Part shown: positions 1 through 64,000 of the stretch, piece by piece
Position numbering within the stretch: position 1 is the first letter of the stretch
Layout: each line of letters begins with the position of its first letter
Position numbers and translations under genes: made by a program
Notes under the pieces: model-generated
Told to the model about the DNA's origin: nothing
Seen by the model: only the letters and a program-made list of their open reading frames with translations
Databases searched by the model: none
DNA from: Gordonia humi
GTDB taxonomy: Bacteria > Actinomycetota > Actinomycetes > Mycobacteriales > Mycobacteriaceae
Assembly: GCF_014197435.1 (NCBI RefSeq)
Contig: NZ_JACIFP010000001.1
Location: forward strand, 4,774,001-4,838,000
DNA length: 64,000 nt
Reading direction: 5' to 3'

Positions 1-13
1 GGTGATCCCCGGC

Positions 14-667
14 ATGTCGACATACGAGGTGCGAGTCAATCTGTCCCGCAACGGGATCGATAGCACCGGCGACTGGGTGTCGCACCTGGGTTCGTGTCTG
101 GATCCGGACATGTTCGGCGATCTGGGATTCGTCCTCGACGTGCGGGCGGAGATGATGCGGCGCGAGGGCCGAGCCGTCTCCGTCGAGCACTGGCGCGCCG
201 AACTCCACGAGTTCCTCGCCGCGAGCGGCCAGGACGACGACGCGCACGAGGCGGTCGATCGGATCTGCACCGCGGTGGACGAGGTCGACGGTTGGATCGC
301 CGCGGCCGGCCTGCTCCCGGCGGGCACGGCGTTGCGCTCGGTGATCGGCGCCCAGTGCTCGCGGGCGGTGACCGCTCTCCGTTGGGGCGCCCAGTCCGGC
401 TACGGCGACGCCGACGCCGTCCGCCAGGGGCTGTTCGCGGCCCGCGATCTCGCCGGTCGCCACTTCGCCGACTGGACCGAGTACGGTACGTCGGTCCTCG
501 CCGGGTGGGCCTTGAGCGAGGCGCCCGAGAACCGTCGCGCCGCGTGGGACGCCGGTCTGCCCGCCCTCGCCACTCTCCTGACCGCCGTCGACAGTCCGTG
601 GCGCAACCTCGACTTCCCGCTCACCGCAGACTTCACCGGTCTGCCCGACCTTCTCGGAGACGACTGA
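14..667 (+). CDS. DUF1266-like protein (possibly 5'-incomplete)
   Basis: Protein of 217 aa from the ATG at 14; an in-frame GTG at 2 would add four residues, and because the window opens here the true start may lie upstream. I see no Shine-Dalgarno in the few bases available. The C-terminal half has the pattern of the DUF1266 family: a WGAQSGYGD block, an alternating A/R helix, then FADWTEYG and a closing SPWRNLDFP. No signal peptide or membrane segment is visible. Its stop overlaps the start of the next gene (TGATG), which carries the same domain, so the two probably arose by tandem duplication and are translated together. No biochemical function is known to me for the family. Confidence 0.6.
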   Translation: MSTYEVRVNLSRNGIDSTGDWVSHLGSCLDPDMFGDLGFVLDVRAEMMRREGRAVSVEHWRAELHEFLAASGQDDDAHEAVDRICTAVDEVDGWIAAAGLLPAGTALRSVIGAQCSRAVTALRWGAQSGYGDADAVRQGLFAARDLAGRHFADWTEYGTSVLAGWALSEAPENRRAAWDAGLPALATLLTAVDSPWRNLDFPLTADFTGLPDLLGDD

Positions 668-1518
668 TGGCACTGTTTCGGCGACGATCGACCGACGAGG
701 AACGCGATTGGGGCACCAACGATCCCGAGAAACTCGCGGAGGTCATGGCCCGCGACTTCGCGTCGGCGCCGCTCCCCACCGATCCCGTCGGATACCTGTA
801 CGGCCCCATCGCGCAGGGACTGGCCATGTCCGGGCCGATGGCAGCGGCGAACAACGGCTGCTGGAATTCGCTGACCGACATCGGCGACCTCACCGTCACC
901 GATGTGCGCGACATCCTCGACGGCACCTGGGGCATCACCGACGCCGACGACTGGATGGAACGGCTCAACGCACTCGTGTCCTCCGGATACGGAGACTGGA
1001 TCGCCTACCACGCCGCCGACATCCGGCGGGACGCTCGGCGCGCCCGCGACGTGTCGACGCTCGACGATGCGACATGGGAACGTGAGCTGCGCGCCGAGGC
1101 CGCGCGGCTCGAGACGCAGGACGGATACGCCGACGCCCTCGTCGCGGCGATCCCCGGTATCCGCGCCGCCGAAGACACCCTCCGTCGCGGTCGGCTCCTC
1201 GCCGCCGACGAGGAGGTCGAGGCCCTCGACGCCTACGACTACGTGCGGGCGGGCAACATCGCCCGCTGGGGTGTCGCCGTCGGCTGGGGCGATCCGATCA
1301 TCGTCCGGAACGTCGCTCTCGCCGTCCGGGACGCGGCGATCGAACATTACTCGTCGTGGCGGGACTTCGGCCTCGGGATGACCGCCGGACGGATCGTGAC
1401 GTTCCCGGACACCTGGGGAAAGCGTGTGATCGACGGCGTCGAGCTGGTTCGTCCGTTCCTCGACTCGGTCCACTCACCGTGGAATCATCTGCCGTTCCCG
1501 ACCGAACCGTTGGACTGA
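667..1518 (+). CDS. DUF1266 domain protein
   Basis: Protein of 283 aa whose ATG overlaps the stop of the upstream gene (TGATG at 665-669), so the start is fixed by translational coupling. It is the better DUF1266 member of the pair: an N-terminal WGITDADDWMERL segment, the central YVRAGNIARWGVAVGWGD block, and the SSWRDFG and SPWNHLPFP motifs shared with its neighbour. Soluble and acidic, with no signal peptide. DUF1266 proteins are scattered through actinobacteria and proteobacteria, sometimes near secretion or effector loci, but no function is established. It ends 53 bp before the convergent mycoloyltransferase gene. Confidence 0.7.
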   Translation: MALFRRRSTDEERDWGTNDPEKLAEVMARDFASAPLPTDPVGYLYGPIAQGLAMSGPMAAANNGCWNSLTDIGDLTVTDVRDILDGTWGITDADDWMERLNALVSSGYGDWIAYHAADIRRDARRARDVSTLDDATWERELRAEAARLETQDGYADALVAAIPGIRAAEDTLRRGRLLAADEEVEALDAYDYVRAGNIARWGVAVGWGDPIIVRNVALAVRDAAIEHYSSWRDFGLGMTAGRIVTFPDTWGKRVIDGVELVRPFLDSVHSPWNHLPFPTEPLD

Positions 1519-1571
1519 CGGAGTCGCTCGACGCAGGTCGAGTACACCGGACGCACGCGAACCGCCGACCG

Positions 1572-2534
1572 TCAGCGCATCGACCGCTCCAGCGTCGGCC
1601 ACGAGCGGTGCAGTTCGTCCTGCCAGTACGGCCAGGCGTGCGTGCCGACGTTCCGGAAGTGGAATGTCGCCGGAATCTTCAACTGCCGTAAGCGTTTCGA
1701 CAGGGTGATCGTGCACTGGTTCGTGGCCGCCTCGATCACGGTTCCCAGCCCCATCTGATTGGCGTACGTGTAGAGGTCGCCGTCGATGCCGGGGCCGTCG
1801 AGCCGGTCGTGCGGTCCGGGCACCCCCGAACCGTTGCTGATGTAGAGCGTGGTGCCGCGCAGCTTGTCCGCGTGGACGACGGGATCGTTGGCACGCCACC
1901 CGGGCCCGTCTTCGGGTCCCCACATGTTCTCGACGTCGCCGCCACCGCGGGATTCGATGACGATCTTGATGTACAACTGACCGAACGGCGTGCTCGTCTC
2001 GGCGCAGCCGCTGTACGCGCCGACGCCGCGATAGAGACCGGGTGCGTTCTCGGCCAGGCTCAGCACCGATGTCCCCGCCATCGAGATCCCGGCGATCGCG
2101 TTGACACCGTTCGTGCCCAGTCGCGCATCGACCACCGGCGGCAGCTCCTTGGTCAGGAAGGTGGTCCACTTGTTGCGGCCGAGGACGGGATCGTCCTTGC
2201 GCCAGTCGGTGTAATAGCTGAAGGCGCCCTCCATGGGCACGACGACGTTGACGTTCTTGTCGGCGAAGAAGTCGACGACGTCGGTCCGGTCGAACCAGTT
2301 GGCCGCGTCTTCGCCGCCGCCGGCTCCGTTGAGGAGATACAGGGTGGGGCGCGGCGCGCTCGTGTCCGCGGGACGGAGCACGCGCAGCGGGATCGCCCGC
2401 CCCATCGATGCCGACCACACGGTCATATCCGTCACGTGTTCGGATGATTTCGCGTGCGCGGGAGCGACGGCGAATCCGCCGACCACCAGCAGCATCACGG
2501 TCAGAACCACGACGACACTTCGTACTCTGTGCAC
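1572..2534 (-). CDS. Secreted mycoloyltransferase (antigen 85 / Myt family)
   Basis: Protein of 320 aa with a clear signal peptide (basic MHRVR, hydrophobic residues 7-24, APAHA cleavage region). It has an alpha/beta-hydrolase fold of the esterase D / antigen 85 family: oxyanion-type YLLNGAGGG (66-74), nucleophile elbow GISMAG with Ser151, probable acid Glu268, and His299 in HAWPYW, matching the Ser-Glu-His order of Ag85. Cys177 and Cys274 could form a disulfide. Family members move mycolic acids between trehalose monomycolate and arabinogalactan, trehalose or, for corynebacterial MytC, small porin polypeptides. GTG start, with AGAGAGG about 10 nt upstream. It lies downstream, on the same strand, of two micro-ORFs and groEL2, suggesting a protein substrate may be encoded next door. 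Specificity cannot be read from sequence alone; a simple esterase is the alternative. Confidence 0.85.
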   Translation of the reverse strand: MHRVRSVVVVLTVMLLVVGGFAVAPAHAKSSEHVTDMTVWSASMGRAIPLRVLRPADTSAPRPTLYLLNGAGGGEDAANWFDRTDVVDFFADKNVNVVVPMEGAFSYYTDWRKDDPVLGRNKWTTFLTKELPPVVDARLGTNGVNAIAGISMAGTSVLSLAENAPGLYRGVGAYSGCAETSTPFGQLYIKIVIESRGGGDVENMWGPEDGPGWRANDPVVHADKLRGTTLYISNGSGVPGPHDRLDGPGIDGDLYTYANQMGLGTVIEAATNQCTITLSKRLRQLKIPATFHFRNVGTHAWPYWQDELHRSWPTLERSMR

Positions 2535-2578
2535 CGGCCTACGGCCTCTCTTCGAATGGACGGTTACTCTCGGGAACG

Positions 2579-2621
2579 CAATCGTGGTGCGACCGTGTAC
2601 CAGACGGTCGCACCACGATTG
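2579..2621 (-). terminator. Perfect 18-bp hairpin between micro-ORFs and mycoloyltransferase
   Basis: Arms 2579-2596 and 2604-2621 are perfectly complementary (18 bp) around a 7-nt loop. It begins 15 bp after the stop of the 28-aa micro-ORF on the minus strand. There is no run of U, which is usual for actinobacterial terminators. It could end the micro-ORF transcript or act as a processing or stability stem that keeps that message abundant relative to the downstream gene. Confidence 0.7.
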
Positions 2622-2635
2622 TCTCGATGCTCGGG

Positions 2636-2722
2636 TCAGAGCGATCCGGTGATGAGCGACGGGATGATCGCCAGTCCGAGTTGGACCAGTTGGCTGATCA
2701 TGTCGATGAATCCGCTGAGCAC
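2636..2722 (-). CDS. 28-aa amphipathic peptide, PorA/PorH-like candidate
   Basis: GTG-started ORF of 28 codons, begins MLSGFIDMISQLVQ and ends ITGSL. The start is supported by a textbook AAAGGAG six bases upstream of the GTG. It has no signal peptide and no charge other than one Asp, and hydrophobic residues recur every three to four positions, predicting one amphipathic or membrane helix; serines near both ends could accept O-acyl groups. Size and character resemble the tiny, unprocessed, O-mycoloylated cell-wall channel peptides PorA (45 aa) and PorH (57 aa) of Corynebacterium, whose genes also lie beside groEL2. It is shorter than those and I see no alignable identity, so this is inference from context. 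It is flanked by strong hairpins and lies 51 nt downstream of a second such ORF. An alternative is a phenol-soluble-modulin-like secreted peptide. Confidence 0.6.
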   Translation of the reverse strand: MLSGFIDMISQLVQLGLAIIPSLITGSL

Positions 2723-2773
2723 AGTCGTCTCCTTTCCTCAGTTCGGTGCGAGCAGGGTGGGTCTACGGGCTTC

Positions 2774-2851
2774 TCAGATGAAGAAGTCCCAGAACTGTCC
2801 CATGATGTTGAAGAAGAAGGTGATCACATCGGTGACCGTTGTACTGCCCAT
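2774..2851 (-). CDS. 25-aa hydrophobic peptide, PorA/PorH-like candidate
   Basis: ATG-started ORF of 25 codons, beginning MGSTTVTDVITFFF and ending QFWDFFI. AGAGAGG lies about 9 nt upstream. It has no signal peptide, two Asp as the only charged residues, an S/T-rich N-terminus (possible acylation sites) and an aromatic-rich C-terminal half. With the 28-aa ORF it forms a two-gene unit on the minus strand, downstream of groEL2 (own hairpin at 3075-3113) and upstream of the mycoloyltransferase. Corynebacterial cell-wall channels are hetero-oligomers of exactly two tiny subunits, so the pairing fits. This is inference from size, pairing and neighbours, not from sequence identity. Too short for ordinary gene callers. 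Confidence 0.55.
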   Translation of the reverse strand: MGSTTVTDVITFFFNIMGQFWDFFI

Positions 2852-3074
2852 GAACTTTCGCCTCTCTTACGCGTCCCGACCGACGGCCGCCTGATTCGTG
2901 CGGCCGACGTCGATTCTGGAACGAGAGCATGTCGCGCATCACACGAAGAGGAACTTCGTTACGCCGGTGAGACCGAGTGAAGTCATTTGCGCCGATCATC
3001 CGAACGAATGGCACGCGTTCGCATGAACAATTGACAGTTGATCGATCGACAGACTCGGACCGCACCCGGACGCG

Positions 3075-3113
3075 CCGAAGGCCGGCCACCCCCTTGGGGT
3101 GACCGGCCTTCGG
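3075..3113 (-). terminator. groEL2 terminator hairpin
   Basis: Arms 3075-3092 and 3096-3113 pair over 18 bp with one C-A mismatch and a 3-nt loop. It starts 44 bp after the groEL2 stop in the direction of transcription. No U tract. It separates groEL2 from the micro-ORF unit, so those probably have their own promoter in 2852-3074, where I could not pick a convincing -10/-35 pair. Confidence 0.75.
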
Positions 3114-3156
3114 TCGAGATCTGCGATCTGGCGCAGGTGTTCCGATCCCGGTGGGA

Positions 3157-4812
<1,656 letters not shown>

Positions 4813-4890
4813 CTAAGTATTCGGAGGGTCGGACTCGATGCCCGCGACGGACGACCGGGGTGTCTTGTGAACCGGCCTCACCGTTCCGAC

Positions 4891-4917
4891 CTGGCACTCA
4901 CATGCCGCGAGTGCCAA
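4891..4917 (-). promoter_or_regulatory. CIRCE operator (gene-proximal copy)
   Basis: CTGGCACTC, nine bases, then GAGTGCCAA (4891-4899 and 4909-4917). This is the actinobacterial variant of the CIRCE inverted repeat (TTAGCACTC-N9-GAGTGCTAA) bound by HrcA. It lies about 110 bp upstream of the groEL2 ATG and 8 bp from a second copy. Confidence 0.85.
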
Positions 4918-4925
4918 GTTCCGTT

Positions 4926-4952
4926 TTAGCACTCGGGTACCGAGAGTGCAAG
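4926..4952 (-). promoter_or_regulatory. CIRCE operator (distal copy)
   Basis: TTAGCACTC, nine bases, then GAGTGCAAG (4926-4934 and 4944-4952), seven of nine matches in the second arm to the HrcA consensus. The rest of the 357-bp gap (4783-5139) holds the groEL2 leader on one side and the leader of the divergent monooxygenase gene (GGAAAGGA before its ATG) on the other; nothing else was recognised there. Confidence 0.85.
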
Positions 4953-5139
4953 GGATCTCGACCGCGGTCCGCCCGAGTGCGGCCGATGGAGCGGATCGCG
5001 GTCGGCCGAGGGCGCGAACGGCTCCGACGAACACACGTAGCGGACCACGTAGCCACCCCATGGCGGACACCCACCAGTACCGAGCATCGTGAGCTGGGAC
5101 ACATCAGTTCGCCGCCTCGGCGACAGGAAAGGATCACCC

Positions 5140-6327
5140 ATGACCGTCACCGTTCCCGACACCGACCGCGCCTCGCGTACCGAGTACTGGCTCGACCGCG
5201 CTCGTTCCGCCGCCGAAGTGATCGAGGCCGAAGCCGACGCGATCGAGGCCGAGGCCACGATCACCGAACGCGCCTACCGCGCCCTCGCCGACAACGACCT
5301 GTTCTGGATTCTGATCCCCGAGGAGTACGGCGGCGCGGGTCTGGACATCGTGAGCGCGTTCAAGGTGGTCCAGGAGATCGCCCGCGCCGACGGCTCCGCC
5401 GGGTGGGCGTTCATGGCGAACGCGTGCAGTATGGCCGTCGCCGCCGGATTCACCGATCCCGACGGGGCCCGGGAGATGTTCGCCGGCGAGCCGCGCGGCA
5501 TCACCGCGGGCATGGTGGTGCCGACCGGCTCGGCCGTCCGCGTCGACGGCGGCTACCGCGTGACCGGCCGTTTCCAGTTCGCCAGCGGATCGGCGCACGC
5601 GTCGTGGATCGGCGCCGGGTTCATCGTGTCCGACGACGACGGACAGCCGATCATCGACGAGAACGGGCAGCCGGACGCCCACATCGCCTGGATTCCGCGC
5701 GATGAGGTGGAGTTCCTCGACAACTGGAACGTGATGGGAATGGTCGGCACCGGCTCGTACGACTACCAGGTCGTCGACGTGTTCGTCCCCGAGCGCTTCA
5801 CGATGGAGACCTTCTCCACCGACCCGGTCCGTCCCGAGCCCGTGTACCGCCTCGGTCTGATGGGCATCGGTGTCGGCGGACACGCACCGGTGGCCCTCGG
5901 GCTCGCCGAACGCGCCCTGCAGGAGATCGTCGGCATCGTCGAGGGCAAGATCCGCCCCGGCTACACCGGACCGGTGGGCGAATCGGACCTCTTCCGCATC
6001 GACTTCGCCCGCCACGAGGCCCGATACCGCGCCGCGCGCGCCTTCGTCTACGAGGTCTTCGGCGACGCCCAGGCCGCCGTCGACGCCGATCGTCCGCTCA
6101 CCGAGGAGCACAACGCCCGGCTCCGCCAGGCCGCGACCTGGGCCCAGGAGGTGGCCGGCGACGTGGTCATGTTCGCGCACCGCTGGGCGGGCAGCGCCAC
6201 CGTCCGCCAGCCGAGCGCCCTCGGCCGTTGCGTCCGCGACGCCGCGGTCGCCACACAGCACGCGCTCGTCGACCGGATGACGCTCGTCGACGCGGCGCCC
6301 GCCATCATGCCCGCCTACCGCCGCTGA
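5140..6327 (+). CDS. Flavin-dependent monooxygenase, acyl-CoA dehydrogenase fold (HsaA-like)
   Basis: Protein of 395 aa. The N-terminal helical domain ends in ILIPEEYGGAGLD, followed by the beta domain (TGRFQFASGSAHASW) and a C-terminal 'type 2' acyl-CoA-dehydrogenase domain, the arrangement of group D flavin monooxygenases such as HsaA (second-ring hydroxylation in steroid breakdown) and of C-N/C-S monooxygenases. Such enzymes take reduced FMN or FAD from a separate reductase; a flavin reductase is encoded at 10497-10985. The ATG at 5140 was preferred to upstream starts because GGAAAGGA lies just before it. A mycofactocin-type SDR follows 47 bp later. Substrate unknown; a true acyl-CoA dehydrogenase is less likely because the C-terminal domain is of the monooxygenase type. 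Confidence 0.75.
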   Translation: MTVTVPDTDRASRTEYWLDRARSAAEVIEAEADAIEAEATITERAYRALADNDLFWILIPEEYGGAGLDIVSAFKVVQEIARADGSAGWAFMANACSMAVAAGFTDPDGAREMFAGEPRGITAGMVVPTGSAVRVDGGYRVTGRFQFASGSAHASWIGAGFIVSDDDGQPIIDENGQPDAHIAWIPRDEVEFLDNWNVMGMVGTGSYDYQVVDVFVPERFTMETFSTDPVRPEPVYRLGLMGIGVGGHAPVALGLAERALQEIVGIVEGKIRPGYTGPVGESDLFRIDFARHEARYRAARAFVYEVFGDAQAAVDADRPLTEEHNARLRQAATWAQEVAGDVVMFAHRWAGSATVRQPSALGRCVRDAAVATQHALVDRMTLVDAAPAIMPAYRR

Positions 6328-6374
6328 ACCACGCACACACACACAGCACACGTCAACCGAGAGGAGCACGAATC

Positions 6375-7211
6375 ATGGGACAGCTGGACGGCAAGGTCGC
6401 CCTCGTCACGGGAGCGGCGCGCGGACAGGGGCGCTCGCATGCCGAGCGGCTCGCCGAGGAGGGCGCCGACATCATCGCGATCGACATCTGCGACACCCTC
6501 GAGAGCACGGACTATCGGGGATCGACCCGCGAGGATCTCGACGAGACCGCGAGGTACGTGGAGAAGACCGGCGCGCGGGTGATCACCGAGGTGGTGGACG
6601 TCCGCGATCTCGGGGCCCTCGAACGCGCCGTCGCGGCGGGCATCGCCGAGTTCGGTCGGCTCGACACGGTGGTGGCGAACGCGGGCATCTTCTCCTCCGC
6701 GCCCCTCCACGAACTGACCGAGCAGCAGTGGGACGAGATGATCGGCGTCAATCTGACGGGTGTGTGGAAGACGATGCGCGCCACCGTTCCCCATCTCATC
6801 GAACAGGGTGAGGGCGGGTCGATCATTCTGATCAGCTCCACCGGCGGCCTGCAGGGGTTCCCCAACTTCGCGCATTACGTCGCGGCCAAGCACGGTGTCA
6901 CCGGACTCGCCCGCACCGCGTCGAACGAACTGGCGTCGCACATGATCCGATGCAACTCGGTGCACCCGTCGTCAGTGCTCACCGACATGATCGATCACGA
7001 GGCGATGTACCGGCTGTTCCGGCCGGATCTGCCCGCGCCCACGCACGACGACTTCCGGGAGGCATGCCAGTCCGGGATGAACCTGCTGCCGATTCCGTGG
7101 CTGGAGCCGGTCGACATCTCGAACGCCGTCGTCTGGCTCGCCTCCGACGCGTCACGGTACGTCACCGGCGTCGCGCTGCCGATCGACGCCGGAGCGATGT
7201 CGAAGGTCTGA
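6375..7211 (+). CDS. Mycofactocin-coupled SDR oxidoreductase (carveol dehydrogenase-like)
   Basis: Protein of 278 aa. Nucleotide-binding TGAARGQG (14-21), DICD acidic end of beta 2, NAGI, and catalytic Ser...Tyr-x3-Lys in ISSTGG and HYVAAKHG. The early GARGQGRSHA and the insert after DICD (residues 38-60) are marks of the SDR subfamily that keeps its NAD tightly bound and passes electrons to mycofactocin; carveol dehydrogenase of Rhodococcus belongs here. GAGAGGAG precedes the ATG. Together with the upstream flavin monooxygenase it suggests oxidation of a cyclic alcohol or terpenoid-like compound. No mycofactocin biosynthesis genes are in the window. Confidence 0.8.
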   Translation: MGQLDGKVALVTGAARGQGRSHAERLAEEGADIIAIDICDTLESTDYRGSTREDLDETARYVEKTGARVITEVVDVRDLGALERAVAAGIAEFGRLDTVVANAGIFSSAPLHELTEQQWDEMIGVNLTGVWKTMRATVPHLIEQGEGGSIILISSTGGLQGFPNFAHYVAAKHGVTGLARTASNELASHMIRCNSVHPSSVLTDMIDHEAMYRLFRPDLPAPTHDDFREACQSGMNLLPIPWLEPVDISNAVVWLASDASRYVTGVALPIDAGAMSKV

Positions 7212-7225
7212 CTCCGCGGGCGGGA

Positions 7226-9820
7226 CTACGCCGCGCCGACCACCGCGGAGACCTCGGTGCGGCGGGTCAGACCGAGTTTGCCGAGGAGATGTTCCACGTG
7301 CCCTTCGACGGTCCTCGTCGACAGCACCAAGCGTTCGGCGATCTCCCGGTTGGTCATTCCCGCGGCGACCAGATCGGCGACCTCCCTCTCGCGCGGCGAC
7401 AGCCCCGCGAGACGGAGGTCGTCGTCGGTGTCCGGCGCCGGGGACACCTGGCGATCGAACAGGAACTCGTCGAGGTCGGCGGCCGACATCGCGGTTCCCG
7501 CCGTCCACGCACGATCGAAGACCCCCTCCCCGCAGTGGCGGCGGGCGTCGTCGAGCGCCTTGGTCCGCATCGCGTTCCACCGTTCGGATCCGTACAGCTG
7601 CCTGCCGACCGATCCCCACATGGCCGAGGCCGCGCCGAGGACGACGGCGGCCCGGCGACCGTCTCCGCGCGCGGCCAGCGCCCAGCCGAGGAGATCGGTC
7701 ATGAGCGTCGTGCCGACGACGTCGCCGAAGTCGCGGTGGCCGCTGAGCGCCTCGGTGGCGAGTTCGGCCGCGGCGTCCTCCTCCCCGCGCAGCAACGCGA
7801 CGAGGCCGAGCCCGTAGGTGGCGTAGGCGTGGAACCAACGTTCGCCGATCGCCGCGGAGCCGTCGTGCACCTCGGTGAAGGCGGCCTCGGCCGCATCGAC
7901 GTCCTGGGTCACACTGAGCAGCATTCCCCGGTGCACCTGCAACGTCGCCAGCAGCGCGGGTCCGCCGCCGATGACGCGGTATCGCGTCTCGGCTTCGTCG
8001 AGCAGCACCCGCGCCTGGCCGACGTCGCCGGCGAAGAACTCACGCAGGCCCGCGGTGTGCTGCGCGAACGCGTCGGTCACCGGATCGAGCCCGGCCGATA
8101 TCTCGCGGGCGCGCAGCACGCTGTACTCCGCCGCGTCCCGGTCGCCCTGCAGCGTCTGGACCAGGGCGAGCACCGACAGGATCCGCCCCTTGGCGCGGGC
8201 GTCGACCCCGTCGAGCTCGAGGGCCTGCGTCAGCCACATGCGGTGTTCACGGATCGATATCCCGCACGCCCACAGGAACCGTGCGCTGCCGAGCGCCTCG
8301 GCCGCGACGGCGACGGCGTCGGGATCGCCGGAGGTCGTCATCACCCAATGCAGTGCGGCGCGGATGTTTCCCCGATTGGATCCGACGACGGTCGCCTTGG
8401 CCAGTTGATCCGGGCCGTACCAGTGCTCGTCGGAGTCGACGATCATCCGGGTACAGCAGTCGAGGAGGCGGGCGTGCAGTCGGTGCTGCTCGTGCCTCGG
8501 CGTCTTTCCCCATCCGTACTGGCGGATGGTCTCCAGCATGCGGAATCGCATCCGCCCGTCGCTCGACTCCCCGATCAGCACCGACTTCGCGACGAGCGCC
8601 GACACACAGTCGAGGACGTCCTCGGCCGGCAGAGCGTCGTCGGTGCACACGGCCTCGACCGCGTCGAGGTCGAATCCCCCGGCGAAGATCGCGGCCCGCT
8701 GCCACAGCAGCTGCTCACGCGTCGTGCACAGTTCGTAGCTCCAGTCGACGGTGGCCTGCAGGCTCCGATGGCGCGGCGCGAGATCGCGCGAGGTGACGCC
8801 GAGCAATGACATGCGTCGATCCAGGTAGTCCGCGAGATCATGCACCGACAGCACGCTCAGGCGAGTACAGGCCAGCTCGATCGCCAACGGCAGACCGTCC
8901 AGTCGTTCGCAGATGCGCTGCACGGCCTCCACGTTCTGCTCGTCGAGTTCGAATCCCGACAGCACCGCCGACGCCCGACGCGCGAACAGCTCCGGTGCGC
9001 CGGCACCGTCCGCGGCCATCGGCAGCGGCTGCAGGTGAAAGACGTTCTCCCCGGGCACGGCCAACAGTTCACGCGAGGTCACCAGGATCCGGAGTCGGCC
9101 GGTCTGTTCGAGCAGCCGCGCGGCGAGCTCGGCCGCACCGTCGACGACGTGCTCGCAGTTGTCCAACACCAGAAGCATCCGCCGGTCGCGAAGATAGGCG
9201 ATGAGCGCGTCGTCGGCCGAGACGTCCGACGCCGCGCGCGTCTCGAGGGCGAGCGCGTCGCACACCGTCTGGCTCAGCAGGTCCGCACTGCGCACCGAGG
9301 CGAACTCGACGAACCTGACGCCGTCCGGAAACGCCCGACGGAACTCCTCCGCCGCCTGGAGCGCGACCCGACTCTTTCCGATGCCGCCGGGGCCGACCAC
9401 CGACACCAGCCGGGACTCGCCGAGCAGACACCGCAGCTCACGCAGTTCGCGACGGCGTCCGACGAAGCTCGTCGTCTGTCCGGGGAGACCCGGGGAGCCC
9501 GACGCCACGGCGCCCACCGCATTCTCCGCGCGGACGTCCCGGACCTTCCTGGCGAGGAGCGTGCGGGAATGCTGCCAGTCGATGCGCCGACCGATCTCGG
9601 CGATGGTCACCTCGGGTTCGCGAGCGATGACGTCGCGGATCGCCCGATCGGCGTCGTCGGCCACCGAACCCCGATGCCGACGATGGTCGTCGGGCGGCGA
9701 CGGCAGCGACAGTGCGCGGCGCACGGTGTTCCGCGACATCCCCAGACGCGCGGCGATCCCCTTGATCGATTCGCCATCGTCGTGGCATCGGCGGATCTGC
9801 GCCCATTCGTCGGCGTTCAC
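7226..9820 (-). CDS. Large ATP-binding transcriptional regulator, N-terminal HTH + ATPase + LuxR HTH
   Basis: Protein of 864 aa from a GTG preceded by GAGAAGGGG; the reading frame stays open upstream but that part lacks family character. Residues 1-40 form a helix-turn-helix of the IstA/resolvase kind (SIKGIAARLGMSRNTVRRAL). An NTPase domain follows: Walker A GPGGIGKS (143-150), Walker B near 208-220 (RMLLVLDNCEHV) and a TSRE sensor. Then a long TPR-like helical region, and a C-terminal LuxR/GerE HTH (LSPREREVADLVAAGMTNREIAERL). This resembles LAL/AfsR-type regulators that sense small molecules through the ATPase and TPR part. It lies convergent with the SDR gene and divergent from the SnoaL-reductase pair, so it likely controls this catabolic cluster. 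Confidence 0.85.
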   Translation of the reverse strand: MNADEWAQIRRCHDDGESIKGIAARLGMSRNTVRRALSLPSPPDDHRRHRGSVADDADRAIRDVIAREPEVTIAEIGRRIDWQHSRTLLARKVRDVRAENAVGAVASGSPGLPGQTTSFVGRRRELRELRCLLGESRLVSVVGPGGIGKSRVALQAAEEFRRAFPDGVRFVEFASVRSADLLSQTVCDALALETRAASDVSADDALIAYLRDRRMLLVLDNCEHVVDGAAELAARLLEQTGRLRILVTSRELLAVPGENVFHLQPLPMAADGAGAPELFARRASAVLSGFELDEQNVEAVQRICERLDGLPLAIELACTRLSVLSVHDLADYLDRRMSLLGVTSRDLAPRHRSLQATVDWSYELCTTREQLLWQRAAIFAGGFDLDAVEAVCTDDALPAEDVLDCVSALVAKSVLIGESSDGRMRFRMLETIRQYGWGKTPRHEQHRLHARLLDCCTRMIVDSDEHWYGPDQLAKATVVGSNRGNIRAALHWVMTTSGDPDAVAVAAEALGSARFLWACGISIREHRMWLTQALELDGVDARAKGRILSVLALVQTLQGDRDAAEYSVLRAREISAGLDPVTDAFAQHTAGLREFFAGDVGQARVLLDEAETRYRVIGGGPALLATLQVHRGMLLSVTQDVDAAEAAFTEVHDGSAAIGERWFHAYATYGLGLVALLRGEEDAAAELATEALSGHRDFGDVVGTTLMTDLLGWALAARGDGRRAAVVLGAASAMWGSVGRQLYGSERWNAMRTKALDDARRHCGEGVFDRAWTAGTAMSAADLDEFLFDRQVSPAPDTDDDLRLAGLSPREREVADLVAAGMTNREIAERLVLSTRTVEGHVEHLLGKLGLTRRTEVSAVVGAA

Positions 9821-10104
9821 TGCACCCCTTCTCCCGGATGAGATGCAGCTCACTATGGTTCCTGAGACGACGACGGTGCAACCGTGGGGGTCAAGATGTG
9901 TCGATCCGGCCGCCCCGCACCCCCGTCGGCGATCTCCGCATACGGGGCCTCCACACCTCTGAACTGCGCCGACGAGGTAGACCCCGTGGTCTGTTCGGAC
10001 GGGTAGCCCGACCACGTAGTCCGACGGTTATCCGTGAGCTCGGCCACACGCCAGAGTGGACTGGTCAACGGATTCCCCAGACCCGACACAGATGGAGACC
10101 ACCG

Positions 10105-10500
10105 ATGTCGAACCCCAACGCCGACGCCCTCACTCAGGCCTTCGCCGCCGCCGACGCCGGAGATCCGGCTCCGCTTCTCGCGCTGTACGACGATTCGATG
10201 ACCTGGGCGGGGTTCTCGTTCGACGGGACTCAGCGCGTGTACACCAAGGACGAGTTCCTGGCCGGACTCGGCGTGCTCGCCCAGCTCGACGCGTCGAGCA
10301 ACGAGGTGGTCGCGACGTCGTCGTACGGCGACGAGATCGTCGTCGCCACCATCCGCGCCTACCGCAAGCTGGGCGAACACGAACTCGACATCGAGATGAT
10401 CATGGCCCACCGTTTCATCGACGGCCGCGTGGTGCGCGGTGCCGACATGGTGCCGTCGTCGTTCGAGGCGTTCTGGGCGGCCACCGGACTCGCCGGATGA
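10105..10500 (+). CDS. SnoaL-like / NTF2-fold protein
   Basis: Protein of 131 aa with the cone-shaped NTF2-fold pattern: N-terminal helices (ALTQAFAAADAGDPAPLLALYDDSMTW), then beta strands with FDGTQRVYTKDEFLAGL. SnoaL-like proteins include polyketide cyclases, limonene-1,2-epoxide hydrolase and ketosteroid isomerase, and many have no proven activity. The first helix pair and DDSMTW are typical of nuclear-transport-factor-2-like proteins that accompany flavin-dependent oxygenases. Its stop overlaps the flavin reductase start (ATGA), so both come from one message. The 284-bp gap upstream (9821-10104) is the shared control region with the divergent regulator; I found no clear palindrome in it. 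Confidence 0.65.
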   Translation: MSNPNADALTQAFAAADAGDPAPLLALYDDSMTWAGFSFDGTQRVYTKDEFLAGLGVLAQLDASSNEVVATSSYGDEIVVATIRAYRKLGEHELDIEMIMAHRFIDGRVVRGADMVPSSFEAFWAATGLAG

Positions 10501-10985
10501 TGCGGGTCGACGCGACGCTCGCCGTCGAGTTCCGCGAGGCGATGGCGAATCTGTGCGCGCCGGTCACCGTCGTCGGCGTCCTCGACGACGAGCGCGCGCA
10601 CGGCACGACGGTCAGCGCCGTCATGTCGTTGTCGATGACGCCGCCGCTGATCGCGGTGGCCCTCGCCGACACCTCGGACACGCTGGCGTTGATCCGCCGC
10701 ACCGGCGCCTTCAGCATCAACGTGCTGAGCGCCGCGCAGGCTTCGATCGCGATGTCGCTCGCGACGAAGGGAGTCGACAAGTTCGCCGACATCGGATGGC
10801 ACCGGTGCGCCGGAACGCCGCGGGTCGCCGACTGCGCGGCGTGGCTGCCCTGCACGGTGGCCGACGATCTGCCGGGCGGCGATCACCGGATCATCGTCGG
10901 CGCCGTCGCCGACGCATCGATCGATCCCGGAGCGTCCCCGCTGACCTACCACCGGAGGACGTTCGGCACCCACGTCGCCCACTGA
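10497..10985 (+). CDS. Flavin reductase (HpaC/HsaB-like)
   Basis: Protein of 162 aa, normal for the short-chain flavin reductase domain. It shows FREAMANLCAPVTVV, GTTVSAVMSLSMTPPLIAVAL (the flavin-binding TxS/SxxPP stretch) and a C-terminal LTYHRRTFGTH that corresponds to the family's closing 'PLvyyrg.yg' segment. It would reduce FMN or FAD with NAD(P)H and hand it to a monooxygenase, most plausibly the one at 5140-6327. ATGATG gives two adjacent possible starts at 10497 and 10500; the first overlaps the previous stop as ATGA. Confidence 0.85.
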   Translation: MMRVDATLAVEFREAMANLCAPVTVVGVLDDERAHGTTVSAVMSLSMTPPLIAVALADTSDTLALIRRTGAFSINVLSAAQASIAMSLATKGVDKFADIGWHRCAGTPRVADCAAWLPCTVADDLPGGDHRIIVGAVADASIDPGASPLTYHRRTFGTHVAH

Positions 10986-11015
10986 GCGACCCGCACCGCG
11001 ATACGCTCGTCACTC

Positions 11016-12248
11016 ATGTCGGGCGAACTGATCGCGATCACGGTGGTCGGCGTCGTGGTGGCCGCGACGGCGATCGTCGTCGCGCTGCGCACCCGCCGGG
11101 TGGTGTCCACACCGGCCGAACGCGCCGTGCACGACACCCTGCACACCGCCGCGCTCGCCGCGGCGCCGCTCCGCCGGGGGCTCACCGACGAGTCGGCGGC
11201 CGCCGCGATCGCGCCGTTGCGCACCTTGACCGGCGCCGAAGGCGTCGCCCTGTACGGACCGGACACGCAACTCCTCGCCTGCGACGGCGAGTTGGCGGCC
11301 GGACCGATGGTCGACGCGGCCGCCGAACTCGCCGCGGCGGCGCTCACCGAAGGGCATCCGAGCGTGCGGAGCGACCCGGCGGGCGCCGCGTCGCCGATCC
11401 GGCAGCTGCTCGCCGCGCCGCTGCTCACCGACGACATCGTCGCAGGCGTCCTGGTCGTCGCCATCCGCGACGAACCGCGTCCCGGCACCATCGGCACCAT
11501 CACCGAGGTGGCTCGGTACGTCGCGAGCCAACTCCAACTCGCCGAACTCGACGCGTCACGGGCACGTCTGGATCGCGCGGAAGTCCTGGCCCTGCGCGCC
11601 CAGATCAGCCCGCACTTCATCTACAACGCGTTGAACACGATCGCGTCGTTCGTGCGCACCGATCCCGATCGGGCACGCGAACTGATCCTCGACTTCGCCG
11701 ACTTCACCCGATACTCGTTCCGTGCGGCGGGCGAGTACACGCCGCTCGCCGACGAACTGCGCAACATCGATCGCTACCTGACTCTCGAACGCGCCCGGTT
11801 CGGCGACGGTCTCACCGTGAAGCTCCAGGTGGCGCCGGAGGTGCTGGGCGTCGTCCTGCCCTTCCTGGCGTTGCAGCCACTCGTCGAGAACGCCGTCCGC
11901 CACGGGATGGCCGGCCGACGGATCGGCACCATCAGCATCGTCGCGCGCGACGCCGGACCGGACTGTCTGCTCAGCGTCGACGACGACGGGATCGGCATGG
12001 ACCCGGAACTGCTGCGCTCCGGGGCGATCGACGCACTCGATCCGGCGGGGCCGGCCGAGTCGGACGGCGCCCATGTCGGATTGACGAATGTCGACCAACG
12101 TCTGCGCTCGGCATTCGGGAACGACTACGGTCTGGTAGTCGAGACCGCCGTCGGCGCGGGCACCAAGGTGAGCATGCGAATCCCGAAGTTCGCCGCCGGG
12201 GTGCGCGTCGACTCGCCCGCCGATGGAAGGGAGCCGCACCCGCGATGA
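11016..12248 (+). CDS. LytS-type sensor histidine kinase
   Basis: Protein of 410 aa. One membrane helix at residues 5-24, a GAF-like region (about 60-175), then the His_kinase domain with the phospho-acceptor in QISPHFIYNAL (His200), and a HATPase domain with N box LQPLVENAVRHG and G box DDDGIGM. This is the LytS/YehU/YpdA type, which pairs with LytTR response regulators. The next gene is such a regulator and overlaps it by ATGA. There is only one transmembrane helix, so sensing is probably through the cytoplasmic GAF domain. E. coli relatives (BtsS/BtsR, YpdA/YpdB) answer to pyruvate and switch on carboxylate transporters; a transporter follows here too. Confidence 0.9.
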   Translation: MSGELIAITVVGVVVAATAIVVALRTRRVVSTPAERAVHDTLHTAALAAAPLRRGLTDESAAAAIAPLRTLTGAEGVALYGPDTQLLACDGELAAGPMVDAAAELAAAALTEGHPSVRSDPAGAASPIRQLLAAPLLTDDIVAGVLVVAIRDEPRPGTIGTITEVARYVASQLQLAELDASRARLDRAEVLALRAQISPHFIYNALNTIASFVRTDPDRARELILDFADFTRYSFRAAGEYTPLADELRNIDRYLTLERARFGDGLTVKLQVAPEVLGVVLPFLALQPLVENAVRHGMAGRRIGTISIVARDAGPDCLLSVDDDGIGMDPELLRSGAIDALDPAGPAESDGAHVGLTNVDQRLRSAFGNDYGLVVETAVGAGTKVSMRIPKFAAGVRVDSPADGREPHPR

Positions 12249-13033
12249 CCGGACTCACCGTCCTCGCCGTCGACGACGAGGCGCCCGCCCTCGACGAACT
12301 CGCGTTCCTGCTGAACCGCAACGATGCCGTCGCGACGGTGTCCACCGCATCCGATGCGACCTCGGCGCTGCGCGAACTCGGCGACCATCGGGTGGACGCC
12401 GCCTTCCTCGACATCTCGATGCCCGGGCTGTCCGGTATGGAACTGGCCGGTGTGCTGGCCAGATACGCCGATCCGCCGCCCGTGGTGTTCGTGACCGCGC
12501 ACGAGGACCGCGCGGTCGAGGCGTTCGGCGTCGGTGCGATCGATTATCTGCTCAAGCCGCTCCGCGAGGAACAGCTGGCGCGCGCGATCGACCGGATCGT
12601 CGCGCATCGTTCGCCGCGCGGAGACGAGTCCGCCCCGGATGACGCTCCGTCGACGGACGCCGACGAGGTGATTCCGGTCGAATCCGGCGGAGTCACCTCG
12701 CTGATACGCCGGGACGCGATCTCCTGGGTGGAGGCCGTCGGCGACTACGCGCGCCTGCACGCCGACACCGGCTCGTATCTGGTGCGAGTGCCCCTGTCCA
12801 CGCTCGAGGCACGGTGGCGGCCCGCCGGTTTCGCGCGCGTGCACCGCAGTTACCTGGTGAGTCTGTCGATGGTGGCCGGTCTGCGGTCGGCGGGTGCGTC
12901 GACCATGGTCCGAGTGCAGGCCAACGGGGTCTCGCCGGCCGTGGAGCTTCCGGTGAGCCGCCGCCAGGTCCGCGAGCTGAAGGACCGGTTGGTACGCGAC
13001 CCGATGCGGACCATCCGCGGCACGGGCGGCTGA
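12245..13033 (+). CDS. LytTR-family response regulator
   Basis: Protein of 262 aa. The receiver domain (residues 4-120) has the acidic pair VDDE, the phosphorylated Asp56 in FLDISMPG, and the conserved Thr (VTAHEDRA) and Lys (YLLKPL). After an acidic linker (128-145) comes a LytTR DNA-binding domain (150-250) with ISWVEAVGDYARLH and FARVHRSYLVSL. It is translated with the kinase (ATGA) and sits directly upstream of a small membrane protein and a sodium:solute symporter, which are its likely targets. Confidence 0.92.
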   Translation: MTGLTVLAVDDEAPALDELAFLLNRNDAVATVSTASDATSALRELGDHRVDAAFLDISMPGLSGMELAGVLARYADPPPVVFVTAHEDRAVEAFGVGAIDYLLKPLREEQLARAIDRIVAHRSPRGDESAPDDAPSTDADEVIPVESGGVTSLIRRDAISWVEAVGDYARLHADTGSYLVRVPLSTLEARWRPAGFARVHRSYLVSLSMVAGLRSAGASTMVRVQANGVSPAVELPVSRRQVRELKDRLVRDPMRTIRGTGG

Positions 13034-13034
13034 C

Positions 13035-13454
13035 GTGCCCGACCGTCCGCAGCGCGAGCGGGTCGTCCTCTCGCAACGACGCGGCGCCCGCATGGTCCGC
13101 ACGCGCGTGCAGGTGGCCCAGCAGAGCGGCGTCGGCGAGCACCTCGTCCGCGGACTGGTCCGCGCACAGCTCGGTCTCGCGCTGCGACTCGGCCTGGTCG
13201 TGGCCGCGATCTTCGTCGCCGTGCCCGTTCTCGGCGCGACCGTCGACCCGTTCGCCGACGCCACCGTGTTCGGTGTCCGACTCAACTGGATCGTCCTCGG
13301 CGCGCTCCCCTACCCGATCCTCTACCTCGCCGGGCGGCTGTACATCCGCTGGGCCGAACAGGCCGAACGCGACTTCGAGCGATTGACCGACGACGATCTC
13401 GAGTCCGGTTCTCCCGAGCGGAGCCGAAGGGCTCGATCAGCGGGGCGACGATGA
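13035..13454 (+). CDS. Small two-helix membrane protein, partner of SSS symporter
   Basis: Protein of 139 aa from a GTG one base after the response-regulator stop. A basic N-terminal 45 residues precede two membrane helices (about 49-68 and 84-104), and a charged C-terminal tail follows. It overlaps the symporter start by ATGA. Its place matches that of DUF485/YjcH-type proteins that precede ActP symporters, and the second module at 15321 has just such a gene, but the sequence similarity is weak. Probable role: assembly or gating of the transporter. Confidence 0.7.
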   Translation: MPDRPQRERVVLSQRRGARMVRTRVQVAQQSGVGEHLVRGLVRAQLGLALRLGLVVAAIFVAVPVLGATVDPFADATVFGVRLNWIVLGALPYPILYLAGRLYIRWAEQAERDFERLTDDDLESGSPERSRRARSAGRR

Positions 13455-15157
13455 CCGCGCCGATCACGGTGCTGACGATCATCGCGGTTCTGGCGGCGGC
13501 GTTCGGCACCCTGGCCGCGGGTGCGTACGCGGGACGCGGGGCACGGTCGACGTCCGACTTCCTGGTGGCCTCCCGCAGCATCGGCCCCGGTTGGAACGCG
13601 GCCGCGATCGCGGGCGAGTACCTGTCGGCCGCGTCGTTCCTCGGTGTGGCCGGTCTGGTCGCCAAGTACGGCGCCGACGCGCTCTGGTATCCGATCGGGT
13701 TCACCGCCGGATACCTGGCGCTGTTGCTGTTCGTGTCGTCGCCCCTGCGTCGATCGGGCGCTTACACGGTGCCCGACTTCGCCGAGTTCCGTCTCGCCTC
13801 GACGCGGGCACGGAAGGTCGCGATGATCGTCGTCGTCGGCATCTGCGTGCTGTACCTGGTGCCGCAATTGCAGGGCGCCGGTCTGTCGTTGAACATCCTG
13901 CTCGGACTGCCGCCCTGGATCGGCGTCACCGCGATCGGACTGCTGGTGATCGGCAACGTCGTCGGCGGCGGCATGCGCTCGGTGACCTTCGCGCAGGCCG
14001 TGCAGTACTGGCTCAAGCTGACCGCGATCGCCGTCCCCGCACTCGCCCTGGCCGTGCTCTTCCTGCACGGCGACGACCGCCTCGGCGAACCGCTGCCGCC
14101 ACGAGTCGAGACGGCCACCACGATCAGCGTGGAGCGGACCGTGTCGGTGACCGTCGACGATCCGATCGGGGTGCGCATCGACGGCGCCCCGGCGGCGCGG
14201 GGCACCGTCGTCGTGGAGCAGGGCTCCACGGTGCGGCTCGCGGCGGGCTCGGCGACCCCGGTCGTGTCCGACGCGCCGCAGACCGGAGCGCAGTGGGCGG
14301 CCTCCGGCGGCGGACTCGGCGGCGACCATCCGCTGTACCAGGTCCTCTCCCTGATGGTCGCGACCTTCCTCGGCGCGGTCGGTCTGCCCCACGTCCTGGT
14401 GCGCTTCTACACCAACCCCGACGGGCGAGCGGCTCGCCGCACCGCGTTGAACGTGATCGCGGCGCTGTCGGTGTTCTACCTGTTCCCGACGGTGCTCGGC
14501 GCGCTCGCGCGCATCTGGACACCACAGGTGCTGACCACCGGTAACACCGACGCCGCGGTGCTGCTGCTGCCGACCGCGGCGATCGGCGGCGGGTGGGGAG
14601 CCGTCCTCGGCTCGCTGGTGGCCGCGGGCGCGATCGCAGCGTTCCTGGCCACGTCATCGGGCCTGCTGGTGTCGATCGCGGGCGTCATGTCGACCGATCT
14701 GCTGCCCGCGGGGGTGCGGAGCTTCCGGATCAGTGCGCTGATCGGCGGACTCGTGCCCGTCGGCCTCGCGCTCGGCGCCGGCACCCTGGACCTGTCGCGC
14801 TCGGTCGGCCTGGTGTTCGCGGTGTCGGCGGCGACGTTGTGCCCGCTGCTGCTGCTCGGCATCTGGTGGCGCGGGCTCACCGCCGTCGGCGCGACGGCGG
14901 GTCTCGTCGTCGGCGGCATCACCTCGGCGACGGCCGTCGTCCTGGTGGTGAGCGGCGTGGTCGACGATGCCGCTGCGGCCGGCTGGCCTGCGGCGATCGT
15001 CGACTATCCGGCCGCGGTGACGGTGCCTTTGACGTTCGCGACGATGATCGCGGTCAGTCTCGCGACGCGGGCGTCCGTACCGTCCGGGGTGGCCGGGATC
15101 TTCGCCGCCATGCACGTGCCCGAACGGCTCGGGCTGGGCGTGGAACGAACCCCGTGA
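13451..15157 (+). CDS. Sodium:solute symporter (SSS family, acetate permease-like)
   Basis: Protein of 568 aa with about 13 membrane helices. SSS signatures include FLVASRSIGPGWNAAAIAGEYLSAASFLG, the GGGMRSVTFAQAVQYW segment, and GLPHVLVRFYTNPDGRAARR. Compared with ActP it has a loop of roughly 70 residues with a beta-rich, extracytoplasmic look (about 205-280: TISVERTVSVTVDD, APAARGTVVVEQGS). It likely takes up a short carboxylate with Na+. It ends the LytS-LytTR-small protein-symporter operon, whose kinase probably senses the same or a related metabolite. Confidence 0.88.
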   Translation: MTAPITVLTIIAVLAAAFGTLAAGAYAGRGARSTSDFLVASRSIGPGWNAAAIAGEYLSAASFLGVAGLVAKYGADALWYPIGFTAGYLALLLFVSSPLRRSGAYTVPDFAEFRLASTRARKVAMIVVVGICVLYLVPQLQGAGLSLNILLGLPPWIGVTAIGLLVIGNVVGGGMRSVTFAQAVQYWLKLTAIAVPALALAVLFLHGDDRLGEPLPPRVETATTISVERTVSVTVDDPIGVRIDGAPAARGTVVVEQGSTVRLAAGSATPVVSDAPQTGAQWAASGGGLGGDHPLYQVLSLMVATFLGAVGLPHVLVRFYTNPDGRAARRTALNVIAALSVFYLFPTVLGALARIWTPQVLTTGNTDAAVLLLPTAAIGGGWGAVLGSLVAAGAIAAFLATSSGLLVSIAGVMSTDLLPAGVRSFRISALIGGLVPVGLALGAGTLDLSRSVGLVFAVSAATLCPLLLLGIWWRGLTAVGATAGLVVGGITSATAVVLVVSGVVDDAAAAGWPAAIVDYPAAVTVPLTFATMIAVSLATRASVPSGVAGIFAAMHVPERLGLGVERTP

Positions 15158-15231
15158 ATCCACCGTGCCGTTCACCGTTCGTCGGCGCCGTTCGACCGTT
15201 CACCGCATACCCGATCAGCCTCGTCGCCCGA

Positions 15232-15309
15232 GTCACATCCGAGCACGCCATGTGACCCGAGTCTCGTTCACACTTCTCCTCATGCGAATCACCGTCGACT
15301 CACATGTGA
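15232..15309 (+). promoter_or_regulatory. Cluster of TCACA/TGTGA half-sites before the acetate symporter operon
   Basis: Within the 163-bp gap there is GTCACAT (15232-15238), 11 bases, ATGTGAC (15250-15256), a TTCACA at 15267-15272, and a 10-bp perfect palindrome TCACATGTGA at 15300-15309 just before AAGGAG. The half-sites match those of CRP/GlxR but not its 6-bp spacing, so the regulator is uncertain. Acetate uptake genes in Corynebacterium are under GlxR and RamA/RamB control, which makes the site worth noting. Confidence 0.4.
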
Positions 15310-15320
15310 AGGAGTGAGCA

Positions 15321-15689
15321 GTGTCCGAACAGGCACCCCCGCCCACCGAGCGGTTGCAACCGACACCCGAGGAGTTCCTCGCCGCGCAAGCGAGCCCCGA
15401 GTTCACACGACTGCGCCGCACACTCCTGCGGTTCATCGTCCCCATGTCCGCGTTCTTCCTGCTCTGGTACGCCGTCTACGTCGTGTTGGGTGCGTTCGCA
15501 CACGACTTCATGGGCACCCGGGTGTGGGCGAACATCAACGTCGGTCTGATCCTCGGTCTGCTCCAGATCGTCACGACGTTCGTGATCACCGGCCTGTACG
15601 TGCGGTTCGCCGGCCGTGATCTCGACCCGAAGGCCGACGAGGTCCGGCAGAACTTCGTCGACGGCGTGTACACGGAGGGAACCCGATGA
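15321..15689 (+). CDS. DUF485 membrane protein (YjcH-like)
   Basis: Protein of 122 aa from a GTG with AAGGAG upstream. After a 30-residue hydrophilic head (FLAAQASPEFTRLRRT, a typical DUF485 opening), two membrane helices follow at about 38-60 and 73-97, then a charged tail. DUF485 genes nearly always precede actP-type symporters and overlap them; here the overlap is ATGA. The role is thought to be support of the transporter. Confidence 0.88.
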   Translation: MSEQAPPPTERLQPTPEEFLAAQASPEFTRLRRTLLRFIVPMSAFFLLWYAVYVVLGAFAHDFMGTRVWANINVGLILGLLQIVTTFVITGLYVRFAGRDLDPKADEVRQNFVDGVYTEGTR

Positions 15690-17323
15690 GCCTCGTGAAC
15701 CTCGCGGCCGACACCGAATCGGTCGGCAACACCGCCGTCAACATCTCTATCTTCATCGCGTTCGTCGTGGTCACCATGGCCGTGGTGATTCGCGCCAGCC
15801 GGAAGAACTCGTCGGCCTCGGAGTTCTTCACCGCGGGCGGTGGCTTCTCCGGCCCCCAGAACGGCATCGCGATCGCGGGCGACTACCTGTCCGCAGCCAG
15901 CTTCCTCGGCATCGCCGGCGCCATCGCCATCTACGGCTACGACGGCTTCCTGTACTCGATCGGCTTCCTCGTCGCCTGGCTCGTCGCCCTGCTCGTGGTG
16001 GCCGAACTGCTGCGCAACACAGGCCGTTTCACGATGGCCGACGTGCTGAGCTTCCGACTGAAGGAGCGCCCGGTCCGCATGGCTGCGGCCCTGTCGACCC
16101 TCGTCGTATCACTGTTCTACCTGTTGGCGCAGATGGCGGGCGCCGGCGGTCTGGTCTCGCTGCTGCTCAACATCCACTCCAAATCCGGCCAGAACATCGT
16201 CATCGCCATCGTCGGCGTGCTGATGATCGCCTATGTCCTCATCGGCGGCATGAAGGGCACCACCTGGGTGCAGATCATCAAGGCGTGCCTGCTCATCGCG
16301 GGCGCCGTCGTGATGACGGCGATCGTGCTGGTCAAGTTCGGCTTCAACGTGTCGCACCTGCTCGGCGACGCGCAGAGCATGTTCACCGGCTCCTCCGACG
16401 AGACCCTGGCCGGTCGCGACGTCCTCGCGCCGGGCGCGAAGTACGGCGGGTCGACGACGTCGAAGATCAACTTCATCTCGCTCGGCATCGCCCTGGTGCT
16501 CGGCACCGCCGGTCTGCCGCACGTCCTGATGCGCTTCTACACGGTCCCGACAGCGAAGGAGGCTCGCCGCTCGGTGGTCTGGGCGATCACCCTGATCGGC
16601 TTGTTCTACCTGTTCACCCTGGTGCTGGGCTACGGCGCCGCGGCGCTGGTCGGACCGGAGAGGATCCTCGGCGCCGCCGGCGGCGAGAACTCCGCGGCCC
16701 CGCTGCTCGCGTTGGAACTGGGCGGCACGGTCCTGCTCGGCATAGTGTCGGCGGTCGCGTTCGCCACCATCCTCGCCGTCGTCGCCGGTCTGGCGATCAC
16801 CGCGTCGGCGTCGTTCGCCCACGACATCTACGCGTCGGTCATCAAACGCGGCAACGCGACCGGCAGACAGCAGGTGCGCGTCTCGCGGATCACCGTCGTG
16901 GTGCTCGGCCTGGTCAGCATCGTCCTCGGCATCCTCGCCAACGGCCAGAACATCGCGTTCCTCGTCGCTCTGGCGTTCGCCGTCGCGGCGTCGGCCAACC
17001 TCCCGACCATCGTGTACTCGCTGTACTGGCGTCGGTTCAACACCCGTGGCGCGCTGTGGAGCATGTACGGCGGCCTGATCTCGTGCATCGTCCTGATCGT
17101 GATCTCACCGGCCGTGTCGGGCGGGCCGAAGGCGATGATTCCGAGCATCGACATCGCATACTTCCCGCTGGAGAACCCGGGCATCATCTCGATCCCGCTC
17201 GCCTTCGTCCTCGGCATCGTCGGCACGCTGACCTCGCGCGACCGCGGCGACGCGGGCAAGAACGCCGAGATGGAGGTCCGTTCACTGACCGGAGTCGGCG
17301 CCGAAGGGGCCGTCGCTCACTGA
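15686..17323 (+). CDS. actP: Cation/acetate symporter
   Basis: Protein of 545 aa, full length for ActP. Features: SASEFFTAGGGFSGPQNGIAIAGDYLSAASFLGIAG, YLLAQMAGAGGLVSLLL, GGMKGTTWVQIIKA, GLPHVLMRFYTVPTAKEARRS and ASFAHDIYASVI, which are all close to ActP/MctC. It carries acetate and related monocarboxylates inward with a cation. Coupled to the DUF485 gene. Some acetate symporter orthologues also carry propionate or pyruvate. A bidirectional hairpin terminator follows directly. Confidence 0.92.
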   Translation: MSLVNLAADTESVGNTAVNISIFIAFVVVTMAVVIRASRKNSSASEFFTAGGGFSGPQNGIAIAGDYLSAASFLGIAGAIAIYGYDGFLYSIGFLVAWLVALLVVAELLRNTGRFTMADVLSFRLKERPVRMAAALSTLVVSLFYLLAQMAGAGGLVSLLLNIHSKSGQNIVIAIVGVLMIAYVLIGGMKGTTWVQIIKACLLIAGAVVMTAIVLVKFGFNVSHLLGDAQSMFTGSSDETLAGRDVLAPGAKYGGSTTSKINFISLGIALVLGTAGLPHVLMRFYTVPTAKEARRSVVWAITLIGLFYLFTLVLGYGAAALVGPERILGAAGGENSAAPLLALELGGTVLLGIVSAVAFATILAVVAGLAITASASFAHDIYASVIKRGNATGRQQVRVSRITVVVLGLVSIVLGILANGQNIAFLVALAFAVAASANLPTIVYSLYWRRFNTRGALWSMYGGLISCIVLIVISPAVSGGPKAMIPSIDIAYFPLENPGIISIPLAFVLGIVGTLTSRDRGDAGKNAEMEVRSLTGVGAEGAVAH

Positions 17324-17339
17324 TCGACGACCCGCCGCA

Positions 17340-17381
17340 GACGCAGGGGATCCTCCCGCCGGACGGGAGGATCCCTGCGTC
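17340..17381. terminator. Bidirectional terminator hairpin
   Basis: Arms 17340-17358 and 17364-17381 pair over 18 bp with a single bulged G and a 5-nt loop. It lies between the convergent actP and MFS genes and touches the MFS stop, so it can serve both. Confidence 0.75.
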
Positions 17382-17382
17382 G

Positions 17383-18834
17383 TCATCTGCGGACCGGTAC
17401 CGCGACCGCGACCAACGCCGCCGACCCCGCGACGACTCCGGCGGTGATGAACGCCCATCGATACCCCGCCTCCGTCGCCGGACCGGGCGGCGCCGCGCTC
17501 GCGGCCAGGATCGACGAGGCCATGACTGTCCCCATCGCACCACCGACGGTGCGAAGAACCGTGTTGGCGCCGGTCGCGGCTCCCGTCTGGTCTGGAGGAC
17601 TCGCCGCGACGACGAGAGTTCCCAGCCCGCCGAACGCGAGACCGTACGAGACACCGAGAACAGCACCGCCGACCGCGACCTCGATCGGATCGGTGTGGGC
17701 GACACCGAGCAGCGTCAGACCGGCCGCGGCGAGGAGCGCACCGATCTGAAACACGCCCCGCGCGCCGATCCGATCGGCGAGGCGCGAAGCGATCGGCCCC
17801 GCGAGCACCATGCACACGGCCATCGGCGCGATCAGCAGCCCCGTCGCCGACGGCCCGAAACCGAATCCGTAGCCGGAGCCGTCCGATTGCGCGAACAGCG
17901 GAATCAGCGTGACCGCGGCGAACATTCCCGCACCGATGACGATCGAGGCAGCGTTCAGACCCGCGAGGGACCGACCGAACAGTATCCGCAGATCGATCAA
18001 CGGCGAGTCGGCCCTCCGTTCGACGATCACGAACGCGGCACCGCAGACCGCGGCTGCGGCGAACGATCCCAGGCCGGCACTCGACGACCATCCCCAGGCC
18101 CCGCCCTGACTGACGGCGAGGAGCAGCGCGACCAGGGCGCCTCCGAACAGCACGGCTCCGGGAAGGTCGACACCGCCGACGCTCGTCGTCCTCCCACTCG
18201 ACGGCAGCATCGCCGCGCCGAGGAGTCCGACCACCGCCAACGCTCCGACCACCCAGAACAGTGCACTCACATCGAGCGCATCGGCCAACGGTCCGGCCAC
18301 GACCATGCCGAGGGCTCCTCCGACCCCGAACACTGCGCTCAACACCGGAACGATCCGCGACAAGCGGTCCGGCGGGAACATGTCGCGCGCATAACCGAAC
18401 GCGCACGGAAACACCCCGCCGGCGAGACCCTGCACCACCCGACCCGCAACGACTCCGCCGTACCAGTGCCGACCGATGCAGAGCGCCGCGATGCCGCTGC
18501 CGATCAGGAGCAGAACGAGTCCCGCGATGATGACGGCCCGGTGACCGAACATGTCCCCCAGACGGCCGCCGACGGGTGTCGCGACCGCGGACGCCAACAT
18601 GAATGCGGTGAGCAGCCAGGTCGCACCGACCTGGTCCGTTCCCGATTCGACGGCGAGGTCGCCGAGGACGGACACGACCACGGTCTGCGCGAGGGCGACG
18701 GACAGCGTCGCCAGGACGAGCACGGGACCGGTCAGCCGGACGGCGCGTTCGGTCGGTCGACCGTCGTCGTGGCGGAGATCGAGACGTCTGCCGAGCAGCG
18801 CGGCTCCCGCACCGAGCACGAGAACGATCCACAT
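17383..18834 (-). CDS. MFS transporter, drug:H+ antiporter type
   Basis: Protein of 483 aa with about 14 hydrophobic helices. MFS motif A appears as GGRLGDMFGHRAVI (near residue 88), motif C-like GALGMVVAGPLADALD is in helix 5, and a second-half GPIASRLADRIGARG repeats motif A. These marks fit the multidrug-efflux (DHA) group. The first helix lacks a long cytoplasmic lead, and the ATG overlaps the stop of a 21-aa leader ORF (TGATG), so translation is coupled. A TetR gene is divergent, with a palindrome between them, pointing to substrate-induced efflux. Confidence 0.85.
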   Translation of the reverse strand: MWIVLVLGAGAALLGRRLDLRHDDGRPTERAVRLTGPVLVLATLSVALAQTVVVSVLGDLAVESGTDQVGATWLLTAFMLASAVATPVGGRLGDMFGHRAVIIAGLVLLLIGSGIAALCIGRHWYGGVVAGRVVQGLAGGVFPCAFGYARDMFPPDRLSRIVPVLSAVFGVGGALGMVVAGPLADALDVSALFWVVGALAVVGLLGAAMLPSSGRTTSVGGVDLPGAVLFGGALVALLLAVSQGGAWGWSSSAGLGSFAAAAVCGAAFVIVERRADSPLIDLRILFGRSLAGLNAASIVIGAGMFAAVTLIPLFAQSDGSGYGFGFGPSATGLLIAPMAVCMVLAGPIASRLADRIGARGVFQIGALLAAAGLTLLGVAHTDPIEVAVGGAVLGVSYGLAFGGLGTLVVAASPPDQTGAATGANTVLRTVGGAMGTVMASSILAASAAPPGPATEAGYRWAFITAGVVAGSAALVAVAVPVRR

Positions 18835-18899
18835 CAGGCGAGCCCGTCGAGGAACGACGCTCCGTCAAGCGGCGGCGAGTACGGCGGATACGAGGGCAT
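18834..18899 (-). CDS. 21-aa proline-rich leader ORF coupled to MFS gene
   Basis: ATG preceded at proper distance by AGGAG (ATCAGGAGTCGCC). The peptide begins MPSYPPYSPPLDG and ends FLDGLA, and its TGA overlaps the ATG of the transporter. The transporter's own ATG has no other ribosome site, so the leader supplies it. With four prolines in two PP pairs, ribosome stalling is conceivable, but no attenuator hairpin was found. It could also be an N-terminal extension lost to a frameshift. Confidence 0.6.
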   Translation of the reverse strand: MPSYPPYSPPLDGASFLDGLA

Positions 18900-18940
18900 G
18901 GCGACTCCTGATCTCATTCGCGAATAGGTAAGCCTAAGTA

Positions 18941-18963
18941 ATTAGTAACCATTGGTCACTAAT
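18941..18963. promoter_or_regulatory. Probable TetR operator
   Basis: A 23-nt palindrome centred on 18952: ATTAGTAACC and its mirror GGTCACTAAT, with one mismatched pair. It sits in the 107-bp gap between the divergent MFS leader ORF and tetR gene, in an AT-rich patch that contrasts with the surrounding DNA. It overlaps the likely promoters of both. Confidence 0.75.
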
Positions 18964-19006
18964 TATGCAAGGGGGTTGGACACCCCGGGCAAGTACGCTC
19001 TGACAG

Positions 19007-19558
19007 GTGCGCGAATCGACTCCGGCTCCGGGCCGACCGGCCCGACTCAACCGTCAAGCGATCGTGCAGGCCGCGATGCGCTCGGATCTGCGGACGTTGA
19101 CGATGCGCGAACTCGCCGCGGCACTGCGCGTGTCCCACTCCGCCCTGTACCGGTGGGTGCCCGACAAGGACGGGTTGTTCGACCTGATCAGTGCAGAGAT
19201 GGTCGATCGCGTCCTACCGACCGCCGAACCGACGACGTCGAACTGGCGAGACTGGCTGCGCGACCTCGCCTGGCGGATGCACGACGAATTCCTCGCCGTG
19301 CCCGGCTACGCCGCCCACGTCGCAGCGCCTCATCGACACAATCCCGAGTCGTTCGAACGGCTGCGAGGTCAGGTCATCACGGCATTCCGGGCGGCGGGCG
19401 CCGGTCCCGAGATGGCCGAGCAGAGTTGGTACATCTACGGGCTGAGCGTCGTGCGATGGATCGGTGCCGACCACGCCGACTACGATCTCGGCCAGTCCCC
19501 GCCCCGATTCGATCTGTTTCTGGAGACGCTGCTCCGCGGTCTGCCCGCGCAGGAGTGA
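19007..19558 (+). CDS. TetR-family repressor of the divergent MFS pump
   Basis: Protein of 183 aa. N-terminal HTH (about 15-55): LNRQAIVQAAMRSD...MRELAAALRVSHSALYRWVPDK, with the ALYRW recognition helix of the TetR class proper. The C-terminal half is helical and ligand-binding. GTG start without a Shine-Dalgarno; a TACGCT seven bases upstream suggests a leaderless message. Position and palindrome argue that it represses both itself and the pump. Confidence 0.85.
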   Translation: MRESTPAPGRPARLNRQAIVQAAMRSDLRTLTMRELAAALRVSHSALYRWVPDKDGLFDLISAEMVDRVLPTAEPTTSNWRDWLRDLAWRMHDEFLAVPGYAAHVAAPHRHNPESFERLRGQVITAFRAAGAGPEMAEQSWYIYGLSVVRWIGADHADYDLGQSPPRFDLFLETLLRGLPAQE

Positions 19559-19571
19559 GCGGCCCGCGCCC

Positions 19572-20978
19572 TCAGGCGTCCTGAATCCGCGCGAACGGCC
19601 GGGCCGCCTCCAACTCGTAGGAGAGCTCCAGCAGGGTCCGCTCCATTCCGAGGTCGGCGGAGAAGTGGACGGCGACGGGGAGGCCGTCGGGAGTCCGAGA
19701 CCAGGGCAGGGAGACCGCGGGCGTACCGCTCACGTTGTTGGCGGGCGTGAACGAGACGTAGTCGATCAACTTGTCGAAGGCGTCCTCGAACGATTCGGTC
19801 ACCGACAGATGCCCGATCTTCGGCGTCGTATGCGCGAGCGTCGGAGAGAGGACCACGTCGAACCGGTCGCACAGACCGCGGAACGACGCGGTCGCCTTGG
19901 TGAGCCCGCGGATCGCGAACGGAGTCCGGTAGAAGCGGCGCAGAAACCTGCTCGACAGCCCCCGAGTGAACGGATCGAGCCGCGAGCGGTCGAAGCCCTT
20001 GCCGACCGTCCGGCCGCCGAACCGGTCGATGCCGAACGCCAGCATCGCCCAGTAGTCGGAGAAGTCGTCGACGAACGAGCGGTCCACCGGCAGCGGGACC
20101 GTCTCGACGCTGTGCCCCAACGACTCCAGCAGGGCGACGGCGTCGTCGAGTGCCGTCTGGGTCGGCCCGTCGAGCAGACGACCGGTGATCGGAGCGTTCA
20201 CCAGCGCCACCCGCAGGCGCCGCGCGCCGGGTCCGTCGACACGGCCGATCGGAGGCAGATCACCACTGCCGCTGCGTGATTCGACGTCGGCGAGGAATAT
20301 CGCACTGTCGCGCACCGACCGGGTGATCACTCCGTTGGAGATCAGGTCGATCGGCAGCGACGCACCCATCTTCGACGGCGCCGTCCTCCCCCGCGACGGC
20401 TTGAGTCCGTACAGTCCGCACGCCGCCGCCGGGATGCGGATCGAACCGCCGCCGTCGTTGCCGTGCGCGATCGGCAGCGCGCCGGCCGCGACCAGCGCTG
20501 CCGAACCGCCTGACGACCCGCCCGAGGAGTAGTCGGTGTCCCACGGGTTGCGGGTCGGCGCTCGATCGGCGAACTCGGTGGTCGCGGTGAGTCCGAATGC
20601 GGGCGTCGTCGTCGCACCGAGCACGTTGAGACCGGTCCCGACGAACTGGCCGACGTACGCCTCGTCGCTCGTCGCCGGTGCCGCCGGAGTCGCCGCCGAC
20701 CCGTTGCGGGTCGGCAGCCCGGCGAAGTCGGTGTTGTTCTTGATCGCCGACGGCACTCCGGCGAACACTCCGTGAAAGCCGTGGTCGAGTCGAGCGCGCG
20801 CCCGATCCCGGTCATCGAAGGCGAGCCCCGACAACTCCGGCTCCACCCGGTCGATGCGGGCGAGCGCGGACTCGAGCGCTTCCGTCGCGCTGATCTCGCC
20901 CGAAGCGATCCGCCCGGCGACACCGGTCGCGTCGAGGTCGCCGAGAGCGTCGTCGCAGAAGGCGTGAACGTGTTTCAT
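19572..20978 (-). CDS. Amidase (amidase signature family)
   Basis: Protein of 468 aa from the ATG at 20978; 16 codons of upstream open frame lack character. The Ser-cisSer-Lys triad is visible: Lys80 in SAIKNNTD, cis-Ser155 in SSGGSSGGS, nucleophile Ser179 in GNDGGGSIRIPAA. These enzymes hydrolyse amides of many kinds (nitrile-derived amides, peptides, indole acetamide, nylon oligomers). No signal peptide. Convergent with the tetR gene 14 bp away. Substrate unknown. Confidence 0.9.
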   Translation of the reverse strand: MKHVHAFCDDALGDLDATGVAGRIASGEISATEALESALARIDRVEPELSGLAFDDRDRARARLDHGFHGVFAGVPSAIKNNTDFAGLPTRNGSAATPAAPATSDEAYVGQFVGTGLNVLGATTTPAFGLTATTEFADRAPTRNPWDTDYSSGGSSGGSAALVAAGALPIAHGNDGGGSIRIPAAACGLYGLKPSRGRTAPSKMGASLPIDLISNGVITRSVRDSAIFLADVESRSGSGDLPPIGRVDGPGARRLRVALVNAPITGRLLDGPTQTALDDAVALLESLGHSVETVPLPVDRSFVDDFSDYWAMLAFGIDRFGGRTVGKGFDRSRLDPFTRGLSSRFLRRFYRTPFAIRGLTKATASFRGLCDRFDVVLSPTLAHTTPKIGHLSVTESFEDAFDKLIDYVSFTPANNVSGTPAVSLPWSRTPDGLPVAVHFSADLGMERTLLELSYELEAARPFARIQDA

Positions 20979-21056
20979 GCGCCACAGACTACTGTGAACC
21001 GCCCAGACACGCCCTAAGCGCGACATGACCGGTTACTTCGGAGTAGGAAAGAAGGC

Positions 21057-22253
21057 ATGCAGCTTCGTTTCACACCCGAAGAGGAAGCGTTCCGGACCGA
21101 GCTCCGCGAATTCTTCACCACCGAGATCCCCGAAGACATCCGACGACGCAACGCCGAAGGCAAGCTGAAGTATCCCGAGGACCTCGTCACCACGACACAG
21201 ATCCTCAACAGACGCGGCATCGCCGTGCCCGCCTGGCCCGTCGAGGCGGGCGGCCAGGACTGGACGCCGGTGCAGCACCACATCTGGCGCGAGGAGATGG
21301 CGCTCAACTTCGTACCCGACCTCCTCCCGTTCAACGCGGGCATGGTCGGCCCGGTCATCGCGCACTTCGGCAACGACGAACAGAAGGAGAAGTTCCTTCC
21401 CGTCACCGCCAACCTCGACCTGTGGTGGTGCCAGGGCTTCTCCGAGCCCGAAGCGGGCAGCGACCTCGCCTCCCTCAAGACCCGCGCGGTGCGCGACGGC
21501 GACCACTATGTCGTCAACGGACAGAAGACGTGGACCACGCTCGGCCAGTTCGCCGACTGGATCTTCATGCTGGTCCGCACCGACCCGGACGTGAAGAAGC
21601 AGGCCGGCATCAGCTTCCTGCTCATCGACCTGAACACGCCCGGCATCGAGATGCGCCCGATTCAGCTGATCGACGGCAGCCACGAGGTGAACGAGGTCTT
21701 CTTCAGCGACGTGCGCGTCCCGGTGGAGAACCTCGTCGGCGAGGAGAACCAGGGCTGGACCATCGCCAAATTCCTTCTCGGCAACGAACGTTCGGGCATC
21801 GCTCGCGTCGGTTTCACCAAGACCAAGCTGGCCCGCGCCAAGAAGCTCGCCGCCGAGATCACCACGCCGACCGGCACACTGCTCGACGACCCGGCCATCG
21901 CCTCGCGCCTGGCCGATCTCGAGAACCAGCTCCTGGCCCTGGAGATCACCCAGTTGCGCGTCGTGGCGGGTTCGGCGAACGGGAAGCAGAACCCGGCGTC
22001 GTCGTTGCTGAAACTGCGCGGTTCACAGCTGCAGCAGGACGCGATGGAGCTGCTCGCCGACATCGCCGGCCCGGATTCGCTGCCGGTCGCGGGCGTCGAC
22101 GCGGCGCTGGCCAACGGCACCGCCGACGTCGACTCGCCGGTCTGGGCGCAGCTCGCCGTGCCCGACTACCTCAACTACCGCAAGGTCACGATCTACGGCG
22201 GATCCTCCGAGGTCCAGCGCCAGATCATCGACAAGGCCGTCCTCGGGCTGTAA
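21057..22253 (+). CDS. Acyl-CoA dehydrogenase, large subunit of heteromeric pair
   Basis: Protein of 398 aa. Acyl-CoA dehydrogenase N, M and C domains: FTPEEEAFRTELREFF, WCQGFSEPEAGSDLASLKTRA (FAD/substrate-binding loop), GQKTWTTLGQFADW, and the C-terminal IYGGSSEVQRQIIDKAVLG. It is close in style to the pimeloyl-CoA dehydrogenase large subunit and mycobacterial FadE28-type subunits that work as alpha2beta2 with a second, shorter partner. That partner is the next gene, 39 bp downstream. Role: alpha,beta-dehydrogenation of an acyl-CoA with electrons passed to ETF. Confidence 0.9.
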   Translation: MQLRFTPEEEAFRTELREFFTTEIPEDIRRRNAEGKLKYPEDLVTTTQILNRRGIAVPAWPVEAGGQDWTPVQHHIWREEMALNFVPDLLPFNAGMVGPVIAHFGNDEQKEKFLPVTANLDLWWCQGFSEPEAGSDLASLKTRAVRDGDHYVVNGQKTWTTLGQFADWIFMLVRTDPDVKKQAGISFLLIDLNTPGIEMRPIQLIDGSHEVNEVFFSDVRVPVENLVGEENQGWTIAKFLLGNERSGIARVGFTKTKLARAKKLAAEITTPTGTLLDDPAIASRLADLENQLLALEITQLRVVAGSANGKQNPASSLLKLRGSQLQQDAMELLADIAGPDSLPVAGVDAALANGTADVDSPVWAQLAVPDYLNYRKVTIYGGSSEVQRQIIDKAVLGL

Positions 22254-22292
22254 GCGGCCTCGACTCCGCCCGACCAGCAGTAAGGGAACACA

Positions 22293-23408
22293 ATGGAATT
22301 CGACCTCTCCGAAGAACAGGTGATGCTGCGCGACACCGTCCGCAGCGTCCTGACCTCCGCGTACGACGTGGAACGCCTGCGCGCGGTGACCGACACCGAC
22401 CTCGGCTGGAGCCGCGAGGTGTGGAACTCGCTCGCCGAGATCGGCATCCTCGGCCTCGTCTTCAGCGAAGACGACGGCGGGATGGGCGCGGGCCACGAAG
22501 AGCTGTCGGTGGTGATGGAGGAGTTCGGTGCGAGCCTGGCCCCCGAACCGCTGCTGGGCTCGGTCGTCGTGCCCGGTCTGCTCGTCGCCGCGACCGCCGA
22601 CGACGCCACGCGCGCCGACATCATCGGCGGGCTGTCCTCCGGCGAACGCCTGCTGGCGTTCGCGCACACCGAGGCGGGCGACCGCTGGCCGCACGCCGCC
22701 GTCGCGACCACCGCCACCGACGGCGCCCTGACCGGCACCAAGACGCTCGTCGACCACGGTGACTGCGCCGATGCGTTCATCGTCTCGGCCCGCGACGCCG
22801 ACGGCGCCGTCGGCCTGTACCTCGTCGCCGCCGACGCCGAGGGCCTGGTCCGCACCGCCTACCGCACCCACGACCGTCGACGCGGCGCACAGGTGAGTCT
22901 CGCGAACACGCCGGGCATCCGCCTCGGTTCGGGCGACGCCTCGCAGATCATCGCCGACGTCGAGGTCTCGACCCAGTCGGCGCTGTGCGCCGAGGCCGTC
23001 GGCGCGACGACCCGCACCCTGGAGATGACGACGGGGTACCTCAAGTCGCGTAAACAGTTCGGAGTCCCCCTGGCGACGTTCCAGGCGCTGGCACACCGGG
23101 CCGCCGACATGTTCGCCTCCGCCGAACTCGCTCGCAGCATGAGCACCTACTTCACCGCGTCGCTGGCCGACGGCGACTATGACCCGATCATCGCCTCCCG
23201 CGCCAAACTGCAGGTCTGCCGCAGCGCACGGCATGTCGGACAGGAGGGCGTCCAGATGCACGGCGGCATCGGCATGACCGCCGAGTACCCGGTGGCGCAC
23301 TACGTCAGCCGCCTCACCGCGATCGCACACACACTGGGCGACGCCGACGCACACCTGGCGCGGCTGTCCGGATCGATCAAGGACTGGGACATGGTCACCG
23401 TCGGCTGA
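22293..23408 (+). CDS. Acyl-CoA dehydrogenase, small subunit of heteromeric pair
   Basis: Protein of 371 aa. It opens MEFDLSEEQVMLRDTVRSVL and has the family's overall layout, but the middle domain is diverged (FAHTEAGDRWPHAAV, TGTKTLVDHGDCADAF) and C-terminal motif is GQEGVQMHGGIGMTAEYPVAHY, which carries arginine/flavin contacts in the C domain. In heteromeric dehydrogenases the catalytic base is present in only one kind of subunit; I cannot settle which from sequence alone. One operon with 21057-22253. Confidence 0.88.
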   Translation: MEFDLSEEQVMLRDTVRSVLTSAYDVERLRAVTDTDLGWSREVWNSLAEIGILGLVFSEDDGGMGAGHEELSVVMEEFGASLAPEPLLGSVVVPGLLVAATADDATRADIIGGLSSGERLLAFAHTEAGDRWPHAAVATTATDGALTGTKTLVDHGDCADAFIVSARDADGAVGLYLVAADAEGLVRTAYRTHDRRRGAQVSLANTPGIRLGSGDASQIIADVEVSTQSALCAEAVGATTRTLEMTTGYLKSRKQFGVPLATFQALAHRAADMFASAELARSMSTYFTASLADGDYDPIIASRAKLQVCRSARHVGQEGVQMHGGIGMTAEYPVAHYVSRLTAIAHTLGDADAHLARLSGSIKDWDMVTVG

Positions 23409-23437
23409 AACCGCCGGTCGGCGGCTACAGTCAACGC

Positions 23438-23878
23438 ATGGAACCGTTGGAGATCTTCCGCGGCGGCATCGCCGACCTCACGTCCTACGGGCTGCTGTCG
23501 GTGGCGCTGCTGATCATCGGCTTCGCCGCGCTCGACTTGATCACCCCGGGCAGCCTGCGCACCAAGGTGTGGGTGGAGCAGAATCGCTCGGCGGTGATCC
23601 TCTCGGTCGCCCAGGTCGCCGGGCTGGCGATCGCCGTCGCCGCGGGGATCGGCGCGTCGACCGGATTCGAGTTGTGGAAGGGAGTCCTGTTCACCCTCGG
23701 ATACGGCGTCGCGACCATCGCCCTGATGATGTTCTCGTTCGTCCTCATCGACTGGCTGACGCCGGGACGTCTCGGCAGTGTGCTGCTCGACGAGTCCGAC
23801 GGCGGCTACTCGCGTGCGGCATGGCTCAACGCGGTCGTGTTCATCGCGATCGGCGTGTTCGTGGCGGCGGCACTGTAG
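23438..23878 (+). CDS. DUF350 membrane protein
   Basis: Protein of 146 aa with four membrane helices (about 17-38, 52-72, 81-105, 123-145). The pattern GFAALDLITPGSLRTKVWVEQNRSAVIL followed by a second ALIxDWLTPGRLGSVL is the internal repeat of DUF350 (YjfL-type) proteins. Function unknown; in other bacteria they accompany phage-shock-like and envelope stress genes. It lies 29 bp after the dehydrogenase operon and could be co-transcribed. Confidence 0.78.
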   Translation: MEPLEIFRGGIADLTSYGLLSVALLIIGFAALDLITPGSLRTKVWVEQNRSAVILSVAQVAGLAIAVAAGIGASTGFELWKGVLFTLGYGVATIALMMFSFVLIDWLTPGRLGSVLLDESDGGYSRAAWLNAVVFIAIGVFVAAAL

Positions 23879-23988
23879 GCGATCCCTGCCGGTGGTCCCG
23901 CCCGCCGGCCGAACAGCAAGTGGTTACCCACGGTTACGCGTACTCGGCTATGGTGACGGGCACGACAACCGCCCGAAAGGACACTTCT

Positions 23989-24450
23989 GTGGCTGCACCC
24001 CTGATCGAAGACTCCATCGACGTCGCCGCGTCGCCCGAAGCCGTGTGGTCGGTCATCAGCGACCTGCCGCGCATGGGCGAGTGGAGCCCCCAGTGCAAGA
24101 AGATGTTCGTACTCGGCGGCGAGGTCAAGGCCGGCGCCCGCACGGTGAACGTCAACCGCCGCGGCCCGCTGTTCTGGCCGACCACCGCCAAGGTCGTCGC
24201 CTTCGAACCGAACCGCGAGATCGCCTTCCGCATCGCCGAGAACCACACCGTGTGGTCGTACAAGATCGAGCAGACCGCGACCGGCTCGCGCGTGACCGAG
24301 TCGCGCGCCGCGGCGGGTGGGAAGACCACCGCGGTCTCGTCGTTCCTCGTCGACAAGGTGTTCGGCGGCAACGACTCCTTCGAGGACGAGCTGCGCGAGG
24401 GCATCCGCGAGACGCTCGGCAAGGTGAAGCGGGCCGCCGAAGCGGCGTGA
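23989..24450 (+). CDS. SRPBCC / START-like lipid-binding protein
   Basis: Protein of 153 aa. Polyketide-cyclase/dehydrase-like pattern: IEDSIDVAASPEAVWSVISDLPRMGEWSPQCKK at the start, then WPTTAKVVAFEPNREIAFRI, the hydrophobic-cavity fold of Bet v1/SRPBCC proteins. The GTG at 23989 is chosen because GAAAGG lies eight bases before it; an in-frame ATG at 23950 has none. Such proteins bind hydrophobic ligands in the cytoplasm; many mycobacterial copies are uncharacterised. Confidence 0.8.
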   Translation: MAAPLIEDSIDVAASPEAVWSVISDLPRMGEWSPQCKKMFVLGGEVKAGARTVNVNRRGPLFWPTTAKVVAFEPNREIAFRIAENHTVWSYKIEQTATGSRVTESRAAAGGKTTAVSSFLVDKVFGGNDSFEDELREGIRETLGKVKRAAEAA

Positions 24451-24544
24451 CGGGACGCTCCGTCGACGCGGGGCCTAGACTTTCTCCAACGAACCGCGCC
24501 CGGCGAGCACCCGCCGCCGGAGCCGAGACCCGAGGAGACTCCCG

Positions 24545-25261
24545 GTGGCACGACGCCCCGCACAGCCCGACGACCGCACCGGCGTCGGACATCTGATCGA
24601 CCTGTTCAACGCGACGGTCCCGCCCGTTCATCGGCGCGGGCTCCCGTTCGTCGCGGCGCCCGCCGCGGTCGCGTTGATCGGTAGGAAGCATCCGTGGCTG
24701 GCCCGGTCCGCGGCCGCCACCGCGGCCGCATCGGCACTGTTCTTCCGGCACCCGTCACGGGTGCCGCCGGCCGGCCCCGGCCTGGTGGTGGCCCCCGCCG
24801 ACGGCGCGATCGCGCTCGTCGACGAGGCCGTCCCCCATCCGGAGCTGGGTCTGGGCGACCAACCGCTCCCCCGCGTCTGCACGTTCCTGTCGATCTTCGA
24901 CGTGCACGTCCAGCGTGTGCCGATCGCCGGACGCGTCGAGTCGGTGGTGCACAAGCCCGGCGAGTTCCTCTCCGCCGATCTGCCCGAGGCCAGCACCGCC
25001 AACGAGCGGACGTCGATGACCATCGCGACCGGCGAGGACGGGACGGGGCCGAGGGTCGGCGTCGTGCAGATCGCCGGTCTGCTCGCGCGTCGCATCGTCA
25101 ACGAGGCGTCCGTCGGCGACGACCTGACGCTCGGCGACACCTACGGCCTCATCCGCTTCGGTTCCCGAGTGGACGTCTACCTCCCCGCCGGATCGGTCCC
25201 CAAGGTGACCGTCGGCCAGCGGGCGGTCGGCGCCGAGACCGTCTTCGCGGAACTGGTCTGA
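24545..25261 (+). CDS. psd: Phosphatidylserine decarboxylase (short, archaeal-type)
   Basis: Protein of 238 aa. It converts phosphatidylserine to phosphatidylethanolamine. The proenzyme cuts itself at a Gly-Ser bond to make a pyruvoyl group; the site is in RFGSRVDVYLP (Gly206-Ser207), the FGSR form of short enzymes. Other marks: APADGAIALVDE and LSIFDVHVQRVPIAGRV. One membrane-associated hydrophobic stretch near residues 32-60. GTG start with GAGGAG upstream. The stop overlaps the pssA start, and the pair acts in sequence. Confidence 0.95.
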   Translation: MARRPAQPDDRTGVGHLIDLFNATVPPVHRRGLPFVAAPAAVALIGRKHPWLARSAAATAAASALFFRHPSRVPPAGPGLVVAPADGAIALVDEAVPHPELGLGDQPLPRVCTFLSIFDVHVQRVPIAGRVESVVHKPGEFLSADLPEASTANERTSMTIATGEDGTGPRVGVVQIAGLLARRIVNEASVGDDLTLGDTYGLIRFGSRVDVYLPAGSVPKVTVGQRAVGAETVFAELV

Positions 25262-26289
25262 TGACCGGCCCCACCGCTCGGCGACGCCCCCTGGGCACTC
25301 GCCGCAACGGTCAGCCGCGCCGCCGTCTGCACGTCGCCGGTCGTGCCCGACGCGAGGATCGGGCCGCCGGCCGCTCACTGCGGAGCGGCCGGATGTTCAT
25401 TCCGTCGGCGCTCACGATCCTCGCTCTGTGCGCGGGTCTGACCGCGGTCCGATCGGCCGACACCGGACAGGTCGACATGGCGATGGGGCTGCTCGTGGTC
25501 GCGGCCGTGCTCGACGGCCTCGACGGACGGGTCGCCCGTCTGATGGACGCGACCACCAGGATCGGCGCCGAGATCGACTCACTCGCCGACGCCGTCAACT
25601 TCGGCGTCGCGCCGGCGCTCATCGTGTACGCGACGATCCTGCGCGACAACGTCGGCGTCCGCCAGGACATCGGCTGGGTCCTGGTCCTGATCTTCTGCGC
25701 GGCGATCATCCTGCGTCTGGCCCGCTTCAACACGCTCCTCGACGACGACGCCGCCCCCGGCTACACCAAGGACTTCTTCGTCGGCGTGCCCGCTCCGATG
25801 GCCGCGTTGATCGCCCTGCTGCCGGTCGGCCTGATGCAGCACTTCGGCGACGGCTGGTGGACCTCGACCGGGGCGGTCGGCGCCTGGATGGTGTTCACCG
25901 CTCTGCTCGCGGTGAGCCGTGTCCCGACGCTCTCGATCAAGACCGCGCGGGTCCGCCCGAGCGCGCTGGCCGGCCTCCTGATCGTCGTCGCCGCCGCCGC
26001 CGCTCTCCTGATGACCTTCCCGTACCTGCTGATGACGCTCGTCGTGGCCGCATACCTGATCCACATCCCGTTCGCGTGGCGGATGCAGCGCTGGGTGGCC
26101 TCGCGGCCCGAGCACTGGGAGGCTCCGGCCCGCGACCGCCGCATCCAACGCCGGGACGAGCGACGAGCAGCGGGCGGACCGCTCCGCCGCACCGTTCCGC
26201 GCAAGCCCACGGCCGCCCGCCTCGGCCTGCGCCGCCCCTCGGCGCCGGCGCACATCCAGGACGCTCACCCGTACGACGTGGAGGACTGA
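25261..26289 (+). CDS. pssA: CDP-diacylglycerol-serine O-phosphatidyltransferase
   Basis: Protein of 342 aa. The CDP-alcohol phosphotransferase signature D-x2-DG-x2-AR-x8-G-x3-D-x3-D is intact, starting DGLDGRVAR and ending GAEIDSLAD. Six to eight membrane helices; basic N-terminal (residues 1-45) and C-terminal (from about 275) tails face the cytoplasm. It makes phosphatidylserine from CDP-diacylglycerol and serine and feeds Psd. Same gene order (psd-pssA-AAA) as M. tuberculosis Rv0437c-Rv0435c from memory. Confidence 0.95.
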   Translation: MTGPTARRRPLGTRRNGQPRRRLHVAGRARREDRAAGRSLRSGRMFIPSALTILALCAGLTAVRSADTGQVDMAMGLLVVAAVLDGLDGRVARLMDATTRIGAEIDSLADAVNFGVAPALIVYATILRDNVGVRQDIGWVLVLIFCAAIILRLARFNTLLDDDAAPGYTKDFFVGVPAPMAALIALLPVGLMQHFGDGWWTSTGAVGAWMVFTALLAVSRVPTLSIKTARVRPSALAGLLIVVAAAAALLMTFPYLLMTLVVAAYLIHIPFAWRMQRWVASRPEHWEAPARDRRIQRRDERRAAGGPLRRTVPRKPTAARLGLRRPSAPAHIQDAHPYDVED

Positions 26290-26307
26290 CCGCTGAACCG
26301 CCCGTCG

Positions 26308-28500
26308 TTGACCCTGACCGCCCGAGTGAACATCTCGGCCGCGGATTCGCGCCGCGGTCTGGTTCGCGTGCACCCGGAGGTGCTGACCGCTCTCGCACTG
26401 CGCGAATGGGATGCGATCTCCCTGACCGGCGCCCGCACGACGGCGGCCGTCGTCGCCCGTGCCGACGACATCGCACCGGGCGTCGTCCTCCTCGACGACA
26501 TCACCTTCTCGAACCTGGGAGTCCGAGAGAACACCCAGGTCGTCGTCGGCCCGACGGTGGTGCACGGTGCGTCGCGAGTCACCGTCAGCGGTTCAACGGT
26601 CGCGATGTCGGCGGTCGCCGAGGCGACGCTGCGCCGCGCTCTGCTCGGCAAGGTCCTGACCGTCGGCGACACCGTCGCCCTGCTGCCCCGAGATCTGGGG
26701 CCGGAGCTGTCGGCGAGTCCCGCCACCCGGTCGCTCGCGAACACTCTCGGCATCACCTGGACCAACGAACTGCTCACCGTCACCGACACCGACCCCGCCG
26801 GCCCGGTCAGCGTGCAGACCACCACTGCGGCGCTGTGGGCGCGGGGCGGCCGTCTCGACTCCGGTTCCGCGGAGGAGAGTCGACGGGTCCCGGCGGCGGC
26901 CGACGATCGCGCGGCGAGGGCGGCGGCCCCGCGTCCCGTGCGTGCGGTCGCCGAACTCGTCGGCGTCGACACGCAGGTGGCCCGCCTGACCGAGTGGCTC
27001 GCCGTCACTCTCGACACCCCGGACATCCTGCGGTCGCTGGGTGCACAGCCGCGGCTGGGCGTCCTGGTGACCGGTCCGGCCGGTGTCGGCAAGACGACGG
27101 TGGTCCGTGCCGTCTGCGCCGACCGGCCGTTCACCGAACTCGACGGTCCGACGACCGGCGCCCTCGTCGCCGACGCCCGCCGCGCCGCCGTGACCGACGC
27201 GATCGCGCGGCTGCGCGCACAGGGGCCCGGAGTGCTCATGATCTGCGAGATCGAGGCACTTCTGCCCGCCGATCCGGAACCCGTGGCGACGCTGATCCTC
27301 GACGATCTGCGTGCCGCCGTGGCCGCGGGCGACGTCGTGCTCATCGCCACCAGCACCGACGCGGCGCGCATCGACTCCAGGCTGACCGAACCCGAACTGT
27401 GCGACCGCACCCTGACCGTCGGTCTGCCGGATGCGAACCTGCGGGGCCGACTGCTCGCCGCGATCCTCGCCGGGGTGCCCGTCGACGGGCGACTCGACCT
27501 CGACGACGTCGCGGCCCACACACCCGGATTCGTCGCCGCGGACCTGGCGGCCGTCGTACGCGACGCCGCGCTGCGGGCGGCGGCCCGCGCCGCCGCCGAC
27601 TCCGACGACCCCGCACTGCGGACCGAGGATCTGCGCGAGGCGCTCACGGTGATCCGGCCGAGTTCGCGCGCCGATTCCCCGGACGTGGCGCTCGGCTCGA
27701 TCACCCTCGACGACGTCGGCGACATGGTCGCGACCCGGCAAGCGCTCACCGAAGCGGTGCTGTGGCCGCTGCAGCATCCGGACACCTTCGCCCGCCTCGG
27801 CGTCGACCCGCCGCGCGGCGTGCTGCTGTACGGTCCGCCCGGCTGCGGGAAGACCTTCGTCGTGCGTGCGCTCGCGGCGTCTGGCCGACTGTCGGTGCAC
27901 ACCGTCAAGGGTGCGGAACTGCTCGACAAGTGGGTCGGCTCCTCCGAGCGCGCCGTCCGCGACCTGTTCGACCGCGCCCGCGAGTCGGCGCCGTCGTTGA
28001 TCTTCCTCGACGAGGTCGACGCGCTCGCCCCGCGGCGCGGCGGCTCCACCGATTCGGGAGTCGCCGACCGCGTCGTCGCCGCGCTGCTCACCGAACTCGA
28101 CGGTGCCGAACCGCTGACCGACGTCGTGGTGCTCGGTGCGACGAACCGCCCCGACCTCATCGACCCGGCCCTGCTGCGTCCAGGCCGACTGGAGCGACTG
28201 GTGTTCGTGCCGCCGCCCGACGGACCGGCGCGCGCCGAGATCCTGCGCGCCGCCTCGCGCGGTGTGCCGCTCGACGGCGTCGACCTCGACGAGCTGGCGG
28301 ACGATCTCGACGGCTACTCGGCCGCCGACTGCTCGGCGCTGCTGCGCGAGGCCGCGCTGGCCGCCATGCGCCGCGACATCGACGCCGCCACGGTCACCGC
28401 TGACGATGTGGCGACCGCTCAGGAGACGGTCCGTCCATCGCTCAATCCGGTGCAGGTGACCGAACTCGCCGAGTACGCGCAGCGCCGACAGGAGAGATGA
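26308..28500 (+). CDS. CDC48/VCP-like AAA ATPase with two AAA modules
   Basis: Protein of 730 aa from a TTG; an in-frame CTG at 26293 is another possible start. Residues 1-85 look like the CDC48 N-terminal double-psi barrel (SRRGLVRVHPEVLTALALREWDAISLTG), then a second N subdomain, AAA1 and AAA2. AAA2 is canonical: Walker A GPPGCGKT (509-516), Walker B LIFLDEVDAL (near 564), ATNRPDLIDPALLRPGR. AAA1 has a good Walker A (GPAGVGKT, 256-263), but Walker B reads VLMICEIEAL with Cys in place of Asp, and lacks the arginine-finger 'RPGR' motif. So only the second ring is likely to hydrolyse ATP well. Follows pssA, as in mycobacteria (Rv0435c-type). Confidence 0.9.
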   Translation: MTLTARVNISAADSRRGLVRVHPEVLTALALREWDAISLTGARTTAAVVARADDIAPGVVLLDDITFSNLGVRENTQVVVGPTVVHGASRVTVSGSTVAMSAVAEATLRRALLGKVLTVGDTVALLPRDLGPELSASPATRSLANTLGITWTNELLTVTDTDPAGPVSVQTTTAALWARGGRLDSGSAEESRRVPAAADDRAARAAAPRPVRAVAELVGVDTQVARLTEWLAVTLDTPDILRSLGAQPRLGVLVTGPAGVGKTTVVRAVCADRPFTELDGPTTGALVADARRAAVTDAIARLRAQGPGVLMICEIEALLPADPEPVATLILDDLRAAVAAGDVVLIATSTDAARIDSRLTEPELCDRTLTVGLPDANLRGRLLAAILAGVPVDGRLDLDDVAAHTPGFVAADLAAVVRDAALRAAARAAADSDDPALRTEDLREALTVIRPSSRADSPDVALGSITLDDVGDMVATRQALTEAVLWPLQHPDTFARLGVDPPRGVLLYGPPGCGKTFVVRALAASGRLSVHTVKGAELLDKWVGSSERAVRDLFDRARESAPSLIFLDEVDALAPRRGGSTDSGVADRVVAALLTELDGAEPLTDVVVLGATNRPDLIDPALLRPGRLERLVFVPPPDGPARAEILRAASRGVPLDGVDLDELADDLDGYSAADCSALLREAALAAMRRDIDAATVTADDVATAQETVRPSLNPVQVTELAEYAQRRQER

Positions 28501-28610
28501 GGAGCGGCCGGGCAGCACATGCACACCGCACGCCCAGGCTCCTTCCAGGAATCGGAGGTCTACTCGATTCCAGTCGCGACCGCCCCGGGTCGCCGAACGG
28601 GAGGTACTCC

Positions 28611-29165
28611 ATGACGTCACCCCACGACCAGAATCCGGACGACCGGAACCCGGCCGACCACGCCCCCGAGGACCCGGCGGTGCACGATCAGCCGCCGGGG
28701 GCGGATCCGGCCGGCGAGGCGCCGACCGCTCCGCTGGAATCGACGCAGCCCGATCCCGGCCAGGCCGCCCCCGCTCCGCAGCCGACACCGGTCGCCGCCG
28801 CACCCCGCCCCGGGCCCACCGTGGTCCCGGTCCAGAAGCGCTGGCTGGTCGCGGGATCGGCGGTCGGCGCGCTCGCCGTGGTCGGCCTCGCGTTCGGCGC
28901 GGGATTCCTCGTCGGCGACAACACCGGCGACGACGGCCACGGCGACCGCGGCCGAATGTCCGCCGAATACGGTCAGATGCCCGGGTTCGGCTCCGGATCG
29001 GGCGGCGGCCGCCGACTGTTCGTCATCCCGGATCTGCCCGGACAGGAGCAGGGCCAGGGGCAGCAGGACAGGTCGGGCCAGGACGGATCGGGTCAGGACG
29101 GGACAGGCCAGGACGGATCGGGACAACAGCAGACGCCCGCCCCCTCGTCGAGCATTCCGGGCTGA
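28611..29165 (+). CDS. Single-pass membrane protein with Pro/Asp head and Gln/Gly/Asp repeat tail
   Basis: Protein of 184 aa. Residues 1-72 are disordered and rich in P, D and A; 79-102 is one membrane helix (WLVAGSAVGALAVVGLAFGAGFLVG); the outer part ends in a low-complexity tail with tandem GQDGSGQDGT units (about 148-170). GGGAGG-type ribosome site before the ATG. No known domain. The pattern of disordered head, single helix and simple tail is common in actinobacterial envelope proteins. The 110-bp gap upstream shows nothing more than the ribosome site. Confidence 0.7.
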   Translation: MTSPHDQNPDDRNPADHAPEDPAVHDQPPGADPAGEAPTAPLESTQPDPGQAAPAPQPTPVAAAPRPGPTVVPVQKRWLVAGSAVGALAVVGLAFGAGFLVGDNTGDDGHGDRGRMSAEYGQMPGFGSGSGGGRRLFVIPDLPGQEQGQGQQDRSGQDGSGQDGTGQDGSGQQQTPAPSSSIPG

Positions 29166-29177
29166 CCCGGGCGGCCG

Positions 29178-29609
29178 CTACTTCGGCTTCTTATCGACCC
29201 GCTCCACCTGATAGAACAGCGACGATCCGCCGCCCGACGCATCGGCCGACACCCCCACGCTGACCCACAGGGTGTCATCGCCGACGTCCTTCCACAGCGT
29301 CACCGTCTGGTTGGCCGGATCACCCGCGCGGCTGGACTCCTCGTACCCCGCGTCCTCGAGCTTCTTCGTCGCCGCGGTGAGCGGGTTGCCCTCGGCGGCA
29401 TTCGCCTGAATGCTGAACCGCCACGACTGATCGTCGCCGGACGGACTCAGCACGGCCCCGTCGACGAGCGGAACGTCGTCGACGGGGAATCCCGCGGGCA
29501 GCGATTCGCCGGGTCGATCGGGGGCGTCGTCGCCCCCGCAGGCGGCCAGCACGACGCCACCCAACAGCGCGATCGTGAGAACGATGCAGACGCGAAATAA
29601 AGCCTTCAT
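29178..29609 (-). CDS. Putative lipoprotein
   Basis: Protein of 143 aa. The signal sequence MKALFRVCIVLTIALLGGVVLAAC ends in a lipobox (LAAC), so the mature protein should be lipid-anchored on the outer face of the membrane. The mature part is acidic, about 120 residues, with VDDVPLVDGAVLSPSGDDQSW and a KKLEDAGY helix; I do not recognise the family. ATG at 29609 chosen for the signal peptide. Divergent from mrpA with only 70 bp between, where TAGAGT (29622-29627) could be a -10 for mrpA. Confidence 0.75.
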   Translation of the reverse strand: MKALFRVCIVLTIALLGGVVLAACGGDDAPDRPGESLPAGFPVDDVPLVDGAVLSPSGDDQSWRFSIQANAAEGNPLTAATKKLEDAGYEESSRAGDPANQTVTLWKDVGDDTLWVSVGVSADASGGGSSLFYQVERVDKKPK

Positions 29610-29679
29610 GCCCGAAACGGTAGAGTAGGACGCGGCAGGACACCTGTCCGACACCCCGCCCGCCCCTCTATCCGACGGA

Positions 29680-32586
29680 GTGCCTCTTTTGATCGTTGTG
29701 ATGATCGCGCTGGCAATCGGCGCGCTCGTGTCACCTCCGATCATGAAGGCGTGCGGTACGCGCGGCTTCTACATCCTGGCTCTGATGCCCGCCGCGGCGC
29801 TGGTCTGGGTGATCTGCAACTGGCCGGATCCGCACGAGCCCCCCCGCACCGAGACGTTCACCTGGGTGCCCAGCCTGCAGATGGACATCGACGTCCGCTT
29901 CGACACGTTGTCGGCGATCCTGTCCGTCCTGATCCTCGGCGTCGGCTCCCTGGTACTCGTGTACTGCGCCAACTACTTCGACATCATGCGGCGACGCGTC
30001 GCGACCTTCGGCGGCGAGATCGTCGCGTTCGCCGCCGCGATGTTCGGCCTCGTCGTCAGCGACAACACGTTGGTGCTGTACGTGTTCTGGGAAGCGACGA
30101 CGATCCTGTCGTTCATGCTCGTCGGCTTCAACATGGTGCGTGCGACCAGTCGCCGGGCCGCCACCCAGGCCCTACTGGTCACCACGTTCGGCGGGCTGGC
30201 GATGCTCGTCGGCATCATCATGCTCGGCGAGCGGACCGGCAGCTACCGCCTGTCGGATCTGATCGCCGATCCGCCCACCGGCGGCGTGTACATCGACATC
30301 GCGGTGGTCTGCATCCTAGTCGGCGCCATCTCCAAATCGGCGATCGTCCCGTTCCACTTCTGGCTGCCCGGCGCGATGGCCGCTCCCACCCCGGTGAGCG
30401 CGTACCTCCACGCGGCGGCGATGGTGAAGGCCGGCGTATACCTCGTCGCCCGTCTGGCGCCCGCGTTCGCGGACCTGATCAGCTGGCAGGTCATCGTCCT
30501 CGGCCTCGGCGCACTCACCATGGTCCTGGGCGGATGGCGCTCCCTCCGCGAACGCGACCTGAAACTGATCCTGGCCTTCGGCACCGTCTCCCAGCTGGGC
30601 TTCATGATGGTGCTCGTCGGCGTCGGCGACGCCGGAGTGGCCATGGCCGGACTCGCGATGGTCGTCGCCCACGCCATGTTCAAGGCCTGCCTGTTCATGG
30701 TGGTCGGCATCATCGACCATTCGACGGGCACTCGCGACATCCGGCTTCTCGCACGTCTGGGGCACCGTCTCCCGTTGCTCGCCGGCGTCGCCGCCGTGGC
30801 CGGCGCCAGCATGGCCGGCCTGCCGTTCACCTTCGGGTTCGTCGGCAAGGAGACCGCGTTCGGATCCATGTGGGCCACCGGCGCGCTCGATCCGAGCGTC
30901 GCGCACCTGGTCGACATCGTGCTGCTGATCGGCTCGGTCATCACCTTCGCGTACACCACGCGTTTCCTATGGGGTGCGTTCGGCCGCAAGGTCCGCCGCC
31001 TCCCGACCCGCGCCGTGGCCACCCTGCACCCGCCGAACGCCGCCTTCCTGGCTCCACCCGCCGTCCTGGCCGTGCTCGGCGTCGTCTCGTCGTTCTTCGC
31101 GCATCAGATCGGCGACCTGTTCGAGCCGTATGCGGAGAGCCTGCCGACCTACGGCCACGAGATCGAACACCTCGCGCTCTGGCACGGATTCGGACTGCCC
31201 GTCGTCTTCTCGATCATCGTCGTGGTCGCCGGCGCCGCCCTGTTCCTGGTGCTGCGCGCACGCCGACGCAAGGTGTTCAAGAATCCGCCGCCGCTCAACG
31301 CCGACCGCGTGTACGACGCGACGCTGCGTCTGGCCGACAGCGCGTCCCTGTGGGTCACCCGCAACACCCAGCGCGGCTCGCTGCCGATCACCCAGGCCGT
31401 CATCCTCAGCACGGCCATCCTGTTCCCGCTGATCGTGCTGTTCCTCGGCACCCGCGACGCCCTGTCGGTCCGCGGCTTCGACACCCCCGAACAGGTCGTC
31501 GTCGGGGTGTTGATCGTGGCGGCCGCGATCGCGACCACCGTCCTGCGCAACCGACTGGCGAGCACTCTCGTCGTCGGCCTCACCGGCTACGGCTGCGGTG
31601 CCCTGTTCGCCATGTACGGCGCACCCGATCTGGCCCTGACCCAGTTCCTCGTCGAGAGCGTCACCCTCGTCGTCTTCGTCCTGGTGCTGCGCAAGCTGCC
31701 GAGCGAGTCGGCGCAGCGCCACGCCGCCGGATTCCGCCTCGGCCGCGCCCTCATCGGTCTGGCGTTCGGCGCGATGCTCGTGCTGGTCGGCCTGTACGCC
31801 GCCGCGGCCCGGTCCACGCAGCCGCTGCAACTGCGCCTGGGCGACGCCGCCTACGAGTTCGGGCACGGCGCCAACGCGGTCAACGTCCTGCTCGTCGACA
31901 TCCGCGCATGGGACACCATCGGAGAGGTCTCGGTGCTGATCGTCGCCGCCACCGGCGTCGCGTCGATGGTCTTCCGCAGCCGACGGTTCGGCGCCGCGCC
32001 GCGTATCACCGACGCGGCCCGCCTGCAGGCCGGGATCTCCGACGACGACGTCGTCAGTGAACGCACCACCTGGCTCGTCGGCAGCGAGCTCCGCGATCCG
32101 CGTCACCGCACCATGGTGCTGGAGGCCACGACCCGCGTCGTCTTCCCGACACTCGTGATCCTGTCGCTGTACCTGTTCTTCGCCGGCCACAACGCGCCCG
32201 GCGGCGGATTCGCCGGCGGGCTCGTGATGGGCCTGGCCCTGGTGCTGCGGTACCTGGCAGGCGGCCGTTACGAGCTCGGCGAAGCCCTGCCGGTCGAGGC
32301 GGGCACCGTGCTCGGCGCGGGCCTGCTGATCTCGGCGACCACCGCGGTCGCCTCCCTGTTCGTCGGCGCTCCGGCGCTCTCGTCCGCCGTCATCGCCCTG
32401 CACCTGCCGGTCTTCGGCGACATCCACATCGTGACCGCACTGTTCTTCGACCTCGGGATCTACCTGATCGTCGTCGGACTTGTCCTCGATGTGCTGCGCA
32501 GCCTCGGTGCGCGTCTGGACGTGGCCGACGACGCCCCCACCACCGGCCCCCTGCCGGCCCAGCCGCAGCAGGAGGTCCGCAAGTGA
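29680..32586 (+). CDS. mrpA: Mrp Na+/H+ antiporter subunit A, fused to subunit B domain
   Basis: Protein of 968 aa from a GTG. Residues 1-500 are an NADH-quinone oxidoreductase ND5/NuoL-like proton channel with SKSAIVPFHFWLPGAMAAPTPVSAYLHAAAMVKAG and the helix-7/8 Lys/Glu residues. Residues about 600-750 match the MrpA C-terminal domain and 790-955 match MrpB (FAGHNAPGGGFAGGLVMGLALVLRYLAGG). The A-B fusion is normal in several actinobacteria. It is the largest part of the seven-subunit cation/proton antiporter used for Na+ and alkali tolerance. First gene of the operon. Confidence 0.93.
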   Translation: MPLLIVVMIALAIGALVSPPIMKACGTRGFYILALMPAAALVWVICNWPDPHEPPRTETFTWVPSLQMDIDVRFDTLSAILSVLILGVGSLVLVYCANYFDIMRRRVATFGGEIVAFAAAMFGLVVSDNTLVLYVFWEATTILSFMLVGFNMVRATSRRAATQALLVTTFGGLAMLVGIIMLGERTGSYRLSDLIADPPTGGVYIDIAVVCILVGAISKSAIVPFHFWLPGAMAAPTPVSAYLHAAAMVKAGVYLVARLAPAFADLISWQVIVLGLGALTMVLGGWRSLRERDLKLILAFGTVSQLGFMMVLVGVGDAGVAMAGLAMVVAHAMFKACLFMVVGIIDHSTGTRDIRLLARLGHRLPLLAGVAAVAGASMAGLPFTFGFVGKETAFGSMWATGALDPSVAHLVDIVLLIGSVITFAYTTRFLWGAFGRKVRRLPTRAVATLHPPNAAFLAPPAVLAVLGVVSSFFAHQIGDLFEPYAESLPTYGHEIEHLALWHGFGLPVVFSIIVVVAGAALFLVLRARRRKVFKNPPPLNADRVYDATLRLADSASLWVTRNTQRGSLPITQAVILSTAILFPLIVLFLGTRDALSVRGFDTPEQVVVGVLIVAAAIATTVLRNRLASTLVVGLTGYGCGALFAMYGAPDLALTQFLVESVTLVVFVLVLRKLPSESAQRHAAGFRLGRALIGLAFGAMLVLVGLYAAAARSTQPLQLRLGDAAYEFGHGANAVNVLLVDIRAWDTIGEVSVLIVAATGVASMVFRSRRFGAAPRITDAARLQAGISDDDVVSERTTWLVGSELRDPRHRTMVLEATTRVVFPTLVILSLYLFFAGHNAPGGGFAGGLVMGLALVLRYLAGGRYELGEALPVEAGTVLGAGLLISATTAVASLFVGAPALSSAVIALHLPVFGDIHIVTALFFDLGIYLIVVGLVLDVLRSLGARLDVADDAPTTGPLPAQPQQEVRK

Positions 32587-33239
32587 CCGTCGACCTCGGC
32601 CTGCTCATCGTCGCGGGCGCCCTCGCCGCGGCGGGCGCCTACCTGATCATGGAGCGGAGCCTGATCCGCATGCTGTTCGGGCTGATGCTCGTCGGCAACG
32701 CCATCAATCTGCTGATCATCACGCTCGCCGGTCCTCCCGGTCATCCGCCGATCCGCGGCCGTGAGTCCGACGGCCAGACGGCCGACGCCGATCCGCTCGC
32801 GCAGGGCATGGTCCTGACCGCGATCGTCATCACGCTGGGCATCGCGGCGTTCGTCCTCGCGCTCTCGTACCGCCTGTTCGTCATCAACCGGCGCAGCCGC
32901 GAGACACCGCCCGACCTGGAGCCGACGTCCACCGAGAGCCCCCAGGACGACGACCTGCAGGACGACCCGGAAGACGTCAAGATCGCTACCGGATCGCTGC
33001 AGGGATTCGGCGACCGCGACCGCAGCGACGACCCGTTGACCGGTGCCGACACCGTCGCAGGCGACTTGTTCGACGATCACGGCAACCCGTTGACCGCCGA
33101 GGAGTTCGAGGCCGTCCACGCCGGCGTCATCGAGACCGACCTGATGCCCGAGGACGCCGAGCTGATCGCACATCTGGCCGAGACCGACGACGACATGCCC
33201 GGAGACACCGACATCGACGACGAGGAGGACGATCGATGA
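32583..33239 (+). CDS. mrpC: Mrp antiporter subunit C with long acidic tail
   Basis: Protein of 218 aa. The first 110 residues are NuoK/MrpC-like with three helices (GAYLIMERSLIRMLFGLMLVGNAINLLI; MVLTAIVITLGIAAFVLAL). The usual MrpC is near 115 aa; here about 105 further residues follow, cytoplasmic and very acidic (DDDLQDDPEDV, TDIDDEEDD). GTG start overlaps the mrpA stop. Confidence 0.9.
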   Translation: MTVDLGLLIVAGALAAAGAYLIMERSLIRMLFGLMLVGNAINLLIITLAGPPGHPPIRGRESDGQTADADPLAQGMVLTAIVITLGIAAFVLALSYRLFVINRRSRETPPDLEPTSTESPQDDDLQDDPEDVKIATGSLQGFGDRDRSDDPLTGADTVAGDLFDDHGNPLTAEEFEAVHAGVIETDLMPEDAELIAHLAETDDDMPGDTDIDDEEDDR

Positions 33240-34849
33240 TCCCCCAACCGTCGTGGATCACCGTGCTGATCGTGCTGCCCACGCTCGCACCGATGCTCGG
33301 CGCGGCACTCGCCCTCGTCCGCGGACGCAGCCCGTCGTTCCAACGCGCGATCAGTGTCACCGCGATCAGCGTGGCCCTCACCGCATCGGGCATGATGCTG
33401 TACCTGACCAGCGTGCACGGCCCGTTCGCGGTGCACATCGGCGGCTGGGGCGCCCGCGACGGCGGCGACGGTCCGCTCGGCATCACCCTGGTCGTCGACC
33501 GTCTCGCCGCATTGATGCTGGTCGTGTCGACGACGGTCCTGCTGTGCGTGGTCGTATACGCCATCGGGCAGGGCATCCGCGACGGCACCACCGAGCAGCC
33601 GGTGTCGATCTTCCTGCCGACCTACCTGATCCTGACGGCCGGGGTGTGCAACGCCTTCCTGGCCGGCGACCTGTTCAACCTCTACGTGTCCTTCGAGGTG
33701 CTGCTCGCCGCGAGCTTCGTGCTGCTGACGCTCGGCGCGAGTGCCGAACGCGTACGAGCCGGCGCTTCGTACGTCATGGTGTCGATGGTGTCGTCGCTGA
33801 TCTTCCTGGCGGGCATCGCCTTCGCCTACGCGGCCACCGGCACCCTGAACCTCGCCGAGATGGCGGTGCGGCTCGACGACGTCCCCGACGGCACCCGCAA
33901 CGCGCTGTACGCGGTGCTGCTGGTGGCCTTCGGCATCAAGGCCGCTGTGTTCCCGCTGTCGACATGGCTGCCCGACTCGTATCCGACGGCCCCTGCACCG
34001 GTCACCGCGGTGTTCGCCGGTCTGCTCACCAAGGTCGGCGTGTACGCGATCATCCGGGCGCACTCGCTGCTGTTCCCGGGCGGGACACTCGACACCGTCC
34101 TGATGATCGCCGGCCTCCTGACCATGCTGGTCGGCATCTTCGGTGCGATCGCGCAGACCGACGTGAAGCGACTCCTCTCGTTCACACTGGTCAGTCACAT
34201 CGGCTACATGATCTTCGGCATCGCCGTCGGGTCGCTGGAGTCCACCTCGGCCGCCATTTACTACGTGGCGCACCACATCCTGGTGCAGACGACCCTGTTC
34301 CTCGTGGTCGGACTCATCGAACGTCAGGCGGGATCGTCGTCGTTGCGGCGTCTCGGCGGTCTCATCGCGAGTCCACTGCTGGCCGTGCTGTTCCTGATCC
34401 CGGCGTTGAACCTGGGCGGCATCCCGCCGTTCTCCGGGTTCATCGGCAAGGTGGCCCTGCTCCAGGCGGGCGCCGCCGACGGTTCGGTGCTGTCATGGAT
34501 CCTGGTGGCAGGCTCGGTCGTCACGAGCCTACTGACGCTGTACGTGATGGCCCGCATCTGGACGAAGGGCTTCTGGCGGGCACGCGCCGACGCCCCCGAG
34601 GGCGATATGGCCGCCAGCACACCGTCGGCGCTGGTCGAGGAGGGCACCGACGTCCTGCTCGACGAGCGGGAGGACGTCGGCCGCATGCCGGTCGCCATGG
34701 TGGTGCCGACGGCGGTGATGGTCGTCGTCGGACTCGCGTTGACCGTGTGGGCCGGACCGATCTTCGAATTCACCGACAGCGGCGCCCACGGCGTCCTGGA
34801 TCGGAACGTCTACATCGGCACCGTCCTCGGCACGGGAGGTGGCCGGTGA
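33236..34849 (+). CDS. mrpD: Mrp antiporter subunit D
   Basis: Protein of 537 aa, ND2/ND4-like (NuoM/NuoN) with 14 helices. It shows [40 protein letters not shown], the [34 protein letters not shown] segment with the conserved Lys, and [15 protein letters not shown]. It forms the second proton channel of the Mrp complex. ATGA overlap with mrpC; GTG of mrpE overlaps its stop. Confidence 0.94.
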   Translation: [537 protein letters not shown]

Positions 34850-35655
34850 GCAACACCCCGTACCCGGAGCGACCGCGGGCGAAGTCCGTCGGCAAGAACC
34901 CGGTGGCTCGATTCTTCGGCACGCTGTGGCGGCTGGCCGTCCTGTGGTTCGCCTGGCCGACCACGAATCTGATCGTATGGCTGTCACAGAACCTCAAGTT
35001 CCCCGTCTGGGCGGGCGGCGATCTCCGCGAGGTCGCCATGCGCCTGTGGGGCGTGGCGTGGCTGACGTTCGTGTGGGTGCTTCTGTGGGGCGAGGTCACC
35101 TGGACCAACATCATCGTCGGCATCGTGTTCGCGGTACTCGTCATGGTGCTGCTGCCGCTGCCTCGGGTGCCCATAGAGGGCCGGGTCCACCCGCTCGCGG
35201 CGGCGAAGCTCCTGCTCACCCTGATCGGCAGCTTCATGGTGTCGTCGGCGCAGGTCGCCTGGGCCGCGGTGAAACCGGGTCCGCCACCTCTGGGCGCAGT
35301 GGTCCGGGTGCACCTGGCGATCAAGTCCGACCTCGTCCTCACTCTCGCCATCGACTACATCAACCTGGTGCCCGGCACCATGGTCGTCGAGATCGACCAC
35401 CTGCGGCGCATGCTGTACATCCACATCTTCGACGTCCGCAAGCAGTCGCAGATCGACTCCTTCTACCGGACGATGGCCTATGTGGAACGCCAGTTCATCA
35501 AGGCCTTCGAGCGCGACTCCGAGTGGCATCCGAGCCCGTTCCACGGCGTCGACGACGACTACCACCACGTTCCGTTCAGCGACCGCCGGCGCGTCGCCGA
35601 CGAGGAGCGCCACGCCTCGCAGGGTCGGCTGCGGCGCCGGTTGAGGGGCGAGTAG
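34846..35655 (+). CDS. mrpE: Mrp antiporter subunit E
   Basis: Protein of 269 aa. MrpE core with two to three helices and VTWTNIIVGIVFAVLVMVLLPLPRV, then SLINLTPGT-type motif seen as DYINLVPGTMVVEIDHLRRMLYIHIFDV. A hydrophilic N-terminal stretch of 20 residues and a C-terminal basic tail make it longer than the usual 160-190 aa. GTG start overlapping mrpD. Confidence 0.9.
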   Translation: MSNTPYPERPRAKSVGKNPVARFFGTLWRLAVLWFAWPTTNLIVWLSQNLKFPVWAGGDLREVAMRLWGVAWLTFVWVLLWGEVTWTNIIVGIVFAVLVMVLLPLPRVPIEGRVHPLAAAKLLLTLIGSFMVSSAQVAWAAVKPGPPPLGAVVRVHLAIKSDLVLTLAIDYINLVPGTMVVEIDHLRRMLYIHIFDVRKQSQIDSFYRTMAYVERQFIKAFERDSEWHPSPFHGVDDDYHHVPFSDRRRVADEERHASQGRLRRRLRGE

Positions 35656-35916
35656 ATGACCTACGTCTGGAGCATCGCGGCAGCCATGCTGCTGATCGCC
35701 GTCGTGCTGACCACCTACCGCTCCATACGCGGCCCGAGCACCCTGGACCGCCTGGTCGGGATCGACGCGATCGTCGCCATCATGATCTGCGGCCTGGCGA
35801 TCTGGGTGGCGGCCAGCGGTGACACGACGATCGCCGCCGCCATCGTCGTGCTGAGCCTGGTCAGTTTCATCGGATCGGTGGCGGTGGCCCGCTTCCGCGT
35901 GCGAGACGACGAGTGA
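35656..35916 (+). CDS. mrpF: Mrp antiporter subunit F
   Basis: Protein of 86 aa with three helices. TYRSIRGPSTLDRLVGIDAIVAIMICGLAI is the MrpF signature (RGPS..DR). ATG begins the base after the mrpE stop. Confidence 0.92.
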   Translation: MTYVWSIAAAMLLIAVVLTTYRSIRGPSTLDRLVGIDAIVAIMICGLAIWVAASGDTTIAAAIVVLSLVSFIGSVAVARFRVRDDE

Positions 35917-35929
35917 ACGGAGCCGCCCC

Positions 35930-36283
35930 ATGATCGCAGACGTCTTCTCCGCCGTGTTCATCCTCGCCGGCTCGTTACTCGCCCTGACCGCGGCCGTCGG
36001 CATCGTCCGCTTCCCGGACACGCTCAGCCGCATGCACGCGGCCACCAAACCGCAGACCTTCGGCATGATCCTGGTGCTCATCGGGGCGCTGATCCAGCTC
36101 GACGGCCACGTCGACTCCGGCATGCTGGTCCTCACCGGGCTCTTCACGCTCATCACCGCGCCCGTCATCGCTCAACGCGTGGGGCGCCTCGTCTACCGCG
36201 AACAGCGCATCGACGAACAGCTGCTCGACGAGAGCCAACTGCGGTCCCGGGTGAGCGACGACTCCCGGCAAGCCGATCGATAG
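35930..36283 (+). CDS. mrpG: Mrp antiporter subunit G
   Basis: Protein of 117 aa with three helices. AVGIVRFPDTLSRMHAATKPQTFGMILVLIGALI is the MrpG signature (R-x-PD-x-x-x-RMHA). Last gene of the operon; a hydrophilic tail of 30 residues follows. It is convergent with a tetR gene 5 bp away. Confidence 0.93.
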   Translation: MIADVFSAVFILAGSLLALTAAVGIVRFPDTLSRMHAATKPQTFGMILVLIGALIQLDGHVDSGMLVLTGLFTLITAPVIAQRVGRLVYREQRIDEQLLDESQLRSRVSDDSRQADR

Positions 36284-36288
36284 GCTGG

Positions 36289-36858
36289 TCAGAGTTCCGA
36301 GCTCGCCTCTCGCAGCGTGTCCAGAGCGGCGACGGCGTAGGGCCCGAAGCCGGTGTCGTCGTCCGCCTCGATCCACGCGGCGTACCCCTGCTTGAACGCG
36401 AGAACACCCACCTCGGCGGCGAGCTGCGCGACCGGCACCGCGACCCCGCGCGCAGCGAGTGCATCGGTCATCGCGACGGACAGGCCGACTCGTTTGAGCG
36501 CGTCCCGCTCCTGAAGCTCGGCACTGGAGGCGATCGCCGCTCTCAACTGCGGACCGATCGCGCGGTTCACGGGACCGAACGCCTCACTCGCCCGCTCCAG
36601 TCCGGCGGCCACCGCGTCCAGCGGCGAGACGTCCGGCGGCGCGTCTGCGATGCCCTCGGCCAGCCGACCGCTCAGGGCCTCCTGCCCGGCGGAGAGGATC
36701 TCGCGCTTATCGGAGAAGTGTCGGAAGAGCGTGCTCTTGGTGACCCCGGCTCGCGCGGCGATCTCGGTCACCGTGGTCGCGTCGTACCCCTGATCGGCGA
36801 ACAGTTCGACGGCGGCGACGACGAGCCGCTCACGTGCTCCCGGTTCCCAACGTGCCAT
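36289..36858 (-). CDS. TetR-family repressor
   Basis: Protein of 189 aa. HTH at residues 8-52: RERLVVAAVELFADQGYDATTVTEIAARAGVTKSTLFRHFSDKREIL. The C-terminal part resembles TetR_C families of unknown ligand. It is divergent from the SDR at 36942, with a strong inverted repeat in the 83-bp gap, which makes that gene and tetR itself the probable targets. Confidence 0.9.
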   Translation of the reverse strand: MARWEPGARERLVVAAVELFADQGYDATTVTEIAARAGVTKSTLFRHFSDKREILSAGQEALSGRLAEGIADAPPDVSPLDAVAAGLERASEAFGPVNRAIGPQLRAAIASSAELQERDALKRVGLSVAMTDALAARGVAVPVAQLAAEVGVLAFKQGYAAWIEADDDTGFGPYAVAALDTLREASSEL

Positions 36859-36878
36859 GCACCCACCCTATCCGATGG

Positions 36879-36920
36879 GACTTTTGTCTCGTCACCCTGT
36901 ACAGTGACGGGACAAGAGTC
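36879..36920. promoter_or_regulatory. Probable operator between tetR and SDR
   Basis: Two 17-nt arms (36879-36895, 36904-36920) are inverted repeats with two mismatches, around an 8-nt spacer holding TGTACA. It lies midway in the divergent gap and covers the likely promoters. Confidence 0.75.
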
Positions 36921-36941
36921 TCATGACACTAGGAGGGTTCC

Positions 36942-37823
36942 ATGAAGGTCTTCGTCACCGGTGCGACCGGCAACATCGGAGCGGCAGTCGTCACCGAGCT
37001 GCTCGCGCACTCCCATGAGGTGATCGGCCTGGCACGTTCGGAGACCTCGGCCGCCAAGCTCGAAGCCGCCGGAGCCTCGGCGGTACGGGGCGGGCTGGCC
37101 GACCTCGACGTGATCCGCAGCGCGGCGGCCGACTCCGACGGCGTCATCCATCTCGCCTTCAGCAACGACTTCAGCGCCCCCGAGGCGCTCGCCGCGGGCA
37201 TCGCGGAGGAGACCGCCGCGATCACCGCCGTCGGTGAGGCTCTGATCGGCAGCGGGAGACCGTTCGTCGTCTGTTCCGGAACACCGTCGATCCCGGGGCG
37301 CGCCTCGATCGAGTCCGATCCCCTGCCCCTCGACGGCCCGGTCGGCGGCCGCGCGGTCGCCGTCGACCGCACCCTCGCACTGAAGGACCGGGGCGTGCGC
37401 AGCTCCGCTGTGCGCCTGCCCCGAACCGTCCACCGGAACGGCGAGGGCGGCTTCGCCGGCATCCTCACGCAGATCGCGCGCTCCAGCGGCCTGTCCGGCT
37501 ATCCGGGCGACGGATCCCAACGATGGCCGGCCGTCCACTCCGCCGATGCCGCCGCGCTGTTCCGCTTGGCACTGGAGGCAGCACCGGCCGGGACGTCGTG
37601 GCACGCCGTCGCCGACGAGGGCGACCCGGTGAGGGCGATCGCCGAGATCATCGGTCGCCGCCTCGGAGTACCGGTGGGGCCCGCACCGGCGGAGACCTAC
37701 GGGGCGATCGGCGCGGTCTTCGCGCTGGACCAACCCTCCTCCAGCGCTCACACGCGCGAGATCCTGGGCTGGGAGCCGACCGGCCCGTCGCTGCTCGAGG
37801 ACCTGGAACTCATTCGGCCCTGA
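36942..37823 (+). CDS. Atypical SDR / NAD(P)-binding epimerase-like protein
   Basis: Protein of 293 aa. N-terminal NAD(P) site GATGNIG (7-13) and an extended-SDR layout. The usual catalytic Tyr-x3-Lys is missing: the position reads GGRAVAVDRTL. It resembles members annotated as 'NAD-dependent epimerase/dehydratase' or NmrA-like proteins that sense or reduce small molecules. GGAGG before the ATG. Under the nearby TetR in all likelihood. Confidence 0.8.
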   Translation: MKVFVTGATGNIGAAVVTELLAHSHEVIGLARSETSAAKLEAAGASAVRGGLADLDVIRSAAADSDGVIHLAFSNDFSAPEALAAGIAEETAAITAVGEALIGSGRPFVVCSGTPSIPGRASIESDPLPLDGPVGGRAVAVDRTLALKDRGVRSSAVRLPRTVHRNGEGGFAGILTQIARSSGLSGYPGDGSQRWPAVHSADAAALFRLALEAAPAGTSWHAVADEGDPVRAIAEIIGRRLGVPVGPAPAETYGAIGAVFALDQPSSSAHTREILGWEPTGPSLLEDLELIRP

Positions 37824-37844
37824 GCGCGCACGGAAGCTAGCCTG

Positions 37845-38978
37845 CTACGCCAGTTCGTCGACCACCGACCCCACCACGTCCACCAGGCTCCCGGTGCGCG
37901 CGTACACCTCACGCTGGCGCTTGTAGCTGACACCGCGCGCCACGATGTCGGCGACGGAGGCGAGTTCGTCGAGACAGCCGAGGGAGGCGGCGACCGGCTC
38001 GAGTCGGATCAGCAGGTCGGCGAGGTCCTCGGTCACCAGACGCTCGGCACAGGCGGAGTCCTCGATGATGATGGCGTCGATACCGTAGCGGGCGGCCCGC
38101 CACTTGTTCTCCTGGACCAGCCAGGGCGCCATGTGCGGCAGCGTCTGCCCCGCGGTGAGGCGACGATCGAGGTCGACGATCAGGCAGTGGATGAGAGCCA
38201 CGATGCCCGCGAGTTCGCGACGGTTCGACACGCCGTCGCACACTCGCACCTCGATGGTCCCCAGATGCGGCGAGGGGCGGATGTCCCAGCGGATCTCGTT
38301 GAGGTGATCGATGATGCCGGTGGTCTTCTGGTCGGCGACGAACGCCTCGAACTCGCTCCACGTCTCGAACTGGAACGGCAGTCCAGCCGTGGGAAGCTGC
38401 TGGAACATCATCGCCCGGTTACTGGCGTAGCCGGTCTCCTGACCGCCCCACATCGGCGAGGACGCCGACAGTGCGAGCAGGTGGGGGTAGTACTTGAGCA
38501 GCGACGACAGGATCGGCAGCACCTTGTCGCGGTGGCTGATGCCGACGTGGACGTGCACGCCCCAGATCAGCATCTGGCGACCCCACCACTGCGTGCGCTC
38601 GATGAGTTCGGCGTAGCGCGGTCCCTCGGTGAGCTGCTGTGTGGACCACTCGGCGAACGGATGAGTGCCCGCACCGTAGAGATCCACACCGATCTCGTCG
38701 GTCAGCCCGCACACCACGTCGAGCGTGGCGCCGAGATCGGCCATGGCCTCCCCGACCGTGCGGCACACGCCGGTCACGAGCTCCACCGTGTTGCGGAGCA
38801 GCTCCTTGTGGATCCGGCCCGCACGGTCGACGCCGCGGGCCCTGATCAGATCGAACAGTTCCGGGGCCGCATTCGACAGGTCGCGGGTGTCCCGGTCGAC
38901 CAGCGCCAGCTCCCATTCGACGCCGAGCGTCGGCTCGGGCGAACCATGGAACTCGATGGCCGACACCGGGACCCCCAC
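37845..38978 (-). CDS. Carboxylate-amine ligase, YbdK/GCS2 family
   Basis: Protein of 377 aa from a GTG (a second in-frame GTG at 38966 is equally possible). GCS2 marks: TLGVEWELALVD (metal/ATP Glu residues), NTVELVTGVC, GVHVHVGISH, and NKWRAARYGIDA. E. coli YbdK has weak glutamate-cysteine ligase activity; in actinobacteria that make mycothiol the role is unclear. The M. tuberculosis relative (Rv0433) also lies next to sodC. Convergent with the SDR. Confidence 0.9.
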   Translation of the reverse strand: MGVPVSAIEFHGSPEPTLGVEWELALVDRDTRDLSNAAPELFDLIRARGVDRAGRIHKELLRNTVELVTGVCRTVGEAMADLGATLDVVCGLTDEIGVDLYGAGTHPFAEWSTQQLTEGPRYAELIERTQWWGRQMLIWGVHVHVGISHRDKVLPILSSLLKYYPHLLALSASSPMWGGQETGYASNRAMMFQQLPTAGLPFQFETWSEFEAFVADQKTTGIIDHLNEIRWDIRPSPHLGTIEVRVCDGVSNRRELAGIVALIHCLIVDLDRRLTAGQTLPHMAPWLVQENKWRAARYGIDAIIIEDSACAERLVTEDLADLLIRLEPVAASLGCLDELASVADIVARGVSYKRQREVYARTGSLVDVVGSVVDELA

Positions 38979-38994
38979 CCCCAGACTCGTTTCG

Positions 38995-39603
38995 CTACTC
39001 GGCGATGACGCCGCAGGCCAGGCGCTGCGTACCGTCGGTGTCGCCGACCTCGTGCACGATGAGCGCCCTGCCGCGGATCTGCTCGAGCTTGAACGCGTCG
39101 GTCCTGCTGGTGACCTGGCCGGTGCCGTTCTCCAAGACGGTGACGCTGGTCAGGTCGCCGCTCTCGGGCTTGCCGGTGTGGCCGTCGACCTGCAGATGCC
39201 CGCCCGCGGTCGCGAAGCCGGTGGACGCCTCACACTTGCCGACCTCGTGGATGTGCACACCGTGCGAGCCCGCGTCCATGCCCGACACGCGCAGCGAGAC
39301 GGTGACGGCGTCGTCCGCTTCGGTGAAGGTGGCGAAGCCGACGCTGCTGCCCGCCTTGTCGCGCAGGGTCACCGTCATCTCGGTGGTGGCCTCGGCGCGC
39401 GGGCCGTCGGCGTTCACCTGATCGCCCGGATGGGCCTGATCACCGGTGATGACCGGCGGCGTGGTGCCCCTCTCGTTCGTCGGGTACTGGTCGGGCGTGC
39501 AGCCCGCGAGGACAGCGCCCGTGGCGCCTGCCGCGGCGAGGACCGCCAGGACACGGGTGGTCGAGATTCCGGTGGCGGCACCGCTGTGCTTACGGGCGAA
39601 CAT
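38995..39603 (-). CDS. sodC: Cu/Zn superoxide dismutase lipoprotein
   Basis: Protein of 202 aa, from the ATG with AAGGAG upstream. Lipobox LAGC (near residue 35) after a hydrophobic stretch makes it a lipid-anchored exported enzyme. Metal ligands: GVHIHEVGKC, AGGHLQVDGHTG and VHEVGD; the disulfide cysteines are in GKC and ACGVI. It removes superoxide outside the membrane. Compared with M. tuberculosis SodC the loop before ACGVI is shorter. In one run on the minus strand with LytR_C and DUF3263 genes. Confidence 0.93.
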   Translation of the reverse strand: MFARKHSGAATGISTTRVLAVLAAAGATGAVLAGCTPDQYPTNERGTTPPVITGDQAHPGDQVNADGPRAEATTEMTVTLRDKAGSSVGFATFTEADDAVTVSLRVSGMDAGSHGVHIHEVGKCEASTGFATAGGHLQVDGHTGKPESGDLTSVTVLENGTGQVTSRTDAFKLEQIRGRALIVHEVGDTDGTQRLACGVIAE

Positions 39604-39648
39604 GACGCTCCTTATGTGTTCCATGTACAGGCTGGGCTGGACGTTGTC

Positions 39649-40164
39649 TTACTTGCTGACGACGACGACGGCGAGGTCCTCGTCCGGGCAGGTGGAGAAG
39701 GCCGAGGGCCGCGGATCCACCGACGCGCCGCCGGGCACCGACTCGGCGACCTTCTTGGCCGCCGCCTCCCTGCCCTCGGTGTAGAAGATGGTGTTCTCGC
39801 TGATGCTCGCCGTCGACAGGTTCGACGTGCTCGCGACCTCGTAGCCCGCGGCCTCGAGGGTCTTGGTGACGTCGGCGGCCAGACCGGTGATCGTTCCGGC
39901 GTTCAGCACGCACATCGATCCGACGTTCGCGGCGTCGACGGCACGGGAACTCGACGGCGCCGACGACTCTCCGGTCGACGCGTCCGGCTGGGCCGGGGCC
40001 GTCGCGACCGTACTCGCGTCGCTGTCGGACAGTCGCGGTTTCGAATCGTCGCCACTGGTGACTGCGTGGTGCCAGCCGAGGCCGATGAAGACCACGGCGA
40101 CAGCCAGCAGCAGCATGGCGCCTGCCCGCAGAGGCAGTCGGTTGGTTTCTCGGTCAGCTTTCAT
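39649..40164 (-). CDS. LytR_C domain membrane protein
   Basis: Protein of 171 aa from the ATG at 40164 (a GTG lies just before). One membrane helix at about 14-32, a Ser/Ala/Pro-rich linker (40-75), then the LytR/CpsA/Psr C-terminal domain (NVGSMCVLNAGTITGLAADVTKTLEAAGY). It has no LytR catalytic domain, so it is a stand-alone C domain anchored outside the membrane. Matches Rv0431 in position and layout. Confidence 0.82.
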   Translation of the reverse strand: MKADRETNRLPLRAGAMLLLAVAVVFIGLGWHHAVTSGDDSKPRLSDSDASTVATAPAQPDASTGESSAPSSSRAVDAANVGSMCVLNAGTITGLAADVTKTLEAAGYEVASTSNLSTASISENTIFYTEGREAAAKKVAESVPGGASVDPRPSAFSTCPDEDLAVVVVSK

Positions 40165-40234
40165 CACGGCAACTTTAGCTCACGACGCCGTGTAGGAGAC
40201 GAGCCGTCCGTGTGACATGCCCGCAGTCTCTGCC

Positions 40235-40582
40235 TCAGATCTCGAATCCGAGGCGGCGCGCGGCCCGCGCCTTCTGCCGCGAGGCCCGCAGGCGGCGCAG
40301 ACGCTTCACGAGCATCGGGTCGGCCGCGAGCGACTCCGGTCGGTCGACCAGGGCGTTCAGAATCTGGTAGTAGCGGGTCGCCGAGAGATCGAAGAGCTCT
40401 TTGATGGCCTCTTCCTTCGACCCCGCGTACTTCCACCACTGGCGCTCGAACGCCAACACCTCGCGTTCACGTCGAGTCAGCCCGTCGGGGCCCATCTCGT
40501 GCGGATCCACCTGCTGGCCGGACTGCTCGACGACGATCGGGTCATCGTCGTTGCTGGGTGTACGCGCGGTTGCGCCGTCCAT
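40235..40582 (-). CDS. DUF3263 protein
   Basis: Protein of 115 aa. The DUF3263 core is LTRREREVLAFERQWWKYAGSKEEAIKELFDLSATRYYQILNALVDRP followed by a basic KRLRRLRASRQKARAARR tail. It looks like a small HTH/DNA-binding protein (helix-turn-helix near 55-85). AAGGGG precedes the ATG. Corresponds to Rv0430. Divergent from def; the 180-bp gap between has one AT-rich patch near 40605-40625 and the def -10 at its end. Confidence 0.8.
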   Translation of the reverse strand: MDGATARTPSNDDDPIVVEQSGQQVDPHEMGPDGLTRREREVLAFERQWWKYAGSKEEAIKELFDLSATRYYQILNALVDRPESLAADPMLVKRLRRLRASRQKARAARRLGFEI

Positions 40583-40748
40583 CTCGCCCCTTAAAACCGT
40601 CGAATAGTCGCATCCACTCGCTCGGTTCCCCTTGCTCCAGAGCACCGACGTCCGGGTGGAATCACAAGCGTGTGGTTCGCACAAGAGTGTAGCGGCGTTC
40701 ACGCTCGCCTTCACGACGACGCACCGCTGGCATGTCGTATTGCAGCGG

Positions 40749-40754
40749 TAAACT
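40749..40754 (+). promoter_or_regulatory. Candidate -10 for leaderless def transcript
   Basis: TAAACT fits the actinobacterial TANNNT -10 and lies eight bases before the def ATG. No ribosome site is visible between, so transcription probably starts at or next to the ATG. Confidence 0.45.
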
Positions 40755-40762
40755 GTCCCGCT

Positions 40763-41353
40763 ATGGCAATACTTCCGATCTGCATCGTCGGCGAACCCGT
40801 CCTCCACGAGCCGACGACCCCGGTCGATCTCGACGACTCGGGACGTCCGTCGGCCGAGATCGTCGAACTGCTCGACGACATGTACGCGACGATGGACGCC
40901 GCGAACGGGGTCGGCCTGGCCGCCAATCAGGTGGGCCGCGGCCTGCGCATGTTCGTCTACGACTGCCCGGACGGCCCGACGCGCCGTCGCGGCGAGGTGA
41001 TCAACCCGGTCCTGCAGACCTCGGAGATCCCCGAGACGATGCCCGACCCCGACGACAACGACGAGGGCTGTCTGTCGGTGCCCGGCGAGGGCTTCCCCAC
41101 CGGGCGCGCCGACTGGGCCAAGGTCGTCGGCACCGACCGCAACGGGGACCCGGTCGAGATCGAGGGCGACGACTTCTTCGCCCGCATGCTCCAGCACGAG
41201 ACCGGCCATCTGGACGGATTCCTGTATGTCGACGTCCTGATCGGGCGCAACGCACGGGCCGCGAAGAAGGCGATCAAGCGCAACGGTTGGGGCGTTCCGG
41301 GCCTCACGTGGCTGCCCGGCGCCGATCGCGACCCGTTCGGGCACGATGACTGA
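40763..41353 (+). CDS. def: Peptide deformylase
   Basis: Protein of 196 aa. All three motifs are present: [15 protein letters not shown], and QHETGHLDG (HExxH zinc/iron site), so the enzyme should be active. It removes the formyl group from nascent proteins. The loop DPDDNDEG before motif 2 and C-terminal tail of 45 residues are as in mycobacterial Def. A leaderless start is likely. Confidence 0.96.
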
Positions 41354-41365
41354 CAAGATGAGAGC

Positions 41366-42043
41366 ATGATCGATCCAACCGTCGGCGACCGCATCGTCGT
41401 CCGCTATCGACTCGATCACGCCGCCGCACCCGCGGACTGGCGTGCCGAGTCGAATCCCGCACTGTCCGGCGGACCGTCGCAATCGGATGTGACGGGCGTG
41501 CTGAAGACCTCCGACGAGAAGTCTCTGCTGATCGACCGCGACGGCGTCGAGGTCGCGATACCGCGCACGGCGATCACCTCGATCCGCCTGCTGTCTCGGG
41601 AGGTGGTGCGCAACTCGGAGATCCGGGACGTTGAGCGCGCCCTGTGCGACGCCGCCGACGCCACCGAGCGGGAGGAGATCGACGGTTGGATCGTGCTGTC
41701 GGGCGGGTCCACCCTCCGCGGACGCTCGGCGATCCCGGTGGAGTTCAACGCGCCGTCGGCCGCCGTCGACGAGATCTGCGCCTGGTACGACGATCTCGAC
41801 GAGGTCCCGATGGCACTGCTCCCCGACCGGCTGACCCGGCCCGGACGCGTGCCGATCACCGACGTCCGCGACCTGGAGGTCCTCGTCGCCGATCGGCCCA
41901 TCGACGTGGCCGGCCTCGCTCCGGCGCGGGTCGACGACGGACTGTGGGCGGTCGACGTCGACGCCGACGACTCGGCGTTGCGCGCCGCCGCCCGCGACGC
42001 GGGCTACCGACTGCACCACACCGCGCAGGTCGGCGAGCTGTAG
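41366..42043 (+). CDS. Rv0428c-like protein, SH3-like N-terminal part without clear GNAT domain
   Basis: Protein of 225 aa. Residues 3-75 resemble the beta-rich N-terminal domain of Rv0428c (VGDRIVVRYRLDH, TGVLKTSDEKSLLIDRDGVEVAIPRTAITSIRLL). The rest has EIRDVERALCDAA and ALLPDRLTRPG. The mycobacterial protein is about 300 aa with a GNAT acetyltransferase domain at its end; here the protein stops early and I see no acetyl-CoA loop (Q/R-x2-G-x-G/A). Same position (between def and xthA), so an orthologue that lost or replaced the GNAT half. Confidence 0.6.
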   Translation: MIDPTVGDRIVVRYRLDHAAAPADWRAESNPALSGGPSQSDVTGVLKTSDEKSLLIDRDGVEVAIPRTAITSIRLLSREVVRNSEIRDVERALCDAADATEREEIDGWIVLSGGSTLRGRSAIPVEFNAPSAAVDEICAWYDDLDEVPMALLPDRLTRPGRVPITDVRDLEVLVADRPIDVAGLAPARVDDGLWAVDVDADDSALRAAARDAGYRLHHTAQVGEL

Positions 42044-42101
42044 CCGCGGCCGGGCCGGAGCGAATTCGATTCCGACGGCTCAGCCGCTACCGTGGAACGC
42101 G

Positions 42102-42611
42102 ATGTCTGCTTCGAACTCCGACCCCGATCAGTCCCGCCGTCGCCTGCTCGCGTCCGGGCTCGGCGTGGTCGTCCTACTGGCCGTGGTCGCTCTGACCTGG
42201 TGGGTCGACGGTCGCAGTTCGCTCGACTCCGTGGAGTCGACGTCGTCCGGAGCGAGCATCGTCGCGCCGAGCGCCACGGGCTCCGAGCACTCCCGCACCG
42301 CCGGAAAGCCGTCCGACGACGTGCCTGCGCGGGTACAGCAGACGCTCGACTACATCGACGCGGGCGACTGGCCGGAGGCCGCGAACGCACCGGGCACCCA
42401 CGGCGGCGACCTGTTCCGCAACGCCGAGGGACGGCTGCCCCGACGCACGGCCGACGGACAGAAGATCACCTATCGGGAGTGGGATGTGAACGCCAAGCAG
42501 CGGGGCCGCGGGCGCGACGCCGAGCGCATCGTGACCGGCAGCAACGGTTCGGCCTACTACACTCTCGACCACTACGAGAGCTTCACGGCGATCCGAGGGC
42601 CCGCCGCATGA
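42102..42611 (+). CDS. Guanyl-specific ribonuclease (RNase Sa/barnase-like), membrane-anchored or secreted
   Basis: Protein of 169 aa. Residues 17-35 are hydrophobic after RRR and form a signal anchor or uncleaved signal. From about 75 it is a microbial ribonuclease domain: the general base Glu126 in YREWDV, Arg142 in AERIV and His157 in TLDHYESF line up with Glu54, Arg69, and His85 of RNase Sa. It cleaves RNA after G. The next gene overlaps by ATGA and codes for the barstar-type inhibitor that protects the maker. Confidence 0.9.
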   Translation: MSASNSDPDQSRRRLLASGLGVVVLLAVVALTWWVDGRSSLDSVESTSSGASIVAPSATGSEHSRTAGKPSDDVPARVQQTLDYIDAGDWPEAANAPGTHGGDLFRNAEGRLPRRTADGQKITYREWDVNAKQRGRGRDAERIVTGSNGSAYYTLDHYESFTAIRGPAA

Positions 42612-43036
42612 CCGCACTCTCCTCATCCGCCCCCAGCCTGTTCGGAACCGGATGGGTGGCACGCCGGGTGGACGGCGAGGCGATGCGGACCGTCGACGGC
42701 GTCCTCGACTCCCTCGCCGCGGCCTGGCGTTTCCCCGACCACTTCGGACGGAACCGCGACGCTCTCGACGACTGCATGCGAGATCTGCCCACTGATCTGC
42801 CGACCGCCGAGGGCGGACCGTCGACCGGCCTGCTGACGATCGTCGTGCACGCCGGCGCGCTGCTCGCCGACGCCCCCGACGAGCTGGAATGGTTCGCCGA
42901 ATCGGTCGACTTCTGGCACGACCACTACCACGATCGCCGCTTCGCCGTCTTGCTGACCGACGACGACCCGGCGGCCGTCCGCGACCGGTGGGCCGCCGTC
43001 GGCACTCAGCTGACCGACCCGACCGAGGAGATCTGA
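42608..43036 (+). CDS. Barstar-type ribonuclease inhibitor
   Basis: Protein of 142 aa. The barstar core is FPDHFGRNRDALDDCMRDL; Asp51 and Asp55 correspond to barstar Asp35 and Asp39, which plug the RNase active site. It has no signal peptide, so it stays in the cytoplasm and neutralises enzyme that is not exported. Translation is coupled to the RNase. The 25-residue lead and 45-residue tail are longer than barstar (89 aa). Confidence 0.9.
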   Translation: MTALSSSAPSLFGTGWVARRVDGEAMRTVDGVLDSLAAAWRFPDHFGRNRDALDDCMRDLPTDLPTAEGGPSTGLLTIVVHAGALLADAPDELEWFAESVDFWHDHYHDRRFAVLLTDDDPAAVRDRWAAVGTQLTDPTEEI

Positions 43037-43039
43037 CCC

Positions 43040-43828
43040 GTGCGCCTGGCGACCTGGAACGTGAACTCGATCCGCGCGCGTTCGGAGGACGTCGTCGCGT
43101 GGATGACCCGGCATGCGATCGACGTCCTGGCGCTGCAGGAGACCAAGTGCTCCGACGACCAGTTCCCGGTGATGAGTTTCGCCGCACACGGCTACGACGT
43201 CGCGATCTGCGGCGACGGCGGATACAACGGGGTCGCCATCGCGTCCCGCGCGGGTCTGACCGATGTGCACATCGGCTTCGACGGTCAGCCGACGTACAAC
43301 GGCGTGCGCGAGTCGCGCGCGATCTCGGCGACATGCGGCGGCGTGCGCGTGTGGAGCCTGTACGTGCCGAACGGCCGGACACGGACCGATCCGCATATGA
43401 GTTACAAACTGGAGTGGCTCGACGCCCTCGCCGACGTCACCAGACTCGAGCTCGGACACGATCCGGCCGCCCAAGTGGCGTTGGCCGGCGACTGGAACGT
43501 AGCACCGACCGACGCCGACGTATGGGATCCCGAGCTGTTCGCCGACCGCACGCATACCTCCGACGCCGAGCGCGCCGCGTTCGCCCAGTTCGGCGCCGCC
43601 GGTTTCGTCGACAGTGCGGGACCGTTCGCACCCGGTCCGGACACGTACACGTTCTGGGACTACCAGGCCGGCCGATTGGAGCGCAACGAAGGCATGCGCA
43701 TCGACTTCGCGCTGTGCTCGCCCGCACTGAACGACCGGGTCTTCGACGCCTTCATCGACGTCGCCGCCCGCAACGCCAAGGGCGCCAGCGACCACGCTCC
43801 GCTCGTCCTCGACGTCTCGTCCGCGTAG
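43040..43828 (+). CDS. xthA: Exodeoxyribonuclease III / AP endonuclease
   Basis: Protein of 262 aa from a GTG 3 bp after the barstar stop. Catalytic motifs: NVNSIRAR, LQETKC (metal Glu), GDWNVAPTDADVW and SDHAPLVLDV. It cuts at abasic sites and removes 3' blocks in base-excision repair. Same place as Rv0427c. Confidence 0.95.
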   Translation: MRLATWNVNSIRARSEDVVAWMTRHAIDVLALQETKCSDDQFPVMSFAAHGYDVAICGDGGYNGVAIASRAGLTDVHIGFDGQPTYNGVRESRAISATCGGVRVWSLYVPNGRTRTDPHMSYKLEWLDALADVTRLELGHDPAAQVALAGDWNVAPTDADVWDPELFADRTHTSDAERAAFAQFGAAGFVDSAGPFAPGPDTYTFWDYQAGRLERNEGMRIDFALCSPALNDRVFDAFIDVAARNAKGASDHAPLVLDVSSA

Positions 43829-43871
43829 ACCCGCCCCCGACTCCCCCGCCGGTGGAGTATCGAGGCCCCTC

Positions 43872-44222
43872 CTACACCGGCACCAGCGGGACCACTCCCG
43901 GATGCTCCTCGATGAACTTCCTGGTGAACGTGCAGACGGGACGGACTTTGAAGCCGTTGTCGCGCATGTACGACATGGCGCTTCCGGTCAGTCTGGTCGC
44001 GAGGCCGTGACCGGCGTACTCGTCGTACATGACGGTGTGCAGAATGGTCGCGATCGTGCCGTCGGGAGCGTCTTCGAGGCTGTAGCCCAGCACGCCGACG
44101 AGATCGCCCGCCACCCACAGTTCGAAGCGTTCCCGTTCCGGGTTGTGGACCACTTCGGAGATCTGTTGGAGCAGCGAACGAGCGGAATTCTGCGGCGCCT
44201 GATGGCGATTCCTCAGATGCAT
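43872..44222 (-). CDS. GNAT-family acetyltransferase
   Basis: Protein of 116 aa from the ATG with GGGAGG four bases upstream; a longer start at 44240 is possible. Compact GNAT of the YjdJ/Yjdj-like 'N-acetyltransferase (GCN5-related)' type: FELWVAGDLVGVLGYSL, then TIATILHTVMYDEYAGHGLATRLTGSAMSYMRDNGFKVRPVCTFTRKFIEEHP. The YAGHGLAxxL segment is the acetyl-CoA loop. Substrate unknown. A perfect CRP/GlxR site lies 11 bp before the ATG. Confidence 0.85.
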   Translation of the reverse strand: MHLRNRHQAPQNSARSLLQQISEVVHNPERERFELWVAGDLVGVLGYSLEDAPDGTIATILHTVMYDEYAGHGLATRLTGSAMSYMRDNGFKVRPVCTFTRKFIEEHPGVVPLVPV

Positions 44223-44232
44223 GACACCTCCC

Positions 44233-44248
44233 TGTGACAACGATCACA
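44233..44248. promoter_or_regulatory. CRP/GlxR-type binding site
   Basis: TGTGACAACGATCACA is a perfect TGTGA-N6-TCACA, the consensus of cAMP-receptor proteins (GlxR in Corynebacterium, Rv3676 in M. tuberculosis). It lies 11 bp upstream of the GNAT start, a position that would block transcription or its start, and about 250 bp upstream of thiC on the other strand. Confidence 0.7.
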
Positions 44249-44402
44249 ACACTACGTGGCGCAAGCAATGTGCCGCAACTCACACCAGTCTCATCTGCAT
44301 CACGGTTAGGTGTGACTCGAGTTACCTGGAGAGGCCGACTGGAACCGCACCGCGGCTTGTGGTTAGAGTGGCACCGTGCGCTGTGAGCGCACACACAACT
44401 GC

Positions 44403-47034
<2,632 letters not shown>

Positions 47035-47097
47035 GCGCCCCGTTCGCGACGCGGCCGCTCCGCGACACCGGTGTGCCTGCCGAGCCGAGGCGCCGCG

Positions 47098-47784
47098 TCA
47101 CGCCGTAACGGGCGCGGTGACCGGCCGCGCGTCCCGCTTGGCCACCACCAGTGCGATGAACGAGGCGGAGAAGAAGCACAGCGCGCCGATGAAGGTGCCG
47201 GTGTTGGCCAGCACCGCGTCCACGGTGTTACCGGTCCTACTGACGAAGCCGCCGACGGCCGACACTCCGAACGCAATACAGCCCAGCATGTTGATCTGAC
47301 CGCACCACCAGTCCGAACTCCGCGGCGCCCACACGCGACCGTCGGTGTGTTTCAACGCGACCAAGACGAACCAACCGCTGACGAGGAAGAACACCGATCC
47401 GCCCGCGTCCGGATTCCAGACCAGCTGCTGGGTGCCGTGCACCGACTTGATGTACAGCGCGGCCGTGGTGCTCACATTGAACAGCACGGTGCCGACCGAC
47501 TGCGTCGACGCGGCGAGCCACTCGGCGCGGAACATCGTGCCCGATCCGTAGGAGACCTTCGTCGTCATCGCACCCGAGAGCGCCAACTGCACCAGGCCCG
47601 CGGCCGTGAAGAACCACGCCCCGATGAAATACGAGACGTTCGACGCCGTCGCACCGGCCCACGTACCGAACCCGGGGGCCGACCCCAACGCGAACAGGAA
47701 CGACCCGATCATGAATCCGATGCACTGTTTGGCCAGTGTCGGCATCAGGAGCCGTCCGACGAACGAACCGCGGGCGACGCTCAC
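47098..47784 (-). CDS. Multi-pass membrane protein (YrhK-like), downstream of gadB
   Basis: Protein of 228 aa from the GTG at 47784, chosen because AGAGAGG stands seven bases before it; ATG 47790 and TTG 47814 are also in frame but badly spaced. About six helices, with FMIGSFLFALGSAPGF, FIGAWFFTAAGLVQLAL and a repeated FFLVSGWFVLVALKH, similar to YrhK-domain proteins. Function unknown; it follows glutamate decarboxylase after a hairpin terminator, so partial read-through or its own promoter is possible. Confidence 0.7.
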   Translation of the reverse strand: MSVARGSFVGRLLMPTLAKQCIGFMIGSFLFALGSAPGFGTWAGATASNVSYFIGAWFFTAAGLVQLALSGAMTTKVSYGSGTMFRAEWLAASTQSVGTVLFNVSTTAALYIKSVHGTQQLVWNPDAGGSVFFLVSGWFVLVALKHTDGRVWAPRSSDWWCGQINMLGCIAFGVSAVGGFVSRTGNTVDAVLANTGTFIGALCFFSASFIALVVAKRDARPVTAPVTA

Positions 47785-47815
47785 ACGCATACCTCTCTTC
47801 TGAAGAAACGCCAAA

Positions 47816-47849
47816 GGACGTCCCGCGTCGCGAACGACTCGGGACGTCC
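47816..47849 (-). terminator. Terminator after gadB
   Basis: Perfect 10-bp stem (47816-47825 with 47840-47849) and a 14-nt loop starting 8 bp past the gadB stop. Confidence 0.6.
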
Positions 47850-47857
47850 CGCACCGG

Positions 47858-49237
47858 TCAGTGGTGGAAGGCCGAGGTCTGGCCCTCGGTCGGCATCGGA
47901 CCGGTCAGACGCTCGAGGAACTCGACCTCGGTCTTGATGTCGGCGAGCAGTGAGCCGGCCAGATCCTTGCTCAGCCCGGCACGCACGACGATGCGCTGCA
48001 CGGTGACCTCGGCGAGATCGTCGGCGAGCGGGTAGGCGGGAACCTGCCAGCCCTTCATCCGCAGACGGTCCTGGAGATCGTAGAGAGTCCAGTTGTCGGT
48101 GTATCCCTTGCGCATCCGCCACGCGAACACCGGGATCGTGTCGCCCTTGCTGACGAGTTCGAACGGCGCCATCTCGGCGATCGACGCCGAGAGGTACTGG
48201 GCGACGTCGAGCGACCCCTGCTGGACCTCGCGGTAGCCCTCCTTGCCCAGACGCAGGAACTGGTAGTACTGCAGCAGGACCTGCGCGCCCGGGCGCGAGA
48301 AGTTCAGCGCCAGGGTCGGCATGTCGCCGCCCAGGTAGGCGCAGTGGAAGATCAGGCTCTCGGGCAGAGCGTCCTTGTCACGCCACACGATCCAGCCGAC
48401 ACCCGGGTACACGAGGCCGAACTTGTGGCCCGAGGTGCTGATGGACGCGACGCGGTCGACGCGGAAGTCCCAGTTGAGCTCGGGCTGGCAGAACGGGGCG
48501 ATCATCGCGCCGGACGCGCCGTCGATGTGGATGTTCACGTCCAGGCCGGTATCGGCCTGGATCTGGTCGAGCTTGGCCGCGATCTCCTCGACCGGCTCGT
48601 AGGCGCCGGTGTAGGTCTGGCCCATGATCGCGACGACGCCGATGGTGTTCTCGTCGACGTACTTCTCGAGGTCGTGGCCGTCGAGGAACAGGTGGTCCTC
48701 GGTGATCGGCACCCAACGGGGCTCCACCTCGAAGTAGTTGCAGAACTTCTCCCAGCACACCTGAACGGCGGTCGAGAGCACCAGGTTCGGCGCCTCCGTC
48801 GACTTGCCCTCGGCCTTGCGCTTGGTCTGCCAGCGGCGCTTGAGCGCCAGGCCGCCGAGCATGCACGCCTCGGACGAGCCGATCGTCGAGGTGCCGATCG
48901 AGTTCTCCACGTCCGGGTTGTGCCACAGGTTGCCCAGGATCCGCCAGCAGCGGTCCTCGATCTCGGCGGTCGCCGGATACTCGTCCTTGTCGATCATGTT
49001 CTTGTCGACGGTCTGCATGTACAGGAGCTGGGCTTCCTTGTCCATGTACGTCGAGACGAACGTCGCCATGTTCAAGCGCGAGTTTCCGTCGAGCATCGCC
49101 TGGTCGTGGACGATCTGGTACGCGGTGCTCGGCAGGAGCATCCCGTCTGCCATCTCGTGGCGCGGCAGCGACGACTGCTCGCCGAGCCGGTTGAACACCG
49201 GGCTGAGAGCCATCCGCTGGTAGTCCTTGTCGGCCAT
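47858..49237 (-). CDS. gadB: Glutamate decarboxylase
   Basis: Protein of 459 aa, PLP-dependent, full length. Lys272 in STSGHKFGL binds PLP and Asp239 in HIDGASG pairs with the ring nitrogen. It turns glutamate into GABA, using up a proton, and helps acid resistance. AGGAGA precedes the ATG. No GadC antiporter is in the window. Opens MADKDYQRMALSPVFNR and has the GTSTIGSSEACMLGGLALKRRW substrate/PLP segment. Confidence 0.96.
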   Translation of the reverse strand: MADKDYQRMALSPVFNRLGEQSSLPRHEMADGMLLPSTAYQIVHDQAMLDGNSRLNMATFVSTYMDKEAQLLYMQTVDKNMIDKDEYPATAEIEDRCWRILGNLWHNPDVENSIGTSTIGSSEACMLGGLALKRRWQTKRKAEGKSTEAPNLVLSTAVQVCWEKFCNYFEVEPRWVPITEDHLFLDGHDLEKYVDENTIGVVAIMGQTYTGAYEPVEEIAAKLDQIQADTGLDVNIHIDGASGAMIAPFCQPELNWDFRVDRVASISTSGHKFGLVYPGVGWIVWRDKDALPESLIFHCAYLGGDMPTLALNFSRPGAQVLLQYYQFLRLGKEGYREVQQGSLDVAQYLSASIAEMAPFELVSKGDTIPVFAWRMRKGYTDNWTLYDLQDRLRMKGWQVPAYPLADDLAEVTVQRIVVRAGLSKDLAGSLLADIKTEVEFLERLTGPMPTEGQTSAFHH

Positions 49238-49304
49238 GTCTTCTCCTATTTTCTGGTCAGCGAATCAAATGTGTCGGGAAGGCACAGGTCACGCCTGTAC
49301 CGGG

Positions 49305-51185
49305 TCAGACTTCGACTGGCGGATAGAGCCTGTCCATCGTGTACTGCCGGTTTCTTCGAGCGGCGAACGTCGACACGATCAGGCACAGGAGCGTGATCCC
49401 GATGAGGACCGCGAACGCCACCCAGAATCGATAATCGACGCCGCCCATGATCATTTGTCTCAACCCGTTGACGGTATATGTCATCGGATCCACCCAATGG
49501 ATGTACTGGAATGGTTTCGTCGTCGTCTGAACGGGGTATATACCGCCGGCAGAAGTCAGCTGAATCATCAAGAACGCCAACGTGACCACACGGCCGACGG
49601 CTGGACCGAACAATGCGTTGAACATCTGAATTATCGCGAGGAACGTCGCGACCACCAACACCATGAATCCGAATGTGCCGAAAAGATGCGCCGGTTTCAT
49701 GCCGACCGCGTACACGGTCACGAGGTACAGGATCAGGGCCTGCAGGACGCCGACGCCGAACGTGGGAGCGTACGAGGCGAGCACGGCGCGCACCGAGTTC
49801 AGCCCCTGTGCGATCGGACGGGACTGCAACGGTGTGAACAGCATCCAGGCGATGATGCCGCCGACGAACAGCGCCAGGGAGAAGAAGAACGGCGCGAAGC
49901 CGGTGCCGAAGGTCTCGGCCTCGTTCTTGTACTTCTCCTCCAGGGTCACCGGCGCCGCCAGAGTCTTGGCGAGCGCGTCCTGCTGGGCCTTGGTCCACTT
50001 CGGGATGGCGTCGCCGGCCTCGTCGAGACCGCTCGCGAGCTGCGCCGAACCGGTCTGCAGTTCGCCCAGACCGGACGACAGCTCATTCGCACCGTCGCTG
50101 AGCTCGGTCATGTCCGAGCGGACCGTCATGATGTCGTTGTGCAGCGCACCGGTCTCGGCCAGGCCGAGGAAGGTGTTCAGCGGGCTGCCCGGCGTGTTGA
50201 ACTGCGACGAGATCAACGACGAGTCGGACTGCAGCTGAGTGAGGGTGTTGTCGGCGTCGGGGCCGAGCCCCTGCGTCGTCAGGTACTGCTTGGCCGGCGC
50301 GAGGGTCGACGCGAGCGCGCGCATCGACGGGTCACGGCTGTTCGACAGACGCGAGACGACCGTGTCCAGGGCGTTCGCCGCCCGCGACTGGGCCCCCGCC
50401 GCGTCGCTCATCACCGTGTTCAGCTTGGTCACGTTCGTGTCGATGCGGGTCGACGCCGCCTTCACCTCGGCGGGGCTGAGTCCGCCCCCGTCGCTCGTCA
50501 GAGACACGAGCGGATCGGTGGCCTTCAGCACGGCACTGGAGAGTTCGTCGACGCCCCCGGCCAGCTGTTTGCCGCCGGAGTTCGCGGTCACCAGCCCCGC
50601 GGCGAGCTCATTGGCGCCGTCGATGGCCTCGGTGACCTTCGGCAGCATGCCGCCGACCTGCTGGAAGACGATGTCGAAGGTCTGGGTGCCGACCTGCGCC
50701 GACACGTTCGCCACGACCTGCTGAGCGGCGTCGCCGCCGAGGACCGACGCCAGATAGTTGTTGGCGTCGTTGTACGTGAAGATCAGTTGAGCCGATCTCG
50801 CGTTGCCGGACGTCGGCGATACGACGGCCTGGCTGAAGTCCTTGGGCAGGGTGATCGAGAAGTAGTACTTGCCGTGGTCCACGCCGTCGGTGGCCTCGGA
50901 CTCGGAGACCACGTCGAGGTCGAGTTGCTTGGACTCCAGGAGTCCCTGGACCACCTGCTCGCCGGCCTTCAACTCCTTGCCGTCCATCTGCGCGCCGGTG
51001 TCCAGATTCACCAGGGCGATCGGGATCCGGTTGACCTCGTTGAACGGGTTCCAGAACGCCCACAGGTAGAGCGCGCCGTACATCAACGGCATCAGGATGA
51101 TGACAGCGAACGCCAACCTCGGCATCCTGCCGCGGTAGTAACGCTTGAAGTCGCTGCCCGGGGAGAATGCTGCGAGCATCTTCAT
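49305..51185 (-). CDS. YhgE/Pip-family membrane exporter
   Basis: Protein of 626 aa. A helix near 24-46 (FAVIILMPLMYGALYLWAF) is followed by a long extracytoplasmic part (50-410) with repeated helical units (LSDGANELSSGLGELQTGSAQLASGLDEA), then five membrane helices (about 425-600). This is the YhgE/Pip layout, related to phage-infection protein, MmpL-neighbour YhgE and ESX/T7SS-associated exporters. ATG overlaps the upstream stop (ATGA), so it is made with the ABC-like protein encoded before it. Substrate unknown. Confidence 0.85.
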   Translation of the reverse strand: MKMLAAFSPGSDFKRYYRGRMPRLAFAVIILMPLMYGALYLWAFWNPFNEVNRIPIALVNLDTGAQMDGKELKAGEQVVQGLLESKQLDLDVVSESEATDGVDHGKYYFSITLPKDFSQAVVSPTSGNARSAQLIFTYNDANNYLASVLGGDAAQQVVANVSAQVGTQTFDIVFQQVGGMLPKVTEAIDGANELAAGLVTANSGGKQLAGGVDELSSAVLKATDPLVSLTSDGGGLSPAEVKAASTRIDTNVTKLNTVMSDAAGAQSRAANALDTVVSRLSNSRDPSMRALASTLAPAKQYLTTQGLGPDADNTLTQLQSDSSLISSQFNTPGSPLNTFLGLAETGALHNDIMTVRSDMTELSDGANELSSGLGELQTGSAQLASGLDEAGDAIPKWTKAQQDALAKTLAAPVTLEEKYKNEAETFGTGFAPFFFSLALFVGGIIAWMLFTPLQSRPIAQGLNSVRAVLASYAPTFGVGVLQALILYLVTVYAVGMKPAHLFGTFGFMVLVVATFLAIIQMFNALFGPAVGRVVTLAFLMIQLTSAGGIYPVQTTTKPFQYIHWVDPMTYTVNGLRQMIMGGVDYRFWVAFAVLIGITLLCLIVSTFAARRNRQYTMDRLYPPVEV

Positions 51186-51946
51186 ACGATTCGATCTCCG
51201 TGCTCGAGACGAACGAACTCGTCGTCGGTCAGATTGGGAACGTCCACGACGTCGGTGATCCCGTCGACCGGGTCGACGCCGTTGACGTCGGCCGTGATCA
51301 CGGTCTGCTCACGACCGAGATCGATGAGCCGTTCCAACATCAGGGCGGCGCTCGCGGTGTTCCGCAGGTTGTCGATTCCGCCGACGACGAGAAGCTCCGG
51401 TCGGCGGATGTTGGCCATGGCGATCCGGAACAGCGCACCGGTGAGCTCGGGAAGCTCCTCGACGTAGGCGTCCAGCGTGGGCAGTGTCAGCGGGCCGAAC
51501 ACCGGGCGGCACAGCCGCTCCAGATCGTCGGCGGTCGACTGCCCGACGAACTTGTACCAGGGCGCCGTCCAACGAAGCTGTTCGGTCAGCACGTCGTGCA
51601 CGCGGATGGTCTGCTCGATCTCGTCGACCTCGTCGACGAAACCGAGGGCCGAACGCGAGAACAGTCGGTGCGCGGAATTGCGCCTGCCGAACGAGTCGAG
51701 GGTTCCCGCCGTCGGCTTCATCCGCCCGGCCAGGGTGAGGAGAAGCGCGGTCCGGCCGCGGCCTCCGGACCCGACGAGGACGGTCACACCACCGCGTCGG
51801 ATGTCCAGGTCGACCGGTCCGTAGATGTGACCCCAGGACGCTTTGACCTGCATATCGCGTGCCTGCAGAATCGTCTCTCTGGGCAGCACGGTCTCCACTG
51901 TGGGAGCCTCATCGGAGAACGATTCGGCACCGTAGGGCTCAGTCAT
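51182..51946 (-). CDS. ABC ATPase-like protein with degenerate active site
   Basis: Protein of 254 aa from the ATG at 51946. The ABC fold is clear (LQARDMQVKASWGHIYGPVDLDIRRGGVTVLVGSGGRGRTALLLTLAGRMKPTAG), but key residues are changed: Walker A is GSGGRGRT (59-66) with Arg in place of Lys; the signature motif is LTGAL in place of LSGGQ; Walker B is LLVVGGID with Gly-Gly where Asp-Glu is expected. It probably cannot hydrolyse ATP normally and may act as a structural or regulatory partner of the YhgE protein encoded next. Confidence 0.8.
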   Translation of the reverse strand: MTEPYGAESFSDEAPTVETVLPRETILQARDMQVKASWGHIYGPVDLDIRRGGVTVLVGSGGRGRTALLLTLAGRMKPTAGTLDSFGRRNSAHRLFSRSALGFVDEVDEIEQTIRVHDVLTEQLRWTAPWYKFVGQSTADDLERLCRPVFGPLTLPTLDAYVEELPELTGALFRIAMANIRRPELLVVGGIDNLRNTASAALMLERLIDLGREQTVITADVNGVDPVDGITDVVDVPNLTDDEFVRLEHGDRIV

Positions 51947-52367
51947 CGATGCGCCCGTTTCGACGAGCGTGAATATCGGCTTTCCCCACACGGACCGAGA
52001 ATTCCCCTCGGTCTGAAGGACCTGCTGAGAAACCCCCGTCTAGAGCGTCGACACCGATCCGGTGACAAGAATAAGCCATGGCAGAAGCATAGTTAAGCCC
52101 CTCAGCAGACGTTAAGCAATGGTTCGGGGCCTCGGGTCGGTCCGAACCCACCGTCGCCCCGCCTTACCCCGCGCCGTAGCGACTACCTGCGGTTTCCGCC
52201 AATGCACGGATGCGTGATGATTGCCTCGGGCGTCACTGAGCGGACAAACATGTCACAGTTTTCAGCGCCGATGGCAGGTAATTGCGCATACGCAACTTCG
52301 ATGCGTGACGCCCGCCCGGGACGTCTCCGCGCACCCGTCACGGCACGCGTTCAGGGTCCGCCGGGTG
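51947..52367. other. 421-bp non-coding gap with direct repeats
   Basis: This AT-richer stretch lies upstream of the ABC/YhgE operon and beyond the acyl-CoA dehydrogenase stop. Direct repeats GTTAAGC occur at 52092-52098 and 52111-52117 (19 bp start to start, so nearly two helical turns), a typical regulator spacing. TTGCG-CATA-CGCAA at 52282-52295 is a small palindrome. A 70-codon frame (51939-52151) has no ribosome site and seems spurious. No RNA gene recognised. Confidence 0.4.
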
Positions 52368-53588
52368 TCAGCGCTCTGTGCGCTTGCGGAGCTCGGCCTT
52401 GGCCAGCGAGTTCTTGTGAACCTCGTCGGGACCGTCGGCGAAGCGCAGCGTACGGATGCCCGCGTACGCCTCGGCGAGCGGGAAGTCCTGCGACAGACCG
52501 CCGGCGCCGTGCACTTGGATCGCCTTGTCGAGGATCCATTGGACGGTACGCGGGGTGGCGATCTTGATCGCCTGGATCTCGCTGTGCGCCCCCTTGTTTC
52601 CGACGGTGTCCATCAGCCATGCGGTCTTGAGGACCAGAAGTCGCAGCTGCTCGATGCGCACGCGCGATTCGGCGATCCAGTCGCGGATCACACCCTGCTC
52701 GGCGAGCGGGCGACCGAACGCGACACGAGCGGATGCACGGTCGCACATCAACTCGACGGCGCGCTCGGCGAGGCCGATCGATCGCATGCAGTGGTGGATG
52801 CGCCCCGGTCCCAGACGGGCCTGCGCGATGGCGAAACCGGCGCCCTCGTCGGCGATGACGTTCGCGACCGGCACGCGGACGTCGGTGAACTTCAGTTCGG
52901 CATGTCCGCCGTGGCTGTGGTCGTCGTAGCCGAAGACCTCCATACCGCGGATCACCTCGACGCCCGGGGTGTCCCGCGGGACGAGGATCTGCGACTGCTG
53001 CCGGTGACGCGGCGCCTCCGGATCCGTCTTGCCCATCACGATGAGGATCTTCGCGTTCGGATTCATCGCACCGGTGATCCACCATTTGCGACCGTTGACG
53101 ACGTACTCGTCGCCGTCGCGGCGGATCGACAGCTCGATGTTGGTCGCATCCGAGCTCGCGACGTCCGGTTCGGTCATCGCGAATGCCGAGCGGATCTCGC
53201 CGTCGAGCAGCGGGCGCAGCCACTGCTCCTGCTGGGCCGCGGTGCCGAACTCGTTGAGGACCTCCATGTTTCCGGTGTCCGGCGCGGCGCAGTTGAAGAC
53301 GGCGGGTGCCAGCTGCGGGCTGCGGCCGCTGAGCTCGGCGAGCGGAGCGTACTGCAGGTTGGTCAGCCCCGCACCGTTCTCGCCGGGCAGGAAGAAGTTC
53401 CAGTAGCCGCGCGAGCGCGCCTCGCCGCGCAGTTCGGCCAGCACCGGCACGCTGTCCCAGGCCCACTTGTCGTCGAGCTGGGCGAGCTGGTCGTGAAAGA
53501 CCTGCTCATTCGGGTAGACGTGGCTGTCCATGAAGGCGCTGACGCCCTCGATCAGCTCGCGGGTCTCGTCGTCGAATGCGAATTCCAT
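52368..53588 (-). CDS. Acyl-CoA dehydrogenase (ACAD10/ACAD11-like)
   Basis: Protein of 406 aa. [40 protein letters not shown] is typical of the ACAD10/11 group, followed by [15 protein letters not shown] and a C domain with [34 protein letters not shown]. In animals this domain is fused to an APH-type kinase and the pair handles 4-hydroxyacyl-CoA; here the kinase is the separate gene just upstream (1-bp gap). Last gene of a four-gene operon. Confidence 0.9.
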
Positions 53589-53589
53589 G

Positions 53590-54606
53590 TCAGTTCTCCT
53601 TCAGTGCGGCGAGCCCCGCGTCGAGCAGTCCGTACACGCCCTCGCCGATCTGCGAGAAGCCGTCGCCGACCGTCTGGCCGTTGACGAAGCGGTAGTGGAT
53701 TCCTTCGACGATGCCCGCCAGTTTGAAACAGCTCAGGGCGATGTAGAAGCCGAGGTCCGACAGATCACGGTCGCTGCCCGCGGCGTACCGGGCGATCACC
53801 TCGTCCTCGCTCAGGTAACCGGGGGCCTCCGTCGCATCGGCGACGGTGTCCGGCGAGAACTTCGCCATGCGGCCGTAGACCAGCATCAGCGCGAGGTCCG
53901 TGAGCGGGTCGCCGATCGTCGACAGCTCCCAGTCGACGACGCCGACGACGCGGTCGTCGCCGTCGACGAGGACGTTGTCGAGCCGGTAGTCGCCGTGCAC
54001 GATCCCGGGCGCGGTGTCGGCCAGAACCCGCTGCGACAGTTCGGCGTACAGCGCCTCCATCGTCGGGAGCTCACGGGTGTGCGCGGCCTCGAACTGCTTG
54101 TGCCACCGCTCGACCTGACGCCCGAGGAAGCCCTCGGGACGGCCGAAGTCGGCCAGCCCGACCTCCGCCGGGTTCACGCGGTGCAGTTCGGCGAGGACGT
54201 CGACGAAGTTCTCCGACATCGCCCTGGTCCGCTCGGCGCCGACGGCGGCGAGGTCGGCCTTGGAGCGGTAGGTGGCACCGTCGACGCACTCCATGACGTA
54301 GAACGGGGCGCCGAGCACGTCCGGATCGTCACACAGCGCGTACATCGCGGGCACGGGCACGGGAGTCGGCGCGAGCGCCGACATCATGCGGTGTTCGCGG
54401 ACCATGTCGTGGGCGGTCGCCAGCAGGTGCCCCACCGGCGGCCGACGCAGAATCCACACCGCCGTCCCGTCGGTGATCCGGTACGTCAGGTTCGACTTTC
54501 CACCGGCGATCAACGTCGCGCTCAGCTGCGAGCCCGCGCCGTCGACGTGCTCGGGAAGCCAGCGGCCGAGGACATCCAGGTCGAGTCCGGGATGCGGCTG
54601 CGTCAT
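53590..54606 (-). CDS. APH-family kinase, putative 4-hydroxyacyl-CoA kinase (LvaA/ACAD11 N-domain-like)
   Basis: Protein of 338 aa. Aminoglycoside-phosphotransferase fold: [13 protein letters not shown] (nucleotide loop), catalytic [10 protein letters not shown], and metal-binding [16 protein letters not shown]. This subgroup is fused to an acyl-CoA dehydrogenase in ACAD10/11 and occurs as LvaA in the levulinate pathway of Pseudomonas putida, where it phosphorylates a 4-hydroxyacyl-CoA. The start overlaps the maoC stop (TGATG). Not an antibiotic-resistance gene in this setting. Confidence 0.85.
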
Positions 54607-55058
54607 CAGAACGCCAGCACCGACACGGTCTCGGCGACGCATGCGGGCTTGTCGCCGCCCTCGCGTTCGACGGTGACGCGGTTGATCACCTGGTACCCGG
54701 CGGCCGTCTCCGTGACCGACACGATCTCGACGCCCGCGCGCACGCGCGAGCCGACCGGGACCGTCGACGGGAAGCGGACCTTGTTGCTGCCGTAGTTGAT
54801 GCCCATGGTGTTGCCCTCCACCTTGTACACCTGCCACGACAGCATCGGGATCAGCGACAGCGTCAGATAGCCGTGCGCGATGGTGGCGCCGAACGGTCCG
54901 GATGCCGCGCGCTCGGGATCGACGTGGATCCACTGGTGGTCGCCGGTCGCGTCGGCGAACTTGTCGATGCGGGCCTGGTCGATCTCGACCCAGTCGGAGT
55001 AGCCGAGGTGCGTGCCCTCGGCGGCTTTGAGCTCATCGGCGCCGTTGAGGATTCTCAT
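54606..55058 (-). CDS. MaoC-like enoyl-CoA hydratase
   Basis: Protein of 150 aa, single hot-dog domain. Hydratase-2 motif: FADATGDHQWIHVDPERAASGPFGATIAHGY, with the Asp and His of the active site. Adds water to a trans-2-enoyl-CoA to give an (R)-3-hydroxyacyl-CoA. Starts by ATGA overlap with the fabG-like gene and overlaps the kinase gene in turn. Confidence 0.88.
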   Translation of the reverse strand: MRILNGADELKAAEGTHLGYSDWVEIDQARIDKFADATGDHQWIHVDPERAASGPFGATIAHGYLTLSLIPMLSWQVYKVEGNTMGINYGSNKVRFPSTVPVGSRVRAGVEIVSVTETAAGYQVINRVTVEREGGDKPACVAETVSVLAF

Positions 55059-55810
55059 GCCTTCGGCCCGCCCGCCACGTAGAGCACCTGGCCGGAGACG
55101 AAGCCCGCACCTTCGCTGGCGTAGAAGCTGACGGCGTGCGCGATGTCGGCGGGCTCGCCGACGCGCTGGACCGGGATCTCCTTGGCGGCCGCGGCCTTGA
55201 AGTCGTCGAAGCCGACGCCCATGCGCTCGGCGGTCGCGGCGGTCATCTCCGTGGCGATGAATCCCGGGGCGATCGCGTTGGCGGTGACGCCGAAGCGGCC
55301 GAGCTCAAGGGCGAGAGTCTTGGTGAAGCCCTGCATCCCGGCCTTGGCGGCCGAGTAGTTGGCCTGGCCGCGGTTGCCCAGCGCCGACGTCGACGACAGG
55401 TTAACGATGCGGCCCCAGCCCTCCTTGGTCTGATACGCCTGCACCTCGCGGGACATGAGGAACGCACCGCGCAGGTGCACGGCCATGACCGAGTCCCAGT
55501 CGGAGACGGTCATTTTGAAGATCAGGTTGTCGCGGATGATGCCTGCGTTGTTCACCAGGATGGTCGGCGCGCCGAGTTCGGCGGCCACCCGGCTCACCGC
55601 GGCTTCGACGGCGACCTCGTCGGAGACGTCCGCACCGACGGCCAGCGCCTTGCCGCCGTCGGCCACGATGCCGTCGACGACCTTCTGGCAGGCGGCCTCG
55701 TCGAGGTCGAGCACCGCGACGGCGTGGCCGTCGGACGCGAGACGACGGGCGACTTCGGCCCCGATGCCGCGGGCTGCTCCGGTGACGATGGCGGTTCGCT
55801 GGGTACTCAT
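55055..55810 (-). CDS. SDR 3-hydroxyacyl-CoA / 3-oxoacyl reductase (FabG-like)
   Basis: Protein of 251 aa from the ATG with AGAGGAG upstream. Cofactor site TGAARGIG (9-16), DLDE, NNAGI, catalytic Ser-Tyr-Lys in NLSSTSALGNRGQANYSAAKAG, and PGFIATEMT. It fits the step after MaoC, oxidising a 3-hydroxyacyl-CoA or reducing the reverse. First gene of the operon fabG-maoC-APH-ACAD, with a palindromic operator 57 bp upstream. Confidence 0.88.
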   Translation of the reverse strand: MSTQRTAIVTGAARGIGAEVARRLASDGHAVAVLDLDEAACQKVVDGIVADGGKALAVGADVSDEVAVEAAVSRVAAELGAPTILVNNAGIIRDNLIFKMTVSDWDSVMAVHLRGAFLMSREVQAYQTKEGWGRIVNLSSTSALGNRGQANYSAAKAGMQGFTKTLALELGRFGVTANAIAPGFIATEMTAATAERMGVGFDDFKAAAAKEIPVQRVGEPADIAHAVSFYASEGAGFVSGQVLYVAGGPKA

Positions 55811-55866
55811 GAATCTCCTCTGACAATGACGGCGCCGACGGTCGCATTCACCATGCTCAAACCGAG

Positions 55867-55880
55867 TAAGCGATCGCTTA
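55867..55880. promoter_or_regulatory. Palindromic operator of fabG-maoC-APH-ACAD operon
   Basis: TAAGCGATCGCTTA, a perfect 14-bp palindrome, 57 bp before the first ATG and in an AT-rich patch. The form (inverted repeat without spacer, conserved core CGATCG) fits TetR-family regulators of acyl-CoA genes. The regulator itself is not in the window beside it. Confidence 0.65.
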
Positions 55881-56006
55881 TTTTTCCGGTTCCCACTATG
55901 CCGGAGGGTGTGACCGTCGTCAACCGTCGGCGAGGGAATCGCCCGGCGAGCCGTCGCCGCGCGCCGGTATCGCTCATGTTCCCGTCGATCGTGTCGCGGT
56001 ACAACA

Positions 56007-56038
56007 GTGCCCCGGCGAGTCGATACTCGTCGGGGCAC
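56007..56038 (-). terminator. Terminator after SDR 56063-56839
   Basis: Arms 56007-56020 and 56025-56038 pair over 14 bp, including one G-U pair in RNA, with a 4-nt loop. Starts 24 bp after the SDR stop. Confidence 0.65.
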
Positions 56039-56062
56039 CGTCTGCGGTACGGCCGGACCGTT

Positions 56063-56839
56063 CTACTTCGGAGGCATCCGGATGCCGCCGTCGACGCGGA
56101 TCACCTCGGCGTTCATGTACGAGTTGGTGATCAGCTCCTCGACCATCGACGCCAGCTCGTCGGGCACGCCGAGACGCTTCGGGAACAGAACGCTCTCACC
56201 GAGCTTGGCCTTGAACGCTTCGGCGTCGGGACCCTCGCCGTAGATGGGGGTGTTGATCAGACCCGGCGCGATGCAGTTGACGCGCACGCCGATCGCCGAC
56301 AGGTCACGGGCGACGGGCAGGGTCATGCCGACGACGCCGCCCTTCGACGACGAGTACGCGGCCTGACCGATCTGACCGTCGAACGCCGCGACGCTGGCGA
56401 GGTTGACGATCGCACCGCGCTCGCCGTCGCCGGACGGCTCGTTGCGGCTCATCGCGGTGGCGGCGAGGCGAACGCAGTCGAAGGTGCCGATCAGGTTGAT
56501 CGCGATGACCTTCTTGTACAGGTCCAGGTTGTGAGCGGAGGCGAACTCCCCGTCGCGTCCGACGGTGCGCTGCGCCCAGCCGATACCGGCCGAGTTGACG
56601 ACGGCCTTCAGCGGGCCCAGCTCGGTGGCCTTGTTGACCGCGGCCTCGATCTGCGCGGTGTCGGTCACGTCGACGGTGACGAAGACGCCGTCGATCTCCT
56701 TGGCCAGGGCCTCGCCGTCTTCCGCCTTCAGATCGGCGATGACGACTTTGGCGCCGCGGGCGGCCAGACGACGGGCCGACGCCGCGCCGATGCCCGACGC
56801 GCCACCGGTGACGATTGCACTTGCTCCATTGAGTTCCAT
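56063..56839 (-). CDS. SDR 3-hydroxyacyl-CoA dehydrogenase (type II, HSD10-like)
   Basis: Protein of 258 aa. TGGASGIG (11-18), [22 protein letters not shown], and [35 protein letters not shown] with the catalytic Ser-Tyr-Lys, IAPGLINTP. The long segment after NSAGIG ([17 protein letters not shown]) is typical of HSD17B10 relatives, which oxidise L-3-hydroxyacyl-CoA. Own transcript ended by the hairpin at 56007. No ribosome site stronger than weak GGA; ATG taken as given by the domain. Confidence 0.9.
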
Positions 56840-56964
56840 GTCCGGAGCTTAACCAACCGGTGACGGTCGACACAGGCGGGGTATGCAACAAAGTGCAGTG
56901 AACTTGCGCACAGGGGTCTCGACCCGCGCTCGACCGGCGGAAGACTCGTCCGGCGCCAGGCGAG

Positions 56965-58674
56965 TCAGCGACAGCGCACGAACGGCTCCGGATCGTATTT
57001 CACTTCTCGCGTGTGCCGGGAGATCTCGCGACCGGTCCGGTGATCGGTGATGACGCGGGTGTTCGACGCGGTGAAACCGCCCACACCGCTGCTGGGCACG
57101 CAGTCGTCGCCGGCGGGCAGGGTGATCGTCTCGGGCGACGTGGGTGCGGTGCGCGGCCCGGTGATCGACTCGACGTCGACGGTCTTGGTGCTCCACATGC
57201 GAACGGTGATGCTCGACGGCGACCACAGCGTCTCGATGTACACGCCGTGCTTGGTGTTGTTGGTGAACTGAAGGTCGATCTGACCTTCGAAGACCGTCGC
57301 CTCCCGGGCCTCGGGATACCGCGAGATGTAGTACGAGTGCTCGGTGTGCCCGGCGTCCTCGAGGCCCGCGAAGTACGCGGCGTTGTACAGGGTGGTCGCG
57401 AACTGGGAGATGCCGCCGCCGACCGCGTTCGACGGCCTGCCGTGATCGATGATCCCGGACTCGACGTACCCCTGGGCGGTGCCGCGAGGGCCGGTGTACC
57501 CGTTGAGCGAGAAGGTCTTTCCCGGTCGGACGAGAGCGCCGTCGACTTCCTGAGCGACGAGTCGGATGTTCTCCCCCGACGGTCCGGAGAAGCCCCCGGT
57601 GGTGAACTCGGAGACCACTTCGGTCACGCCGAGCCTGCGGGCGCCCGCCGTGGTCAGCGAGGGCTTGCGGATCCGGTAGTCGATCTCGCCGGAACGCTCG
57701 TCCTCGGACACCGCGAGCTTCTCGATCGCCGCGGCCGTCTTCGGCCAGTCGACGCGTGCGCCCTCGACGGACGGCACGACCTTCGGCGAACCGCCGGAGA
57801 GGCGGAAAGTCGCGCTCACCGGCTCGGACTCGGTGGGCGCGGTCCGCGCCGCCAGTAGTTCCTCGGCCTTCTTCGGGTCGACGCGCGGCACGAGACCTCC
57901 CCGTCCGTCGGCGACGAAGGTGACGAGCCTGCCGATCTCGCGAGGAGCGACGACCACGGTGCGGCCGCGACGCCCCTCCAGCCGGATCGGCATCATGGTG
58001 ACCGTGCGGCCGATCCCGCGGATCACCTCGTCGACGGTCTGAGCGGACACGGTCGGCGCGAACGGCTCCATCGCCAGGTCGATGGTGCCGCCGTCGAGCC
58101 ACCGCTCTTCGACCGCCCGCAGCGCCGCATCGCGGTCGATGCGCATGCCCTTGGCCGGATAGTCGGCTACCGGGGTCAATCCGTCGAAGTGCACACCGCC
58201 CTCCACGGCGGCCTTCTCCAGAACCTTCTTCTGCGCGTCGAGTTCGACGCCGAACGCCTCGTGGTCCACGTGCACCACCGGACGCACATCGTGTTTGACG
58301 CCGAACACCGCGGCGAGCCGGTCGATCGGGTTCCGCGGCTGCTTCTTCAGTTCAGCGAGGGTCGCGTCGACGTCGAAGGTCGCGCCGAGTGCGGCGGGAT
58401 CGAGCGTCGCGGTGCCGGACGCGGTGCGGACGCTGATCGGCCCGTGCGAGACGACGGACAGCCGTTCGAGTTCGGCCCGCGCCTGTTGGTCGGTCTTGTC
58501 GCCGAGATCGAACTCGGCGATCTGAGCCCCGCGCGCGGTCTTGCCGTGGCCGAGTGCCGCGTCGACGGCGAATCCCAAGACGACGAGGAGAACCACTGCG
58601 AGGAGACCTCGCGCGATGGTTCGTCGTGCGCCCGCGCGGCGTTCGCGTCGTGAAGTCACTGCAGTGGGAATCAT
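56965..58674 (-). CDS. VanW-family protein with peptidoglycan-binding repeats
   Basis: Protein of 569 aa. A membrane helix at about 20-42 after a basic head, then two putative peptidoglycan-binding type 4 domains (about 90-330, with the PTVSAQTVDEVI linker), and the VanW domain (360-530) with TGGFSGPSGENIRLVAQEVDGALVRPGKTFSLNGYTGPRG and GGGISQFATTLYNAAYFAGLE. Family members are anchored outside the membrane and touch the cell wall. The name comes from vancomycin clusters, but the role is unknown and resistance should not be inferred. Gap 56840-56964 shows nothing. Confidence 0.88.
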   Translation of the reverse strand: MIPTAVTSRRERRAGARRTIARGLLAVVLLVVLGFAVDAALGHGKTARGAQIAEFDLGDKTDQQARAELERLSVVSHGPISVRTASGTATLDPAALGATFDVDATLAELKKQPRNPIDRLAAVFGVKHDVRPVVHVDHEAFGVELDAQKKVLEKAAVEGGVHFDGLTPVADYPAKGMRIDRDAALRAVEERWLDGGTIDLAMEPFAPTVSAQTVDEVIRGIGRTVTMMPIRLEGRRGRTVVVAPREIGRLVTFVADGRGGLVPRVDPKKAEELLAARTAPTESEPVSATFRLSGGSPKVVPSVEGARVDWPKTAAAIEKLAVSEDERSGEIDYRIRKPSLTTAGARRLGVTEVVSEFTTGGFSGPSGENIRLVAQEVDGALVRPGKTFSLNGYTGPRGTAQGYVESGIIDHGRPSNAVGGGISQFATTLYNAAYFAGLEDAGHTEHSYYISRYPEAREATVFEGQIDLQFTNNTKHGVYIETLWSPSSITVRMWSTKTVDVESITGPRTAPTSPETITLPAGDDCVPSSGVGGFTASNTRVITDHRTGREISRHTREVKYDPEPFVRCR

Positions 58675-58689
58675 AGGTGGATGGCAAGA

Positions 58690-58734
58690 CTCCGGCTGAA
58701 CCGCCGGGTCGGGGGTCTGGCGGTTCAGCCGGAG
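58690..58734 (-). terminator. Terminator of MFS-marR operon
   Basis: Perfect 16-bp stem (58690-58705 with 58719-58734), 13-nt loop, 34 bp past the marR stop and just before the VanW start codon region. Confidence 0.75.
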
Positions 58735-58767
58735 CTACCAGGTTTATAGCCGTACGGCGTCCGGGCG

Positions 58768-59268
58768 TTACACATTCCTTCGGAAATCTTCTGCGCCGTC
58801 CTGAACTGGCGTTTCGTGGGCGTCGAGACGGACGGTCGCATCCAGCACGCGGCCCAGGGAGCTCAACAGCACCGCCTGTTCGTCGTCGGAGAGATCGACG
58901 AGGAGAGCGTCGGCCAAGCGCGCGAAACGGATGCGGGCCTCGCGTGTCGCGGCCGCCCCCGACTCGGTGAGGTGATGTCCCATCGCACGCCCGCCGAGCG
59001 CTTCGCGCCGCACCATGCCCGCGTCCACGAGGCGACACAGCACTTGGCTGACCGCTTGCGGCGTCGTGTGGGTGGCCTCGGCCAGCTCGAGCCCGGTGCT
59101 GCCCGGCAGATCCCCGATGACCGACAGCACGGGGATCTGCGCCTGCGAGAGCCCCAGGTCCTGCAGGTCTGAGGCCCCGTGCCGCGACAGCGCGAGATTG
59201 AGGTCACGGATCATCAGCGCGAATTTGAGCGACGGGTCGTCGACGCTCTCCGATGCGAGACGGGGCAC
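58768..59268 (-). CDS. MarR-family regulator
   Basis: Protein of 166 aa from a GTG with GGAGG nine bases upstream, 4 bp past the MFS stop. Winged-helix core: LGLSQAQIPVLSVIGDLPGSTGLELAEATHTTPQAVSQVLCRLVDAGMVRREALGG. Likely binds the perfect 9-2-9 palindrome before the MFS gene and thus controls its own operon. Confidence 0.88.
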   Translation of the reverse strand: MPRLASESVDDPSLKFALMIRDLNLALSRHGASDLQDLGLSQAQIPVLSVIGDLPGSTGLELAEATHTTPQAVSQVLCRLVDAGMVRREALGGRAMGHHLTESGAAATREARIRFARLADALLVDLSDDEQAVLLSSLGRVLDATVRLDAHETPVQDGAEDFRRNV

Positions 59269-59272
59269 GCCG

Positions 59273-60868
59273 TCACACCTCCACAGACTCTTCGGCGTCG
59301 ACACGGCGACCGCCGGCCACGCGCAGGGCGGCGCATCCCACGGCGAGGAGCGCGAACACGACACACGCGGCGATCGCGGTGACGCTGAAGCCGTGCGCCT
59401 GTGCCGAGCTCAACGCGTCGTGCAGACCGAGTTCGGGGAACTTCGCCGTCGCGACCGCGCCGCCGTGCTGGATGCCCTGCGCGTCGACGAGTTCGGTGAC
59501 CGCCGCGGCATGCGCCCGATCGACGCCCGCGTCGAACAGCTTGTCCGGCAGCGCACTGAGCGCCCACGAGGCCGACAGGATCGAGAAGACGGCCGGGCCG
59601 AGTGCACCGCCCGTCTGACGCACCGCGTTGATCGCGGCACTGGCCATACCCGCCTGCTGGTACGGAACCGCGTTGACCGCCGCCGCCGTCACCGTCGCGA
59701 GGACGGCGCCGATGCCGATCCCGGCGAGGACCAGTCGCAGGTCGGCCTGCCAGACCGGCGCCGACGAGTCGATGAACGACAGGAACGCCATCGCCGCTGC
59801 CGTCCACCCGCATGCGGCGGCGAGGACGCCCTGCGCGTTGAACCGGTGCAGCGCCCGGCCGGCGACGTTCGATCCGATCACCGAACCGCCGATGATGAAG
59901 ATGTACCGGTTGGCGACCTGAATCGGGGTCAGGTCCAGGGCGCTGAAGTACAGGGCGAGTCCGAAGTTGACGCCGAGATAGGCGAACATCGCGATCGCGG
60001 CGACCAGGGCCGACATCGAGAAGTTGATGTTGGAGAACACGCGCAGATCGAGCAGCGGTGTGGCCGAACGGAGTTCGACGACGATGAAGCCCGCGATACC
60101 GACCGCCGCGACCACGAACGCCACGATCGCCTTCGGATTCGAGAAGCCGTCGGCGCCGCCGACGATCACCGCGTACACGAGGGCGGCGACGCCGACGGCC
60201 GTCAGAATCTGACCGGGCACGTCCATCCGGCCGGCACCGCCGGCGCGGCTCTCCGGCACCAGCCGGACGCCGAAGACGAGGAGCAGCGCGGAGGCCACGA
60301 CCACGGGGACGAACAGCCAGTACCAGTCGAGCGAGTCGAGGATCGCGGCGGAGACGTACACGGCGACGGCCATGGCGGCCATCATCGAACCCGACCACGC
60401 CGCGATCAGCACCGCGCGGCGACGATGATCCGGTTCGGCCACGCTGATGATCGCCAGGGTCGTCGGGATCAGCGCGGCGGCGCCCGTTCCGGCCAGACCC
60501 TGGCCGACCCACACGAAGTAGATCGCCGCCGATCCCTCCACCAGGCCCGCGGCGGTCGCGACGATGCCCCCCAGCATGGCCAGCACCAGCCCGATCGCGA
60601 GGACTCGGCGTCGTCCCCACTTCTCCGCCCACGCGCCAAAGGCGAGAATGAGCGCGGCCATCGGCAGCACGAGCATCGACACGACCCACTCCAGGTCGGA
60701 CGACGACGCCTCGGTGGCTCGCGCGATCGCCGACAGGCCGACCGTCGCCGCCATGATCGGGAGGTATCCGACGAAGATGCCCGCACAGGCGACCGCGGCG
60801 ATGAGCCCCGTGCGGCCTCGCGGTTCATCGGATGTCGACGGCGGCATCGTCTCGCTCTGCGTACTCAT
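59273..60868 (-). CDS. MFS transporter, DHA2 (14-helix) type
   Basis: Protein of 531 aa from the ATG at 60868; ATGs at 60877 and 60898 are also in frame but lie at or within the palindrome. About 14 helices. Motif A: GAWAEKWGRRRVL; motif C-like: GQGLAGTGAAALIPTTLAII; DLDW-YWLF segment as in EmrB/QacA pumps. It is probably a drug or metabolite exporter repressed by the MarR encoded 3' of it. No clear ribosome site, so leaderless. Confidence 0.87.
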   Translation of the reverse strand: MSTQSETMPPSTSDEPRGRTGLIAAVACAGIFVGYLPIMAATVGLSAIARATEASSSDLEWVVSMLVLPMAALILAFGAWAEKWGRRRVLAIGLVLAMLGGIVATAAGLVEGSAAIYFVWVGQGLAGTGAAALIPTTLAIISVAEPDHRRRAVLIAAWSGSMMAAMAVAVYVSAAILDSLDWYWLFVPVVVASALLLVFGVRLVPESRAGGAGRMDVPGQILTAVGVAALVYAVIVGGADGFSNPKAIVAFVVAAVGIAGFIVVELRSATPLLDLRVFSNINFSMSALVAAIAMFAYLGVNFGLALYFSALDLTPIQVANRYIFIIGGSVIGSNVAGRALHRFNAQGVLAAACGWTAAAMAFLSFIDSSAPVWQADLRLVLAGIGIGAVLATVTAAAVNAVPYQQAGMASAAINAVRQTGGALGPAVFSILSASWALSALPDKLFDAGVDRAHAAAVTELVDAQGIQHGGAVATAKFPELGLHDALSSAQAHGFSVTAIAACVVFALLAVGCAALRVAGGRRVDAEESVEV

Positions 60869-60877
60869 GACAGTCAT

Positions 60878-60897
60878 TGAATCAAGGACTTGATTCA
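60878..60897. promoter_or_regulatory. Probable MarR operator
   Basis: TGAATCAAG-GA-CTTGATTCA: perfect 9-bp arms with a 2-bp centre, ten bases upstream of the MFS ATG. Size and place match MarR autoregulation. Confidence 0.8.
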
Positions 60898-60962
60898 TGG
60901 CGCCAGAAGAAAGTCGTCGCGGGTGTGGAACATCACCGCGTCGGTCCGAATCCGCTTGCCGT

Positions 60963-60992
60963 GGAATGCGACTACCCGGAATGCGACTACCC
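60963..60992. repeat. 15-bp tandem duplication
   Basis: GGAATGCGACTACCC occurs twice in a row (60963-60977, 60978-60992). The second copy supplies part of the left arm of the adjacent terminator; the first looks like a slipped copy of it. Confidence 0.8.
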
Positions 60993-61024
60993 CGCTCCAC
61001 AGATCTCGTGGAGCGGGGTAGTCG
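60984..61024 (-). terminator. Terminator after thiolase
   Basis: Perfect 17-bp stem (60984-61000 with 61008-61024) and 7-nt loop, 20 bp past the thiolase stop. Confidence 0.75.
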
Positions 61025-61043
61025 GGGTTCAGGGCCCGGAACC

Positions 61044-62351
61044 TCAGCCTTCGACGATGGCGGTGACGCCTTGGCCGCCCGCGGCGCAGATGGAGACGAG
61101 GGCGCGACCGCCGCCGTTCTCCTTGATCTGCTTGGCCGCCTGGGCGATGATGCGGCCGCCGGTCGCGGCGAACGGGTGCCCCGCGGCCAGCGACGAGCCG
61201 TTGACGTTCAGCTTGCCGCGGTCGATCGCGCCGAGCGCCTTGTCGAGGCCGAGGCGCTCGCGGCAGTACTCGTCCGACTCCCACGCGGCCAGGGTCGCGA
61301 GGACGACGGAGGCGAACGCCTCGTGGATCTCGTAGAAGTCGAAGTCCTGCAGGGTCAGGCCGTTGCGCTCGAGCAGCCGCGGCACGGCGTAGGTCGGCGC
61401 CATGAGCAGTCCGTCCGGTCCGTTGACGTAGTCGACGGCGGCGGTCTCGGTGTCGCGCAGGTAGGCCAGGACCGGGAGCTTGTGCTCGGCGGCCCAGTCG
61501 TCGCTGGCGAGCAGCACCGTGGACGCACCGTCGGTGAGCGGGGTCGAGTTGCCCGCGGTCATGGTGGCGTCGCCCAGCCCCACGCCGAAGACCGGCTTGA
61601 GGGTGGCGAGCTTGTCCACCGAGGAGTTCGGACGCAGGTTCTCGTCGCGCGTCAGACCCATGAACGGGGTGATCAGGTCGTCGAAGAACCCGCGGTCGTA
61701 CGCGGCGCCCATCTTCTGGTGGCTGGCGGCGGCGAGAGCGTCCTGGTCCTCGCGTTTGACGCCGAACTCCTTGGCGGTGATGGCGGCGTGCTCACCCATC
61801 GACATGCCGGTGCGCGGCTCGCCGTTGCGCGGGATCTCGATGCCGAGCTTGGTGGCCAGGCCGAGCGCCGCCTTGATGCGGTCGGCGGTGCTCTTGGCGC
61901 GGTTCACCTCGAGCATCTGACGGCGCATCTGTTCGGACACGCCGATCGGAGCGTCCGACGTGGTGTCGACGCCGCCGCCGACGGCGACGTCGTAGCGACC
62001 CGAGGCGATGCCGTCGCCGACGGCCGTGATGGCCTGCAGGCCCGTGCCGCACGCCTGCTGGAGGTCGAAGGCCGGGGTGTACGGCGAGAGACCGGAGCCC
62101 AGGACCGACTCGCGGATCAGATTGAAGTCGCGCGAGTGCTTGAGGACGGCGCCGCCGGCCACCATGCCGAGCTGCTCGCCCTGCAGGTTGAAGCGGCTGA
62201 TCAGCCCCTGAAGGGCCGCGGTGAACATCTCCTGGTTGCTCGCGGTCGCATACGCACGATCCTGCCGCGCGAACGGGATACGGTTGCCACCGAGGATGGC
62301 GACGGGGCGAAGCTGGCGGGTTTCGGGCTTGCGGGGCGTGTACGAGGCCAC
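61044..62351 (-). CDS. Acetyl-CoA C-acyltransferase (thiolase, FadA2-like)
   Basis: Protein of 435 aa from a GTG with CAGGAG five bases upstream; an open frame to 62387 lacks support. Thiolase marks: active-site Cys in QQACGTGLQAI, NGSSLAAGHPFAATGGR (His), and ICAAGGQG (second Cys). It cleaves 3-ketoacyl-CoA or forms it. Divergent from fabG4, as I recall for Rv0243 (fadA2) and Rv0242c (fabG4). Confidence 0.9.
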   Translation of the reverse strand: MASYTPRKPETRQLRPVAILGGNRIPFARQDRAYATASNQEMFTAALQGLISRFNLQGEQLGMVAGGAVLKHSRDFNLIRESVLGSGLSPYTPAFDLQQACGTGLQAITAVGDGIASGRYDVAVGGGVDTTSDAPIGVSEQMRRQMLEVNRAKSTADRIKAALGLATKLGIEIPRNGEPRTGMSMGEHAAITAKEFGVKREDQDALAAASHQKMGAAYDRGFFDDLITPFMGLTRDENLRPNSSVDKLATLKPVFGVGLGDATMTAGNSTPLTDGASTVLLASDDWAAEHKLPVLAYLRDTETAAVDYVNGPDGLLMAPTYAVPRLLERNGLTLQDFDFYEIHEAFASVVLATLAAWESDEYCRERLGLDKALGAIDRGKLNVNGSSLAAGHPFAATGGRIIAQAAKQIKENGGGRALVSICAAGGQGVTAIVEG

Positions 62352-62388
62352 GTGCTCTCCTGTGATCGGACCGACTGTTGTCAACATT

Positions 62389-62404
62389 CTTACTCCCGAG
62401 TAAG
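62389..62404. promoter_or_regulatory. Palindrome between thiolase and fabG4
   Basis: CTTACTC-CC-GAGTAAG, perfect 7-bp arms around CC, 38 bp before the thiolase GTG and 132 bp before fabG4. Form typical of a TetR-family fatty-acid regulator. The rest of the gap holds GCG-rich leader and the fabG4 site AAAGGAG. Confidence 0.65.
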
Positions 62405-62535
62405 TTGTTTGTCGACCTCAGTGATCTGCGTTTAGCGTCACAACGCCACCTGGTGCGGGTGACCGCTCGACGCGCATATGGTCACCACCGAAGGTAACGA
62501 CTCGAACAGTCACCGACCTACCAAAGGAGTCAGTC

Positions 62536-63897
62536 GTGGCAGGCAACACCGACCTCTACTCAGCGTTCGTGAACTCGGGCCCCGGCGGTTTCATCGCCAG
62601 CCGCGTCGGCCTCCCCCAGCCGCCTAAGCTGCGCCGCTATTCGGCCACGCAGCCGCCACTCGGCGGCCCGGTGCTGCTCGGCGGCACCGGACGCCTGGTG
62701 GAGCCGATCCGCGAGATCCTCACCGCGGGCGACGACTACAGCCTGGTGGAGAACAACACCGGTGGCCGCAGCGCCGACAAGTTGGGCGCGGCCGTCTTCG
62801 ACGCGACCGGCATCAGCAACGCCGCCGAGTTGGAGCAGCTGTTCGAGTTCTTCACCCCGATCATGCGTTCGACGGGCAACTCGGCGCGCTTCGTCGTCCT
62901 GGGCACCACGCCCGAGCTGACCGCGAGCCCGGACGAGCAGGTCGCCCAGCGCGCCCTCGAGGGCTTCACCCGCTCACTCGGCAAGGAGCTCCGCAACGGC
63001 GCCACCGCGCAGCTCGTCTACGTCTCACCGAAGGCCACGACCGGCCTGTCGGGCGTCGAGTCGACACTGCGGTTCCTGCTGTCGGGCAAGTCGGCGTACG
63101 TCGACGCCCAGGTGATCCGCATCGGCGACGCCGACGGCGCCACCGTCGAGAACTGGGACAAGCCCCTCGCGGGCAAGGTCGCCCTGGTGACCGGCGCCGC
63201 CCGCGGCATCGGCGCCACCATCGCCGAGGTCCTCGCGCGCGACGGCGCCCACGTCATCGCCGCCGACATCCCCGCCGCGGGCGAGGCCCTGTCGGAGACC
63301 GCGAACAAGGTCGGCGGCACCGCACTGCCCCTCGACGTGACCGCCGAGGACGCCGGCGCCACGATCGCCGAGCACGTCCTCGAGCGCCACGGCGGTCTGG
63401 ACATCATCGTGAACAACGCGGGCATCACCCGCGACAAGCTGCTCGCCAATATGGACGCCGGCCGCTGGAACTCGGTGATCGGCGTCAACCTGATCGCTCC
63501 GCAGACGCTGGTCAACGAGCTGATCTCCCGCAAGGCCCTCAACTCCGGCGGCGCCGTCGTGGACGTCTCGTCGATCGCGGGCATCGCGGGCAACCGCGGC
63601 CAGACCAACTACGGCGCGTCGAAGGCCGGCGTCATCGGTCTGGTGAACGCGTACGCTCCGATCCTGGCCGAGAAGGGCATCACCATCAACGCGGTGGCGC
63701 CGGGCTTCATCGAGACCGCGATGACCGCAGCCATTCCGCTCGCCACCCGCCAGGCCGGACGCCTGATGAACTCGATGCAGCAGGGCGGTCAGACGATCGA
63801 CGTCGCCGAGACCGTGGCGTACTTCGCCAGCCCCGCCAGCAACGCGGTGACCGGCAACGTGGTCCGTGTCTGCGGTCAGAGCCTCCTGGGCGCCTGA
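62536..63897 (+). CDS. fabG4: High-molecular-weight 3-oxoacyl reductase FabG4
   Basis: Protein of 453 aa from a GTG after AAAGGAG. Two Rossmann parts: an N-terminal flavodoxin-like one (to about 210) without its own catalytic set, and a C-terminal SDR with TGAARGIG (215-222), NNAGI, and [21 protein letters not shown] (Ser-Tyr-Lys). It is the NADH-dependent FabG4 type (Rv0242c). It opens [15 protein letters not shown] and is followed by htdX, with TGATG overlap. Confidence 0.94.
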
Positions 63898-64000
63898 TGA
63901 GCACCGTGACGTTGACGTCGGTTCCCGGACCGGCGCAGATCTACCCGAAGGCCGTCGGCGCGATGTTGCCGGTGATCGGCAAGCCCGCTCGGGTGGCGGC
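63897..64000 (+). CDS. htdX: MaoC-like dehydratase HtdX (5' part, cut by window end)
   Basis: First 34 codons only: [11 protein letters not shown] then QIYPKAVGAML. The ATG overlaps the fabG4 stop (TGATG). The lead and its place after fabG4 match HtdX (Rv0241c), a 3-hydroxyacyl-thioester dehydratase. Too little is present to see the hot-dog motifs. Confidence 0.65.
   Translation, partial: MSTVTLTSVPGPAQIYPKAVGAMLPVIGKPARVA

Follow-up and report, generated by a model that had tools for sequence, protein, structure and literature searches.

A conserved pair of micro-peptide genes beside groEL2 and a MytC/Cmt1-type mycoloyltransferase in Gordonia humi and Rhodococcus: a candidate PorA/PorH-like mycomembrane system

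Two micro-ORFs between groEL2 and a mycoloyltransferase gene

We found two adjoining micro-ORFs, A and B, on the minus strand of the window (the whole stretch of 64,000 nucleotides of Gordonia humi DNA that was analyzed), where the genes follow one another in the order groEL2, A, a spacer of 51 nt, B and the gene of a 320-aa enzyme with the esterase fold (Table 1). Both the ORFs, with the lengths and positions proposed in the first-pass annotation, and the two flanking genes that it had named, groEL2 and a mycoloyltransferase (here matched to PF00756), were confirmed. A and B are the sole ORFs on either strand of the 64-kb window that pass a filter for ATG- or GTG-initiated frames of 20-36 aa with an SD of at least 5 bases, a GRAVY of at least 0.8 and no K, R or H. 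Their claimed near-absence of charge is borne out by two Asp residues in A, a single one in B and no Lys or Arg in either, and a signal peptide is absent from both, as judged by reading. A good ribosome site had been noted for each; this holds for B, which has a strong one, whereas that of A is a modest GAGAGG, weaker than the AGGAGG of most relatives.

Table 1. Features of the groEL2-downstream locus in the window
Feature	Position	Strand	Description
ORF A	2774..2851	minus	25 codons, ATG start; peptide MGSTTVTDVITFFFNIMGQFWDFFI
ORF B	2636..2722	minus	28 codons, GTG start; peptide VLSGFIDMISQLVQLGLAIIPSLITGSL
Ribosome site of ORF B, GAAAGGAG	2729..2736	minus	6 nt before GTG
GAGAGG, ribosome-site-like, of ORF A	2861..2866	minus	9 nt before start; read from sequence
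Strong hairpin, groEL2 to A	3075..3113	minus	Probable terminator; without U-tract
Strong hairpin, B to mycoloyltransferase	2579..2621	minus	Probable terminator; without U-tract
Mycoloyltransferase, MytC/Cmt1 type, 320 aa	1572..2534	minus	PF00756 match, bit scores, tree, stretch shared with Cmt1
groEL2	3157..4782	minus	Upstream marker of locus

The hairpins said to enclose the pair are indeed strong, the stretch 3070-3120 folding at -42.3 kcal/mol (z -7.7) and the stretch 2570-2630 at -36.2 kcal/mol (z -6.1), with 0 of 200 shuffles equally stable in either case. A terminator scan reported neither of them and gave as its sole site a weak one within ORF A; no sigma-70-type promoter was detected at the locus. 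Because one of the hairpins lies between B and the enzyme gene, co-transcription of these two is not implied. The GC content of the A/B stretch (2625-2999) is ~55 percent, against ~62-70 percent in its flanks. No Pfam or NCBIfam family scores above cut-off for A or B, in line with the expectation that genes of this size are missed by annotation; weak Pfam matches of B and of its homolog in a second genome of the genus, G035 (E 0.05-0.12), are sub-cut-off and were regarded as chance.

Conservation and distribution of the pair

The first search, conducted with B alone against 59 genomes of the same genus, gave one promising match, in G035 (E 0.008, 46 percent identity), the runner-up reaching only E 0.47; in G035, a 24-aa A-like ORF is situated 58 nt upstream of B, in the same order as in the window. 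With a two-row B profile, the pair turned up in additional genera among 401 genomes of the family, and a 12-row A profile recovered A in 19 of these 401, all with E <= 1.9e-6 and with no match between this value and the 0.02 limit. By genus, the carriers of A number 2 of 53 in the window's own genus, 1 of 1 in g12, 1 of 6 in g21, 7 of 28 in g23 and 8 of 18 in g27, counts that assume the genome list to be the same draw as that of the 401-genome search. B lies 46-114 nt downstream of A in 17 of the 19 carriers; the B-like ORF of G069 is longer (42 aa) and B of G316 is interrupted by a contig end, and the B statistics given here are for the 17 carriers with these two left out. A nine-residue pattern yielded 20 matches with at least seven confirmed loci, all of them in Rhodococcus (R. 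phenolicus, R. coprophilus, R. jostii NBRC 16295, R. rhodnii and Rhodococcus CH91, 105337 and HNM0569). Profiles built without own-genus rows (17 rows for A, 15 for B) pick only the two ORFs in the window, with E 1.2e-9 for A and 4.3e-7 for B, scaled to 250000 segments as an estimate for a 5-Mb genome.

Of the 19 carriers, 18 have an A of 25 aa and 17 have an A with a C-terminal Ser; B measures 30 aa in 13 of 17 and terminates in SL, usually as TGSL, in 14 of 17. At the nucleotide level, pN is lower than pS in 130 of 136 pairs of A (17 distinct sequences, mean ratio 0.57) and in 74 of 78 pairs of B (13 distinct sequences, mean ratio 0.48), pair counts that are not independent owing to shared ancestry and that come with a pS near 0.5, i.e., close to saturation. 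Judged by these comparisons, A and B are real conserved genes under purifying selection. Homology was not detected when the A and B profiles were compared with each other. Beyond the family, the profile search of a 397-genome draw of the order gave no confident match and one weak one (G465, E 0.05).

Within its own genus, the pair was found in only 2 of 59 genomes, and the second of these, G035, was not seen beside groEL2. The 56 usable of 57 own-genus groEL2-downstream regions (L028, with only 364 bases, was unusable) held no further pair by gene position, and the weak own-genus profile matches besides the window and G035 were short and nearly all inside long frames, one being in a 36-aa frame of G034. 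A lack of conservation in close relatives, which the first-pass annotation had named as the outcome that would count against it, is thus nearly what the genus displays, and it is the other genera that overturn it.

The pair also occurs in variant settings. In G035 (L006, 59-534), it comes directly after an apparent transposase fragment near a contig end and away from groEL2, which hints at mobility. G184 displays a tandem duplicate (L208, 1501-2301), in which A and B are accompanied by a second A-like ORF of 24 aa and a B-like one of 29 aa, each with an SD, and R. rhodnii (L124, 10001-10356) has a single A and then two B copies of 30 aa. The locus of G162 (L148) is expanded to A, a 37-aa B-like peptide, extra peptides of 23, 30 and 33 aa and three mycoloyltransferase-like genes, one of them cut by the end of the stretch. 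Past the A-B pair of G221 (L201, 1996-2073), there is another 25-aa ORF beginning MGSIG.

Synteny with groEL2 and MytC-type genes

The linkage to groEL2 claimed for the window recurs in Rhodococcus: of the 17 loci that could be tested, 13 have groEL2 upstream of A on the same strand, between 309 nt and 7.9 kb away; R. phenolicus and G035, with only 1.95 kb and 459 nt of upstream sequence, are not among the 17. It was not found upstream in G069, G103, G123 and G316 (7.0-9.8 kb of sequence), and the groEL2-downstream region of G035, on a separate contig, had no pair. A MytC-type gene with at least 55 percent identity to the enzyme in the window occurs within ~2.1 kb in 15 of 19 loci. This neighbor is missing or doubtful in the other four: around the pair of G069, ~10 kb in each direction shows no groEL2 and no MytC, G316 has neither gene in 7.0 kb upstream and offers only 244 nt of downstream sequence, G035 has no MytC-type gene across 14.5 kb downstream (the closest relative, at 40 percent, is 7.6 kb away), and G184 has only a fragment with 32 percent identity.

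Two arrangements predominate, namely groEL2-A-B-mytC in five loci (the window, HNM0569, R. rhodnii, G162 and G221) and groEL2-mytC-A-B in seven (CH91, R. coprophilus, R. jostii, 105337, G248, G195 and G271), two of the latter having an extra enzyme copy after B. Overall, where a MytC-type gene adjoins the pair (15 loci), one is upstream of A in 10 cases, once on the opposite strand. Among congeners, a mycoloyltransferase linked to groEL2 occurs at 7 of 56 usable loci, and the pair was not found there. Five MytC-type loci on Rhodococcus plasmids (L222-L226), examined out of 46 records and annotated as 'alpha/beta hydrolase family protein', showed no convincing peptide alongside; a 25-aa Ser-rich ORF on L225 was rejected, as it overlaps an annotated gene on the opposite strand. 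The other MytC-type gene of the G. humi genome is neighbored by ORFs of 30 aa (TTG), 17 aa (ATG) and 47 aa (GTG), none of which is A/B-like.

The neighboring mycoloyltransferase

Compared with solved structures, the enzyme in the window scores 276.7 and 276.6 bits with two Cmt1 (MytC) entries, 165 with PS1 (MytA) and 114 with Ag85A, which makes Cmt1/MytC (PDB 4h18, 8qhf) its best solved relative. A tree of 34 sequences, built after removal of four duplicates and of fragments below 250 aa, unites Cmt1 and all groEL2-linked enzymes but that of L155 in a clade of 26 taxa (support 0.849). L187, an own-genome paralog that is not at groEL2, belongs to this clade too; PS1 groups with a different own-genome paralog (0.994). 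The genome has eight mycoloyltransferase-like places in all. By bit scores and tree, then, the neighbor is an enzyme of the MytC/Cmt1 class, closest to Cmt1 over PS1/MytA or Ag85, and the earlier claim of a modifying enzyme next door is upheld at this level. In C. glutamicum, Cmt1/MytC is reported to be the isoform exclusively responsible for protein O-mycoloylation (PMC11066868). A stretch of the alignment common to the enzyme in the window and Cmt1 is shorter in PS1 and, variably, in six of the seven other own-genome paralogs, and it may correspond to the loop that has been linked to peptide specificity (PMC5310785).

Within the tree, the enzyme in the window groups with those of Rhodococcus sp. 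HNM0569 and R. rhodnii (0.911), apart from the groEL2-linked enzymes of its congeners. Together with the low GC of the A/B stretch, this grouping suggests horizontal transfer of the locus from a Rhodococcus-like donor.

Peptide character and candidate acylation sites

The column-averaged hydrophobicity of both A and B peaks at 100 degrees, as in an amphipathic alpha-helix, a periodicity that, out of 10000 column shuffles, only 2 reach for A and 17 for B, which agrees with the helical and amphipathic pattern first read from the two ORFs. Among single sequences, less than 5 percent of shuffles reach the hydrophobic moment for every one of the 19 A and for all but one of the 17 B, the exception being B of G162, with 13 percent. 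Across the carriers, there are one to four acidic residues and zero or one Lys/Arg per peptide.

All 16 distinct A sequences of 25 aa and all 13 distinct B sequences of 30 aa have Ser3; a Ser also occupies position 25 in 15 of these A sequences and the penultimate position 29 in every one of these B sequences. The A of the window has no C-terminal Ser, and G035 has an A without any Ser and a B without the penultimate one. The mycoloylated residues of C. glutamicum are S15 in PorA, S56 of 57 in PorH and S37 in ProtX, the latter two penultimate (PMC12632848, PMC5310785), and O-mycoloylation follows no strict consensus, with Thr also usable (PMC11066868). Since PorH and ProtX are modified at a penultimate Ser, we predict the C-terminus of B to be a good candidate site; the further candidates for acylation would be Ser3 of both peptides and the C-terminal Ser of A in the relatives.

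Comparison with known peptide channels and porins

In Corynebacterium, porH and porA are located between groEL2 and the polyphosphate kinase gene and encode signal-less peptides of less than 60 aa, whose channels are hetero-oligomers, except that C. jeikeium and C. urealyticum rely on one peptide (PMC5944148, PMC3792995). Like PorH-PorA of C. glutamicum, A and B are two adjoining short genes downstream of groEL2, with leaderless and helical products that bear Ser, as expected of substrates of a MytC-type enzyme. They differ in length (25 aa for A and 28-30 aa for B, against 57 and 45 aa for PorH and PorA), in the far flank of the locus, where in the window a mycoloyltransferase gene stands in place of the polyphosphate kinase gene, and in the position of the enzyme, which adjoins A/B here, whereas Cmt1/MytC (Cgp_0413) and PorH/PorA (Cgp_3009/3008) of C. 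glutamicum are apart (PMC12632848). No homology of A or B to corynebacterial-type PorH/PorA profiles was found (probabilities of 0.4-1.3 percent), in a comparison that has low power at 25-30 columns and no positive control. The proposed equivalence to the porA/porH locus therefore stands as to groEL2 position, size class, leaderless state and helicity, and falls short as to homology and the downstream neighbor; on this balance, we suggest that the pair would work like PorA/PorH, without calling it a member of that family.

Among single peptides, PorACj of C. jeikeium (40 aa) and PorACur of C. urealyticum (~4 kDa) are tiny helical channel formers that were likewise found through their position at groEL2 (PMC3792995, PMC5944148); unlike A/B, they are homo-oligomers of one peptide, confined to Corynebacterium, and PorACj is longer than A or B. 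ProtX of C. glutamicum is small and mycoloylated at the penultimate Ser, where the Ser of B is conserved, and differs from the A/B pair in that the accessible part of its description mentions no partner peptide (PMC5310785). MspA-type porins (PorARc, PorARr/PorBRr) are cell-wall channels of Rhodococcus and other mycolata, and the Rhodococcus channels described in PMC9233653 are of this type; at ~20 kDa and with a Sec signal peptide, they contrast with the tiny and leaderless A and B, neither of which matches PF09203 (MspA) above cut-off. MspA porins are present in 70 of 70 genomes, comprising the 19 carriers and 51 others where no pair was found, with four matches in the G. humi genome, and we accordingly rejected their absence as a reason for the pair. 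A literature search by title or start of abstract, with few subscription journals covered, returned no description of comparable peptides from either Rhodococcus or Gordonia. For R. erythropolis, a reportedly small channel-forming protein dates from 2000, and it could overlap with A/B.

Micro-ORFs in other groEL2-downstream regions

A uniform filter was applied to 97 groEL2-downstream regions of 4.4 kb each, with L028 dropped as too short. Similar micro-ORFs turned up at 6 of the 15 mycoloyltransferase-bearing loci, as against 2 of the 82 remaining ones (Fisher P 1.2e-4, a value that is indicative only, as the thresholds were chosen after the first pairs were known). Of the two exceptions, L164 has an enzyme further out, at 5.8 kb, and L052 has a 47-aa ORF that is likely a false positive. 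For the other genera alone, the counts are 5 of 7 loci with the enzyme versus 1 of 33 without it; in the own genus, the window alone scores among eight enzyme-bearing loci. In a similar scan, 20 control regions from genus g3, inferred to be Corynebacterium, comprised nine with tandem porH-porA-like ORFs (L172-L179, L181), three with a single porH/porA-like ORF (L171, L180, L184) and eight with none.

Several groEL2-downstream regions feature longer peptides, those of L161 and L164 being similar in character to A and B. L161 (G178, genus g4) encodes three SD-preceded peptides (47, 51 and 53 aa) in the region after groEL2, close to a mycoloyltransferase gene; an internal TGSL is present in two of them, and homology between the three and B was not detected. 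L164 (G115, genus g13) has peptides of 45, 46 and 51 aa downstream of groEL2, two beginning MGS, and its mycoloyltransferase, of the esterase type, lies further downstream of them. A 41-aa Ser/Thr/Gly-rich ORF with an SD occurs in L162 (G082) at 2101-2226 after groEL2, downstream of a MytC-type gene, and a 46-aa ORF with the start MGSTEI and a Ser/Gly/Thr-rich tail in L156 (G191) at 1425-1565 after groEL2, in a stretch where no mycoloyltransferase was found.

A predicted two-peptide mycomembrane system

We posit that A and B are a two-gene unit for signal-less amphipathic helical micro-peptides, which would be exported without a signal peptide, O-mycoloylated on Ser/Thr by the MytC/Cmt1-type enzyme of the adjacent gene in most carriers, and inserted in the mycomembrane, where they would assemble together, most likely into a hetero-oligomeric channel. 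As a whole, this reading of an O-mycoloylated pair with a PorA/PorH-like channel is the one that we favor with moderate confidence. Its parts differ in strength: that A and B are acylated mycomembrane peptides appears likely, and that they form a channel is a call tipped only slightly in its favor. A conserved helix-forming pair that is usually beside an enzyme of a peptide-lipidating type probably represents a novel and unusually small form of the two-peptide channel that Corynebacterium has in its outer membrane, and the sequence evidence supports the existence of a PorA/PorH-like mycomembrane pair outside that genus.

The most serious alternative, to which we assign a distinctly smaller though real weight, is that the two peptides are O-mycoloylated and lodged in the mycomembrane but serve there in some capacity other than a pore, e.g., as a ProtX-like surface component or anchor that ties the mycomembrane to the wall. 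The evidence on acylation and location is identical for this role and for a channel; with MspA porins already in every one of the 70 genomes, a channel need not come from A/B, and a preprint reports PorH and ProtX to be linked to the cell wall (PMC12632848). Against it, the constant pairing, the fixed order and the amphipathic character of both helices look like a two-part assembly. We consider it improbable that A/B are a membrane-active peptide pair, such as a two-peptide bacteriocin, a PSM-like surfactant or type I toxin-like hydrophobic peptides: the small size, amphipathic helix and lack of a leader peptide would fit, but the peptides are anionic to neutral, with hardly any Lys/Arg, and are syntenic with groEL2 and MytC-type genes. 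Yet more improbable is a regulatory role, in which A and B would be upstream ORFs or leader peptides whose translation serves just to control a downstream gene, as might be read from the short, hairpin-flanked ORFs with an enzyme gene downstream in the window; their conservation across genera is at the amino acid level, and the frequent placement of the MytC-type gene upstream of A leaves no constant downstream gene. Chance ORFs in intergenic DNA, frequent as short ORFs are in GC-rich DNA, are refuted by the independent profile matches, the excess of pS over pN and the recurrence of the pair in 19 genomes.

Returning to the O-mycoloylated channel pair, we give equal weight for and against the broader proposal that A/B constitute a second, non-homologous two-peptide mycomembrane channel, of 25 and 28-30 residues with its own mycoloyltransferase adjoining, and that groEL2-mytC is a recurrent site of unannotated mycoloylated micro-peptides.

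Significance

Protein O-mycoloylation is established in Corynebacterium, and mytC orthologs are known from Nocardia, Gordonia and Rhodococcus, some of them inactive in C. glutamicum; in 2017, the same account called conservation of the pathway in other Corynebacteriales not demonstrated (PMC5310785). The A/B locus offers concrete candidate substrates of mycoloylation in Rhodococcus, beside a candidate enzyme, and illustrates how a conserved gene pair can evade annotation through shortness alone. If A and B do form a pore, its subunits of 25-30 residues would be below PorACj, at 40 aa the shortest channel subunit of stated length in the accessible sources, and the pair would provide a minimal model for the passage of leaderless peptides through the inner membrane and their assembly into a mycomembrane channel.
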